NCBI GenBank assembly: GCA_948144175.1
Contig: CANXME010002281.1
Location: forward strand, 62,001-126,000
DNA: 64,000 nt
Direction: 5' to 3'
Source of the DNA: Closterium sp. NIES-65
Taxonomy: Eukaryota > Streptophyta > Zygnematophyceae > Desmidiales > Closteriaceae
The notes beneath the pieces were generated by a model that did no database searches, was not told where the DNA came from, and saw only the letters and a list, made by a program, of their open reading frames with translations. The stretch's first letter is position 1; each line of letters opens with the position of its first letter. Position numbers and translations under genes: made by a program. Shown in pieces: positions 1-64,000 of this stretch.

Positions 1-583
1 CCCTAAAACGGGTGGGACGGGGAGGGGCGCGGGGGACGACGGGGAGAACGGCTTTTGGCCAGGGCGCCACCACAGGGCAGCGAGGGGCCGCGCGCGGCTC
101 CCCAGGGCGCCACGAAGGGGTAGCAGGAGGGCGGTGACGGGGCCGCTGCCCGCGGCGACGGGGCCGCGGCGGGTGGGGAAGGGGTCACTGCGGGCGGCGA
201 CGGGGCCGCTGCGGGCGGCGACGGGGCCGCTGCGGGCGGCGACAGGGCTGCTGCGGCGGCGACGGGGCCGCGCGCGACACCCTAGGGCGTCGCAACGGTC
301 GGGCGGGGGCCGCGCGCGGCTCCCCTGGGCGGCGCGACGGGGCAGCGAGGGTGGCGTGCCAGAAAAGAAAGGGGCCGCGCGCCAGAAAACAAAGGGGCCG
401 CGCGCCCCAGGGCGCGCGCCAAAGTGCAACCAGGCCGCGCGCCCCGGGGCGCGCGCCAAAGTGCAACCAGGCCGCGCGCAGCGGGGATTAAAAACGTGTC
501 GCACGCCATAGGGCGTGCGACAGAGCGAGAAGCAGCGGAAGCAGTAGTACCCACAAGCCGAAAGAGTAACCGCTCTGAAACCA
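1..583 (-). repeat. NA-1 type leader, copy A (truncated at window edge)
   Basis: GC-rich untranslated leader of the NA-1 element, read on the minus strand starting after the PBS at 581-583. It is identical, as far as I compared, to 5878-6460 (offset 5877). It holds a perfect 11-bp hairpin at 497-522 and further strong hairpins built around GGCGCG/CGCGCC arms, followed by GGCGGCGACGGGGCCGC-type minisatellite repeats. Long open frames cross it on both strands, but they reflect GC richness and I do not call them genes. Confidence 0.7.
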
Positions 584-761
584 TGTGAAAATAGTAGGTA
601 TTCTGAGGGGGGCCATAGCCAGGAGAGCCCTAGCTAGGCAAGGAACAGTTTAAGCAAAGAGGAGGTTCACTAGCAGGAATGGGGATACAAATAGCAAACC
701 CTAGAAGGGTTGTACTCGCTATAGAGCACCCCACTACAGGCTAGAGCATAACATTCTGACA
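584..761 (-). mobile_element. NA-1 type LTR, copy A (178 bp)
   Basis: 178-bp LTR on the minus strand, starting TGTCAGAATG and ending TTTTCACA, followed by PBS-like TGGTTTCAGAG. It is the same as 6461-6638 and nearly the same as 7763-7940. GAGAC at 762-766 is the target-site sequence seen at both ends of NA-1. This copy belongs to a duplicated unit and is not an independent insertion. Confidence 0.85.
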
Positions 762-766
762 GAGAC

Positions 767-1310
767 CTGACAGGGTGCCAGAGGGGGCTGCCGGACACGG
801 TAAGACAGTGGAGAAGCTAGCAAGGGCAGGACCCCCAGAGGGGTCCGCCAGGGAGACCGCAACCGGCCGACTAAGCGGCGTAAGCGTGGTGCGGTCTCGG
901 AAGAACGAGCGGGAAGCACCCAAGTCAAAGGTGAAGGTGTGACTCACCAGAACCTGGGGCAGCAGACGCACTAGCACCTGGAGTAGCAGCCTCACTCGCA
1001 CCTGGGGCAGCAGACGCACTAGCACCTAGAGCAGCAGCCTCACCAGCACCTAGAGCAGCAGCCTCAATGCCCGGGTCAGGCGGAACACACAGGTAATAGT
1101 CACCCTCATCACTAGTAGGCAATGCATACATGGCAGTGAGGATAGTATCATAGTCAAGAGTATAGATATCTACCCTGAGCCGAAGCAGCTCCACCCAGTC
1201 GGGGAGCTCAGCCACGTCGCCAAACTCCGTACGTCAGGCGTCACTCAGACGGGCGAAGCAGCGGGAATTTGCGTGACCACGCGTCCCGCAAGGCTGACCA
1301 GTCCGAGACA
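767..1310 (-). pseudogene. Copia-1 gag C-terminus and protease fragment, duplicated copy A
   Basis: On the minus strand this reads the C-terminal part of copia gag (Cys/His knuckle region), an Ala/Gly-rich linker, then the retropepsin region with DLGAS where relatives have the catalytic DSGAS. It stops at the NA-1 LTR. It parallels 7946-8490. At about 1310 the similarity to the gag copy ends abruptly and RNase H sequence of a copia element begins, so this is a rearrangement joint, not a natural gene order. A TGA replaces a Trp codon in the gag part. Not functional. Confidence 0.7.
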
Positions 1311-4300
1311 CAGCCGGAACCAAGGCTGAAGGTGCAACCCTGTGACGAGCGCTGCGTAGCCTGGTCGTCAGCCCAAGAAGCGTCTGTGTGACTAGTGAGG
1401 ACCACTGGACGTCGCCCTCCAAGCACTAGCCCCATGCCTGACGTACTGCACAAGTAGCGCAACACCCTCTTCGCTGCAGCCATGTGCTCTGGTCAGTGTC
1501 TCCCAGGAGCCACATAGCGTGCCAAGATGCTAAGAGGGTATGCTAGGTCAGGTCGTGTGCAGGTCATCAGGTACATGAGGCAGCCAACAAGCTCTGGGTA
1601 TGGGCCATTCGGCTCTACGGACTCATCCGAAGGCAGAGCTGAGAGCGAGTGGCGAGTAGACAGAGGAGTGGCCTGAGGCGAGGAGCACGTGAAGTCGAAG
1701 CACTGAAGGACCTGCTGCACCATGTGTGACTGAGTCAGGGTAATGGTGCGCTGTGCTCTATCCCGGGTGATTTGCAAGCCAAGGTAGCTGCGCAGTTCAC
1801 CCAGGTCTGTGCACGTGTGTCTCTTCTGCAGCTCGGACTTCACGTGGGCAAGTCCAGCAGTGTCAGCAATGGCAAAGACCAAGTCGTCGACGTACACGAG
1901 GATGTAGAAAGGTGGCAAAGAGGTGTCGGTGCGCACAAATAGCGATGGGTCGGCAGTAGAAGGAGCAAACCCAAGAGCCGCAAGTGTAGTCCTCACTGTG
2001 TCGTGCCACTCATGGGGCGCCTGGCGGAGACCGTAGACTGGCCGCCGGAGACTCCACTGGGTACTAGGAGGGAATGACCCAGTGAAGCCAGGTGGGCGGC
2101 GCAGCCAGATCTCCTCGTGCAGGCTGCCTTTCAAGAAAGTTGTGCTGAAGTCAAGAGAGTGAAGCTCGTAGTCACGCTGAGCGGCTATGTGCAGCAGCAC
2201 CCGAAGAGTGGTCATCTTCGGGGTAGGGGAGAAGGTCTGAAAGTAGTCAACTCCCTGCCGCTGACTGAAGCCTCGAGCCACGTAACGCGCCTTGAAGACA
2301 GGCGGGGAACCCGGCGGCCGCTTCACCCTGAAAATTCACATGCCACTGACGATGTTCGCCCCAGGTGGGGGAACCTCGTCGACGTAGGTGCCTGTGGACT
2401 TCCAGGAATCCATATCTGCGTCCATGGCTGACTGCCACTGTGACGAGTAGGGACCCTTGATCGCCTCAGCGTACGATTGAGGAGTCAGGATGTCTGGTGC
2501 ATCCGGGTCTCCCTCAGGGGCAATCAGCGTGGACACGAGATGAGGCAAAGCAGTAGAAAAACATTGGAACTCCTCCTGCGTCCTCAAGGACGTCCGTGCT
2601 AAGAGCACACTCATCCCCGACAGACGGAGGACAGACAGACTCAGACTCAGCAACAAGACTAGCAGCGTAGTCTAGACGACAGCGAGCAGCAAAGTCGACC
2701 AGCTCAGCCACTAAGTCAGACGCAGTAGTGGACTCAAAAGAAGGGTCAGTGACAACAGTAGCCAGGAGACGTGTGACAGTAGGACTGGCAGCACGAAGAG
2801 AGTCAGACTCAGGGTCAGCAAGAGTAGGAAGAGAGGACTCTGGAGGAGACAGCAACGGGACAGGCAGAGGAGCAGTGGAAGGATGCATTGCCATCTGGTG
2901 TGTGCCGGGGACCGTAGGAGGACGCGGACGCGGAGCACGACCACTAGTGCGAGCAGCACGAACAGGTGACGCAGGACGAGACGCAGGCTCAAAACGCTCA
3001 GCAAGACCTCCAGTAGGACCAGTGTAGGGAGAAGGAGCAGGCAGGGGGGAGGCGGGCTGTAACTGTGACCGCGACTGGACAGGCTGTGGACATGCTAAGG
3101 GAGGAGCAGGACCAGTAGAGGGCGGGAGACCAAGAACCTGCTCAAGGAGCAAAAAGAAGTACGGCCTCGGCCGCGCAGCGCCTCCAGAACCAGCAAGGAC
3201 AGCACCAGTACCCCCAGCGGCAGCACCAGCGCCAGCAGCACCTCTAGCTCCAACAGCGCCAACTCCAGCACCCTCAGAAGCACCAGCGCCAGCTCCAGCA
3301 CCCTCAGAAGCACCAGCACCAGCAGAACCACCAGCACCAACACCCCCAGCAGCTCCAGCTCCAGCAGCTCCAGCAGCACCAGCTCCAGTAGCACCTCCAG
3401 GAGGACTCCCCGTCCCAGCAGCTCCAGAACCGCCAGGACGAGCACCTCCACGACGAGCAGCAACAGTAGTACCTCTAGCTCCAGCAGCACGGCTCCAGCG
3501 CCGGGCAAACCACTCGCGCAGCTCCTGCGGAGAGAGGAGCTCCCGCCTCGACGAACCTCCGCCAGAGGCCACACGAGTAGACCCGGCAACCCCAGGCTCC
3601 GCACCCCTAGGCTCCGCACCCCCAGGCTCAGCACCCCCAGGCTCCGCACCCCCAGGCTCAGCACCCCCAGGCTCCGCACCCCCAGTCTCAGCACCCCCAG
3701 ACTCAGCACCCCCAGGCTCAGCACCCCGAGACTCAGCACCCCCAGGCTCCGCACCCCAAGACCCGGCACCCGCAGGCACAGCGCCCCTAGCAGCACCAGA
3801 GTCAACAGCTGCCTCGACAGGCTCAACTGCGTCTACCTGGGACACACCTGACAGGGCAGGACCCTGAGGGGGGAGGGGGTCTACCGGGGGAGGACCTGGC
3901 GCAAGGAAGAGCGGCGGCGGGGGGAGGGGCGCAGTGCGGTAGGGGAAGAGACGGTAGTAAGGCACCGACTCGTCAAAGGTGACGTCCTGGGAGGACAGAA
4001 CACGGCGCGAGGAGGGGTGGTAGAACTGCCAACCAGGCGCGTCAGGGGGGAAGCCAAGGAAGACGCTGGGAACAGCACGGGGGGACAGCTTGTCCGCAGA
4101 CAAGTCGCGGACAAACGCCCGAGATCCCCAGACCCGAAACGCAGACGCATCGCCAACCGTCCCCGTCCACTGCAAGGTGGGGGAGGTCTCTGGCAAGGAG
4201 ACCCGGGGGTGAAGGTTGAGCTGATGCGCCGCGTACTGAACCGCAAACGGCCACAGAAAATGGGGAGCAGCCGCATGGATCATGGACGTACGAGCGACGC

Positions 4301-5130
4301 CCATGACCATGCCAATGCGGCGCTAAGCAATCCCATTTTGCTTTGGAGAGGCCGGAAGCGTGAAGGTCTGGTGGATGCCCCGTGCACGACAGAAGGCTCT
4401 CAGGCGGGCAGAGGAAAACTCTCCGCCTCTGTCAGAGTGCAGACGCAGAACAGGAAAGTCCGAGCCGAAACTCTCTCTGAATTGGAGACGAGCTACGCGG
4501 ATCCAGTCGATCAACACCTCAGTGACGTCACCCTTGCTGCGCAAGGGGAACACCGTGCTGTAATGCGAGTAGCCGTCAACCACCAATAGGAAGTAACGCT
4601 CGTGACCCTGGCCACGGACGCGGGCGGGGCCCCACACGTCCATGTGAAGAGTCTGCAGGGGAGCCTCTATCGGAGGAAACTCGGAGGAGTGAGGAGCGGC
4701 GCGCTGCCGCCCCTCGAAGCAGGGGACGCAGGTAGGGGCAGGCCCCGGAGGTAGGGGAGGCAGGGACCGGGGGAGACCAGAGACAAGGACACGAGAGGCC
4801 ATACCTCGGAGACGAGGCAGGGAGGGGTGACCAAGGCGGTGGTGCCAAAGGAGAGTCTGGTGGGACAGGAGACGACACGAGCAGGGCGTAGATTCAGGAC
4901 CAGACCAGGACGCTGCAGCAAACACCTGACTCAGACGCAGTAATAGGAGGAGACTCAGTGGACAGTGTGTACAGGCTCGACCCCGGCTGACGGGTAAACG
5001 TGGCCAAGTGTCGGCCCGTCCAAGCACACGTACAGTGGGTCACCCGCTGACTCGCAGGTGTGAACTGGTCAACCCCCCGATCCTGTAGATCAGCTCCACT
5101 CACCAAGTTTGTAGAGAACGAGGGGAGGTA
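1311..5130 (-). pseudogene. Copia-1 integrase, reverse transcriptase and partial RNase H
   Basis: The 3' two thirds of a Ty1/copia gag-pol, read from 5130 down. GAG-pre-integrase (HHRLGHPSLPRL) is at about 4820-4850. The integrase core runs about 4650-4300, with DRGGEF and QNGIA. A long linker of 5-residue repeats (G-A-E-P-G type) covers about 3590-3780. The RT is at 2326-1493 with YVDD near 1880. The start of RNase H (ASWADD) is near 1380. Breaks: TAG at 4323-4325 in the integrase (a Glu codon in relatives), a frameshift near 2640, and TGA at 1493-1495 at an Arg codon. RNase H is cut at about 1310 by the rearrangement joint. The N-terminal half lies at 7946-9180, beyond the NA-1 insertion. 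Confidence 0.85.
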
Positions 5131-5135
5131 GAGAC

Positions 5136-5313
5136 TGTGAAAATAGTAGGTAGTATGAGGGGGGCCATAGCCAGGAGAACCCTAGCTAGGCAAGGAATAG
5201 TTTAAGCAAAGAGGAGGTTCACTAGCAAGAATGGGGATACAAATAGCAAACCCTAGAAGGGTTGTACTCGCTATAGAGCACCCCACTACAGGCTAGAGCA
5301 TAACATTCTGACA
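5136..5313 (-). mobile_element. NA-1 3' LTR
   Basis: 178 bp, TG...CA ends, preceded on the minus strand by the polypurine stretch of the 3' UTR and followed by target duplication GAGAC (5131-5135). Confidence 0.85.
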
Positions 5314-5620
5314 CACCCCCATAGCCAAAGTGGGGTGTAATCAGCACAAAGAGAAAGCAGGTATAGAGCAGGAGTTTACACAGATAAGCAAAGCTAGAGC
5401 TAATCACAGCGGACAAGTGAGGAGGAGGAGGAGCTGTGGGGGAGAGAAGATAGGAGGCGACTGCTGACGCTGCAGACACACAGACGAGCTGCTGGCTCAG
5501 TGGCTACCGGAACAACGCTCCGAACTACTGGAGTAACTGGCCCCGCGGCTAAAAGTAGCGGCAGATGAGCAACGGACCCACGGGCGACTGGCGACTACCG
5601 GAGATTGTAGCCTCCGGACT
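5314..5620 (-). other. NA-1 3' untranslated region
   Basis: Non-coding. Just upstream of the 3' LTR on the minus strand it holds the stem ACCCC...GGGGG and the polypurine tract ending GGGGGTGTG, as in the coding copias. The rest matches the 3' part of NA-2 around 35510-35640 (for example CCGCGGGGCCAGTTACTCC). Confidence 0.7.
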
Positions 5621-6460
5621 GCTGCTGCTGCTGACGACAAGACTGCTGCCTCCACTCAACCTTTCCCAACTGCCCCACACTCTCGACACACGCCCACTGC
5701 TCAAACCCTAGCTTCACTCCCACGCACCCCCCTTAAACCCTAAACCCCAGTCTCCCACTCATCCACCCCCCTCAGCGACAGCTGCAGCAGTGGGAGACGA
5801 AGGAGGAGGAGAAGAGGGGTACGGCGCGCACAACGGACACCCCCACAACCACCAACCCCACACTCCTCACCCCCAAACCCTAAAACGGGTGGGACGGGGA
5901 GGGGCGCGGGGGACGACGGGGAGAACGGCTTTTGGCCAGGGCGCCACCACAGGGCAGCGAGGGGCCGCGCGCGGCTCCCCAGGGCGCCACGAAGGGGTAG
6001 CAGGAGGGCGGTGACGGGGCCGCTGCCCGCGGCGACGGGGCCGCGGCGGGTGGGGAAGGGGTCACTGCGGGCGGCGACGGGGCCGCTGCGGGCGGCGACG
6101 GGGCCGCTGCGGGCGGCGACAGGGCTGCTGCGGCGGCGACGGGGCCGCGCGCGACACCCTAGGGCGTCGCAACGGTCGGGCGGGGGCCGCGCGCGGCTCC
6201 CCTGGGCGGCGCGACGGGGCAGCGAGGGTGGCGTGCCAGAAAAGAAAGGGGCCGCGCGCCAGAAAACAAAGGGGCCGCGCGCCCCAGGGCGCGCGCCAAA
6301 GTGCAACCAGGCCGCGCGCCCCGGGGCGCGCGCCAAAGTGCAACCAGGCCGCGCGCAGCGGGGATTAAAAACGTGTCGCACGCCATAGGGCGTGCGACAG
6401 AGCGAGAAGCAGCGGAAGCAGTAGTACCCACAAGCCGAAAGAGTAACCGCTCTGAAACCA

Positions 6461-6638
6461 TGTGAAAATAGTAGGTATTCTGAGGGGGGCCATAGCCAGG
6501 AGAGCCCTAGCTAGGCAAGGAACAGTTTAAGCAAAGAGGAGGTTCACTAGCAGGAATGGGGATACAAATAGCAAACCCTAGAAGGGTTGTACTCGCTATA
6601 GAGCACCCCACTACAGGCTAGAGCATAACATTCTGACA
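6461..6638 (-). mobile_element. NA-1 LTR, duplicated copy B
   Basis: 178-bp LTR inside the first tandem unit, followed by GAGAC (6639-6643) and a dead 300-bp Copia-1 protease fragment (6644-6944). Confidence 0.8.
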
Positions 6639-7762
6639 GAGACCTGACAGGGTGCCAGAGGGGGCTGCCGGACACGGTAAGACAGTGGAGAAGCTAGCAA
6701 GGGCAGGACCCCCAGAGGGGTCCGCCAGGGAGACCGCAACCGGCCGACTAAGCGGCGTAAGCGTGGTGCGGTCTCGGAAGAACGAGCGGGAAGCACCCAA
6801 GTCAAAGGTGAAGGTGTGACTCACCAGAACCTGGGGCAGCAGACGCACTAGCACCTGGAGTAGCAGCCTCACTCGCACCTGGGGCAGCAGACGCACTAGC
6901 ACCTAGAGCAGCAGCCTCACCAGCACCTAGAGCAGCAGCCTCCCACTGCTGCTGCTGACGACAAGACTGCTGCCTCCACTCAACCTTCCCCAACTGCCCC
7001 ACACCCTCGACACACGCCCACTGCTCAAACCCTAGCTTCACTCCCACGCACCCCCCTTAAACCCTAAACCCCAGTCTCCCACTCATCCACCCCCCTCAGC
7101 GACAGCTGCAGCAGTGGGAGACGAAGGAAGAGGAGAAGAGAGGTACGGCGCGTACAACGGACACCCCCACAACCACCACCCCCACACTCCTCACCCCCAA
7201 ACCCTAAAACGGGTGGGACGGGGAGGGAGCGCGGGGGACGACGGGGAGAACGGCTTTTGGCCAGGGCGCCACCACAGGGCAGCGAGGGGCCGCGCGCGGC
7301 TCCCCAGAGCGCCACGAAGGGGTAGCGGGAGGGCGGTGACGGGGCCGCTGCCCGCGGCGACGGGGCCGCGGCGGGTGGGGAAGGGGTCACTGCGGGCGGC
7401 GACGGGGCCGCTGCGGGCGGCGACGGGGCCGCTGCGGGCGGCGACGGGGCCGCTGCGGCGGCGACGGGGACGCGCGCGACACCCTAGGGCGTCGCAACGG
7501 ACAGGCGGGGGCCGCGCGCGGCTCCCTTGGGCGGCGCGACGGGGCAGCGGGGGCGGCGTGCCAGAAAAGAAAGGGGCCGCGCACCTCGGGGGGCGCGCCA
7601 AAGTGCAACCAAGCCGCGCGCCCCGGGGCGCGCGCCAAAGTGCAACCAGGCCGCGCACCCCGGGGATTAAAAACGTGTCGCACGCCATGGGGCGTGCGAC
7701 AGAGCGAGAAGCAGCAGAAGCAGTAGTACCCATAGGCCGAAAGAGTAACCGCTCTGAAACCA

Positions 7763-7940
7763 TGTGAAAATAGTAGGTAGTCTGAGGGGGGCCATAGCCA
7801 GGAGAACCCTAGCTAGGCAAGGAACAGTTTAAGCAAAGAGGAGGTTCACTAGCAGGAATGGGGATACAAATAGCAAACCCTAGAAGGGTTGTACTCGCTA
7901 TAGAGCACCCCACTACAGGCTAGAGCATAACATTCTGACA
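7763..7940 (-). mobile_element. NA-1 5' LTR
   Basis: 178 bp with TGTCAG...TTCACA ends on the minus strand. The PBS lies directly downstream at 7749-7762 and the target duplication GAGAC upstream at 7941-7945. Confidence 0.85.
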
Positions 7941-7945
7941 GAGAC

Positions 7946-9180
7946 CTGACAGGGTGCCAAAGGGGGCTGCCGGACACGGTAAGACAGTGGAGAAGCTAGC
8001 AAGGACAGGACCCCCAGAGGGGTCCGCCAGGGAGACCGCAACCGGCCGACTAAGCGGCGTAAGCGTGGTGCGGTCTCGGAAGAACGAGCGGGAAGCACCC
8101 AAGTCAAAGGTGAAGGTGTGACTCACCAGAACCTGGGGCAGCAGACGCACTAGCACCTGGAGTAGCAGCCTCACTCGCACCTGGGGCAGCAGACGCACTA
8201 GCACCTAGAGCAGCAACCTCACCAGCACCTAGAGCAGCAGCCTCAATGCCCGGGTCAGGCGGAACACACAGGTAACAGTCACCCTCATCACTAGTAGGTA
8301 ATGCATACATGGCAGTGAGGATAGTATCATAGTCAAGAGTATAGATATCTACCCTGAGCCGAAGCAGCTCCACCCAGTCGGGGAGCTCAGCCACGTCGCC
8401 AAACTCCGTACGTCAGGCGTCACTCAGACGGGCGAAGCAGCGGGACTTTGCGTGACCACGCGTCCCGCAAGGCTGACCAGTCCGAGCACTAGTGCGAATA
8501 ACGTACGGACAGCGAGCAGTACCCCGCGACCCGTCACACTGAGCGTAGCACTCACGAAGCTGCTGGTGCAAAAGGACCGGGCGCGGATGACACTGAAGCT
8601 ACACCTGGCCACAACGAGCAGCTGCCGAACTACCGACTCCAGGACGACTCCCACTACGACCACCCCGACAACCCCAACTAGCGTACCACTCACGAAGCTG
8701 GTGGGGGGTGTGGGACTCACGCGGGTGACGCTGGAGCTGCATCTGGCCACGCCAGGAGCAGCAGTAGTAGTAGAAAGAGCAGGAGCAGCAAGAGCAGCAG
8801 TACGAGCAGGGCAGTGCTCACCAGTGGCGAGAAGGGCAGGCGTAAGACGGTGGCAGTTGTAGGGGCGACTGCTCCAGGGGTGGCTGCTCCAGGGGCGGCT
8901 ACTGTAGTGGTGGCTGCTCCAGGGGGGGCTGCTGCAGGGGTGGCTTCTCCAAGGGCGGCTGCTGCAGTGGCGGCTGCTCTAGGGGCGGCTGCTGCAGGGG
9001 CGGCTACTCCAGGGGCTGCTGTTGCAGTGGCGGCCGCTCCAAGGGCGGCAGCTGCAGTGGTGGCTGCTCTAGGAGCGGCTGCTGCAGTGGCGGCTGCTCC
9101 AGGGGCGGCTGCTCCAGGTGCGGCTGCTGCAGTGGCGGCTGCTCTAGAGGCGGCTGCTGCAGTGGCAGCTGCGTCAGGGG
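7946..9180 (-). pseudogene. Copia-1 gag remnant and protease
   Basis: Minus strand. 9180-8860 is a low-complexity repeat with a 24-30 bp period around GGCGGCTGCTGCAGT, standing where relatives have the Gly-rich gag tail. Then come two partial QLREWY-type segments, the Cys/His knuckle (CX13CX4HX4C) near 8450-8520 followed by a TGA at a Trp position, then YDTILTAMYAL, and the protease with DLGAS instead of DSGAS near 8085-8100. The frame is cut at 7945 by NA-1. The conserved N-terminal half of gag is absent. Confidence 0.7.
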
Positions 9181-10257
9181 CGGCTCGGCTGCCGGTCGGC
9201 TCGGCGGCTCGGCTGCTGGGCGGCTCGGCGGCTCGGCTGCTCGCTAGGGACGGCGACGGGGCCGGGTAAGGGCGGCGACGGGGCCGCTAGGGGCGGCAAC
9301 CGGGCCGCGTAGGGAGGGGAGCGGTGACGGGGCCGCTAGGGGCGGCGACGGGGCCGTGTAGGGGCGGCGACAAGGCCGCGTAGGGGCGGCGACGGGGCCG
9401 CGTAGGGAGGGAGGTGGCGACGGGGCCGCTAGGGGCGGCGACAGGGCCGCGTAGGGGCGGCGACGGGGCCGGGTAAGGGCGGCGATGGAGCCGCGTAGGG
9501 GGGGCGACGGGGCCGCGGAGGGAGGGGAGCGGCGACGGGGCCGCTAGGGGCGGCGACGGGGCCGCGTAGGGGCAGTGTCAGGGCCGCTTAGGGGCGTTGA
9601 TGGGGCCGCGTAGGGAGGGAGGCGACGACGGGGCCGCTAGGGGCGGCGTCGGGGCCGCTAGGGGCGGCGACCGGGCCGCGTAGGGGCGGCGACGGGGCCG
9701 CGTAGGGAGGGAGGCGGCGACGCGGCCGCTAGGGGCGGCAACGGGGCCGCAAGGGGCGGCGACGGGGCCGCATAGGGGCGGCGACGGGGCCGCGTAGGGA
9801 GGGAGGCGGCGACGGGGCCGTTAGGGGCGGCGACGGGACCGCGTAGGGGCGGCGACGGGGCCGGTAGGGCGGCGACGGGACCGCTAGGGTTGGCTACGGG
9901 GCCGCTAGGGTCGGCAACGGGGCCTGCAGGGCGGCGACGGGGCCGCTAGGGTCGGCTGTGGGGCCGGTAAGGCGGCGACGGGGCCGGTAGGGCGGCGACG
10001 GGGCCGGTAGGGCGCCGACGGGGCCGCTAAGGGCGGCGAGGTGGCCGCGAAGGGCGGCGACGACGGGGCCGTGAGAGGGGCCGCGAGGGGCCGCGAAAGG
10101 GGCCGCTAGGGGCCTGAGGAGGGCGCGACGGGCCGCTAAGGGCTAGGGACGCGACGGCAGGGAGGGCAAACGGGGCGCGACTCGAGCAGGAGAGAACTGC
10201 GCTCCGGGTAGAAAAAAAATTAGTGGTGGGCCCTTAGGAAGCGTTTCCACTAGGGAA
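9181..10257 (-). repeat. Copia-1 leader minisatellite
   Basis: About 1 kb of imperfect tandem repeats based on GGGGCGGCGACGGGGCCGC, about 18-20 bp per unit, between the PBS and the gag remnant. The reverse complement of the same type fills 26600-27290 in Copia-4. No credible coding sequence. Confidence 0.75.
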
Positions 10258-10271
10258 CCTGTTCTATACCA
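10258..10271 (-). promoter_or_regulatory. Copia-1 primer-binding site
   Basis: TGGTATAGAACAGG on the minus strand directly after the 5' LTR. It is a variant of the initiator tRNA-Met complement and equals the Copia-4 PBS except for one base. Confidence 0.7.
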
Positions 10272-10405
10272 TGTGAGAATCTGAGGAATGAATGAGGGAT
10301 TGCATTGAGCAGCATGAGGAGTACAAGTAGGAAACCCTAAAGTGTTGTACCCCATATTGACTACCCCACTACAGCCTAAACAGACTATAGCATAGAAGTT
10401 CGACA
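10272..10405 (-). mobile_element. Copia-1 5' LTR (134 bp)
   Basis: Minus strand, begins TGTCGAACTTC and ends TTCTCACA. It is homologous to the 131-bp Copia-4 LTRs, including the block around TTTAGGGTTTCC. The expected target duplication is TTGTG (10406-10410). Its partner lies outside the window or was lost. Confidence 0.8.
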
Positions 10406-10722
10406 TTGTGAACAATGTAAATGGTTTTGTAACCAAGCTTCAAAATATTTGCAATGATCACTAAGTTATTCAATCATTTGTGATCACTTTATTCGTGCAT
10501 GTGAGATTACATAGTGTTACGAGTGAAATTGGGCGAGTGAGCGAGAATTGCAATATTGAAGCAAAAATAGTACATTGAGCGAATGAATGAGCGAGGGCTA
10601 TATAGCGAAGGCCACAGTGGTAACGGTAACGAACAGTGGGAGATGCGCGACGGGCCTGTGACTGTGGTTGGGACCGAGGTCGGGAAATGTCAAAGCGGAG
10701 GCCCGAAACGTGGGTTACGAGC
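10406..10722 (-). other. Probable distal part of the Gypsy-1 3' LTR
   Basis: AT-richer sequence without genes. On the minus strand it shows CTATATAG and, downstream, AATAAAG, the order expected for a promoter and poly(A) signal in an LTR. It lies directly beyond hAT-1 from the recognisable start of the Gypsy-1 3' LTR, so removing hAT-1 would give an LTR of about 470 bp. The 5' LTR near 37300 is too truncated to confirm this. Confidence 0.35.
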
Positions 10723-10946
10723 CAGGGCTAACTTTAGTGGCAGGGCCTCTTTGACAGTAAGACCGGGTCCTGGGTCCTTGTCTGATGGTCGGATGAAAGT
10801 TGAAGCCTAGTCTTACGTTTCATATGAATAAAAAGCACTTGTCAGAGCCTTCAGACGGGATTAGAGGGTTAATCTTATTGCAAGCAGATTTCCTAGCCTA
10901 CGTAGTTCCTAAGATTTCCTAGCAGGTTATGTAACGACATCCTTTC

Positions 10947-13900
10947 CTAAGAAGAATCACTTGCACTACTGCTGTCACTGTCATCACTACCACTGCCACT
11001 CTCAGAGGTTTCAACAACTCTGGCTCTGGATTTGCCCTTCCTCCAGGTAGGAAGCTCCCACGCATCTTCTTCAGCAGCCCTCTCTCTCTCCTTTGATTCA
11101 GACTCTTCTGCCTCTTTCCGTGTGCGTGTAGCTGCTTCTTCTGCTGCTGATGCTGCAGCGCACTTCTTCAGGTGATGGGACCGCCGTCGCTTCACCGGGC
11201 GTGATCCTTCAGCCATGACCACCTCTCGAGCCGGCCGCCTCTTCTTGCTGGCATACCACCTATCCACAAGCTCCTCTGTGTTCAGCTCGTAATCCAAAAG
11301 GGACACCGTCATCAGGTCGCCCAGTGTCGTGTCGCACAAGCTGCCCCGCACCCAGCTTTTGATGATGTTCTGGCGGTTGAAGTCGCGCTCACACTCAACA
11401 GTGCTGAGTGGTAGCACAGCAACAGCTATCCACAGGCGGCCGAGGTTTGGATAGGCTGACTCCCATTCCGGCGTTGAGAGCATCTGCGACAGGCTGTCGT
11501 GGAAGGACAGGTCTTCGTGGTGATGGGAGAGGATTGTCGTGAAGCTGGTGAGCTCCTTGGCGGCTTTGCCCCAGTCAACACCTGAAGGTGAGGGGTAGGG
11601 TAGGGTGTGGGACATCGGATATCATTGCAGAGAGTCAATTCTTGGCACGGCAGCAATAACGGAACAAGTAAAAACGCAGGTTTAAAAACAAACCGCTTAC
11701 CGGGGAGGGTGTCTGGATGGTTGGGCTTCTTCTTGAACAGGTTGCGCAGCGACTCAAGCCATTCGGGAAAACGACGCGCCCTCTTAGCGCGCGAACGAGG
11801 GTATCGTCCCTGCCAAAACAGACGGGCCCCGTCCAAGGACTTGAGACTCTTCATGCGATCCTCAATAAAGAATACAGTCCTCCCAGCAAACTTAGATGCT
11901 GCCTCCACGCACGACGCCAGGTTGCCCCCAAACTTCTCCTTCCCAATTAGGTCCTCATGCAGCAAGTAGGTGTGAGTCACGGGTTCTCCCGCGGTGTCGA
12001 TGCTTTCAACCTTCACTCCGCGTTACTCAGTGCTGCCGTGGTTCTTCATGAACGTCGCAAGACGACCACTGTTGTTGCCGAAGGTGGAGCCGTACTCCAC
12101 ATAGCGACTTGTCAAGATCAACGTGGTGTGCTGCACCATCGGCCGAACCTGCGTCGCATCAAGCTACACATATTTAACAGAAACAGAATTAGTCTCGGCT
12201 CACAGAAAGAAAGGATGCAAGGTGTAACTACACGTCCTTACCTGTCGTCGCTGGTTTTTGAGATTCGGGCTGTTCAGCTCCTGAAGCACGTCAACCAGAA
12301 AGAAGAGGAAAAACTGAAACTTCAGACTAGTAACTAGAGTGTACGTTGTCTTGTCGTACTCATGCAGCAGGACAACGGCAGCATGCAGGACGTCTGCAAA
12401 GCTCTGGATGGCGTCCCCGCGCGACAGCCAGTGGACGTCCTTAATGCCTTGCATCTCCAGGTTGGTCTCTGTAATGACCTCCTGCAGCTTCTTGAATCGC
12501 GCATGCTGCACTATGCTGCGGCCAAGAATGTCCGCGAAAGACCGGACGACTTTGTCGACGACATTGAACTCGGGAAATTCTTCAGCAGCATCCTTAGCAG
12601 CCAGAGCCTCCCTGTAGTTATAACACGAGTAGGATTAGTCGGAGGACAGCAAGTGTCAGATACATCACAACAGTAAAAACAACACACTACCTGTGGGCCA
12701 CGCAGTGGCACGGCACAATATGCGGCACCCCCGTTCGTAAGCGCGCCACCAAGCCTGTCTGACTGCCCGTCATCACGCTCGCGCCGTCCGTGGTCATGCT
12801 GCTGATCCTTGTCAGTTCGAGACCGCAAGCAGTAAGGTGTGTCAACAGGACCGCCTCAAGCGACCCGGCGTCGCACTTCTCAACGGACAAGTTCGCAAAG
12901 AACTCGGTAACCACCACCGTGCCACGGAGAAACGTGGCATACACAATCATGTGTTTGCCACGCCTTCGGTCGGTGCTTTCATCAAGTTGGAGGCCAACAA
13001 AGAGACTGATGCTGATGTGCTGCATCTGCTTCGCCTTCAAGTAGTACACCAGCGTTTCGACCAACAGCTTGAAACCATACCTGCGTCAACGAGGACACAA
13101 AAGGGGTATTCAGAAACCACAATGATGTGAACATATAAACTCACGTTGAACAATAAGTCCCTTGGTCCTTGACCGGCATATCTGGCGTCCCCATCTCTGC
13201 CATGAACTGCACGAGTGTCACGAACATGACAATGGGGGTGTCGGATTTGCAAAGGAAACGCACGGTGAGAAACAACTGTATCAAACGCCGAGTTTCCGCA
13301 CTCTTATCTCCAAAGTTGGAGATAGATGCCTGCTTCTTCTGCGGGGCTTCACGCTGCTCCAATCGGTCCTTCGCCTCCCGGTGCCGGATGCTCCACCGAT
13401 GCTTCCTCATCGTCTGCATCTGTATGTCGATGCCTCCCTCGCCCCGAGCGCCGTACTGTGACTCACGATCTGCGTACACCATGCAGATCTTGCACCTCAT
13501 GCAAGGTCGACCTTCGGCGGTGTCACCGATGATGAGCCAAGGGAAGTGGCGGCTCTACTGCTGCTTGGATTTTAGCTGCAGCTCCTCTAGCGACAGAACC
13601 TTCGGTCCGGCATTCTCGGCTCCGCGGCGCTCCCCTCCATCTTCCTCAGTTGTGGGATTCCCTGCAGAGGAAGGGCTTGGGCGTTTCGAAAACGGAAGCT
13701 TATTTTGCACAAATTTGGTCTTGCCAGTAAACCGCGGCGGGAGAAATGGGGAGCGGGATTGGAAGGGATTTTTTCTAGCAAGAACAGATGATGCGACACG
13801 TTGACCGGATGGCGAACCCCCATGGTGGCTTGATGTGGTTGGTGATCGCACGGGTGAAAATGGTATGAGCGGCTCGGCATCCATCTCAGCGAAAGGCTAC

Positions 13901-14094
13901 GACTGTTCGGCAGAATCGAGTTTCTCATTCTGACAGGCCGAAGGAGCAACAGCAGCAGCTGGGACTGGAGTAGGGGTGAAAACCCCCCCCGTAAGGAAAT
14001 CCAAGCCAGTGCGCGGGCGGGGCAACGCTGTGGAAGGAGGTGAAGCATGCAGAGTGGATACTGGAGGGGCCTCTGTGCGGGGGTCTACTGCCAT
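10947..14094 (-). pseudogene. hAT-family transposase, five exons, three in-frame stops
   Basis: Minus strand. Proposed exons: about 14094-13145, 13080-12691, 12611-12242, 12163-11701 and 11581-10947. The introns (64, 79, 78, 119 bp) have GT-AG ends, and the reading phase fits at every joint. Exon 1 has a low-complexity start and a C-x2-C motif (RCKIC) like a TTF/BED-type zinc finger. Exon 2 has the hAT catalytic start LQLDESTD and the MTTDGASVMTG and CHCVAHR blocks. Exon 3 has HWLSRGDAI. Exon 5 has the C-terminal dimerisation motif STVECERDF, then an acidic/Ser tail. In-frame stops: TAG 13897-13899, TAG 13555-13557, TAA 12023-12025. The ATG at 14094 is a guess, since the frame stays open to 14481. 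The gene is dead unless the TAGs are read through, and the TAA would still block it. Confidence 0.7.
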
Positions 14095-14487
14095 CTCGGT
14101 GGAACTACACACCGACTGGCTCTGGCTCACGAGGGTAAGATGAAGGTCACCTAATGCTGTGGGGAGTGAGGGGGGACCGTCTGAACCGAGCCGCATGCAT
14201 GAACGTCCTCTTATCTGCTGGAAGCAGCCACGCCATCCATCCCTCGCTGACCCGACGCGAACTGAGGGCTGTCGGTGTTGCAAATGCAGCCTTCTGCCGT
14301 GCGCTGGCACGAATATGCCAAACGAACTGGCAAGATTCGTGCCAACGGGGTGACTGCGGCGCAATGATGTGCGGTGGACCGGTGGTATTGTCACCGACCT
14401 CGGCAATGTACAGCCTGGCAGTGGCATCAAGGTAACGCGGCGGGTGGCTAGTCTCGTCCGTAACTGGCCAGGTGGGGGCATTTGTCT

Positions 14488-14686
14488 GTTTCAGACGAAA
14501 AAAAACTCGATGTCTGCAGTCTCAGACGAATCATATAAGGTTGTCTGGCAAATCAGACGAATAAAAAAAGTTTCTCTTAAAAATCAGATGACATAAAAAA
14601 GCTTGTCTACGGCATCAGACGAACCAGTAAAAAGGTGTTCAAATTCCAGAAATTCAGACACATAATTTCTGATAAAGTCAGCCCTG
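14488..14686 (-). repeat. hAT-1 subterminal repeat array
   Basis: At least five copies of TCAGACGA-like motifs, alternating with T-rich or A-rich spacers at roughly 30-bp intervals, between the transposase gene and the TIR. Inverted CAGAC...GTCTG pairs recur. Similar architecture occurs in MITE-1 (61882-62179). Probable transposase-binding sites by analogy with hAT subterminal repeats. Confidence 0.5.
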
Positions 14687-14694
14687 TTACCAAC

Positions 14695-14839
14695 CGAGCC
14701 GTTAGGTTGGGTTGCGACAAGCGAGGTGGCGGGAAAATGGTCGAGGCGAGTGTCGCGACTGGTAACGGTGCACAGTGTGAGAAGAACAGTAATGTACGTG
14801 CAGCAGGGATGCGGCGTAGGAAAGGGAAGTTTCATTACA
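14695..14839 (-). mobile_element. Gypsy-1 3' LTR, proximal part
   Basis: On the minus strand the polypurine tract AGGGGGGGGAAGG is followed by TGTAATGAAACTTCCC, taken as the LTR start (14839). About 70 bp downstream of the start match 37255-37335, including ACTGTTCTTC/ACTGTTCATG and the GCACCGTT segment. It is interrupted by hAT-1 at 14686. Confidence 0.55.
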
Positions 14840-15551
14840 CTACCTTCCCCCCCCTAAGGAGGCCCTCCTTACGAGAGTATGTGTACATCCTGGAAATTGC
14901 GGCTGCGCAGATAGTCGGTGTGGATGGGGTGGTTTTCAATTTTGTCCAGAGGTACCTACCGGTAGTTGTCTTCGGTCGACGTGCGATATTTCCAGCGATC
15001 CTACAAGCTCCACGTGCATCATGAACAAAGTGGCTTAGATTTTTCTCAAGTGTGATGCTTGGCTCGGTGGGTGGTCGTGTCATGCTGGCTGGGCGGTTGC
15101 GGGGCACTTGGCTTGTGGATGGTACATATGGGCGAAGCAGGCTGACGTGTGATGACGGGCTGACGTATGAGTCAGCAGGGAGGAGGAGATGGGCGGTGAT
15201 GGGGGTGATCATGTGGCTGATGCGAAATGGCCCGCAATATCGAGGGCGGAGTTTTGGGGCGATAGGCAGGCGGAGGTTTAGGGTGTCGAGTAGAACAAGT
15301 TCGTCGGGCTGGTAAGTAACGGGATGGCGGTGGCAGACGGCGTTGCGCTTAGCGATGACGTTTGTCTATTTTATTGCGGCTGCTGCCTGGCTCCGTGTTG
15401 CATGTAGTATTCTTCCAAATTGTTGTGCGCATGGTACTAGGTTGTCGAGATTCGGGGTCATGGGTACTGTTGGGTCTTGTAAGTAGTTCACGTAAAATGG
15501 CGACTGTTGGGTCATGGCTTGTTGTATGCTAACTCGATGAGCGGGAGCTGC
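14840..15551 (-). pseudogene. Gypsy-1 integrase C-terminal region
   Basis: Minus strand. ELAYNKP near 15535 is the end of the integrase catalytic domain. Then come a stretch matching the GDLVLL...RPRYCGPFRI type barrel, a SHVSLLRPY motif near 15100, and a tail that may be a degenerate chromodomain. The tail is open to 14835. Stops interrupt the first 200 bp. The coding region ends right before the polypurine tract. Confidence 0.65.
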
Positions 15552-17665
15552 TGTCAGAACATTATAGCTTACTTATTTGTGTAGGCTATAGTGGGGTATC
15601 CCATAGGGGGTACAACCCTATTAGGGTTTCATATTTGTACTCACTTCATTCATAGTTCATCCATTCTCGTTCACTTCTTCTCATGGTATCGAGCACGTTC
15701 CCCTGTGGGAACTGTTCTTAGGGCCCACCACCACTACCTCGTAACTTTTTTTTTCTGCCCGGAGCGCGCTATAGAGGGTCCCTACTCCTCTCAGTGGCAG
15801 GCAGCTATGGATGCAGAGATGGCTTCCTGGAAGTCCACAGGCACCTACGTTGACGCTGTTCCCCCTCCTGGGGCGAACATCGTCAGTGGCATGTGGATCT
15901 TCAGGGTGAAGCGGCCGCCGGGTTCTCCGCCTGTCTTCAAGGCGCGTTACGTGGCTCGTGGCTTCAGTCAGCGGCAGGGAGTTGACTACTTTCAGACCTT
16001 CTCCCCCACCCTGAAGATGACCACTCTTCGGGTACTACTGCACGTTGCTGCTCATCGTGACTACGAGCTGCACTCTCTCGACTTCAGCACAGCTTTCTTG
16101 CAGGGCAGCCTGCACGAGGAGATCTGGCTGCGTCGCCCACCTGGCTTCACTGGGTCTTTCCCTCCTGGTACCCAGTGGAGTCTCCGACGTCCAGTCTACG
16201 GTCTCCGCCAGGCGCCACGTGAGTGGCACGACACACTGAGGACTACGCTTGCGGCACTTGGGTTTGCTCCTTCTACTGCCGACCCGTCGCTGTTTCTGCG
16301 CACCGACACCTCTCTGCCGCCGTTCTACATCCTCGTGTACGTCGACGACTTGGTCTTTGCCACAGCTGACACTGCTGGACTCGCCTACGTGAAGTCCGAG
16401 CTGCAGAAGAGACACACGTGCACTGACCTGGGTGAACTGCGCAGCTACCTTGGCTTGCAGATCACCCGGGACAAAGCACGCCGCACCATTACCCTGACTC
16501 AGTCACACATGGTGCAGCAGGTCCTTCAGCGCTTCGGCTTCACGTACTCCTCGCCTCAGGCCACTCCTCTGCCTACTCGCCACTCACTCTCAGCTCTGCC
16601 TTCGGATGAGTCCGTAGAGTCGAGTGGCCCGTATGCAGAGCTTGTTGGCTGCCTCATGTACCTGATGACCTGCACACGACCTGACCTTGCATACCCTCTT
16701 AGCATTCTCGCACGCTATGTTGCTCCTGGGAGACACCGACCAGAGCACATGGCTGCAGCGAAGAGGGTGTTGCGCTACTTGTGCAGTACGTCGGGCATGG
16801 GGCTAGTGCTTGGAGGGCGCAGTCCAGTGGTCCTCACTGGGCACGCGAACGCTTCTTGGGCTGACGACTAGGCTACGCAGCGGTCGTCACAGGGTTACAC
16901 CTTCGGCCTTGGTTCCGGCTCTGTTTCGTGGCGGGCTACTCGCTCGTCTTCTGTTCTCGGCTCCAGTTGTGAGGCTGAGATCTACGCCGGGGCTATGGCT
17001 ACTCAGGAGCTTCGCTGGCTTACCTACCTGCTGACCGACCTTGGAGAGCCGCCTCGTTCTCCTCCAGTCCTGTACGTTGACAACAAGGCCATGCTGGCCT
17101 TGTGTCGAGAGCAGCGACTGGAGCACAGGACAAAGCACATTGCTCTCCGCTACTTTCTTGCTCGTGAGCTACAGCAGCGTGGACAGTTGCGACTTGCGTA
17201 CGTGGCCTCTGAGGCCAACACTGCTGATGTCTTCACCAAGGCACTTGCGCCTTGTGATCATCAGCGTTGCTGCACGCAGCTGGGTCTTGTGCCTGTCTTG
17301 CCTCACTTGCTCACTTCTTGACTTTGCTTGTACCCTGACCTATATATACTCTTGCTCTTGCTTGCTTGACTCTTGTATATCTCTATATATGATCTTGCAT
17401 GTGAACTGGCCTTGTGGCCCTTGAACTTGTGCTCGGAATGTGTGGTGACTTTGTGATCCACCCTGAGCTTTACTTTGCTTTGCTTGACTGGTCTTGTGAC
17501 CCCTTGTTCTCCTCCACTTTGCCTATGGGGGTGTGTCAGAACATTATAGCTTACTTATTTGTGTAGGCTATAGCGGGGTATCCCATAGGGGGTACAACCC
17601 AATTAGGGTTTCATATTTGTACTCACTTCATTCATAGTTCATCCATTCTCGTTCACTTCTTCTCA
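15552..17665 (+). mobile_element. Copia-2, internally deleted Ty1/copia element
   Basis: LTRs 15552-15683 and 17534-17665 (132 bp, two differences seen), flanked by perfect target duplication GCTGC (15547-15551 and 17666-17670). PBS TGGTATCGAGCACG follows the 5' LTR. From the leader (CTGCCCGGAGCGCGC, 15755-15769) the sequence jumps straight into the RT domain at about 15770, so gag, protease and integrase are deleted. Same family as Copia-5 and Copia-7. Confidence 0.9.
15770..17321 (+). pseudogene. Copia-2 reverse transcriptase and RNase H
   Basis: RT from about 15770 with VYVDDLVFA near 16340-16365, followed by RNase H with DASWADD-like NASWADD, CEAEIYAG, and DNKAMLALC near 17085. One TAG at 16869-16871 replaces the Gln codon conserved in relatives (WADDQATQ). 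The frame reopens after it and ends with TGA at 17319-17321. An apparent ATG at 15591 lies inside the LTR and is not a real start. Nothing upstream encodes gag or protease. Confidence 0.85.
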
Positions 17666-17670
17666 GCTGC

Positions 17671-17882
17671 TACTCCCACGTGGTTGGGTCATCCCACGTG
17701 GCTCGAATCAACTGTTCCATGGTCTGGTTTTTCTTTTCTATCCGTCCGTCTGTCTCGGGGTGATACTATGACTAAACTATAGTCGCATGCCAAACTGCTG
17801 CCACAGGATCCGAAAAAAAGTTGCTTGTCAATTTCGTGCCGCAGTCGCTAATGATGGCCACTGGTATCACGTGTAGTCGAAG
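17671..17882 (-). pseudogene. Gypsy-1 integrase core fragment
   Basis: Minus strand: AIISDCGTKLTSNFF near 17810-17860, then YHPETDG near 17745, the second and third blocks of a Ty3/gypsy integrase core (family form ISDRGTKFTS...YHPQTDG). Two stops lie between them. It is bounded by Copia-2 and Copia-3. Confidence 0.75.
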
Positions 17883-18905
17883 TGCGGAGATACTCGTACA
17901 ACAGGAGCTTGACCATGGGGAAGCCACGCGTGTGAGATGGATCTCTGCGTTCGTTCACTTAGTCGTTTCCAAGTGCTCACACTGCTTGCTAGTTTACGGG
18001 GGAAATTGGCAAAAGTTTCACTAGGAAAACATGACAACAAGTGCTCAGAATGATAGCAACACCACTGGCAACACAGACAACATCAGAGCTAGCTAGGCTG
18101 CTGGTCGACCTCCAGCGCAGCACAGTCGACCGCGATCTAGCACATCAAAGCTCGCATCGCTCCAGCGCCTCAGAGTAGCGGCTCGCCAACGTTGCAAGTC
18201 CACGGTGTGCCAACTCTGCAGCAAGCCGGCTGCACAGCGTTGCATTTGCGAGACAACGGTGCACCAGCGTCGCAGGTGTGCGCAGCTGGTTGGTGCGCCA
18301 CTCCTATTCACGTGCACAGCCCAGACGCCTGGCAAAGTCCACGCCAGCGACTGCGCCCACCAGCCACGTCGACCTCGAGATACCACCCCCTGGTCGACCT
18401 TGCAGAAATTACCCCTCGTGACCTTTGCACACGTCGCAACCCCGTCTAGTCGTCCAGCCCAGTCGGTCGCCGGCTACACCAAACCCGGCGTCCCAAGGGC
18501 GACATCCTGGCATCCAAGTCGGCGTCCACTCGCCTAGGACGCCGTCCAGGCGTCCAGGTCGGCATCTAGGCGCCCGGGACGCCAAGCAGACGCCCAAGTT
18601 GGCGTCCAGGCGCCCGGGACGCCGAGCAGACGCCCAGGTCGGCGTCCCACCGCCCACGACGTCGAGCAGACACCGAAGTCGGCGTCCAGGCGCCCAAGAC
18701 GCCATGCAGAGCCCCATGACGCCGCGTAGACACTAAGGACAGCGCCCACCTGCTTAGCGCCCTCCAGCTAGGCAGCCCCCAGCTCAACGCCTTTGCAATG
18801 GCCCCCGTGCCCACTACTATAGGGCGGCTGCATCCCCCCTTACACCCGGCCACGAGGTCGGCTCCGCCCAAGCGAAGACGGGGCCAAACACTACTCCCGT
18901 TGACA
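17883..18905 (-). mobile_element. Copia-3 3' LTR
   Basis: About 1,023 bp direct-repeat partner of 24289-25294. It contains a GC-rich internal repeat around GGCGTCCAGGCGCC (18480-18730). Purine-rich GCAGAGGAG precedes it on the minus strand. Long open frames crossing this repeat are not credible genes. Confidence 0.8.
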
Positions 18906-19033
18906 CTCCTCTGCTGCGTTCACGCTTGGGCACCCAGCCCACACGGCAACACTTTTCAGAGAATAGCTCGGCGGCGTGCACACAACACACAGCACGCTGG
19001 ACACCGCACCAGCCATGCAGGAGAGCATGGCAC

Positions 19034-22000
19034 CTACTTCTGCATGTTGTTGTCGCCGTCGCCGACTTCAGGCAGGCGCATTTGGCCAATCGAGAAGGAG
19101 CACCGGTTGAAGGCTGGGTAGTGCAGCGCCTTTGTCAGGAAGTCGGCCGGCTGCTCGGTGGTCGGGATGTACCTCAACGCAAACTTCCCGCGCTTCACCA
19201 TGTGCTGCAACCAGGCCTGTTGTCGCTCCATGTGTTTGAGGTTGCACGTCAACCCCATGCCCTCGGTGACTATGATGGCCAACTTGTTGTCCACCCTCAG
19301 GACAGTCGACTTCCCGGCGTCCAGCTGCCGGAATTCTGCCAAGAGGAAACAAAGTCGGCGTCCTTCCTTCCCGGCTTCAGTTGCCATCACGTACTACGAC
19401 TCGGTCGACGACACCGTCACGCACTAGATGCGCTGGCCTGACCAGAAAACTGCTACCCCTCCGTAGACGAACACGTAGCCACTCGTGCAAGTCCAATTCT
19501 GCTTGTTGCCAGCGTCGTCGGCATCTGCATAGCCAACCAGCTCCAGCGTCTCCGGACCACCGCCAAACTTCAAGGCGGTGTCACGCGTATTGGCGAGGTA
19601 GGTGAGGCAATGGTCGGCCTCGCGCTAGTGCTGGTCGCTCCTCACCGTGAGGTCTCTCCCCAGCTTGCTGAAGGCAAAGGCGATATCCGGCCTCGTCGTT
19701 GTCGCCGCAAACTGCAGAGAGCCGACCTTCTTCCGGTACTCTTCCTGGCGCTCTTGTGCCTCCTTGTCGTTGAAGGTGAGCTCGGCGTAGGCATCGACAG
19801 AGACCGGCATCTTCGGGGTCCGACCGCCCTGCTCCTTGTCGATGAAGCGCCTTCGCAGCTTGTCGGCGTAGCCCTGCTGGTGCACCCACACCTTCCTCGT
19901 TGGCCTGTCATGCACGATCTCCAGGCCGAGGTACTTCTGGACCGGTGAAATCTCACGCAGCTCGAAGGCGGCCTCCAGCAGCTCCTTCAGCTCCCTCAGC
20001 ATCGCGGTGCTGCTGCTGGCGGCGAGAAAGTCGTCGACGTAGACCAGCACCCAGCATGTCACTTTGTCGGCGCCGACCTTGAACTAGAGAGCTTCGTCGA
20101 CCTGGCTCTTCTTCCCACCAACGCTGACCAGCACGTCCTTGAGCGCCTTGTACCACAGCAGCGGTGACTGCTTCAGCCCGTAGAGGCTCTTCAGCAGCTT
20201 GCACGCATGGCTGGTCCCGTCGTTGTAGTGGTCCGGCTGGTACATGTACAGCACGCGGTCAAGCCTGCTCTGCAGGAAGGCGTTCTTCATGTCCAGCTGA
20301 TCAGGTTGTGGTCCAGGACAGCAATGATGCTGAGGAAGATCCTCAGCGTGACATAGCTACTCACTGACGCGTACGTCTCGTCGTAGTCGGCGTCGTACAC
20401 CTGCATGAAGCCTTTCACGACCAGCCTCACCTTCTCGCACTCTACGGTGTCGTCGATGCAGTACTTCGTCATCAACACCCACCCATTCTTCATGATGTTG
20501 ATGCCGGGGGGGCGCTCAACCAGCTCCCACATGCCATTGCCGATCAGACTGAGAAACTCCTCGTCTATGGCGGCTTTCACCGCCTTGCCCTTCCAGCTTG
20601 CCAACGCCTCCTTCACCATCATCGTTGCGATGTCCCAATGGTGCTCGGGGCCGGCGTGCCAATCAGGGTCGAGCTCCGGAAACTCCTCATTATCCTCGGC
20701 GTTGTTGTATGCCACATCGTCGTCATTGTTGTCGTACAGTGTGGTGAATGCGGCCGGCGGGAGACACACATGGTAGGTTGGCCGTTTCGGCAGCCTCCGG
20801 ATTCGACCTGAACACCACAGTTCAGGCTGCTCGGGGTTAAACTCCACTACGTCGTCGTCGGTAGACTTCCCGGTGTCCGACTGCTCCTCTTCAGCTTTGC
20901 CGGCTTCACAGTCCTCGACGTCCTGCTGCACCAAAGCCGGCGTCCCAGCTGACTTCTCCCCTGTTGTCGGCTCCCCGACCGACATCTTCGTTGCTGACAG
21001 CTTCTCTGTCAGCTCCACCATCCTTTGCTCCCCTGCCGGCGGCTTCCCTGCAGAAGCCCCCCTCGCCTTTGTCGGCGTTGGCTCCTCGGCCTGCTGCTCT
21101 GCTTCCTTCATCAGTTCCGCTTCCACTCCGACTTGTTTGACGCCACGTCGGCCACCGGCGATGCCCTTGGCCGGCGCCACAAGCAGCGCCCCACTGCTCC
21201 CCTTATCGCCGGAGGCCGACGTCGGCGTCGGCGATTGCAGAACGGCCACGGGAGGTGGGATAGCAGGGGGAGGGGAAGATGGGAGGACTTCCTCGGCGTC
21301 CTCTTCAGCAGGCTCACCGACCCCGGTGAGAAGAGGGAGTGTCGCCATGGAGGTGTCCGTCTGCAGGTTGGTTGGCATCCATCCTGACGCTCGCCCGTGC
21401 TGGGACCTCCACACCTCCAGCGACAGCGTCTCGTAGAACACCACGTCCGACATGCTGACTACCTTGTTGTCGGTGATGTCGAGGAACTCCCAGCCATTGC
21501 TCTCCTCCAACACACCAAGGTGAAGGCCCCACCTGGCCTTCGGCTTCAGCTTCCCACCACGCTGCTGTTTGGGGACTAGGAAATGCAACATACAGCCCCA
21601 CAAACACGCCAGCGACAAGTCGGGCTTCCTCCCGGTCAACAGCTGGTACGGCATCGTCCCCGGCATCAGCGCCGACCTCTCAAGGCAGTTGCGGACCCAG
21701 ACCGCCTGCCGCAGAGCGAGGTGCCGACCAGTGGTGCTGCATGCCCATGTGCAGCAGCATCGTCTGCACAGACTCCACCACCGTCCTCATCTCTTGCTCT
21801 GCCGTTCCATTCTGTTACGAGGTGTATGGGCAGGCCAGATCGTGGACGATCCCCTTGCCGTCCACGAAGGCGGTGAAGTCCTTCCCGAGGAACTCCCCTC
21901 CCTGGTCAAAACACAGCATCAACACCGAATTCTTTGTCTGCTGCTCAACCGTCACCCGCCACTGCTCAAACTCCCGCAGCATGTCAGACTTCCTGGTGAC

Positions 22001-24208
22001 TGGCTTCACCCACACGTAGCGGGTCTGGCGGTCCTTCAGCAGCAGGAAGTACAGGCTTTCGTCCTTGCAGCCACGTGAAACGGCCCGCACATGTCAATGT
22101 GTACGACGGCCAGGGCTTCCTCGGCGTCTGAACTTTTGTCAGGGAAGGTGTGCCGCTCCAGCTTCCCGCCGATGCACGAGACGCAGGGCGAGGCAGCGCC
22201 GGACGCTGACTTGAGGTCCAGCCCAGTGGCTACTTTGCGCTTTGCCGAGCTCTGGATGGTGTTCATGTCGACGTGCGCGAGCCTCGCGTGCAGTCCGTCC
22301 GGCGTTGACTTCGTCGCCGAGATGATCGCCCGCAAAGCCACTTCCTCCGCTGCGGTCGTCGCCGAGCAGGGACGTAAGTCGGTGCAGAGGACCCGGCCGG
22401 TGTAGGTCGCTCGACCCAGGACGTCCCCAGTTGCTGAGATGAGCAGCATCCCTTCGCCATTATCCTGAAGCATTACGCCGTTCTCCTTCAGCTGGCCGGC
22501 TGACAGCAGGTTAGCCGCCATGCCCGAGACATACAGCACGTCAGGGATAAGCACCCGCTTCCCGGCCTCCCCTTGTAGAGCAACCGTGCCACGGCCGTGA
22601 ACATCCTGCAGCGCCCCATTGAAGCTGCGCACGTGCTTCACGTTGCCGCTCGGCCCCAAGTCGACGAAGACGTCCTTTGACCCCATCAGGTAGTGCGAGC
22701 AGCCACTATCGAGTAGAACCACCGCCGGGTTCGCCTGCACGGCGGCTGCCACCGCCTGGAAACTCTCGCCGGCCTCCGGCGCTAGCGAGATGGTCGGCTC
22801 CACGACACCGACCAGCCAGCATGACGCCTCCCCGCCGTCTCACCCCTTGCCGCCAGCAGAGGAGTCAGCTTCCTTCACCGAGGTCGACTTGTTCGACTGC
22901 TTCTCCTTCGCGGCTGATTTCCTCGACGTGGACGACGGCTGGCCGACCTCCCGCGGCCTCCCTTGGTGTTGTCGTCAGAGTCACTATGGTTGGGGCACTC
23001 GAAGAAGAGATGGTCAGGGTCGCCGCACAGCTAGCATTCCCGGCGTCGACCTCCTCCTCCATGACCGCTGTCCTTCGCCAACTTCCCTTTGCCGCGCTGC
23101 CCCGCTCGGCTACCTTGCTTTGCTAGGGCGACGTAGTTCGCCTGCAGCAGGAGCTCCGTGGATCGCTCGGCCTCCTGCATAGCCTCGTCCTGTAGGATGT
23201 ACGAGGTTAGGGAGTCCTCGTTGAGCGTCGCCCGCGTGCTTGGCGCCACTGACAACCGCTTCAGCAAGTTGTAGCTGCTAGTGAGCCCCTTTAGGACGTG
23301 CGTGACATACGACGCTGTAGAGTACTGCACGCCAACCATCCTCATGGTAGCGAGAAGTCGCCGAGCCCAATTGCAGTAATCGGTCGCCATCTCCCGCTCG
23401 CCCATCCACATGTGCGTAATCTGCTCCTCGAGCTGGCCGATGTACAGGTCGTCGGTGACCTGGTACGTCGACTCGATGAAGCGCCACGTCTGGCGGCCGA
23501 CGTCCAGGTAGTTCTTGCACGGCTTGAAGGCGATTTGCACGCCTAGCGAATAGCACCGCGAGATGACCGTGAAGGTCAGCAGCTGCACAATGAGACACTC
23601 CGCACGCAAGTCGGGATAGTTTTCCGACCGCGTCACCACGGTGCCGGCGGCAAAGCCCATTTGCCCGACCATCTCCAACTGGGGCTCGATGGCTTACTTC
23701 CAGGTGAGGATGTCGGGACTACCGGCCAGCAGGGGGGTGACCAAGATCCTATCCGGCGTAAACTTGAAGTAGCCGTAGCTTGACACAATCCCTCCCGACG
23801 TCACGTGAGTCGCCAACATCAGCGCCAATCCGTTTCGTCGACCTCCGACGTCATCCTGCGAAGCCCCTCCAGGCGCCGACAACTACATTCCTTGCGCCTG
23901 AACGCCGCCGGCTTCACCGGCATGTATCACTCCTCTCGGCCTCGACGCGTGCCTCCCCCACTGCTGCCGACCTGGTCACCGGCGTTGACGCCCACGTCGA
24001 CGCCACCTGCGTTGTTCACCGGTCGAGGAGACGCCGGTCGAGAAGGGTGCTCCGTCGCCCACGTGGCACGGATGCGAGCCTTGACGGCCGCCAGTGGGAG
24101 AGTCCCGTACTTGTTCGCTGCATGGCGTTTCCTCACATCCTCCAGCCGTGCCCCCAAGGTCTCCACGATGCCAGCTTCAACAACGGGGCCCACCATGGCG
24201 TCCAACAC
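19034..24208 (-). pseudogene. Copia-3 gag-pol
   Basis: Minus strand. Gag runs about 24208-22960 (UBN2-like middle at 23678-23200, then zinc-knuckle remnants). Protease DSGCSHYLMG is near 22725. GAG-pre-integrase HARLAHVD is near 22285. The integrase, with FDQGGEFLGKDF, is near 21890. The large ORF 21666-20287 spans integrase C-terminus, linker and RT start. RT has YVDDFLAAS near 20035. RNase H has YADADDAG near 19530 and DNKLAI near 19290, ending 19034. Breaks: several frameshifts (for example near 22060 and 20300), TAA near 23694, and TAGs near 20083, 19625, 19426 and 19411. It is more closely related to Tnt1-type copias than to its neighbours here. Confidence 0.8.
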
Positions 24209-24288
24209 GGCCTACGAACAAGCTAGGTATGTGCAAAGCCGGCTACACCGAAGGTGACTTTGCGGTGTCGTCCACGCTCACCGCACCA

Positions 24289-25294
24289 TGCCGAGATGCT
24301 CGTACAACGGGAGCTTGACCACGGGGAAGGCACGCGAACGAGAGGGATCTCTGCGTTCGTTCACTTAGTTGTTTCCAAGTGCTCATACTGCTTCTTAGTT
24401 CACGGGAGAAATTGGCAAGAGTTTCACTAGAAAAAAATGACAACAAGTGCTCAGAATGATAGCAACAACATTGACAGCACAGACTACATCAGAGCTAGCT
24501 AGGCTACTGGTCGACCTCCAGCGCAGCACGATCGACTGCGATCTAGCACAGCAGAGCTCGCAGCGCTCCAGCACTGCAGAGTAGCGGCTCGCCAATGTTG
24601 GAAGTCCACGGTGTGCCAACGATGCAGCAAGTTGGCTGCACAGCTTTGCACCTGCGGGACAACGGTGCACCTGCTTCGCAGGTGTGCGCAACTGGTTGGT
24701 GCACCATCCCTAGTCACGTGCACAGCACAGACGTCTGGCAAAGTCCACACCAGCGACTGCGCCCAGCAGCCACGTCGACCTCGGGATACCACCCCCGAGG
24801 TCGGCCTCGTAGAAACCACCCCCGGTGATCTTCACACACGTCGCCAGGGTATCCCGGTCGACCAGGCAACCCCGCCTGGTAGTCCAGCCCAGTCGGTCGC
24901 TGGCTACACCAAACTCGGCGTCCCAAGGTCGACATCCTGGTGTCCAAGTCGCGTCCACTTGCCCTAGACGTCGTTCAGGCGCCCAGGTCGGCGACCAGGC
25001 AACCGGGATGCCGAGCAGACGCCCATGTCGGCGTGGAGGCGCCCAAGATGCCGAGAAGACGCCCAGGTCGGCGTCCAGGCGCCGAGGACGCCGTGTAGAG
25101 GCCCAGGACGCCGCCCAGACACCAAGGACAGCGCCCACCTACTCTGCGCCCTCCAGCTAGGCGCCCCCCAGCTCAACGCCATTGCAATGGCCCCCATGCC
25201 AACTGCTGCAGGTCGGCTGCATCCCCCCTTACACCTGACCATAAGGTCGGCTCCGCCCAAGCAAAGACGGAGCCAAACACTACTCCCGTTGACA
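24289..25294 (-). mobile_element. Copia-3 5' LTR
   Basis: About 1,006 bp, aligned along its whole length with 17883-18905. Its minus-strand start TGTCAAC abuts the gypsy integrase reading LFIATVV. Confidence 0.8.
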
Positions 25295-25299
25295 CAAAC

Positions 25300-25868
25300 G
25301 ACGGTGGCGATGAAGAGCCGAGCTGTTTCTTTGGCTGAGATTGAATTCGTGCAGGCTACGAAGTGTGCCATCTTCGTCAACCGATCGACGGCGACCATTT
25401 CCACTTGCCCCGGCCAGTAACCCCATGACGAAGTCCATTGTCAATTGATGCCAAGCGCGCTCTGGGGGTGGTATCGGCTGCAACTATCCTGCCGGCCGCT
25501 TCCATGATGATTTCATGAGTTGGCAGGTGGGACACGATGCCACGTATCACTTCACGTCGGTCAACAATTCGGGCCAGTGATAGTATCGCTTTAGCTGCTG
25601 CCGTGTCTTTTCTACCCCGAAGTGTCCTGAGGTAACGCCGTCGTATGCATCCTGCAGTAACAGCTCCCTTAGTAAAGTGTAGCCCGGTGTTCAGATGCGA
25701 TCTGTATCGGCTTTTACGTAATAAACCCCCTTTGTTGCTGCGAACTGCTGCTTTCCGCCTATAAAGAACAGGTCTGTTTGGTAGCCGTGGGTAAGTAGTC
25801 GTGTCACTAGTGGGCTGGTCTGGGCGCGTATCTGGGTTAGTGCATCGGCGATGTTTGATTCTCCCTTT
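25300..25868 (-). pseudogene. Gypsy-1 RNase H end, integrase zinc domain and core start
   Basis: Minus strand from 25868: ESNIADALTQIRAQ (end of RNase H/linker), then HFGVEKTRQQLKRYYHWP with a downstream CPTC, the H2C2 zinc-binding domain of a gypsy integrase near 25510-25640. Then come HQLTMDFVMGL near 25450 and VDRLTKMAHFV near 25385, the start of the catalytic core. It carries an in-frame TGA in the zinc domain and a frameshift near 25430. It ends at Copia-3. Confidence 0.75.
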
Positions 25869-26245
25869 TGTCAGTAGAGCTACACTGTGAGATCCACGAT
25901 CGATTCTAGGGGGGGTTACAGGCGCGTTTGCCTGGGGGGTTATGGGCGCACTGACCCGCTACTGAAACAAGCCCTTTTATCCCAATGGTCTAGTGGTTGG
26001 GATTCTGACATGGTATCAAAGCGGTCTCGGGTTCGAATCCCGGTATATGCACATGTTGGCCGTTGCCACTGTACTCAGTCCTGGGCCTCCCAGTGTGGGG
26101 GAGTGTCAGTAGAGCTACACTGTGAGATCCCGGATCGATCCTAGGGGGGGTTACAGGCGCGTTTGCCTGGGGGGTTATGGGCACACTGACCCGCTACTGA
26201 AACAAGCCCTTTTGTCCCAATGGTCTAGTGGTTGGGATTCTGACA
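25869..26245 (+). mobile_element. TRIM-1, 377-bp miniature LTR retrotransposon with tRNA-like promoter
   Basis: Two 142-bp LTRs (25869-26010 and 26104-26245, five differences, TGTCAG...TGACA ends) around only 93 bp, flanked by perfect target duplication CCTTT (25864-25868 and 26246-26250). The interior starts with PBS TGGTATCAAAGCGG (26011-26024) and ends with a purine-rich GTGTGGGGGAG. There is no coding capacity. The LTR end holds TGGTCTAGTGG, an exact tRNA A-box. The interior just past the PBS holds GGTTCGAATCC, an exact B-box within a perfect T-arm stem. It is inserted in the gypsy RNase H/integrase junction. Confidence 0.9.
25986..26040 (+). promoter_or_regulatory. tRNA-like internal pol III promoter in TRIM-1
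   Basis: A-box 25986-25996 (TGGTCTAGTGG, in the 5' LTR) and B-box 26030-26040 (GGTTCGAATCC, in the interior), 33 bp apart as in tRNA genes. The D-arm region resembles eukaryotic tRNA-Glu. The T-arm folds perfectly with one G-T pair, but the acceptor stem and anticodon arm do not pair well, so this is not a functional tRNA gene. The A-box alone recurs in the 3' LTR (26221-26231). Confidence 0.65.
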
Positions 26246-26250
26246 CCTTT

Positions 26251-26335
26251 TTGTATTTGACTATGTAATAAAATTTGGACTTGAGAAAATCGAGCCAACG
26301 AACCTGACGTGGTTGAGGTGGGGCTGTGCACGAAG
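26251..26335 (-). pseudogene. Gypsy-1 RNase H fragment between TRIM-1 and Copia-4
   Basis: Minus strand: matches the QPxLNxRQxRWLDFL...YYIVKYKKG stretch near the end of gypsy RNase H. It is only 85 bp and is identified by continuity with fragments on both sides. Confidence 0.6.
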
Positions 26336-26480
26336 TGTCGAACTATATATGCTTAAGTCTGTTTAGGCTGTAGTCGGGTAGTCAATATGGGGTACAACAC
26401 TTTAGGGTTTCCTATTTGTATTCCTCATGTTGCTGAATGCAATTATTCCTTCCTCAGCTTCTCACATGGTATAGAGCAGG

Positions 26481-27548
26481 TTCCCTAGTGGGAACGCTTC
26501 CCAAGGGCCCACTACTATTTTTTTTTTTCCCTGCCCGGAGCGCGCTTTGCCTCTGCCCGGAGCGCGCTTTGCCTCTGCCCGAGTCGCGCCCCGTGTGCCC
26601 TACCTACCGTCGCGTCCTAGCCCTTAGAGGCCCGTCGCGCCCTCCTCAGGCCCCTAGCGGCCCTCTCTCACGGCCCCGTAGCCGCCCTGCCGGCCCCGTA
26701 GCCGACCTTAGCGGCCCCGTCGCCGCCCTGTCGGCCCCGTTGCCGACCCTAGCGGCCCCGTCGCCACCCTTGCAGCCCCGTCGCCGCCCTGTCGGCCCCG
26801 TCGCTGACCCTCGCGGCCCCGTCGCCGCCCTCAACGGCCCTGTCGCCGCCCTGTAGGCCCCGTCGCCGACCCGTGTCGGCCCCGTCGCCGACCCTTTCGG
26901 CCCCGTCGCCGCCTTTGCGGCCCCGTCGCCGCCCTAAGCGGCCCTGTAGCCGCCCGATCGGCCCCGTCGCCGCCCTCAGCGGCTCCGTCGCCGACCCTGC
27001 CGGCCCCGTCGCCGACCTTATCGGCCCGTCGCCGACCCTACCGGCCCCGCCGCCGACACCCGTGGCCCTGTCGCCGCCCTCAGTGGCCTCGTTGCCACCC
27101 TACCGGCCCCGTCGCCACCTTCGCCGCCCCGTCGCCGCCCTAAGCGGCCCCGCAGCCGCCCGATCGGCCCCGTCGCCACCCTACCGGCCCCGTCGCCGAC
27201 CTCAGCGGCCCGGTCGCCGCCCATAGCGGCCCTGTCGCCACCCTACCCTCCTTCACGGCCCCGTCGCCGTCTCTACCGGCCCCTTCCAAGCCGCCAGCAG
27301 CCTGACAGCCGAGCCGCCGCGCCGCCCAGCAGCGGAGCCGCCGAGCCGCCCAGCAGCCAAACCGCCGAGCCGCCCAGCAGCCGAGCCACCGAGCCGCCCA
27401 GCAGCCGAGCCGCCGAGCCGCCCAGCCGCCGAGCAGCCGAGCCGCCGAGCCGCCCAGCAGCCGAGCCGTCGAGCCGCCTTTCTTCCGTCGCGCCCCGGCC
27501 CTACTTCCTTGGACTGGTAAGCTCACTCCCTCATAGGCCGCTTCAGTC
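26481..27548 (+). repeat. Copia-4 leader minisatellite
   Basis: About 1 kb of tandem GC-rich units. CGGCCCCGTCGCCGCCCT (~18 bp) dominates at 26640-27290, and a second block of CGAGCCGCCCAGCAGC units (~15-18 bp) fills 27300-27475. It precedes the gag start. No credible gene. Confidence 0.8.
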
Positions 27549-30500
27549 ATGGCTACCCCCAGTGTCCTTACCTTTGACACTGAGGGTCGTGCTGTTGACT
27601 TTGAGGTTTGGGTCGACGACCTCCAGCTGTTCTTATAGTGCGATAGGGCAGACGGACTCTCACTGTTCGATCTTACCTCAGGTGTCTCCCCTGCCCCGCC
27701 TGCTACTAATGACAGCACTGTTCGCTCACAGTGGGCCACACGCGATGCTGCTGCACGCCTTGCTGTGCGTCGCCACTTACCGACCACTGAGCGTGCGCAC
27801 TTTAGCCAGTACAAGAGTGCTAAGACCTTGTACAACGCTGTAATTGCACGCTACTCTTCCCCTGCCACCACTACACTTAGCCGCCTCATGCTGCCGTACC
27901 TGTTCCCTGACCTTGCTGCCTTTCCCACAGTCGCTGACCTCATTACGCACCTCCGCACTAGTGACACTCGCTACCGCACTGCGCTTCCCGCTGAGTTCTG
28001 TGCCAAGAACCCCCCCCCCCCCCCCCCTTGTACATCACCCTCTATTACATAGTCACCCGGCTCCCTGACTCCCTTCGCTTAGTCAGGGATCACTTCCTCT
28101 CAGTTTGCCCCACCGCACTCACCGTTGACCTCCTCGAGGAGCGCCTCCTAGCAGCGGAGAAGAGCATAGTCGCTGTAGGAGCCTCTCGTAGTAACCCTCG
28201 CACCCCCGTCTTTGAGAAGTGTTCTCCCTCCCCCCTCTTGCCCTCTGTTGCTTCTACTGCTGCGACCGACCTCGTTGGTTTCGAGTCGGTCGGCGCTACG
28301 TCTGTCCCTAGCGGGAAGCGCCGCACCGGCAAGGGCAAGGGGGGCAAGGGAGCTGAGGGGGCCAGTGGGGGCAGTGGAGGTGGTGGTGGAGGCAGTGGAG
28401 GGGGTGGGGGTGGTGGTGGGAGTGGTGGTGGGGGTGGAGGTGGTGGTGGCAGCAGTGGAGGCGGAGGAGGCGGCTGTGGTGGCGGAGGGAGCGGAGGCGG
28501 CGGCGATGGCGGAGGCGGCGGAGGTGGCGGAGGCGGCGGAGGTGGCGGTGGAGCAGGTCGCGGCTCTGCGCAGAGGAGTGGCTCCGGTGGTGGTCTGCGC
28601 CAGCAGCAGCAGCGCAGTAGTGAGACCCTGTCCCCTCAGCAGCTTCGTGAGTGGTACGCTGCGCGTCAGCGGGGTGGGGGTACTGGTCCTTGCACCTACG
28701 TCCTTCGTACAGGCGACCGCGTTGGTGAGCAGTGCGAAGGCGCGCACTCCTCCCAGCGCTGCTTCGGACGCCTGACGGATGCTTGGCGTCATCAGTTCCC
28801 TGGCTCCTCATAGATCCCTCGCTCGGGAGAGCTGTCTAGGGCGGGGGTTGCCATCTTTGATCTTGACTATGATGCTATTCTTGCTGCCATGTATGCTGTG
28901 ACTGTTAGTGATGAGGGTGACTGTTACCTGTGTGTTCCGCCTGACCCGGGCATTGAGGCTGCTGCTCTAAGTGCTGGTGAGGCTGCTTCTCCAGGTGCTA
29001 GTGCGTCTGCTGCCCCAGTTGCTGGTGAGTCTGCTCTCTCAGGTACTACGTCGGCTCAGGCCTTGCACACCTTCACCCTTGACTCGGGTGCTTCCCGCTC
29101 CTTCTTTCGAGACCGCACCACTCTTACGCCGCTTAGTCGGCCGGTTGCGGTCTCCCTGGCGGACCCCTTTGGGGGTCCTGTCCTTGCTAGCTTCTCCACT
29201 GTCTTACCGTGTCCGGCAGCCCCCTCTGGCACTTTGTCAGGTCTCTACCTCCCCTCATTCTCTACGAACTTAGTGAGTGGAGCTGATCTACAGGATCGGG
29301 GGGTTGACCAGTTCACACCTGCGAGTCAGCGGGTGACCCACTATACGTGTGCTCGGACAGGCCGACACTTGGCCATGTTTACCCGTCAGCCGGGGTCGAG
29401 CCTGTACACACTGACCACTGAGTCTCCCCCTGTTCCTGAGTCTGGTCAGGTAGCTGCGTCGAGTCAGGTGTTTGCTGCAGCGTCCAGGTCTGGTCCTCAG
29501 TCTGCGCCCTGCTCGTGTCGTCTCCTGTCCCACCAGACTCTCCTCTTGCACCACCGCCTTGGTCACCCTTCCCTGCCTCGTCTCCGCGGCATGGCCTCCC
29601 GTGTCCTTGTCTCTGGTCTCCCCCGATCCCTCCCTCCCCTACCTCCGGGGCCTGCCCCTACCTGCGTCCCCAGCGTCGAGGGGCGGCAGTGCGCCGCTCC
29701 TCACTCCTCCGAGTTTCCTCCGACAGAGGCTCCTCTGCAGACTCTTTACATAGACGTGTGGGGCCGCGCCCGCGTCCGTGGCCAGGATCACGAGCGTTAC
29801 TTCCTGTTGGTGGTTGACGACTACTCGCGTTACACCACAGTGTTCCCCTTGCGCAGCAAGGGTGACGTCACTGAGGTGCTGATCGACTGGATCCGCGCAA
29901 CTCGTCTCCAGCTCAGAGAGAGTTTCGGCTCAGACTTTCCTGTTCTGCGTCTGCACTCTGACAGAGGCGGGGAGTTTTCCTCTGCCCGTCTGGGAGCCTT
30001 CTGTCATGCACAGGGCATCCGCCAGAACTTCACGCTTCCGAGCTCTCCACAGCAAAATGGGATTGCTGAGCGCCGCATTGGCATGGTCATGGACGTCGCT
30101 CGTACGTCCATGATCCATGCGGCTACTCCCCATTTTCTGTGGCCGTTTGCGGATCAGTACGCGGTGCATCAGCTCAACCTTCAGCCCCGGGTCTCCTTGC
30201 CAGAGACCTCCCCCACCTTGCGATGGACGGGGAAGGTTGGCGATGCGTCTGCGTTTCGGGTCTGGGGATCTCGTGCGTTTGTCCGCGACTTGTCTTCGGA
30301 CAAGCTGTCGCCTCGTGCGGTTCCCTACGTCTTCCTTGGCTTCCCCCCTGACGCGCCTGGTTGGCGGTTCTACCACCCCACCTCGCGCCGTGTTCTGTCC
30401 TCTCAAGACGTCACCTTTCACGAGTCGGTGCCTTACTACCGTCTCTTCCCCTACCGCACTGCGCCCCCCCCCGCCGCCGCTCTTCCTTGCACCAGGTCCT

Positions 30501-33174
30501 CCTCCGGTAGACCCCCTCCTCCCTCAGGGTCCTGCCCCGTCAGATGTGTCCCAGGTAGACGCAGTTGAGCCTGCCGAGGCAGCTGTTGACTCTGGTGCTG
30601 CTAGGGGCGCTACGCCTGCGGGTGCCGGGTCTAGGGGTGCGGAGCGTGGGGGTGCTGAGTCTGGGGGTGCGGAGCCTGGGGGTGCTGAGCCTGGGGGTGC
30701 GGAGCCTGGGGGAGCTGGGTCTTGGGGTGCTGAGCCTGGGGGTGCTGAGTCTGGGGGTGCGGAGCCTAGGGGTGCGGAGCCTTGGGGAGCTGAGTCTACT
30801 CGTGTGGCCTCTGGCGGTGTTTCGTTGAGGCGTTGGCGCTGTTGGCGCTGGAGGTGCTGCTGGTGCTGGTGCTGCCACTAAGGGTACTGGTGCTGTCCGT
30901 GCTGGTTTTGGAGGCGCTGCACGGCCGAGGCCGTACTCCGTTCCGCTTCTTGAGCAGGTTCTTGGTCTACCGCCCTCTACTAGTCCTGCTCCTCCCTTGG
31001 CGTGTCCACAGCCTGTCCAGACGCGGTCACAGTTACAGCCTACCTCCCCCGTGCCTGCTCCTTCTCCCTATACTGGTCCTACTGGAGGTCTTTTTGAGCG
31101 TCGTTAGCCTGCGTCTCGTCCTGCGTTGCCTGTTCGTGCTGCTCGCACTAGTGGTCGTGCTCCTCGTCAGCGTCCTCCTGCGGTCCCCGGCACACACTAG
31201 ATGGCACTGCGTCCTTCCACTGCTCCTCTGCGTGTCCCGTTGCCGTCTCCTCCAGAGTCCTCTCTTCCTACTCTTGCTGACCCTGGGTCTGACTCTCTTC
31301 GTGCTGCCAGTCCTACTGTCACGCGTCTCCTGGCTACTGTTGTCACTGACCCTTCTTTTGAGTCCACTGCTGCGTCTGCCTTAGTTGCTGAGCTTGTCGA
31401 CTTTGCTGCTCGTTGTCGTCTAGACTACGCTGTTAGTCTTGTAGCTGAGTCTGAGTATGTCTGTCCTCCGTCCGTCGGGGGTGAGTGTGCTCTTATCACG
31501 GACGTCCTTGAGGACAAGCAGGAGGAGTTCCATTGTTTTGCTGCTGCTTTGCCTCATCTCGTGTCCACGCTGATTGCCCCTGAGGGAGACCCGGATGCAC
31601 CAGACATCCCGACTCCTCGATCGTACGCTGAGGCGATCGAGGGTCCCTACTCCTCACAGTGGCAGTCAGCCATGGACACAGAGATGGCTTCCTGGAAGTC
31701 CACAGGCACCTACGTTGACGAGGCTCCCCCACCTTGGGCAAACATCGTCAGTGGCATGTGGATTTTCAGGGTGAATCGGCCGCCGGGTTCTCCGCCTGTC
31801 TTCAAGGCGCGTTACATGGCTCGAGGCTTCAGTCAGCGGCAGGGAGTTGACTACTTTCAGACCTTCTCTCCCACCCCGAAGATGACCACTCTTCGGGTGC
31901 TGCTGCACATAGCCGCTCAGCGCGACTATGAGCTTCACTCCCTTGACTTCAGCACAGCTTTCCTGCAGGAGAGCCTGCACGAGGAGATCTGGTTGCGCCG
32001 CCCACCTGGCTTCACTGGGTCGTTCCCTCCTGGTACCCAATGGAGCCTCCGGCGGCCAGTCTATGGTCTCCACCAGGCGCCCTGTGAGTGGCACAACACA
32101 CTGAGGACTACACTTGCTGCTCTTGGGTTTGCTCCTTCTACTGCAGACCCGTCACTGTTTCTGCGCACCGACACCTCTTTGCCGCCGTTCTACATCCTTG
32201 TGTACGTCGACGACTTGGTCTTCGCCACTACTGACACTGCTGGACTCGCCTACGTGATGTCCGAGCTGTAGAAGAGACACACGTGCACAGACCTGGGTGA
32301 ACTGCGCAGCTACCTTGGCTTACAGATCACCCAGGACAGAGCACAGCGCACCATTACCCTGACTCAGTCACACATGGTGCAGCAGGTCCTTCAGCGCTTC
32401 GGCTTCACGTACTCCTCGCCTCAGGCCACTCCTCTTTCTACTCGCCACTCGCTCTCGGCTCTGCCTTCGGATGAGTCCGTAAAGCCGAGTGGCCCGTACC
32501 CAGAGCTTGTTGGCTGCCTCATGTACCTGATGACCTGCACACGACCTGACCTAGCATACCCTCTTAGCATCTTGGCACGCTATGTGGCTCCTGGGAGACA
32601 CCGACCAGAGCACATGGCTGCAGCTAAGAGGGTGTTGCGCTACTTGTGATGTACTTCGGGCATGGAGCTAGTGTTTGGAGGGCGACGTCCAGTGGTCCTC
32701 ACTGGTCACGTAGACGCTTCTTGGGCTGACGACCAGGCTACGCAGCGGTCGTCACAGGGTTACACCTTCAGCCTTGGTTCCGGCTCTGTCTCGTGGCGGT
32801 CTACCCGCTCGTCTTCTGTTCTCGGCTCCACCTATGAGGCCGAGATCTACGCTGCACAGGAGCTACGCTGGCTCACCTACCTGCTGACTGACCTTGGAGA
32901 GCAGCCTCGTTCTCCTCCAATTCTGTACGTAGACAACAAGGCCATGCTGGCCTTGTGTCGGGAGCACAGACTGGAGCACAGAACGAAGCACATTGCTCTT
33001 TGCTACTTCCTTGCTCGTGAGCTGCAGCAACGGGGTCAGCTGCGCCTTGCTTATGTGGCCTCTGAGGCCAACACTGCTGATATCTTTACCAAGGCACTTC
33101 CGCCTTGTGATCATCAGCGCTTGTGTACTTTGCTAGGTCTTGTGCCTACTTGGCCTCACTTGCTCACCTATTGA
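27549..33174 (+). pseudogene. Copia-4 gag-pol polyprotein
   Basis: Start at ATG 27549 (MATPSVLTFD, conserved in Copia-5, -6 and -7). Gag carries a Gly-rich tail at about 28340-28560 and a CX13CX3HX4C knuckle near 28690-28765. Then come protease LDSGASRSFF near 29080, GAG-pre-integrase near 29550, integrase (DRGGEF near 29960, QNGIAERR near 30055), a linker with GAEPGG-type repeats (30600-30800), RT with YVDDLVFA near 32200, and RNase H with DNKAMLALC near 32935, ending TGA 33172-33174. Breaks: TAG 27636-27638 (Gln in relatives), a poly-C frameshift near 28011-28026, TAG 28811-28813, further frameshifts at about 30470 and 30830, TAG 32269-32271 (Gln in relatives) and TGA 32648-32650. Not functional. 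Confidence 0.88.
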
Positions 33175-33543
33175 CTTTGCTTGTACTGTGATATATATAT
33201 ACCTGCACTTACATGCATACTCTTGCTAGGTTGTGATCACTGCCTTGCTTGTGCTTCTTGATGTATAACTCTATTTGTGAACTGGCCTTGTGGCCTTGTG
33301 CTTCTGCTCAGTTTGTGTGGTGATGTTGTGATCCACCCTGGGCTTGCCTTGCTTCTCTTGACTGGTCTTGTGACCCCTTGTTCTCCCCCACTTTGCCTAT
33401 GGGGGTGTGTCGATTTATATAGGCTATAGTCTGTTTAGGCTGTAGTGGGGTAGTCAATATGGGGCAAAATACTTTAGGGTTTCCTACTTGTACTCCTCAT
33501 GCTGCTCAATGCAATCATTCCTTCCTCAGATTCTCACACGAAG

Positions 33544-34361
33544 GCACTGCAGTGATTTGTGGTCTGCCCGTAGTGTCACGTTTGCTCCGGTCACGTAACA
33601 TCCCAAACCTTGAATGCGTGCATGATCGCGAGCATTTCCCGGTTGTGTACCAGGTACTTTTTCTCGGGCGAATGCAGCTTTCGTGATTCGTATGCGATGG
33701 GCTGTAGGCCGTTGCTGAAATCATGTAACAGTACGGCTCCAATGGCGATGTCGCTTTTGTCAGTAACTACTTCAAATGGGCGGTGGGGGTCGGCAATGCG
33801 TAGGACGGGGGGTGTGTAGAGAACATTTTTAAGGGCAGAAAAGGCAGCATGCTCTTTCTCCCCCCACGTAGACGCCACTCCCTTCTGTAGTAAATCTGTC
33901 ATTGGGGCCGTTAAGCGTGCCATGTCGGGGACGAACCAACGGACGTAATTAACAAACCTAAAAAACTCTGCAGCTCCGTGAGATTTGTCGGGGGATGCCA
34001 CGCTTGTACCCTAACTAACTTCTTCAGATCAATTTCAACTCCAGCCTATGAAATAATGTGCCCTAAAAACTCTAGCCGGTCCTAGAAAAAACTCACACTT
34101 TGAACCCTTGGTCAGTAGCCGGTTTTCGTCTAAAATCTTGAAGACTGCTTCTAAATCTGTTAAGTGCTGATGCTTGTCGCGGCTGTCAACCAGGATGTTG
34201 TCGAGGTAAACTATGACGCATTTGTCTAAACGCCTCATTCATGGTTATCTAAAAAGTCGCCAGTCCAAAGGGCATGAATGTGTATTCGAAGGATCCGTAT
34301 CTAGTGCGAAAAGTTGTTTTGGCGCAGCTGACGGTTCGACTCTCATCGAATGGTAACCTCC
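33544..34361 (-). pseudogene. Gypsy-1 reverse transcriptase palm to RNase H
   Basis: Minus strand from 34361: GGYHSMRVEPSAAPK (RT), then VYLDNILVDSRDKHQHL near 34150-34215. The catalytic YxDD motif is YLDN here, so one catalytic aspartate is lost. Then follow FFRFVNYVRWFVPDMA and STWGEKEHAAF (RT connection), and RNase H with FEVVTDKSDIAIGAVL near 33760 and SRKLHSPEKKY. The frame 34001-33591 is open, with frameshifts on both sides. Confidence 0.85.
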
Positions 34362-34578
34362 TGTCAGAATGTTATCTTATGTTCTAGCCTGTAGTGGGGT
34401 GCTCTATAGCGAGTACAACCCTTCTAGGGTTTGCTATTTGTATCCTCATTCCTGCTAGTTCAACCCCCCTTTCTTTCTTCTAATTTTGTCATGGTATCAG
34501 AGCAGGTCGATCCCCTTGGATCGATCCTGTGGGTGGGTTACCACCACCTCGTTGCTTCCGCTGCAACTGCTACTCTCT

Positions 34579-34715
34579 CTGCCGCACGCCCCGTGGCGTG
34601 CGGCAGTCTTTCTTCCCGCCGTGCGCCCCGAGGCGCGCGGCGGTTTTCTGCCCGCCGTGCGCCCCGAGGCGCGCGGCGGTTCTCTGCCCGCTGTGCGCCC
34701 CGAGGCGCGCGGCGG
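34579..34715 (+). repeat. NA-2 leader hairpin array
   Basis: Four 12-bp-stem, 4-nt-loop hairpins at 34579-34606, 34616-34643, 34652-34679 and 34688-34715, a period of 36-37 bp. Every loop starts CC (CCGT or CCGA). The first stem (CTGCCGCACGCC/GGCGTGCGGCAG) corresponds to the NA-1 hairpin TGTCGCACGCC/GGCGTGCGACA with paired substitutions. Confidence 0.7.
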
Positions 34716-35689
34716 GCTTCTGCCTCGTCGCTCGGCACGTCGCCCTCGGGAGGCGCTGCGACGGGCGACGGGGACCCGCGCGCCGGCCCCGCGCCGCTGC
34801 CCCGGCCCGTCGACGCCCGTGCGCCGCTGCCCCGGCCCGTCGACGCCCGTGCGCCGCTGCCCCGGCTCGTCGACGTCCGTGCGCCGCCAGCCCTGGCCCG
34901 TCGCCGCCCGTGCGCCACCTGCCCCGGCCCGTCGCCGCCCGTGCGCCGCCCGTCCCGGCCCCATGCCGCTGTCCCGGCCCCACGCCGCCCGTGCGCCGTC
35001 CGTCCCGGCCCCGGCCCCGCCTGCGGCCCCTTTTCCCGTCGCCCGTCGCGGCTCCCCTCGGGGTGGGGGAGGGGGGCGAGCGCCGCCCCTTCTGCTGCCT
35101 GTCTTGGCGCCCTGGGGGGCCGCGCGTCGGATCCCCCCCCTCCCCCGTAACCTCCCTACCTGCCATCCCGCCCTGCTTGTGTTAGGGTTTGGGGAGTGGC
35201 AAGTAGGGGGTGGCGAGTATGGGGGTGGCACTTCTTCATTCCTCCCTTTGCTCCTCCTCCTCCTTCGTCTCCCACTGCTGCAGCTGTCGCTGAGGGGGGT
35301 GGATGTGTGGGAGACTGGGGTTTAGGGTTTAAGGGGGGTGCGTGGGAGTGGAGCTAGGGGTGTAGCAGCGGGTGTGTGTTGGGGGAGTTGGATAGTTAGG
35401 GAAGCTGCATGGAGGTTGCCGTCGTGTCGTCAGCAGCACCTGTATTCCGGGGGCTTCGCCGGGTAGCCCAGTCGTAGCCAGCTGTGCCAGCCGCCCGTGG
35501 ATTTGTTGCTCGTCTGCCGCTACTTTAGCCGCGGGGCCAGTTACTCCAGTAGTCCGGGGGCTTCGCCTGGTAGCCGCTGTGCCAGTGTGCCTCCTGTTGC
35601 CCGTGTGTCTGCAGCTTCAGCCGTCGCCTCCTATCTCCTCTCCTCTCAGTCTCTCTCCTCCTCCTCACTTGCCCGTTGTGACTACCACT

Positions 35690-35828
35690 AGCTTTGCTCA
35701 TAATTGTGAACTTTAAACTATTCCTTCTTGAACTTGTGCTCAGAATGTGTGGTGACATTGTGATCCACCCTGAGCTTGTACTGCTTTGCCTGCTCTGCTG
35801 ATTACACCCCACTTTGGCTATGGGGGTG
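35690..35828 (+). promoter_or_regulatory. NA-2 3' UTR with polypurine-tract hairpin
   Basis: Shares with the coding copias the segment ACTTGTGCTCAGAATGTGTG...GTGATCCACCCTGAGC, then the stem ACACCCC/GGGGTGT around the loop ACTTTGGCTATG. The polypurine tract GGGGGTGTG lies on the 3' arm, next to the LTR at 35829. Confidence 0.65.
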
Positions 35829-35963
35829 TGTCAGAATGTTATCTTATGTTCTAGCCTGTAGTGGGGTGCTCTATAGAGAGTACAACCCTTCTAGGGTTTG
35901 CTATTTGTATCCTCATTCCTGCTAGTTCAACCCCCCTTTCTTTCTTCTAATTTTGTCACCTCC

Positions 35964-36800
35964 TTGTAAGTAAATTTTGGAGAACACGCGGGTTGTTCGC
36001 AGTTTGTCTAGCAGTACGTCAGCGCGGGGGAATCGGGTATCGCGATGGTTGCTCAGTTCAGTGCTTGGTAGTCAATACACATGCGACCTCCGTCAGTTTT
36101 TGGAGTGAACAGTATCGGTGCGGCGAATGATAACGAGCTCGGTCGGATGATTTTTTTCTCTAACGGGTAACCTAACTGCTTCCTTAGTTCGTCGAGCTCG
36201 GGCTGTGTCAGCCTGAACTGTCGCTGTACAGTTGGCTATGCCCCCGGCTCTAACCTAATACGTTGATTGTTTGCCCGCTGAGGTGGCATTCCCTCCGATA
36301 AATCATCCGAGAAAATCCCCGTGTACCGTTTCAACAGTTCCTGTAGTTCTAGCGGTACAGCTATTAGTATCTTCTGAAAATCGCTCGGCGCCTCTACTTC
36401 TCCTAGTATTGCGATATCCACTACGTACATGTCAGCTCCAGTGGCGACAAGCCTTTTCATCGTGATGGCGTTGACGTGGACCATTGAAGACTTTGGCGAC
36501 TACCAGCGAGGTAGCTCGACCAAGTTACCGCTACTTCGCACAGTGCAGCTACCCATCGTCCAGTCAATTCGCGGGTTATAGCGTCGCAGCCAATCACATC
36601 CCGGTAAAATGTCGTGCCCATCCATTATCGTTGCGACATTTCCTGTGTAAACCTGAAGTTTCCAGACCAGCAACTTTTACTCTCTCCACTTTCTCCACTA
36701 AGTGTCAGTTTCAGCTTTTGTGCAGTCGGGGTATTAACTAAGCTGTCAATTACTCCTCCTATAAAAATCTTCACTACTGCTCCCCATATTTTCCTGTGAA
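35964..36800 (-). pseudogene. Gypsy-1 protease-RT linker and RT N-terminus
   Basis: Minus strand: a degenerate aspartic protease region near 36700-36780 (IGGVIDSLVNTPTAQKL), then NVATIMDGHDILPGCDWLRR near 36590-36640, the conserved DxxLGxDWL block. Then KRYTGIFSDDLSEGMPP near 36300 and FRLTQPELDELRKQL, RPSSLSFAAPILFTPK and CIDYQALN (36225-36080), classical gypsy RT start motifs. Frameshifts near 36660 and 36050 and stops in between. It breaks at 35963 where NA-2 sits. Confidence 0.82.
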
Positions 36801-37249
36801 TCATTATTAGGCAATCTGTCGCTGTACCCTGCTTATTTATCCGAGCCCGATCGATAGCGTCGTGAATCGGTTGACATTCGATAGCCCGCAAAGCATTATC
36901 TTGTGCAAAATGTCCGGCTTCAGCTTGCCGACGTAACAATCCACCCGCTCCGCCTCGTGCATATAGCCGACCTGCTCGCACTAAACGAGAAATCCGCTGG
37001 TGTAGTCTTGAACCAACCCGAGTTGACGCCAAGTGCGCAGTTTTTAACACGCCGAAATGGAAGCCGCAATCGGCTCGAACCGCGCCCGAAGCCCTACATA
37101 CCACGCATCCGACGTGATGTACTGGGCTGTTTTGCATAATGAACTCCAGGTAACGGCCGGCACCGTGGGCTCTTCCTCTTGCAATGGTGGCTGGTAGGCA
37201 TGTGGCGAAGTTACGATAACTCACCCCAAGTCCATGGCGGGGCCCCTTA
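36801..37249 (-). pseudogene. Probable Gypsy-1 gag or pre-protease remnant
   Basis: Lies between the gypsy protease and the 5' LTR remnant. A frame is open on the minus strand to 37266, but I recognise no gag motif. Assigned by position only. Confidence 0.35.
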
Positions 37250-37338
37250 ACAGGGAAACGGTGCACAGTGTGGCATGAACAGTAATGTACGCGCTAAGTA
37301 GGGATGCGGCGTAAGGAAAGGGAAATTTCTTTACGCGT
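37250..37338 (-). mobile_element. Gypsy-1 5' LTR remnant
   Basis: Matches the 3' LTR at 14765-14839 over about 75 bp (ACGGTGCACAGTGTG...AACAGTAATGTACG...GGGATGCGGCGTA). The remainder of the LTR is missing, which suggests a deletion. Confidence 0.5.
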
Positions 37339-37512
37339 TGTATGGTGGATCTGTGCATACAAAATTTTGTACACCCTAGACTCTATGTGCTTGTAAAGGG
37401 CATGAGCTGGCTTCCAGGAACCTTTCTGTCACACGCATGTTTTGTGCTTCCTTCCGTGGTTCCACATCGTTCATTTGTGATTCTCGCTTGGCCGGTGCAT
37501 TGATGCTTATCC
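37339..37512. other. Unassigned flank before Copia-5
   Basis: No gene or repeat recognised. It ends in TATCC (37508-37512), the Copia-5 target duplication, and continues at 45043. Confidence 0.4.
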
Positions 37513-37664
37513 TGTCAGAACATTATAGCTTACTCATTTCTGTAGGCTATAGTGGGGTATCCCATAGGGGGTACAACCCAATTAGGGTTTCATATTTGTA
37601 CTCACTTCATTTCATTGTTCATCCATTTTTTCACGTTCCTTTCTTCACATGGAATCAGAGCAGG

Positions 37665-38759
37665 TCCCATCCTAGGGACTGTTCTTTAGGGCCCACCGAA
37701 GCGCGCCCGAGGCGCGGGCCTTTTTTTTTTAGCGACCCTCCGAGTCGCCCTTTTCCTTCGCGGCCCCGCCGCCCTACTTCGCTGCCCGACCGCCGCCCTA
37801 CTCGCGGCCCAGCCGCCGCCCTACCTTAGCGGCCCACCCGCCGCCCTTGCTAGCGGCCCCGCCGTCCCGTCGCGGCCCCGCCACCCACTCGCGGCCCCGC
37901 TACCCCTTCGCGCGGCCCCGCCACTCCGTCGCGGCCCCGCCACCCCTTCGAGCGGCCCCGCCACTCCGTCGCGGCCCCGCCACTCCGTCGCGGCCCCGCC
38001 ACCCCTTCGAGCGGCCCCGCCACTCCGTCGCGGCCCCGCCACTCCGTCGCGGCCCCGCCACTCCGCCGCGGCCCCGCCACTCCGTCGCGGCCCCGCCACC
38101 CTTCGAGCGGCCCCGCCACTCCGTCGCGACCCCGCCACCCAGTCGCGGCCCCGCTACCTCTTCGCGCGGCCCCGCCACTTCGTCGCGGCCCCGCCACCCC
38201 TTTGAGCGGCCCCGCCACTCTGTCGCGGCCCAACCGCCGCCCTACCTGCGGCCGTCCCGCCGCCCTACCTGCGGCCTACCAGCCGCCCTACCTGCGGCCG
38301 TCCGCCGCCCTATCTGCGGCCGTCCCGCCGCCCTACCTGCGGCCTGCCCGCCGCCCTACTTGCGGCCCACCCGCCGCCCTACCTGCGGCCCGCCCGGCCG
38401 CCCTACCTACGCGGCCCAGCGGCAGCCGAGCCGCCGCGCCGCCCAAGAGCAGCCGAGCCGCCCAGGAGCCACCGAGCCGCCCAGCAGCAGCCGAGCCGCC
38501 CAGCAGCAGCCGAGCCGCCCGGAGCCGCCGAGCCGCCCAGCAGCAGCCGAGCCGCCCGGAGCCGCCGAGCCGCCCAGCAGCAGCCGAGCCGCCCAGCAGC
38601 AGCCGAGCCGCCCGGGAGCCGAGCCGCCCAGCAGCCTAGCCGCCGAGTCGCCAGGCGACCTTCCTCCCGAGCCGCCCGACCTGCCCTGCCCGGTGAGCAC
38701 TGCACCGCTGTCACCGCGTACCCTTCCCCTACTGCTTGCACTGCTCCACTGTCGTCGTC
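37665..38759 (+). repeat. Copia-5 leader minisatellite
   Basis: GC-rich tandem repeats. CGCGGCCCCGCCACTCCGT-type units (18-19 bp) run 37850-38230, CCTACCTGCGGCC units follow, and AGCCGAGCCGCCCAGCAGC units (15-18 bp) run 38410-38640. Frames are open on both strands because of composition. No gene called. Confidence 0.8.
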
Positions 38760-41700
38760 ATGGCTACACCCAGTGTCCTCACTTTTGACGCTGAGGGTCG
38801 AGCCATTGACTTTGAGGTCTGGCTCGACGACCTGCAGCTGTTTTTACAGTGCGATAGGGCGGACGGTCTGTCTCTCTTTGACCTCACCTCTGGCGCCGTC
38901 CCTGCCCCTGCTGCTGATGCTGACGCCACTGTTCGCTCTCAGTGGGCCACGCGCGATGCTGCTGCACGTCTTGCTGTGCGTCGCCACCTGCCTACCGCTG
39001 AGCGCGCGCACTTTAGCCAGTACAAGAGTGCTCAGACCTTGTACGACGCTGTAGTTGCGCGCTACTCCTCCCCTGCCACTGCTGCACTGAGCCGCCTCAT
39101 GCTCCCCTTCCTCTTCCCTGACCTTGCCGCCTTTCCCACTGTCGCTGATCTCATCACGCACCTCCGCACTAGTGACACTCGCTACCGCGATGCGCTTCCT
39201 GCTGACTTCTGTGCCAAGAACGCCCCCCCCATGTACATCACTCTCTACTTCTTAGTCACTTGCCTCCCTGACTCCCTTCGTGTAGTCCGGAACCACTTCC
39301 TCGCGGTCTGTCCCACCACCCTCACAGTCGACAGCCTCGAGAAGGCCCTCCTTGCAGCAGAGAAGAGCATAGTTGCTGTAGGAGCCTCTCGAGGTGACCC
39401 CCGCGCCCCCATCTTTGAGGGGTGTTGCCCTTCCCCTCTCCTGCCCTCTGTCGCCTCTGCCGCTGCGGCCGACCTCGTTGGTCTTGAGTCGGTCGGTGCG
39501 GCGTCTGCCTCTAGCGGGAGACGCCGCTCTGGCAAGGGCAAGGGGGGCAAGGGAGCGGGTGGGGCCAGTGCGGGCGGTGGCGGTGGAGGTGGAGGCGGCG
39601 GAGGGAGTGGGGGTGGCGGTGGAGGTGGTAGCGGGGGTGGGGGTGCTAGTGGCGGCAGTGGAGGCGGGAGTGGCGGCGGCGGTGGCGGTGGTAGTGGAGG
39701 TGGCGGAGGTGGCGGCGGTGGAGGCGTAGGCGGGGGCGGTGGAGGCGGAGGCGGGGGTGGCGGAGGTGGAGGTGGTCGGAGTGGAGCTTCGCAGCGGAGC
39801 GGCACTGGTGGCGGTCAGCGCCAGCAGCAGCAGCAGCAGCGTTCTCGCGACGTCCCCACCCCTCAGCAGCTCCGTGAGTGGTACACGCAGCGTCAGCGCG
39901 GTGGGGGTTTTGGTCCCTGCACCTACGTTCTCCGCACTGGCGACCGCACTGGAGAGCAGTGTGGGGGTGCCCACCCCGCCCAGCGCTGCTTTGGCCGCCT
40001 GACGGACACTTGGCGTCAGCAGTTCCCGGAGGCCGCGGAGATCCCCCGCTGGGGAGAGCTGTCTAGGGCTGGTGTAGCTATCTTTGATCTTGATTTTGAT
40101 GCTATCCTTGCTGCCATGTATGCTGTGACCATTAGTGATGAGGGTGATTGTTACCGGTGTTTCCCGCCCGACCCGGGCATTGGTACTACTGCTCCAGGTG
40201 CCGGTGAGGCTTCTGCTCTAGGTGCCAGTGCGTCTGTGCTCTCAGGTGCTGGTGAGACCGCTCTCTCAGGTACTAGTGCGTCTGCGCTCTCAGGTACTGC
40301 GTCGGCTTCGGCCTCCCACACCTTCACTCTTGACTCTGGAGCGTCTCGCTCTTTCTTTCGGGACCGCACCACACTTACGGTGCTTAGTCGGCCGGTTGCG
40401 GTTTCCCTGGCTGACCCCTCTAGGGGTCCTGTCCTGTCTCGCTTCTCCACAGTCCTCCCGTGTCCCGCGGCTCCCTCTGGCACCCTGTCTGGTCTCTACC
40501 TCCCCTCGTTCTCTACGAACTTGGTGAGTGGTGCTGACCTACAGGATGCGGGAGTCCACCAGTTCACCCCTGCTCGTCAGCGAGTGACGCACTGCACAGA
40601 GGCTAGCACGGGTCGTCACCTGGCTACGTTTACACGTCACCCAGGGTCGAGCCTGTACACACTGACCACTGCTTCTCCTCCAGGTGCTGAGTCTGGTAGA
40701 GTCCCTTCGTCTGGTCAGGTGTTTGCTGCAGCGTCCAGGTTTGGTCCTGAGTCTGCCCCCTGTTCGTGTCGCCGTCTATCTCACGAGACCCTCCTCTGGC
40801 ACCACCGCCTTGGCCACCCCTCTCTGCTTCGGCTCAGAGGCATGGCCTCCCGTCTTCTTGTGTCTGGTCTCCCTCGGTCCCTCCCTCCCCTTCCTCAGGG
40901 CCCTGGCCCTGCCTGTGTCCCCTGTGTCGAGGGGCGCCAGCGTGCTGCCCCTCACTCCTCCCAGTTTCCTCCGACAGAGGCTCCGTTGCAGACGCTCCAC
41001 ATGGACGTGTGGGGCCCTGCCCGCGTCCGTGGACTCGGTCACGAGCGCTACTTCCTGTTGGTGGTTGACGACTACTCGCGTTACACCACAGTCTTCCCCT
41101 TGCGCAGCAAGGGTGATGTCACTGAGGTGCTGATCGACTGGATCCGCGCAGCTCGTCTCCAGCTCAGGCAGAGCTTTGGCTCGGACTTTCCTGTGTTGCG
41201 TCTGCACTCGGACAGAGGCGGAGAGTTCTCCTCTTGCCTTCTGCGTGCCTACTGTCGTGCGCGAGGCATCCGCCAGACCTTCACGCTTCCGGACTCCCCG
41301 CAGCAAAATGGGATTGCAGAGCGCCGCATTGGCATGGTCATGGACGTCGCTCGTACGTCTATGATGCATGCGGCTGCCCCCCATTTTCTGTGGCCGTTTG
41401 CGGTCAGGTACGCGGCGCATCAGATCAACCTCCACCCCAGGGTCTCCAGGCCGGAGACCTCCCCAGCCCTGCTGTGGACAGGGAAGGTTGGCGATGCGTC
41501 GGCGTTCCGGGTCTGGGGATCTCAGGCGTTTGTCCGCGACTTGTCTGCGGACAAGCTGTCCCCTCGCGCTGCTCCCTGCGTCTTCCTGGGGTTCCCCCCC
41601 GACGCCCCTGGGTGGCAGTTCTACCACCCCACCTCTCGACGTGTTCTATCCTCCCAGGATGTCACGTTCGACGAGTCGGTACCCTACTACCGTCTCTTCC

Positions 41701-42930
41701 CCTACCGCACTCCGTCCCTCCCCCCGCCCCCGCTCTTCTTGGTACCAGGTCCCCCCCCCGGTAGACCCCCTCCCCCCTCAGGGTCCTGCCCCTTCAGGTG
41801 TGTCCAAGGTAGACGCGGTCGAGCCTGTCGAGGTCACTGGTGACTCTGGTGCTGCTGCGTGAGCTGAGCCTGGGGGTGCTGAGCCTGGGGGTGCGGAGTC
41901 TAGAGGTGCTGAGCCTGGGGGTGCTGAGTCTGGGGGTGCTGCGCCTGGGGGTACTGAGTCTGGGGGTGCTGGGCCTGGGGGTGCTGAGCCTGGGGGTGCT
42001 GGGCCTGGGGGTGCTGAGCCTGGGGGTGCAGAGCCTGGGGGTGCTGGGCCTGGGGGTGCTCCGCCTTGAGGTGCTTCGTCTCGCCGAGAGCCACTCTCCC
42101 CACAGGAGCTCCGTGAGTGGTTTGCCCGGCGCTGGAGGCGTGCTGCTGGTGCTGGAGGTTCTTCGGCTGCGGAGGGTGTTGCTGCCGAGCGTCCCGGAGG
42201 TACTCGTACTGTGGGTGCTGGAGCTACTTGGTCTGAGGGTTCTCCTAGAGCTGGTGCTGCTAAGGGTGTTGGCGCTGAGAGTACCGCTGGCGGTCCGGCT
42301 GGCAGTGCTCCTGAGGGTGCTGCTGGAGGTTCTGGAGCTACTGGAGGTGCTGCTGGAGGTGCTGCTGGAGCGGGTACTCCTGCTGGGGGTACTGGTGCTG
42401 TCACTGCTGTTTCTGGTGTCGCCACGCGGCCTCGACCGTACTTCGTTCCGCTACTGCAGCAGGTTCTTGGTCTTACACCTTCTCCTGGTCCTCCTCCTCC
42501 TCCCTTAGAGGGTCCACAGCCGGTCTCCTCACAGTCACACCTACAGCCTGCCTCCCCTTTGCCTGCTCCTTCTCCCTACGCTGGTCCGACTGGAGGTCTT
42601 ACTGAGCGTCATGAGCCTGCGTCTCGTCATGCGTCGCCTGTTCGTCCTGCGCGCACTAGTGGTCGCGGTTCGCGTCAGCGTCCGCCTCCTGTCCCTTACA
42701 CGCACCGGATGTCTCTGCGTCCGTCCACTGCTCCTCTGCGTGCCCCTTTGCCTTCTCCTCCTGCTTCCTCTCTTCCTGCTCTTGCCGACCCGGCGTCGGA
42801 CTCTCTTCGTGCTGCCAGTCCTACTGTCACGCGTCTCCTTGCTACTGCTGTCAGTGACCCTTCTTTCGAGTCTTCTGCTGCGTCTGCCCTTGTCACTGAG
42901 CTTGCGACTTTGCTGCGCGCTGTCGTCTAG
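38760..42930 (+). pseudogene. Copia-5 gag, protease, integrase and linker
   Basis: Start ATG 38760 (MATPSVLTFD). Open to about 41750. Gag has a Gly-rich tail of about 80 residues (39550-39780), a Gln tract, and knuckle CX13CX3HX4C near 39915-39990. Protease LDSGASRSFF is near 40335. GAG-pre-integrase HHRLGHPSLLRL is near 40805. The integrase has DRGGEF near 41215 and QNGIAERR near 41310. A one-base expansion in the C run 41751-41759 shifts the frame relative to Copia-7. TGA follows at 41860-41862 and near 42068, both at Gly positions in the repetitive linker, and a one-base deletion near 42905 breaks the frame again. So gag to integrase could still be made, as a truncated polyprotein. Confidence 0.85.
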
Positions 42931-44693
42931 ACTACGCTGCTAGTCTTGTCGCTGCATCTGAGTCTGCCTGTCCTCCGTCCGTCGGGGGTGAGTGTGCCCT
43001 TGGCACGGACGTCCTTGAGGACAGGCAGGAGGAGTTACAGTGTCTGGCCGCCGCTTCACCTCATCTCGCGTCTGTACTGCTAGCCCCTAAGGGAGACCCG
43101 GATGCACTTGACATCCCGACTCCGCGCTCTTACGCGGAGGCGATAGAGGGTCCCTACTCCTCTCAGTGGCAGGCAGCTATGGATGCAGAGATGGCTTCCT
43201 GGAAGTCCACAGGCACCTACGTTGACGCTGTTCCCCCTCCTGGGGCGAACATTGTTAGTGGCATGTGGATCTTCAGGGTGAGGCGGCCACCGAGTTCTCT
43301 GCCTGTCTTCAAGGCGCGTTACGTGGCTCGTGGCTTCAATCAGCGGCAGGGGGTTGACTACTTTCAGACCTTCTCCCCCACCCCGAAGATGACCACTCTT
43401 CGGGTACTGCTGCACGTTGCTGCTCACCGTGACTACGAGCTGCACTCTCTCGACTTCAGCACTACTTTCTTCCAGGGCAGCCTGCACGAGGAGATCTGGC
43501 TGCGTCGCCCACCTGGCTTCACTGGGTCTTTCCCTCCTGGTACCCAGTGGAGTCTCCGGCGTCCAGTCTACGGTCTCCGCCAGGCGCCACGTGAGTGGCA
43601 CGACACACTGAGGACTACGCTGGCGGCACTTGGGTTTGCTCCTTCTACTGCCGACCCGTCGCTGTTTCTGCGCACTGACACCTCTCTGCCGCCGTTCTAC
43701 ATCCTCGTATACGTCGACGACTTGGTCTTTGCCACAGCTGACACTGCTGGACTCGCCTACGTGAAGTCCGAGCTGCAGAAGAGACACACGTGCACTGACC
43801 TGGGTGAACTGCGCAGCTACCTTGGCTTGCAGATCACCCGGGACAGAGCACGCCGCACCATTACCCTGACTCAGTCACACATGGTGCAGCAGGTCCTTCA
43901 GCGCTTCGGCTTCACGTACTCCTCGCCTCAGGCCACTCCTCTGCCTACTCGCCACTCGCTCTCAGCTCTGCCTTCGGATGAGTCCGTAGAGTCGAGTGGC
44001 CCGTATGCAGAGCTTGTTGGCTGCCTCATGTACCTGATGACCTGCACACGACCTGACCTTGCATACCCTCTTAGCATTCTCGCACGCTATGTTGCTCCTG
44101 GGAGACACCGACCAGAGCACATGGCTGCAGCGAAGAGGGTGTTGCGCTACTTGTGCAGTACGTCGGGCATGGGGCTAGTGCTTGGAGGGCGCAGTCCAGT
44201 GGTCCTCACTGGGCACGCGGACGCTTCTTGGGCTGACGACCAGGCTACGCAGCGGTCGTCACAGGGTTACACCTTCAGCCTTGGTTCCGGCTCTGTTTCG
44301 TGGCGGGCTACCCGCTCGTCTTCTGTTCTCGGCTCCAGTTGTGAGGCTGAGATCTACGCTGGGGCTATGGCTGCACAGGAGTTACGCTGGCTCACCTACC
44401 TGCTGACCGGCCTTGGAGAGCCGCCTCGTTCTCCTCCAGTCCTGTACGTAGACAACAAGGCCATGCTGGCCTTGTGTCGAGAGCAGCGACTGGAGCACAG
44501 GACAAAGCATATTGCTCTCCGCTACTTTCTTGCTCGTGAGCTACAGCAACGTGGACAGTTGCGACTTGCGTACGTGGCCTCTGAGGCCAACACTGCTGAT
44601 GTCTTCACCAAGGCACTTGCGCCTTGTGATCATCAGCGTTGTTGCACGCAGCTGGGTCTTGTACCTGTCTTGCCTCACTTGCTCACTTCTTGA
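42931..44693 (+). pseudogene. Copia-5 reverse transcriptase and RNase H
   Basis: Downstream part of the same polyprotein, separated by the frameshift near 42905. RT is open from about 43100, with VYVDDLVFA near 43710. RNase H has DASWADDQATQ near 44220, CEAEIYAG, DNKAMLALC near 44455 and the C-terminal TADVFTKALAPCDH, ending TGA 44691-44693. The domain looks intact but has no start of its own. Confidence 0.87.
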
Positions 44694-45042
44694 ATTTGCT
44701 TGTACCTTCACCTATATATACTCTTGCTCTTGCTTGCTTGACTCTTGTATATCTTTATATATGATCTTGCATGTGAACTGGCCTTGTGGCCCTTGAACTT
44801 GTGCTCGGAATGTGTGGTGACTTTGTGATCCACCTTGACCTTTGCTTTGCTTTGCTTGACTGGTCTTGTGACCCCTTGTTCTCCCCCACTTTGCCTATGG
44901 GGGTGTGTCAGAACATTATAGCTTACTCATTTCTGTAGGCTATAGTGGGGTATCCCATAGGGGGTACAACCCAATTAGGGTTTCATATTTGTACTCACTT
45001 CATTTCATAGTTCATCCATTTTTTCACGTTCCTTTCTTCACA

Positions 45043-47321
45043 TATCCTTGGTTGGAGCATGTGCAAAGAGGATGTGTTTGTGCAGTCCGTAGTCACTATG
45101 TCCCCCAAATCTATGGGTGACATGCAAGGTTGACTTTTCCAAAAGAACTCTATAGGCGATCACATGCAACTCCATTTCTTCTGCTCCAGCGTGTTTCCTC
45201 GTCAGCATGACATGGTTCGAGTCCGAAGGTCCAATCGATTCGTTGAAAAGTTGATGCTTGTGGGCCCAAGCTCAATCCGTCCGTCCATTCAGCTTTGACA
45301 TTTGCACCAGCCGTCGCCCAACCACCATTGCCCTCCCCACAGTCAAATGACAGAGCAATGGAAGGAGGCACAGTTTTACTTTTACAATGCAAACTGTGTG
45401 AGCAAGGTGCAGGTAGAGAGAGTAGCTATTCAGGTGGCTAGAAAGGGGTATGGATGGATGGTGGCTATTCAGGTGGGAGCTGCTGCAGCATCGCTTGGAG
45501 AAAAAATGGGGGATGGATGGAGGAGACGGGGCAGATGTGGGAGGGGCACAGCCCCTTCAGCCCCCTCAGCCCCCTCAGCTACTACAGCCAACACTACAAA
45601 TACTAGGCTTGTGTCAGCTAACAGGCAATTGCTGGTCAAAAGACTTGTGCATGTCAATAGAAACGTTGTGGTTGTTGCGTTCACCTATCGGATCCATTGC
45701 ATCTTGTAGTGGGTTCAAATCTACGGCCCAGATTCCATCTCTGAGAAACAGTGCTCGATGGACGGTGATCAGAGCAAGGTACAGGTTATGCACCACCCGC
45801 TTCGGGACCTTCCAAGCATGCTGGTCAAGTTCGGCACCGTTTTTCAAGCCTCTGGAGGGGAGTAACGTCTTGTTGGAGTGGGAGGAGTGGCCTCAAGGCA
45901 ATAAAGCTGCTGTGAAGTTTCCTGCCAACCCGAAAGAGAGATGTTTTGGGCTTGGGATTGTGGATGAGTGCGGTGGAGCAGCAAAGAAGCGGACCCCGCC
46001 TCTTCCTCTGCGGCACACATCTGAAGCGGGAGGGAACAACAGGAGTGCTGCAAGGAGAAAAGGTTGTAAGGCAACAGGGCAGAAATCTAGTGTAGAAGCC
46101 AAACAGAGCAGAGCATGTGGGAAACTTGAAGCGAGCAGAGCGTGTGGGAAAAAGGTTGAAGAACCTCGAAGCGCCATGCAGATAGTCACACTACCGCCTG
46201 CCTGAAGGAAGCTTCCAATCGTACGCTGCCGGGCCGATATGGACTTGCTTATGGGTTTAGCCGGGTTCCTAATGGACCCTCCTACATGCACCCACTGCAC
46301 CCACTGCTCCACAGACTTAATAAATTTTGCATCTCTCGCAAGCATGTCTCTCACATGTCTTGGCAGGACTAGCAGGAAGATACGTGGGAAGGATGGGAAC
46401 ACAGATGGCTACGAGAAAATTGGCAAGTGGAGTGGTTGTGAGGGTAGTGGCGACAGCGATGGTAAGGAAAGTGGGGTGAATGATGAGAAGATGATTGAGG
46501 AGGTCACTTGCATGAGCAGGTGCAAGGACTGGTTCGAAAGCATCGACGAGGAGAGTGGTTGTGAGGGTAGTGGCGACAGCGGTGGTAATGAAAGCGGGAT
46601 GAATGGTGGAAAGATGTTAGGCGAGGTCAGTTGCACAGGCAGGTGCACAGGCTGTTGCGTTGGCAGGTGCAAGGATAGGCTTGAAAGCATCGGCGGCTGC
46701 ACAGGCAGGTGCACAGGCTGTTGCATAGGCAGGTGCAAGGATAGGCTTGAAAGCATCGGCAAGGAGAGTTGGATGTGGGGTGGCGAAGTTGCGGGAAGGA
46801 AGGAAGAGTGAGAATGGAGGGGAGGGCAGGGAGGGGAGGGAGAAGACAGTTGTTGAGTTGGTGTGCATTCAGACGGTTACCTACTCGCAACAGACAATGC
46901 TTGCTAGCCTTTGGCCATGGCGAGAGCCATTCAGTCACATTTGTGGGTAGCTACGCACGCGTGCCTGCAAGGAAACACAAGTACAGGGACACCTTGCATG
47001 TGAGGAAGTGAAAAAAGACTTGAAGAATTTATGGTTCTGCTCCATGCTAGCCATGCCACAATAGAAAGACAGTGTAATTGAATCAACTGGTCCGAGACTC
47101 GGACGGAGGGTTCCTTCCAGCATTGCCCGTCTGTTATGTGCTCAGCATGTTGCTGTAAAGCTGAAGAGGAGGAGCCTTCTTCGACGGGTGTGGCAGGGCC
47201 ATGCACACATCAAGCGATTGCAGTGGTGATTTTGACCTATTCAGTGCAATCCTAGATAGGTACCTACTTGGATATTTCACTATTACTATAACAATGTTAC
47301 GATCGGTACGTATGCACTACT
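45043..47321. other. Low-copy sequence without a recognised gene
   Basis: 2.3 kb between Copia-5 and Copia-6, of ordinary base composition and with no similarity to other parts of the window. The longest frame (45450-46205, 251 codons, plus strand) shows no domain I recognise and has a Pro/Gln-rich start and a basic end, so I do not call it a gene. Splice signals may exist, but I could not assemble a protein. Confidence 0.4.
46239..46811 (+). other. Open frame over short tandem repeats, Cys-rich (doubtful gene)
   Basis: 190 codons. The second half consists of repeats: a block SGCEGSGDS...KDxxESI occurs twice (46430-46555 and 46556-46690), and a 60-bp unit encoding CTGRCTGCCxGRCKDRLESIG occurs twice (about 46636-46756). 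CxxC-like spacing arises from a GGCAGGTGCACAGGCTGTTGC repeat. The opposite strand is open as well. Could be a Cys-rich host protein or only a microsatellite-derived frame. Confidence 0.2.
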
Positions 47322-47445
47322 TGTCAAATGTTGTAGCCTGTAGTGAGGTTTGTCTTAGGGAGTACAGAAGTTAGGGTTTGTTATATGTACCCCAACCAAC
47401 ATCAATGGAAGCCCCATTCCTCATTCTGACATGGTATCAGCTAGG

Positions 47446-48142
47446 TTAGGATCCTGTGGGATCCCGTTCCTCCGTTCTCCGTTCGTACCTCCCGAGCCTG
47501 ATCCTACCTCTCGTTCGTACCAGTTTCGTTGTTACCGCGCCTAGTACCGAGCGTCGCGCCCGTTCCCCCCCGTCGCGTCGCGCCCGTTCCCCCCGTCGCG
47601 TCGCGCCCGTTCCCCCCGTCGCGTCGCGCCCGTTCCCCCCGTCGCGTCGCGCCCGCCTGTTACCCCCCCCGTCCCGTCGCCCTGTCCCATCGCATCGCCC
47701 TGCCCTGTCCCGTCGCCCTGTCCCGTCGCGTCGCCCTACCCCGTCGCGTCGCCCTGCCCTGTCCCGTCGCCCTGCTCCGTCGCGCCGCCCTGCCCCGTCG
47801 CGTCGCCCTGTCCCGTCGCGTCGCCCTGCCCCGTCGCGTCGCTCCCGCCCTTTCCCCCGTCGCGTCGCCCTCCCTAGGCCCTGGCCCGTCGCCCTCCCTA
47901 GGCCCTGGCCCGTCGCCCTCTCTAGGCCCTGGCCCGTCGCCCTCCCTAGGCCCTGGCCCGTCGCCCTCCCTAGGCCCTGGCCCGTCGCCCTCCCTAGGCT
48001 CTGGCCCGTCGCCCTACCCTAGGCCCTGGCCCGTCGCCCTACCCTAGGCCCTGGCCCGTCGCCCTAGCCCGCTCTTCCGCTGCGACTGAGTCCTCTTCCC
48101 CCCCGGTTGTTACTCGCCTGTTCGTTCGCGTTGGTTCTCACT
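47446..48142 (+). repeat. Copia-6 leader minisatellite
   Basis: CGTCGCGTCGCCCGTTCCCC-like and CCGTCGCCCTGCC units (47560-47870), then about eight near-identical copies of the 22-bp unit CCCTAGGCCCTGGCCCGTCG-CC (47873-48065). Non-coding. Confidence 0.8.
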
Positions 48143-51100
48143 ATGGCGACTCCGCGAGTTCTTCGTTTCGACGCCGATTGTAGACCCCTTGACTTTTCCG
48201 TCTGGCTTCTTCGCGCTCGTCGTCTGTTAGAGAGTCAGGTCCAGGGGGGCGAGACCCTCTGGTCACACGCTACTGGTGACCTCCCCGAGCCCCCCGAGCC
48301 TACAGCTTTAGGCCCTGCTCCTGACGACGCTGTTACGGCTCGCTTTGCCCGTCAGCGCGCTGACCGGACGGCTTGGACGTCGCGTGACGCTGCGGCCTGC
48401 ATCGCACTCAGCAGCCTCCTCCCTGAGTCCGAGGAGGTCCACTTTACTCAGGTTCGCACCGCTGCTGCGTACCTCACTGCGATTAAGGCCCGCTACTCTA
48501 CTCCCGCTACTGTCTCTCTCGGCCGTCTTTTCCTCCCGTTCCTGTTTCCTGATCTTGCCTCGTTTGAGCGCTCTGCTGACTTGATCGCTCACCTCCGCTC
48601 GCTCGACGCTAGTTACCGCGCTGCTTGCACTGAGGCACAGCTTGCACTGCTTCCTCCCCCCATGGCGATTACTGTCTATTTCATCGCCACTAGCCTCCCT
48701 GACCGCCTTGCCTCCGTTCGTGACGCGCTTCTGCTGAAGCACCCTAGTGAGCTGACTGTCGAGGTCCTTGAGTCTGCACTCAAGGACGTCGAAAGCAACC
48801 TTCGTTCGGTAGCTGCCGCCTCTGGTACTGTGTCCCCCCCACTCTTCCACGGGTGCACAGTCCCGCAGTTACCCACCTTCACTGCCTCTCTTGCCACTGC
48901 CGCTACTGACGCGACTGCGGCTGCTGTTACGACTGCGTCGCGGTCCCGCGGCAGGGGGGGCAAGAAAGGTGGTTCCGGTGGAGGTGGAGGCGGAGGTAGC
49001 GGAGGTAGTGGGGGTGCTGTTGCGACTGGCGGTGGTGGGAGTGCAGCGTCTGGAGAGACCCCTCGTGCAGCGGCTGGTGACTCCACTGCACCTGCTGGTG
49101 GCGGCGACCCTCGAGCTCGTCAGTCGCCTCCTGTACTGCCGGCCCCGCTAGGTGGAGCAGCGGCGTGGTACCAGGCTCAGCGTCAGCAGCACCTTCAGCA
49201 GCAGCAGCAGCCCCTTTCCTCCCAGCAGCCTCAGCAGCAGCAGCGTCAGCAGCTGGCTCCGGGGTCGGGGCTGCGTCAGCCCCAGCGCGGTGCTGCTTAC
49301 CCTCCCTGCCCCTACCAGGTTCAGTCAGGTCCTCGTCGGGGCCACCCTTGTGGCCGCTTTCACCCCCCTGGTTAGTGCTTTGCTCAGCTCATTGACACGG
49401 TCCGGTTGACCTACGGGGTTGGCGGTCCTGCTCCTGACTAGCTTCCTCTGGTTCAGCGCTACGGCTCCGCTCTGTGGGGCATGTCTGCTGAGCAGTTAGT
49501 TGATCTGATTAGTGCTCCTCATGCTATGTATGCTGTTGTTGACTCTAGTGTTTCTGACTCTGTTTACTCTGGTGTTGTTAGCTTAGGTGCTAGTCTTGCT
49601 CAGTTCCCTGTTGCTAGTGTAGGTACTTGTGTAGACTCTAGACCAGCGACTACCTCAGAGGACGCTTCGCTGTCGTTCACACTGGACTCTGGAGCCTCCC
49701 ACTGCTTCTTTCGGGACAGCACGACACTTACACCACTTCCAGCGCCTGTTTCTGTAGCGTTGGCTGATCCCACTACGGGACCAGTCACTGCACGTCACAC
49801 TACCACTTTACCGTGTCCTGCTGCTCCCTCCGGGTCTCTCACTGGGTTTCACGTCCCCTCGTTCTCCCGGAACTTGGTGGGCGTGCGACCCCTCGTGAGT
49901 CAGCACGTGGGTGTGTGGTTTGAGCCTTCTGGAGAGACTGCGGTGTGTGTTGACGGAGACTCTTACCAGCCTCTTGCTACCTTTACTGCTGAGCCGGGCT
50001 CGGGTCTCTACACTCTTCACACTGGCCCGCGTGCGCCGCAGCAGCAGCCGCAGCAGCAGCAGCATCCGCAGCCGCAGCAGCAGCAGCAGCACCAGCGGCC
50101 GCACCAGCAGCCCCCCCTACTGCCACTGCCCCCGGTTCCCCCCCCCGTTCGGGTCCCCGCGTCTCACCAGGTTGCTACGTCCCCCCAGGTGTCTGTGTCG
50201 TGTCAGGTTCCTACGTCTGTTCCAGTCGCTGCGTCGTGCTCCTGCCGGTCACTTGCCCACCCCACCGTTCTGTGGCACCACCGGATGGGGCACCCGTCCC
50301 TTCCACGTCTGCGCGCTATGTCTAGTCAGCGTCTTGTCCTAGGCCTCCCACGTGTCTTGCCGTCGCTGCCGCCTTCGCTTGCGCCGCCGTGTCGTCCCTG
50401 CGTCGAGGGTAGGTTGCGCGCCACCTCTCACTCCTCCTCCCTTCGTCCGGCCACCGAGCCTTTTGAGACGCTTCACTTGGACGTCTGGGGCCCAGCCCCT
50501 CGTCTAGGCCCTGAGCGTGAGCGTTACTTTCTGGTGGTCGTTGACGACTTCTCCCGCTACACCACAGTGTTCCCTCTGGCGAAGAAGTCTGAGGTGACTT
50601 CTACGCTGATCAGGTGGTTGCTCACCACTGAGGACACTCGTGGTCGTCGTGTCAGCTGTCTCCACTCCGACCGTGGGGGTGAGTTTCGCTCCGGCATTCT
50701 CGCTGGATTCTGTCGCGAGCAGGGCATTCGTCAGTCCTGGACGCTTCCAGAGTCCCCACAGCAGAATGGGGTTGCTGAGCGCCGCATAGGCCTGGTCATG
50801 GAGATCGCCCGCACCTCCCTGACTCACGCCTGTGCCCCCCATTTTCTGTGGCCCTACGCGGTCAGGTACGCCGCGCACCAGCTGAACCTCTGGCCACGTG
50901 TCTCTCGACCAGAGGTTTCACCGACCAGTCTTTGGACAGGGTCCCCTGGTGTTGCGTCGCGGTTTCGTGTCTGGGGGTGCTTGGCTCTTGTCCGCGACAC
51001 CTCCGCGGACAAGCTCTCGCCTCGTGCCGTCCCCTGTGTCTTCCTTGGTTTCCCTGAGGACTCCTCTGACTTCACCCTTTACCACCCTCCCTCTCACCGG

Positions 51101-52715
51101 TTCTTTGACTCCCGTGACGTCCGTTTCGAGGAGTCCACTCCGTACTACGTCAGGTACCCCAGTCGAGGTCTCCCGGTTCCTCCTCCCCCCCTCTTCCTGA
51201 CTGCCGTTCCCCCTCCTGCTCCCCCGGTACAGCCTCCCCCCCCTGGTCCAGCCACGTCAGGTGTGTCCCAGGCTACCCCTCCTCCTTCGGTAGCCCCTCC
51301 GATACAGCCTCCCTCCCCACAGTCCTCCTCGCAGCGTGCCGCTGGTGCTAGCTCTCGAGAGGTTGGTGCGGCGCCTGTTCCTGTACCGGTTTCTGGTTCT
51401 GGGGGTGCTGGAGTTGGAGCTGGAGTTGGAGCTGGGGTTGGAGCTGGAGTTTCTGGTTCTGGAGTTGGAGCTGACCCGGTGGGTGCAGAGGACTCTTGTC
51501 GTCCGGGAGCTGGTGCTGGCCGCGCGGACACTGGGGGTGCTGCGTCTGGGGGTGAGGGTGCGCCTCCTTCGGGTTCAGGTGAGCCTGGGTCTGGAGCTGG
51601 TGTTAGTGCTGCCTCTGGGGGTGGTGCGCCTAGTTCTTCTGGGGTGGACTCTGGAGCTGCCGCTGCTTCGGACACTACTCTACCCCCCCACCCCTACCCG
51701 ACTAGGCACCAGGCTCGTGTTCGCCGTGCCCGTGACGAGCAGCTGGCGTTGGAGAGAGAGGAGAGGGAGTTACAGCGGCTGGAGGAGCAGCAGCAGCAGC
51801 TCGAGCCGTAGGAGCAGCAGCAGCAGCAGCAGCAGCTGGACCCGCAGGAGCAGCAGTCCCAGCAGCAGCCGCGTCCGCAGCAGCAGCAGTCGCAGCCGCA
51901 GCAGCAGCAGCCACTTCCTCCTCCTGTCTCGGGTCTTCGGATCCTTGGTCTCCCCTCCCCTTCTCCTCCCTCCTCCGCCTCTCCTCCTGTCTACGGTCCC
52001 ACGTTTCCTCCTCCTGACTCCTCCCCCGCTGTTTTCCCCAGTTCTCCGCCCTTGTCCTCTTCTCCTCCGTCTCGTTCTTGGGCTACTCGTCGCTCCCCTC
52101 GTGCTCGTCCCTCGTCTCCTGTTCCTTTCACTGACCTTCGTACTGCCTTCCTTCTTTCTAGTCCACCTCGTCCGTCTCAGTCTGTGCTTCCGTCTCCTCC
52201 TGAGTCGGCCCTCACTGTGTCGCTCCCTACTCCTGTCACTGACTACTACCGCATGTACCGTCCTGTTCTCTCTCGTGTTCTCGCCTCTCTTGCTACTCAC
52301 CCTCGTGTCTCTGTGTCCGCTCTTACTGCCGCGGTTACTGACTTTGCCTCTACCCGCCGCCTTGACTACGCCACCACGCTTGTGACTGCTCCTCCTACCA
52401 GTCCTCCGGTCGTCGGGGGTGTGTCTGCCCTTGGCTGTGACGCCCTAGAGGACAGGCAGTTTGAGCTAGAGTTCCTGGCAGCCGCTTCCCCTCATCTCTG
52501 TGCCATGCTCCTCGCCCCTGAGGGTGACCTCGACGCCCTTGACATTCCGACTCCTCGCACTTACGCTGAGGCAGTGTCAGGGCCTTGGGCCTCTCACTGG
52601 AGAGCTGCCATGGACGCAGAGATGGCCTCCTACAGATCCACAGGCACCTACGTCGATGAGGTTCCCCCCCCTGGGGCGAACGTAGTCGACGGCATGTGGA
52701 TCTACAGGGTGAAGC
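48143..52715 (+). pseudogene. Copia-6 gag to RT start, one frame with three TAG codons
   Basis: Start ATG 48143 (MATPRVLRFD). A single reading frame runs to the Copia-7 insertion, broken only by TAG at 49373-49375, 49439-49441 and 51809-51811. Gag has a short Gly tail (48970-49045) and a Gln-rich tract. The knuckle CPYQ...CGRFHPPG-TAG-CF has the CX13CX3HX4C spacing only if the TAG is counted as a residue. Protease LDSGASHCFF is near 49685. The integrase has DRGGEF near 50675 and QNGVAERR near 50765. A Gly/Ala linker and a poly-Gln stretch follow near 51790-51910, then the RT start. At 51809 the codon sits in CCG-TAG-GAG-CAG and is matched nearby by CCG-CAG-GAG-CAG. All three fit CAG-to-TAG changes. 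Could be decay or readthrough. Confidence 0.85.
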
Positions 52716-52847
52716 TGTGAAAGAGAGAACGTGAATGGAATGACTATGAAAGAAGTGAGTACAAATAGGAAACCCTAATTGGGTTGTACCCCCTATGGGA
52801 TACCCCACTATAGCCTACACAATAGTATAAGCTATATAGTTCTGACA
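52716..52847 (-). mobile_element. Copia-7 3' LTR
   Basis: 132 bp, begins TGTCAGAACTATATAGC on the minus strand and ends TCTTTCACA. It contains the shared block around AACCCAATTAGGGTTTCC. Confidence 0.93.
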
Positions 52848-53058
52848 CACCCCCATAGGCAAAGTGGGGGAGAACAAGGGGTCACAAGACCAGTCAAGCA
52901 AAGCAAAGCAAAGCTCAGGGTGGATCACAAAGTCACCACACATTCCGAGCACAAGTTCAAGGCCACATGGCCAGTTCACATGCAAGATCATATATAGAGA
53001 TATACAAGAGTCAAGTAAGCAAGAGCAAGAGTATATATAGGCGAAGGTACAAGCAAGG
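52848..53058 (-). promoter_or_regulatory. Copia-7 3' UTR and polypurine tract
   Basis: After the TGA, the UTR has CTATATATACTC, the conserved GAACTGGCC, TTGTGGCC and GTGATCCACCCTGAGC blocks, then CCCCCACTTTGCCTATGGGGG. The 3' G run of that stem is the polypurine tract adjoining the LTR. The same blocks are kept in Copia-2, -4, -5, -6 and NA-2. Confidence 0.75.
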
Positions 53059-56000
53059 TCAAGAGGAGAGCAAGTGAGGCAAGACAGGCACAAGACCCAA
53101 CTGCGTGCAACAACGCTGATGATCACAAGGCGCAAGTGCCTTGGTGAAGACATCAGCAGTGTTGGCCTCAGAGGCCACGTACGCAAGTCGCAACTGTCCA
53201 CGCTGCTGTAGCTCACGAGCAAGAAAGTAGCGGAGAGCAATGTGCTTCGTTCTGTGCTCCAGTCTCTGCTCTCGACACAAGGCCAGCATGGCCTTGTTGT
53301 CTACGTACAGGACTGGAGGAGAACGAGGCTGCTCTCCAAGGTCGGTCAACAGGTAGGTGAGCCAGCGTAACTCCTGTGCAGCCATAGCCCCGGCGTAGAT
53401 CTCAGCCTCACAACTGGAGCCGAGAACAGAAGACGAACGGGTAGCCCGCCACGAAACAGAGCCGGAACCAAGGCTGAAGGTGTAACCCTGTGACGACCGC
53501 TGCGTAGCCTGGTCGTCAGCCCAAGAAGCGTCCGCGTGCCCAGTGAGGACCACTGGACTGCGCCCTCCAAGCACTAGCCCCATGCCCGACGAACTGCACA
53601 AGTAGCGCAACACCCTCTTCGCTGCAGCCATGTGCTCTGGTCGGTGTCTCCCAGGAGCAACATAGCGTGCGAGAATGCTAAGAGGGTATGCAAGGTCAGG
53701 TCGTGTGCAGGTCATCAGGTACATGAGGCAGCCAACAAGCTCTGCATACGGGCCACTCGACTCTACGGACTCATCCGAAGGCAGAGCTGAGAGCGAGTGG
53801 CGAGTAGGCAGAGGAGTGGCCTGAGGCGAGGAGTACGTGAAGCCGAAGCGCTGAAGGACCTGCTGCACCATGTGTGACTGAGTCAGGGTAATGGTGCGGC
53901 GTGCTCTGTCCCGGGTGATCTGCAAGCCAAGATAGCTGCGCAGTTCACCCAGGTCAGTGCACGTGTGTCTCTTCTGCAGCTCGGACTTCACGTAGGCGAG
54001 TCCAGCAGTGTCAGCTGTGGCAAAGACCAAGTCGTCGACGTACACGAGGATGTAGAACGGCGGCAGAGAGGTGTCGGTGCGCAGAAACAGCGACGGGTCG
54101 GCAGTAGAAGGAGCAAACCCAAGTGCCGCGAGCGTAGTCCTCAGTGTGTCGTGCCACTCACGTGGCGCCTGGCGGAGACCGTAGACTGGACGCCGGAGAC
54201 TCCACTGGGTACCAGGAGGGAAAGACCCAGTGAAGCCAGGTGGGCGACGCAGCCAGATCTCCTCGTGCAGGCTGCCCTGCAAGAAAGCTGTGCTGAAGTC
54301 GAGAGAGTGCAGCTCGTAGTCACGGTGAGCAGCAACGTGCAGCAGGACCCGAAGAGTGGTCATCTTCGGGGTGGGGGAGAAGGTCTGAAAGTAGTCAACC
54401 CCCTGCCGCTGACTGAAGCCACGAGCCACGTAACGCGCCTTGAAGACAGGCGGAGAACCCGGCGGCCGCTTCACCCTGAAAATCCACATGCCACTGACGA
54501 TGTTCGCCCCAGGGGGGGGAACAGCGTCAACGTAGGTGCCTGTGGACTTCCAGGAAGCCATCTCTGCATCCATAGCTGCCTGCCACTGAGAGGAGTAGGG
54601 ACCCTCTATCGCCTCCGCGTAAGAGCGCGGAGTCGGGATGTCTGGTGCATCCGGGTCTCCCTCAGGGGCTAGCAGTACAGACGCGAGACGAGGTGAAGCG
54701 GCGGCTAGACACTGGAACTCCTCCTGCCTGTCCTCAAGGACGTCCGTGCCAAGGGCACACTCACCCCCGACGGACGGAGGACAGGCGGACTCAGACTCAG
54801 TGACAAGACGGGCAGCGTAGTCTAGACGACAGCGCGCAGCAAAGTCGACAAGCTCAGTGACAAGGGCAGACGCAGCAGACGACTCGAAGGAAGGGTCAGT
54901 GACAGCTGTAGCAAGGAGACGCGTGACAGTAGGACTGGCAGCACGAAGAGAGTCCGACTCCGGGTCGGCAAGAGCAGGAAGAGAGGAAGCAGGAGGAGAA
55001 GGCAAAGGGGCACGCAGAGGAGCAGTGGACGGACGTAGTGACATCCGGTGCATGCCAGGAACAGGAGGAGGACGCTGACGCGACCCGCGACCACTAGCGC
55101 GCTCAGTACGAACAGGCGACACAGGACGAGACGCAGGCTCACGACGCTCAGTAAGACCTCCAGTCGGACCAGTGTAGGGAGACGGAGCAGGCAAAGGGGA
55201 GGCAGGCTGTAGCTGTGGCTGTGACCGGACAGGCTGCGGACCCTCTAAGGGAGGAGGAGGAGGAGGCGGAAGACCAAGAACCTGCTGCAGGAGCGGAACG
55301 AAGTAAGGTCGGGGCCGCGCGGCGACACCAGAAACAGCAGGAACAGTACCAGCAGCCCCGGCAGGAGTACCCACTCCAGCAGCACCTCCAGCAGCACCAC
55401 CAGAAGCTCCAGAACCTCCAGCAGCAGCACCAGGAGCACTGTCAGTCGAACCGCCAACGGCAGGCTCAGCGCCAACACCCTCAGTAGCACCAGCTCCAGG
55501 AGAACTCTCAGACCCAGCAGCTCCAGCACCCACAGTACGAGCACCGGCGGGACGCGAGGCAGCAGTACCCTCTGCAGCCGAAGAACCACCAGCACCAGCA
55601 GCACACCTCCAGCGCCTAGCAAACCACTCACGCAGCTCCTGCGGGGAGAGTGGCTCCCGGCGAGACGAAGCACCCCCAGGCACAGCACCCCCAGGCTCAG
55701 CACCCCCAGGCACAGCACCCCCAGGCTCGGCACCTCCAGGCTCAGCACCCCCAGACGCAGCACCCCCAGGCTCAGCACCCCTAGGCACAGCACCCCAAGG
55801 CTCAGCACCCCCAGGCTCAGCACCCCCAGGCTCAGCACCCCCAGGCTCAGCACCCCCAGGCTCAGCACCCCCAGGCTCAGCACCCCCAGGCTCAGCACCC
55901 CCAGGCTCAGCACCCCCAGACTCCGCACCCCCAGGCTCAGCTCCCGCAGCAGCACCAGAGTCACCAGTGACCTCGACAGGCTCGACCGCGTCTACCTGGG

Positions 56001-59000
56001 ACACACCTGAAGGGGCAGGACCCTGAGGGGGGAGGGGGACTACCGGGGGGGGGCCTGGTACCAGGAAGAGCGGGGGTGGGGGGAGGGACGGAGTGCGGTA
56101 GGGGAAGAGGCGGTAGTAGGGTACCGACTCGTCGAACGTGACGTCCTGGGAGGACAGAACACGTCGAGAGGTGGGGTGGTAAAACTGCCACCCAGGGGCG
56201 TCGGGGGGGAACCCCAGGAAGACGCAGGGAGAAGCACGAGGGGACAGCTTGTCCGCAGACAGGTCGCGAACAAACGTCCGAGATCCCCAGACCCGGAACG
56301 CCGACGCATCGCCAACCTTCCCCGTCCACAGCAGGGCTGGGGAGGTCTCCGGTCGAGAGACCCTGGGGTGGAGGTTGATCTGGTGCGCAGCGTACCTGAC
56401 CGCAAACGGCCACAGAAAATGGGGAGCAGCCGCATGCATCATGGACGTACGAGCGACGTCCATGACCATGCCAATGCGGCGCTCAGCAATCCCATTCTGC
56501 TGTGGTGAGTCCGGAAGCGTGAAGGTCTGACGGATGCCTCGTGCACGACAGTAGGCACTCAGGAGGCCAGAGGAGAACTCTCCGCCTCTGTCCGAGTGCA
56601 GACGCAAAACAGGGAAGTCAGAGCCAAAGCTCCTCCGAAGCTGGAGACGAGCTGCGCGGATCCAGTCGATCAACACCGCAGTGACCTCACCCTTGCTGCG
56701 CAAGGGGAAGACTGTGGTGTAACGCGAGTAGTCGTCAACCACCAGCAGGAAGTAGCGCTCCTGACCCTGTCCACGGACGCGGGCTGGGCCCCACACGTCC
56801 ATGTGAAGCGTCTGCAACGGGGCCTCTGTCGGAGGAAACTGGGAGGAGTGAGGGGCAGCACGCTGGCGCCCCTCGACACAGGGGACACAGGTAGGGCCAG
56901 GGCCCGGAGGAAGGGGAGGGAGAGACCGGGGAAGACCAGACACAAGGACTCGCGAGGCCATGCCTCTGAGCCGAAGCAGAGAGGGGTGGCCAAGGCGGTG
57001 GTGCCAGAGGAGGGTCTCGTGAGACAGACGACGACACGAGCAAGGGGCAGACTCAGGACCAGACCTGGACGCTGCAGCAAACACCTGACCAGACGAAGGG
57101 ACCCTACCAGACTCAGCACCTGGAGGAGAAGCAGTGGTCAGTGTGTACAGGCTCGACCCTGGCCGACGTGTAAACGTAGCCAGGTGGCGACCTGTATCCG
57201 CCTCCGTGCAGTGGGTCACCCGCTGACGAGCAGGGGTGAACTGGTGGACACCCGCATCCTGGAGGTCAGCACCACTCACCAAGTTCGTCGAGAACGAGGG
57301 GAGGTAGAGACCAGTCAGGGTGCCAGAGGGGGCCGCCGGACACGGGAGGACAGTGGAGAAGCGAGACAGGACAGGCCCCCCAGAGGGGTCAGCCAGGGAC
57401 ACCGCAACCGGCCGACTCAGCGGCGTGAGAGTGGTGCGGTCCCTAAAGAAGGAGCGAGACGCTCCAGAGTCAAGGGTGAAGGTGTGAGAGGCCGAAGCCG
57501 ACACAGTACCTGAGAGGGCAGACTCACCAGCACCTGAGAGCACAGACGCACTGGCACCTAGAGCAGCAGCCTCACTAGTACCTGACGCGGCAGTACCAAT
57601 GCCCGGGTCGGGCGGGAAACACCGGTAACAGTCATCCTCATCACTACCAGTCACAGCATACATAGCAGAGAGAATAGCATCAAAATCAAGATCATAAATA
57701 GCTACACCAGCCCTAGACAGCTCTCCCCAGCGGGGGATCTCAGCGGCCTCCGGAAACTGCTGACGCCAGGCGTCGGTCAGGCGGCCAAAGCAGCGGCGGG
57801 CTGTGTGGGCGCCTCCACACCTCTCCCCTGCACGGTCATCTGTGCGAAGAACGTAGGGGCAGGGACCAAGCGCACCACCACGCTGACGCTGCAAGTACCA
57901 CTCACGGAGCTGCTGAGGGCCGGGGACGGTGCGAGAGCGCTGCTGCTGCTGTGGCTGCTGCTGCGGCTGCTGCTGCTGCTGCTGCTGGCGCTGACCACCC
58001 CCAGAGCTGCTCCGCTGGGACGAGCCACTCCGACCCCCGCCTCCACCGCCACCCCCGCCTCCACCGCCACCCCCGTCTCCACCGCCACCTCCCCCACCAG
58101 GACCGTCGCTCCCACCGCTCCCACCGCCTCCTCCGCTACCACCTCCGCCGCCACCTCCGCCTCCACAGCCGCCACCAGTACCTCCACTCCCGCCACCACC
58201 CCCACCGCCACCCCCACTCCCCCCGCCACCCCCACCGCCTCCTCCACCGCCCCCTCTAGCTCCACCCGCTCCCTTGCCCCCTTTGCTCTTGCCAGAGCGG
58301 CGTCTGCCGCTGGGGGCAGACGCCGCGCCGACCGACTCAAAACCAGTGAGGTCGGCCGCAGCGGCAGAGGCGACAGAGGGCAGCAGGGGGGAAGGACCAC
58401 ACCCCTCAAAGATGGGGGTGCGAGGGTCACCCCGAGAGGCCCCTACAGCGACAATACTCTTCTCAGCCGCTAGCAGGGACTCCTCAAGGAGGTCGACAGT
58501 GAGAGTGGTGGGACAGACAGAGAGAAACTGGTCCCTAACGACACGAAGGGACTCAGGGAGACGGGTGACGAGAAAGTAGAGGGTGATGTACATGGGAGGA
58601 GGGTTCGCAGCGCGGAACTCAGCAGGAAGGGCAGCGCGGTAGCGGGTGTCACTAGCACGGAGGTGGGTAACGAGGTCAGCGACAGTGGGAAAGGAAGCGA
58701 GGTCAGGGAAGAGAAACGGTAGCATGAGGCGGCTAAGGGTAGCGGAGGAAGGGGAGGAGTAGCGTGCAACTACAGCGTCGTACAAGGCCTGAGCGGACTT
58801 GTACTGACTAAAGTGGGCACGCTCAGAGGAAGGGAGGTGGCGACGCACAGCAAGACGTGCAGCAGCATCGCGGGTCGCCCACTTGGAGCGAACGGCAGAG
58901 TCAGCATCAGCAGGTGGGGCAGGAACAGCGCCAGAGACAAAGTCAAAAAGAGAGACCTCATCTATCGCATCACACAGTAAGTACAGCTGCAGGTCTTCAA

Positions 59001-59064
59001 TCCAGACGGCAAAGTCAATGGCCCTTCCCTCAGCGTCAAAAGTAAGAACATTGGGGGTGGCCAT
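53059..59064 (-). CDS. Copia-7 gag-pol polyprotein (intact)
   Basis: About 2,001 codons without a stop, TGA at 53059-53061. I chose ATG 59064 (MATPNVLTFD) because this start is shared by three other families; an in-frame ATG at 59085 would add seven residues. Gag comes first, with a Gly-rich tail at about residues 255-345 and a Gln tract at about 355-375. Next is knuckle CX13CX3HX4C (57860-57790), then protease LDSGASRSFF at about residue 535, and GAG-pre-integrase HHRLGHPSLLRL. The integrase has DVWGPARV (about 760), DRGGEF (about 830) and QNGIAERR (about 865). A linker of tandem GAEPGG-like repeats (55668-55960) follows. RT has VYVDDLVFA (about 1680). RNase H has DASWADD, EAEIYAG, DNKAMLAL (about 1925). 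All motifs expected for a working Ty1/copia element are present. Gag-pol being one frame, gag excess would need proteolysis or RNA processing. Confidence 0.95.
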   Translation of the reverse strand: MATPNVLTFDAEGRAIDFAVWIEDLQLYLLCDAIDEVSLFDFVSGAVPAPPADADSAVRSKWATRDAAARLAVRRHLPSSERAHFSQYKSAQALYDAVVARYSSPSSATLSRLMLPFLFPDLASFPTVADLVTHLRASDTRYRAALPAEFRAANPPPMYITLYFLVTRLPESLRVVRDQFLSVCPTTLTVDLLEESLLAAEKSIVAVGASRGDPRTPIFEGCGPSPLLPSVASAAAADLTGFESVGAASAPSGRRRSGKSKGGKGAGGARGGGGGGGGGGGGSGGGGGGGGGSGGTGGGCGGGGGGGGGSGGGGGSGGSDGPGGGGGGGDGGGGGGGGGGGGGGRSGSSQRSSSGGGQRQQQQQQQPQQQPQQQQRSRTVPGPQQLREWYLQRQRGGALGPCPYVLRTDDRAGERCGGAHTARRCFGRLTDAWRQQFPEAAEIPRWGELSRAGVAIYDLDFDAILSAMYAVTGSDEDDCYRCFPPDPGIGTAASGTSEAAALGASASVLSGAGESALSGTVSASASHTFTLDSGASRSFFRDRTTLTPLSRPVAVSLADPSGGPVLSRFSTVLPCPAAPSGTLTGLYLPSFSTNLVSGADLQDAGVHQFTPARQRVTHCTEADTGRHLATFTRRPGSSLYTLTTASPPGAESGRVPSSGQVFAAASRSGPESAPCSCRRLSHETLLWHHRLGHPSLLRLRGMASRVLVSGLPRSLPPLPPGPGPTCVPCVEGRQRAAPHSSQFPPTEAPLQTLHMDVWGPARVRGQGQERYFLLVVDDYSRYTTVFPLRSKGEVTAVLIDWIRAARLQLRRSFGSDFPVLRLHSDRGGEFSSGLLSAYCRARGIRQTFTLPDSPQQNGIAERRIGMVMDVARTSMMHAAAPHFLWPFAVRYAAHQINLHPRVSRPETSPALLWTGKVGDASAFRVWGSRTFVRDLSADKLSPRASPCVFLGFPPDAPGWQFYHPTSRRVLSSQDVTFDESVPYYRLFPYRTPSLPPPPLFLVPGPPPVVPLPPQGPAPSGVSQVDAVEPVEVTGDSGAAAGAEPGGAESGGAEPGGAEPGGAEPGGAEPGGAEPGGAEPGGAEPGGAEPWGAVPRGAEPGGAASGGAEPGGAEPGGAVPGGAEPGGAVPGGASSRREPLSPQELREWFARRWRCAAGAGGSSAAEGTAASRPAGARTVGAGAAGSESSPGAGATEGVGAEPAVGGSTDSAPGAAAGGSGASGGAAGGAAGVGTPAGAAGTVPAVSGVAARPRPYFVPLLQQVLGLPPPPPPPLEGPQPVRSQPQLQPASPLPAPSPYTGPTGGLTERREPASRPVSPVRTERASGRGSRQRPPPVPGMHRMSLRPSTAPLRAPLPSPPASSLPALADPESDSLRAASPTVTRLLATAVTDPSFESSAASALVTELVDFAARCRLDYAARLVTESESACPPSVGGECALGTDVLEDRQEEFQCLAAASPRLASVLLAPEGDPDAPDIPTPRSYAEAIEGPYSSQWQAAMDAEMASWKSTGTYVDAVPPPGANIVSGMWIFRVKRPPGSPPVFKARYVARGFSQRQGVDYFQTFSPTPKMTTLRVLLHVAAHRDYELHSLDFSTAFLQGSLHEEIWLRRPPGFTGSFPPGTQWSLRRPVYGLRQAPREWHDTLRTTLAALGFAPSTADPSLFLRTDTSLPPFYILVYVDDLVFATADTAGLAYVKSELQKRHTCTDLGELRSYLGLQITRDRARRTITLTQSHMVQQVLQRFGFTYSSPQATPLPTRHSLSALPSDESVESSGPYAELVGCLMYLMTCTRPDLAYPLSILARYVAPGRHRPEHMAAAKRVLRYLCSSSGMGLVLGGRSPVVLTGHADASWADDQATQRSSQGYTFSLGSGSVSWRATRSSSVLGSSCEAEIYAGAMAAQELRWLTYLLTDLGEQPRSPPVLYVDNKAMLALCREQRLEHRTKHIALRYFLARELQQRGQLRLAYVASEANTADVFTKALAPCDHQRCCTQLGLVPVLPHLLSS

Positions 59065-59085
59065 GGCAGCAGCTGGAAGTCTCAC

Positions 59086-59966
59086 CGGGCTGGGAGAGTC
59101 GGGTAGGTCAGCAGCAGAAGAACACAGCTCAGGAACAGCAGCACGGCGGCTCGGGCGGCTCGGGCGGCTCGGGCGGCTCGGGCGGTTCGGGCGGCTCGGG
59201 CGGCGGCTCGGTCGCAGCTCAGCGGCGGCTCGGGCGGCGGCGGCTCGGCGGCGGCTCGGCTGCTGCTGGGCGGCTGGGCGGCGGCTCGGGCGGCTCCGGC
59301 TCTGCGGCGCAGGCGGCGGCGGCTCGGCGGCGGCCCGGGCGGCGGCTCAGGCGGCGGCGGCTCGGCGGCGGCTCGGCTGCTGCTGGGCGGCTCGGCTGAT
59401 GCTGGGCGGCTCGGCGGGGCCGCGGAGCAGAGGGCGGCGGTGCCGCGTAGGAGAGGGCGGCGGGGCCGCGTAGCAGAGGGCGGCGGGGCCGCGTAGCAGA
59501 GGGCGGCGGAGCCGCGTAGCAGAGGGCGGCGGAGCCGCGATCGAGGGGCGGCGGGGCCGCGTAGCAGAGGGCGGCAGGGCCGCGTAGCAGAAGGCGGCGG
59601 GGCCGCGTAGCTGAGGGCGGCAGGGCCGCGACGTAGGGCGGCGGGCGGGCCGTCGAAGTAGGGCGGCGGGCGGGCCGGGACGTAGGGCGGCGGGGCCGCG
59701 ACGTAGGGCGGCGGGCGGGCCGTCGAAGTAGGGCGGCGGGCGGGCCGGGACGTAGGGCGGCGGGGCCGCGACGTAGGGCGGCGGGCAGGCCGCGACTTAG
59801 GGCGGCGAGGCCGCGCGATAGGGCGGCGGGGCCGCAAGGTAGGGCGGCTCGACAGGCCGCTAGGGAGGGCGACACGACGGGTCGCTAAACAAAAGGACGC
59901 GCGCCTCGGGGCGCGCTTTGGTGGGCCCAAGAAACAGTCCCTAGTAGGGGACCTGCTCTGATTCCA
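59086..59966 (-). repeat. Copia-7 leader minisatellite and PBS
   Basis: From the PBS (TGGAATCAGAGCAGG, ending at 59966) the leader runs through 59430-59870 with units like GGGCGGCGGGGCCGCGTAGCAGA on the plus strand (about 23 bp) and GGCGGGCGGGCCG variants. A second block, GGCGGCTCGG (9-10 bp), fills 59140-59400. Non-coding. Confidence 0.8.
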
Positions 59967-60098
59967 TGTGAAAGAGAGAACGTGAATGGAATGACTATGA
60001 AAGAAGTGAGTACAAATAGGAAACCCTAATTGGGTTGTACCCCCTATGGGATACCCCACTATAGCCTACACAATAGTATAAGCTATATAGTTCTGACA
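59967..60098 (-). mobile_element. Copia-7 5' LTR
   Basis: 132 bp, identical to the 3' LTR. It abuts the Copia-6 codon sequence at 60099. Confidence 0.93.
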
Positions 60099-60103
60099 GA
60101 AGC

Positions 60104-61500
60104 GGCCACCGGGATCTCCCCCGGTCTTCAAGGCGCGCTACGTGGCTAGAGGTTTCAGTCAGCGCGAGGGAGTTGACTTCTTTCAGACCTTCGCACCTAC
60201 CCCGAAGATGACCACTCTTCGGGTGTTACTACACGTAGCAGCACAGAGAGACTACGAGTTACACTCTCTTGACTTCTCCACTGCTTTCCTTCAGGGCAGT
60301 CTACACGAGGAGGTCTGGTTGCGTCGTCCCTCGGCCTTCACTGGCACTTTCCCTCCTGGGACCCAGTGGAGGCTGAGGCGACCTGTTTACGGTCTTCGCC
60401 AGGCCCCTCGTGAGTGGCACGACACTCTGCGTTCTACCCTCTCTGACCTTGGGTTCCAGCCGTCTTCTGCCGACCCGTCGCTGTTCGTTCGTCGTGGCTC
60501 CACACCGTTCGTTGTTCTGGTCTACGTCGACGACCTCGTTTTCGCCACTTCGGACAGGGTTGCTTTGGTAGACGTGAAGTCCGAACTGCAGAAGAGACAC
60601 ACGTGCACTGATCTTGGTGAGCTGCGCCACTACCTTGGCCTGCAGATCACCAGGGACAGAGCCGCTCGCACCATTACACTCTCACAGTCACACATGGTGC
60701 AGCAGGTCCTTCAGCGGTTCGGGCTTCAGCACTCCACCGTACAGCGCACACCTCTAGCTGTTGACCACAGACTCACTGGTCCCTTTCCTGACGAGCCGTT
60801 TGAGCCTAGTGGTCCCTACGCAGAGCTTGTGGGTTGCCTCATGTACCTGATGACTTGTACTCGCCCGGACCTCGCCTTCCCTCTCAGCATCCTTGCGCGC
60901 TTTGTTGCGCCAGGGAGACACCGTCCTGTTCACTGGACGGCAGTTGTGAGGGTGGCAAAGTACCTAGCGACTACATCAGGCGTGGGGCTAGTTCTTGGAG
61001 GGCAGCAGTCTGTCGTACTCACTGGTCACTGTGACTCCTCTTACGCTGACGACGCTGAGACTCACAGGTCTACTCAGGGGTACTGTTTTAGTCTGGGTTC
61101 TGGAGCTGTTTCCTGGCGTTCCACGCGCTCCTCTTCTGTCTCGACCTCTACAGCTGAGGCTGAGATTTACGCTGGTGCCATGGCGGCACAGGAGTTGCGG
61201 TGGTTGACCTTCTTGCTCGCCGACCTTGGTGAGCGGCCGAGCTCTGCACCGACCTTATTTACTGACAACAAGGCGTCGATCCTCCTCTGTCGTGAGCCGC
61301 GACTGGAGAGCAGAGTGAAGCACATTCACGTCAGGTACTTTCTTCTGCGAGAGTTGCAGAGGCGTGGACAGGCTCGCTTCGAGTTTGTAGAGTCCGAGGC
61401 CAACACTGCAGACATCTTCACCAAGGCGCTTCCGCCTTGTGACCACCAGAGGTGTTGTGTGCAGTTAGGCCTTGTTGACACAGGTTCTAGTCATGCGTAG
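60104..61500 (+). pseudogene. Copia-6 reverse transcriptase and RNase H
   Basis: Direct continuation of 48143-52715 after removal of Copia-7: RPPGSPPVFKARYVARGFSQ, VYVDDLVFA near 60520-60545, RNase H with CDSSYADDAETHRSTQ near 61030, AEAEIYAGAMAAQ and TDNKASILLC near 61262, ending in TAG 61498-61500. No internal stop. The ATG at 60142 is internal and not a real start. Clearly diverged from the other RTs here, yet motif-complete. Confidence 0.88.
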
Positions 61501-61707
61501 ACTTGAGTTTATTGCCTGCTTCGTCTGTACACTTACTATATATACTTGTGATCTCTTGGACTGGCCTTGTGGCCACTGTTGCTTGTGCTCAGAGTGTGTG
61601 GTGACGTTGTGATCCACCCTGAGCTTTGTTTTCTTTTGGACTGGTCTTGTGACCGTACTCTTTTTTTTTGTTTTTGCTAGACACCCCTCACTTAGGCTAT
61701 GGGGGTG
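61501..61707 (+). promoter_or_regulatory. Copia-6 3' UTR with polypurine-tract hairpin
   Basis: Contains CTATATATAC, GGACTGGCCTTGTGGCC, GTGATCCACCCTGAGC and GACTGGTCTTGTGACC as in the other families. It ends in stem ACACCCC/GGGGTGT around TCACTTAGGCTATG, with the polypurine tract on the 3' arm. Confidence 0.7.
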
Positions 61708-61881
61708 TGTCAAATGTTGTAGCCTGTAGTGAGGTTTGTCTTAGGGGGTACAGAAGTTAGGGTTTGTTATATGTACCCCAACCAACATCAATGGAAGCCC
61801 CATTCCTCATTCTGACACTACTACGGTGTACATTGTCAGCAGAACCAACACTGCAAGTATGGTACCCGTATGGCCCCGGAT

Positions 61882-62179
61882 CAGGGTCCTTGCTAGGATT
61901 TGAACCCCCCTGATGCATCAGACGGGCCCTTCGGGCCGTCTGATGCGTCAGATATTTTGCTTTTTGCGCGTCTGATGAATCAGAAATTCTCATTATTCTA
62001 TGTTTCAGTTCCAGAATAAACAAGAAATGTGTTTCTGATGGATCAGATGAAAACAAAAAACCATTTCTGATCAATCAGATGGAGTAAAAAGCCAATTCCT
62101 GGAAAATCAGATTGACAGAAAAAAAACCTGTCTGGAAACTCAGAAAAACATACAAAAATGTCTGATAGCGAGGACCCTG
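61882..62179. mobile_element. MITE-1, 298-bp hAT-type miniature element
   Basis: Terminal inverted repeats CAGGGTCCTTGCTA and, reversed, CAGGGTCCTCGCTA (one mismatch). A perfect 8-bp target duplication CCCCGGAT lies at 61874-61881 and 62180-62187, diagnostic of hAT-type insertion. The interior is non-coding and filled with TCTGAT-NN-ATCAGA-like palindromes and T-rich spacers at about 30-bp intervals. It also has a strong hairpin near 61911-61953 (arms TGATGCATCAGACGG / CCGTCTGATGCGTCA). Layout is like the hAT-1 subterminal array. Confidence 0.85.
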
Positions 62180-62676
62180 CCCCGGATATAAGCTTATGCC
62201 TATTATAATCGCATGCCCTTGTATCTGGAGCAATGCACTTATGGCCGATCCTCATTTATAAGCGCACCCCCTGTAAAACCATGACTTTTTATAAGCGCAT
62301 ATATAATTATATTTTTTTTTATCCTGATAAACACAGTAACGGAATCCAGTTTTGCAGCGAGTCACATCCATTTTCACATTGTTTGACTCTCTCGAGGGTC
62401 TCACTGGCTTCGAGTCCAGTCAGGATGAGCTGGCACACCTGCAAAGTGACGGGCCAAGGCTCTTTTCGCCGGCAGAGCATCGCCCTCACGCGATTCTGAC
62501 TTGTGACCCTCTCACAATGCGTTTCGATTGAGATCGCAAGACTGAGATGTACAATTTGGCGCGTGTAAAATATATTTCTGTAACTGTCATTATATAAGCG
62601 CATGCGCTTAATTATAAGCGCTCCCCCTAAAAAAAACATGTTTTTATCATAAGCACAGGTGCGCTTTTATCCAGGG
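62180..62676. mobile_element. TIR-1, non-coding TIR element of unknown superfamily
   Basis: Ends CCCCGGATATAAGC (62180) and, reversed, CCCTGGATAAAAGC (62676): 12 of 14 match. It carries repeated TTATAAGCGC motifs (about 62252, 62290, 62594, 62611) and the palindrome GCGCTTA-ATT-ATAAGCGC. No coding sequence. No clear target duplication. MITE-1 is inserted exactly at its left terminus, so the left flank is 61873 and below. Confidence 0.45.
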
Positions 62677-62884
62677 TGATACGGTACAAGTGATTCATCC
62701 ATTGAGTTTCCCAATGAACTGAACAAGGGAAGGGCAGTCAATCAACTTGAGGCATTTCACAACCACAGCAATATCTGGGAGAATATCACAGAGCGATGAC
62801 GGAAATGATGATGGGCCACAAGGAGTAGCGAAAATCTACAGTTTCATTCTACACTCTACTCCCTGTCATATGACTCATGTCATG
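62677..62884 (-). other. Probable 3' UTR/downstream region of the PP2A-like gene
   Basis: No gene or repeat seen. It follows the stop codon of the terminal exon on the minus strand. Confidence 0.4.
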
Positions 62885-63151
62885 TCATCCTAAATTGTTT
62901 TCATAATCTTGCGGCCGGCCTTCTCTGCTATCCACATCCATACCCCCTTGCAACCCTCCACCGAACCCGCCTCCCCCTACCCCGCCCGTCACCGCTGCTT
63001 CTTCCAGGCGCTGCCACGTGGCGGCGCGTAGCTCCTCCACGTCAGCAGCGCGGCCCTCTTCCTCCAGGAACTGGCGCTGGCACTCGTCATAGAGCGGCTG
63101 GTCCATCTCCAGAAACATCTTGCGCACGTTGATGGTCAGCCCGTTCACCGC
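62885..63151 (-). CDS. PP2A B'/B56-like regulatory subunit, terminal exon (partial gene)
   Basis: Minus-strand exon after a consensus acceptor (pyrimidine tract, CCCCCAG, exon from 63151), ending TGA 62885-62887. It reads NVRKMFLEMDQPLYDECQ, then an acidic stretch and ATWQRLEEAA. This is the pattern at the C-terminus of B56-type PP2A subunits (NVRKIF...D.ELF.EC..., KREATWKRLEE), which select substrates for the PP2A trimer. A lineage-specific Gly-rich tail of about 30 residues follows. The rest of the gene lies to the right of the window. The only likely host gene here. Identification is from memory of the family pattern. Confidence 0.65.
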   Translation of the reverse strand, partial: AVNGLTINVRKMFLEMDQPLYDECQRQFLEEEGRAADVEELRAATWQRLEEAAVTGGVGGGGFGGGLQGGMDVDSREGRPQDYENNLG

Positions 63152-64000
63152 CTGGGGGGAAAGGAATGGGGATGAGGGGGGTGGAGAGAGAGAGAGCGAG
63201 AGAGGGGGAAGGGAAAGGGAGGAAGTGGGGGGTGGGGAAGGGAAAGGGAGGAAGTGGGGGGTGGGGAAGGGAAAGTTAGGGGAGGAGCAGAAGTCGGAGA
63301 GCAGAGGGGGAGGTGAGAGAGAAGCAGCAGAGCATGCATTGGGCAGGGGAGCAACTGGTGCTGGCACTCGTCGTAAAGGGGCTGGTCCATCTCATGACAC
63401 ATGTTGCGCAAGTTGATGGTCAGCCCGTTCACCGCCTGGGGGGAGGAAAAGGGTGGGGGAGCGAGAACAGAGGGAAGAAGAAGAGTAGAAGTGGAGAGAA
63501 AGGAAGGGGAGAAGGAGCGAGCGGCAGAACACAAGGAATTGACAGGGGTTGATCCATCAACCAGAAACATCTTGCACACGTTGATGGTCAGCCTGTTCAC
63601 CGCCTGGGGGAAGGGCAGGGAGAGGGCAGTGGGGAGGGATAGGGGAGCAGAGGGGGAGAGGAGGGAGAGGAGCACAGCACAGAATGCATTGGCCAAGGCC
63701 TGGACCATCTTGAGAAACATCCTGCACACATTGATGGTCAGGCTGTTCACCATCTGGGGGGGGGAGGGAGAGCCGTGAGGAAAGAGGGGAGGGAGGGAGG
63801 AGAAGAGAACGGGAAGTAGAGAGGGAGACGAGGGAGAGGAGCTTAGCACAGTAAGCATTGGGCAAGGCCCGGTCCATCTTGAGAAACATCCTGCACACGT
63901 TGATGGTCAGGCCGCTCACCATCTGGGGGGGGGGAGGGGAGGGGAGAGAACAGCCGTGAGGGAGGGCAGGAGAGGAGGAAGATCAGGGGAGGAAAAGAGG
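63152..64000 (-). repeat. Tandem partial copies of the terminal-exon start with acceptor sites
   Basis: Upstream of the terminal exon the segment [pyrimidine tract - CAG - GTGAACGGCCTGACCATCAA-like exon start] recurs four times, with exon-like starts at 63435, 63603, 63753 and 63922 (minus strand; spacing 284, 168, 150, 169 bp). The copies read VNGLTINLRNM, VNRLTINVCKM, VNSLTINVCRM and VSGLTINVCRM. They lose similarity after 45-100 bp, and none has the full exon or a clear donor. They probably lie in the last intron. Frames that run through them are not independent genes. Confidence 0.7.

What the first reader, a model, noticed from the sequence alone, without database searches (positions are those of the whole stretch)
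25869..26245. A 377-bp TRIM whose LTR-PBS junction forms a tRNA-type pol III promoter
Seen: 142-bp LTRs, perfect 5-bp target duplication and a PBS. An exact A-box (TGGTCTAGTGG) ends the LTR, and an exact B-box (GGTTCGAATCC) with a perfect T-arm lies 33 bp downstream, past the PBS. Known: Cassandra TRIMs carry a 5S rRNA pol III promoter in the LTR; I do not know of a TRIM whose tRNA promoter is split between LTR and interior. Inference: a tRNA or tRNA-derived SINE fused with a copia-primed LTR element, possibly transcribed by pol III.
Basis: partly seen in the sequence, partly recalled or inferred. Interest (0 to 1): 0.8.

Follow-up and report, generated by a model that had tools for sequence, protein, structure and literature searches.

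The report
Mini-retrotransposon with a split tRNA promoter
A green alga's genome carries very many copies of a tiny jumping element whose tRNA-like start signal is divided between its terminal repeat and its interior, and hybrid copies suggest that it moves with the machinery of larger Copia elements.

Summary
The feature is real. Window 25869-26245 is an LTR element: 142-bp LTRs, 93-bp interior, PBS, polypurine tract, 5-bp target duplication. An exact A box lies in the LTR and an exact B box in the interior, 44 bp apart (start to start), with the PBS between them. It belongs to a young, abundant family of a probable Closterium (desmid alga) genome: 881 exact A-N(32-34)-B matches, 0 in the control. 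Of 39 simple copies, 38 have 5-bp duplications and 26 have identical LTRs. The PBS fits the host initiator-Met tRNA. Between single representatives of three subfamilies a 74-bp block spanning the junction is invariant while both sides diverge; single dead copies show no clear extra conservation of the B box. TRIMs with tRNA promoters are published (Helenus, TRIMp3), but with the tRNA sequence in the LTR; here it is split. New here: 22 of 23 fetched junction places have a Copia-like LTR against the TRIM PBS, and five hybrid insertions have target duplications, two with a long gag-pol ORF. This points to co-packaging with Copia and strand exchange at the PBS. Pol III transcription is inferred; no RNA data.

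The parts
25864..25868 (+). left target-site duplication CCTTT
25869..26010 (+). 5' LTR (142 bp)
   Evidence: 39 simple copies compared
25968..25978 (+). CAAGCCCTTTT block in the 5' LTR: predicted pol III start (CAA); predicted R = AAGCCCTTTT, 25969-25978
   Evidence: exact in 39 of 39 simple copies; CAA as start site of plant tRNA genes from passages of PMC11700998; role inferred
25986..25996 (+). A box TGGTCTAGTGG (LTR half of the promoter)
26011..26022 (+). primer-binding site (TGGTATCAAAGC here, TGGTATCAGAGC in 36 of 39 simple copies), in the place of a tRNA anticodon arm
26027..26043 (+). T-arm-like hairpin holding the B box
   Evidence: sequence (pairs counted by eye); inside the sub-threshold Rfam tRNA match
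26030..26040 (+). B box GGTTCGAATCC (interior half of the promoter)
26093..26103 (+). polypurine tract before the 3' LTR
26104..26245 (+). 3' LTR (142 bp)
26210..26213 (+). TTTT in the 3' LTR: predicted pol III terminator, 3' end of a ~245-nt RNA
   Evidence: CAAGCCCTTTT exact in 37 of 39 3' LTRs; role inferred
26246..26250 (+). right target-site duplication CCTTT
38472..44968 (+). window Copia stretch 88.6% identical to the Copia part of the hybrid L110 (candidate partner lineage)
   Evidence: RVT_2 in the ORF 42900-44693
52785..59934 (-). window Copia, 91.8% and 93.6% identical in two blocks to the Copia part of the hybrid L110 (candidate partner lineage)
   Evidence: stop-free frame 53059-59346

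Best explanation
This is a TRIM (mini LTR retrotransposon) with a self-carried tRNA-type pol III promoter split across the LTR/interior border. Pol III would use the A box (LTR) and B box (interior), start near CAA upstream of the A box in the 5' LTR, read through interior and U3, and stop at TTTT in the 3' LTR, giving a ~245-nt RNA with a ~10-nt terminal repeat (R). Initiator-Met tRNA primes at the PBS, which sits where the anticodon arm would be. Copia proteins in trans reverse-transcribe and integrate it with 5-bp duplications. As the B box is not in the LTR, only the 5' LTR/interior junction forms a whole promoter; solo and 3' LTRs hold half. In the particle, plus-strand DNA ending in the PBS can anneal to the minus strand of the other element, giving Copia/TRIM hybrids joined at the LTR/PBS border. 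Shown: structure, copy number, PBS fit, hybrids. Inferred: pol III use, start and stop, co-packaging, strand-transfer step.
For: Boxes at tRNA spacing 881 times, control 0. 39 simple copies at 37 sites: TSD 38, B box 39, A box 38 in each LTR, identical LTRs 26. Three subfamily representatives: 0 of 74 columns vary from LTR 111 to interior 184, against 18 of 71 in U3 1-71 and 32 of 40 in interior 185-224. PBS equals the complement of the host initiator-Met tRNA 3' end: 26 places, all with GCTCTGAT, final A and CCA inferred. None of the 7 other PBS leaders that the script found has a B box (up to 1 mismatch) within 45 nt, so it is not a general Copia leader feature. Hybrids with matching 5-bp TSD: L079 TGTTT, L107 GAATT, L110 ACCCC, L111 GCCGA, and L113 GCTCC with a Copia-like 5' LTR and a TRIM 3' LTR. 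L110 and L111 carry stop-free frames of 1999 and 1713 codons with integrase and RVT_2. In 22 of 23 fetched junction places the LTR against the TRIM PBS matches LTRs of these hybrids or of window Copias; L128 matches none.
Against: No RNA, ChIP or inhibitor data. tRNA model score below cut-off. At copy level the B box varies like its surroundings (6 of 187 against 19 of 476 at 72-99). The B and C representatives came from a search that required both boxes. Some copies lack CAA (L059, L063) or TTTT (L071); 3 of 29 LTRs have a broken TTTT (L084, L105, L108, by eye). CAA lies at -11 to -9, at the edge of the first 10 nt named in PMC11700998. The predicted R is only 10 nt, and TTTT also lies just after the proposed start. 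In hybrids L121 and L122 TRIM sequence runs past TTTT before joining other DNA.
Confidence: 0.72

Rival explanations
1. An ordinary pol II-transcribed TRIM; the tRNA-like block is kept for reverse transcription (extra pairing of the post-PBS region with the tRNA primer, or packaging), not as a promoter.
For: The invariant block also contains U5, PBS and post-PBS sequence that any LTR element must keep; the T-arm-like sequence after the PBS could pair with a tRNA T arm (inference); copies without CAA or TTTT exist.
Against: Exact A and B consensus at tRNA spacing is not needed for priming; 7 of 7 other PBS leaders found lack the B box; A box 0 of 319 changes in 29 LTRs picked by their U3 start.
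Confidence: 0.18
2. A plain Helenus/TRIMp3 member with the tRNA sequence in the LTR.
For: Similar size, 5-bp TSD, PBS, PPT; a lycophyte member with 120-bp LTR and 85-bp interior is on record (PMC10886601).
Against: The LTR ends 14 bp after the A box and holds no B box; in the parts of the paper that I read the tRNA-derived sequence with both boxes lies in the LTR. Whether the lycophyte member is also split could not be read (supplement not open to me).
Confidence: 0.1
3. A SINE-like dimer moved by a non-LTR element, not an LTR element.
For: The repeat unit is 235 bp, and an A/B-box RNA of that size would suit a tRNA SINE (recalled).
Against: TG..CA ends, constant 5-bp TSD in 38 of 39, PBS and PPT, hybrids with Copia-like LTRs.
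Confidence: 0.02
4. The Copia/TRIM hybrids arose by recombination between chromosomal copies after insertion, so they say nothing about shared particles.
For: Nested insertions of a Copia in a TRIM copy do occur here (C10, TSD TGCCT by eye).
Against: Five hybrids are flanked as a unit by matching TSDs. In four the outer LTRs differ little: L107 3 of 129, L079 98% identical, L110 0 of 131, L111 1 of 129; L113 has unlike LTRs inside one TSD. Junctions fall on the LTR/PBS border.
Confidence: 0.12

Closest known systems
Helenus (Kojima 2024, PMC10886601)
   Same: TRIM with tRNA-type A and B boxes, PBS, PPT, 5-bp TSD in fungi and plants, Copia dependence inferred for fungal members
   Different: There the tRNA-derived sequence lies within the LTR, so each LTR holds both boxes; here the B box is in the interior and the PBS separates the boxes. 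The only plant host named there is Selaginella moellendorffii; here a probable streptophyte alga.
Cassandra (5S-bearing TRIM of vascular plants; passages of PMC7215508, text of PMC10886601)
   Same: pol III promoter TRIM, PBS TGGTATCAGAGC, tandem arrays, start and stop within the two LTRs giving a short R (18 bp reported)
   Different: 5S-type promoter in the LTR; its autonomous partner is described as unknown, whereas here hybrids point to Copia
SMART / plant TRIMs moved by Copia (as cited in PMC10886601)
   Same: tiny non-coding LTR element, likely Copia-moved
   Different: no tRNA-type promoter named there
tRNA-derived SINEs (recalled, and intro of PMC10886601)
   Same: internal A/B-box promoter carried in the RNA
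   Different: no LTRs, PBS or fixed 5-bp TSD; moved by LINE proteins

Membership tests
TRIM | two short LTRs, total length below 1 kb | tested here: met
   377 bp, 142-bp LTRs, 93-bp interior
TRIM | PBS after the 5' LTR and PPT before the 3' LTR | tested here: met
   PBS fits host initiator-Met tRNA (end A and CCA inferred)
TRIM | target-site duplication and many dispersed copies | tested here: met
   38 of 39 with 5-bp TSD, 37 sites; 3137 junction and 2226 LTR-start matches
Helenus | tRNA-derived sequence with boxes A and B inside the LTR | tested here: not met
   A box in the LTR, B box in the interior
Helenus | 5-bp TSD in fungal and plant members | tested here: met
TRIMp3 (TRIM with a pol III promoter) | pol III promoter motifs in the TRIM | tested here: met
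   exact A and B boxes at tRNA spacing
TRIMp3 (TRIM with a pol III promoter) | transcription by pol III | not testable with these tools
   no RNA or ChIP data
Cassandra | 5S rRNA sequence in the LTR | tested here: not met
   no 5S match in cmscan
functional tRNA gene | score above the tRNA family cut-off or a tRNA-finder call | tested here: not met
   15.6 bits against 29; ARAGORN 0 in the window
Copia-mobilised element | physical evidence of exchange with Copia elements | tested here: met
   five TSD-flanked hybrids; 22 of 23 fetched junction loci with a Copia-like LTR
Copia-mobilised element | Copia proteins act on the TRIM in trans | not testable with these tools
   needs particles or a transposition assay

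The most novel reading that the evidence does not exclude
A distinct architecture: an LTR retrotransposon whose pol III promoter exists only where LTR and interior meet, because the primer-binding site occupies the anticodon arm of a tRNA-like module. A tRNA/SINE-type RNA thereby became an LTR element without needing a promoter in its LTR; each insertion carries one whole promoter, solo LTRs none, and intermolecular plus-strand transfer at the PBS shared with Copia produces hybrid elements.
Probability: 0.5. Interest if true: 0.76.

Novelty: new variant of a known kind. Interest (0 to 1): 0.62.

Why it matters
TRIMs with pol III promoters are known, but the texts seen here say that Cassandra's autonomous partner is unknown (PMC7215508; PMC10886601). 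The hybrids give physical evidence of exchange with particular Copia elements, so the partner question becomes testable in this host. The split promoter suggests a route from a tRNA-type RNA to an LTR element and avoids a second whole promoter in the 3' LTR. The host is probably a desmid, from the algal class called the closest relative of land plants (abstract start in the listing; class of Closterium recalled), outside the host table of the Helenus paper.

Tried and rejected
Plain tRNA gene: rejected. 5S-type TRIM: rejected. B box as a general feature of Copia leaders: rejected, 0 of the 7 other leaders found. B box as a long copy of the initiator-Met primer: the complement of the host T arm gives GGTTTCGATCC 2 nt after AGAGC, against an exact GGTTCGAATCC 7 nt after it; not supported, not excluded. 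Parent tRNA gene: two patterns for a Glu-type A box (recalled) found 14 and 1 places, all with this family's PBS or a near variant of it; source unresolved. The Rfam tRNA search of the genome scored 63 of 18457 candidates, many at equal scores on repeated contigs that look organellar; no use for this. The fold of the predicted transcript is not more stable than shuffles (z 0.84). A DNA search with subfamily B did not complete and was dropped. The count of TRIM-LTR/Copia-leader junctions did not complete. First-strand transfer alone does not explain the unlike LTRs of L113; plus-strand transfer does (inference).

Full report
What was checked. The window is G000:C1983:62001-126000 of an 874-Mb, 2400-contig genome. 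The 120 listed of 7449 relatives of a window Copia reverse transcriptase are all named Closterium, so I take the host to be a Closterium, a desmid alga. The element lies at 25869-26245: LTRs of 142 bp (96% identical), 93-bp interior, CCTTT duplicated at both ends, PBS 26011-26022, PPT 26093-26103, A box 25986-25996 and 26221-26231, B box 26030-26040.

A family, not one copy. The exact A box, 32-34 bases and exact B box occur 881 times, the reversed control 0 times. A 31-base junction pattern with up to 3 mismatches occurs 3137 times, the first 27 bases of the LTR with up to 3 mismatches 2226 times, both with control 0. Some loci appear twice in the assembly (below), so these counts are somewhat inflated. 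One search scored 40 of 1628 candidates and listed 41 matches, the window's own and 40 others; I fetched those 40 as 39 loci, L009-L047 (two overlapping matches share L042). With the window copy, 39 are simple two-LTR copies at 37 distinct sites (window and L009, and L012 and L017, share flanks): TSD 38 of 39 (L027 misses), identical LTRs 26, B box exact 39, A box exact 38 in the 5' and 38 in the 3' LTR, PBS TGGTATCAGAGC 36, CAAGCCCTTTT 39 in the 5' and 37 in the 3' LTR. L042 is an LTR-int-LTR-int-LTR array with TAAAT on both outer sides. These copies were chosen by likeness to the window copy, so they are the young end. Six pairs of places 234-236 bases apart among the 100 places listed (counted by eye) also point to tandem arrays.

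Is the promoter kept? The answer depends on the level. In 29 of 30 LTRs picked by their U3 start (L091 dropped, truncated) the A box has 0 changes in 319 positions, U3 28-96 has 64 in 2001, the 97-110 block with CAA and TTTT 6 in 406, and 129-142 6 in 406. In 17 units with interior from the same loci the B box has 6 in 187 and 72-99 has 19 in 476; the A box has 8 in 187, seven of them (by eye) from one hybrid unit of L085 whose upstream LTR is not a TRIM LTR. So single dead copies do not show clear extra conservation of the B box. Between one representative each of subfamilies A (L010), B (L073) and C (L071), 0 of 74 columns vary from LTR 111 to interior 184, a tRNA-sized module crossing the LTR border, while 18 of 71 vary in U3 1-71 and 32 of 40 in interior 185-224. 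Caveat: the B and C representatives came from the search that required both boxes, so 22 of the 74 columns were preset, and three sequences are few.

Likely working. In plants CAA within about 10 nt upstream of tRNA genes acts as a start site (passages of PMC11700998). Here CAA lies 11-9 nt before the tRNA-like first base, at the edge of that range, and TTTT directly precedes that base. Start at CAA in the 5' LTR and stop at TTTT in the 3' LTR would give a ~245-nt RNA with R = AAGCCCUUUU. This resembles Cassandra, whose RNA is described as starting and ending in the two LTRs with an 18-bp repeat (PMC10886601). It is inference. Against it: some copies lack CAA (L059, L063) or TTTT (L071), and in hybrids L121 and L122 TRIM sequence passes TTTT.

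Primer. A pattern for initiator-Met tRNA found 26 places with 0 in the control; all 26 end in GCTCTGAT. With the usual final A and CCA (inferred) the complement is TGGTATCAGAGC, the family PBS.

Copia hybrids. Of 111 distinct TRIM LTR 3' ends in the loci then held, 65 run into flank, 41 into TRIM interior, 5 into a PBS with another leader. Followed up: L107 is Copia-like LTR, TRIM interior, TRIM LTR, PBS, other interior, PPT, the same LTR (3 of 129 differ), with GAATT on both sides. L079 216-2001 has the same plan with subfamily B, LTRs 98% identical, TGTTT on both sides. L110 297-7794 (outer LTRs 0 of 131 differ, ACCCC) and L111 255-7520 (1 of 129 differs, GCCGA) hold stop-free frames of 1999 and 1713 codons with gag-pre-integrase, integrase and RVT_2 domains. 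Over the listed matches the Copia part of L110 is 84-94% identical to Copias of this window. The fifth, L075, was not followed to its ends. A pattern for a Copia-type LTR end joined to the TRIM interior gave 25 exact places (its one-mismatch matches are mostly the TRIM's own junction, so only the exact ones count): one is L110, one (C106:2786594) is a TRIM LTR with a changed base (seen in the list), and the other 23 were fetched (L112-L134); L123/L127 and L114/L119 are each one locus twice. In 22 of 23 the sequence against the TRIM PBS matches LTRs of L110, L111 or L079 or of window Copias; L128 matches none of these, and the 5' part of L120's LTR is missing. Downstream of the TRIM LTR the script found 8 with PBS and another leader; L123 and L127 are of this kind by eye; L114 and L119 run into TRIM interior (by eye); L113, L120, L125, L132 into flank; L112, L117, L121, L122, L130, L133, L134 have a broken TRIM LTR joined to other, often Copia-coding, sequence (by eye). 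L113 has a Copia-like 5' LTR and a TRIM 3' LTR inside one GCTCC duplication.

Reading of the hybrids. Junctions fall on the LTR/PBS border, and TRIM and Copia share PBS sequence. In LTR reverse transcription the second (plus-strand) transfer uses the PBS (recalled); an exchange between two molecules at that step gives LTR(Copia)-PBS-TRIM interior-TRIM LTR, as in L113, and, when chained, the mixed arrays. This needs both cDNAs in one particle. The step is inferred; the structures are shown. Later deletion inside mixed arrays may explain the broken ones.

Against the known. [quoted passage not shown] So a tRNA-promoter TRIM is not new. What differs is the split. Seven searches of the held library listed no paper whose title or abstract start speaks of a promoter split between LTR and interior; the listings show 1 to 20 papers each, subscription journals are mostly not held, and the paper's supplement was not open to me. 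I file it as a TRIM, a TRIMp3 by motif, not as Helenus in the strict sense.

Noticed in passing
window 26336-26490: Just right of the TRIM lies a Copia-like LTR followed by the PBS TGGTATAGAGC (26467-26477) and a Copia leader, the same PBS type as in hybrids L110 and L111.
   Followed up: partly
window 25400-26330 and L048 around 1300-1900: The window copy and the L048 copy seem to sit close together in related copies of the same host repeat (by eye), as separate insertions with different duplications.
   Followed up: no
L112, L117, L121, L122, L130, L133, L134: TRIM LTRs broken off and joined to other sequence, often Copia coding sequence (by eye); two of the breaks (L121, L134) lie at or next to the A box.
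   Followed up: partly
window 34362-35954: A short Copia-like element (about 1.6 kb with LTRs) with PBS TGGTATCAGAGC, related by its LTRs to the hybrids L079 and L107.
   Followed up: partly
places: Fourteen TRIM copies with TTAGGA in place of TTGGGA after the A box, seven of them with a 3-base longer spacer after the PBS (GAAGG or AAAGG): perhaps a further subfamily.
   Followed up: no
L012/L017, L114/L119, L123/L127, window/L009: Pairs of loci with the same flanks: the assembly seems to hold both haplotypes or duplicates for part of the genome, so genome-wide counts are somewhat inflated.
   Followed up: partly
L075: A TRIM-C array followed by a PBS-like sequence and, a few bases on, ATGTCTACTAGAAAGG, which looks like a Copia gag start (by eye).
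   Followed up: no
L128: A TRIM interior joined at its PBS to an LTR-like sequence that matches none of the Copia LTRs compared: a possible further partner family.
   Followed up: partly
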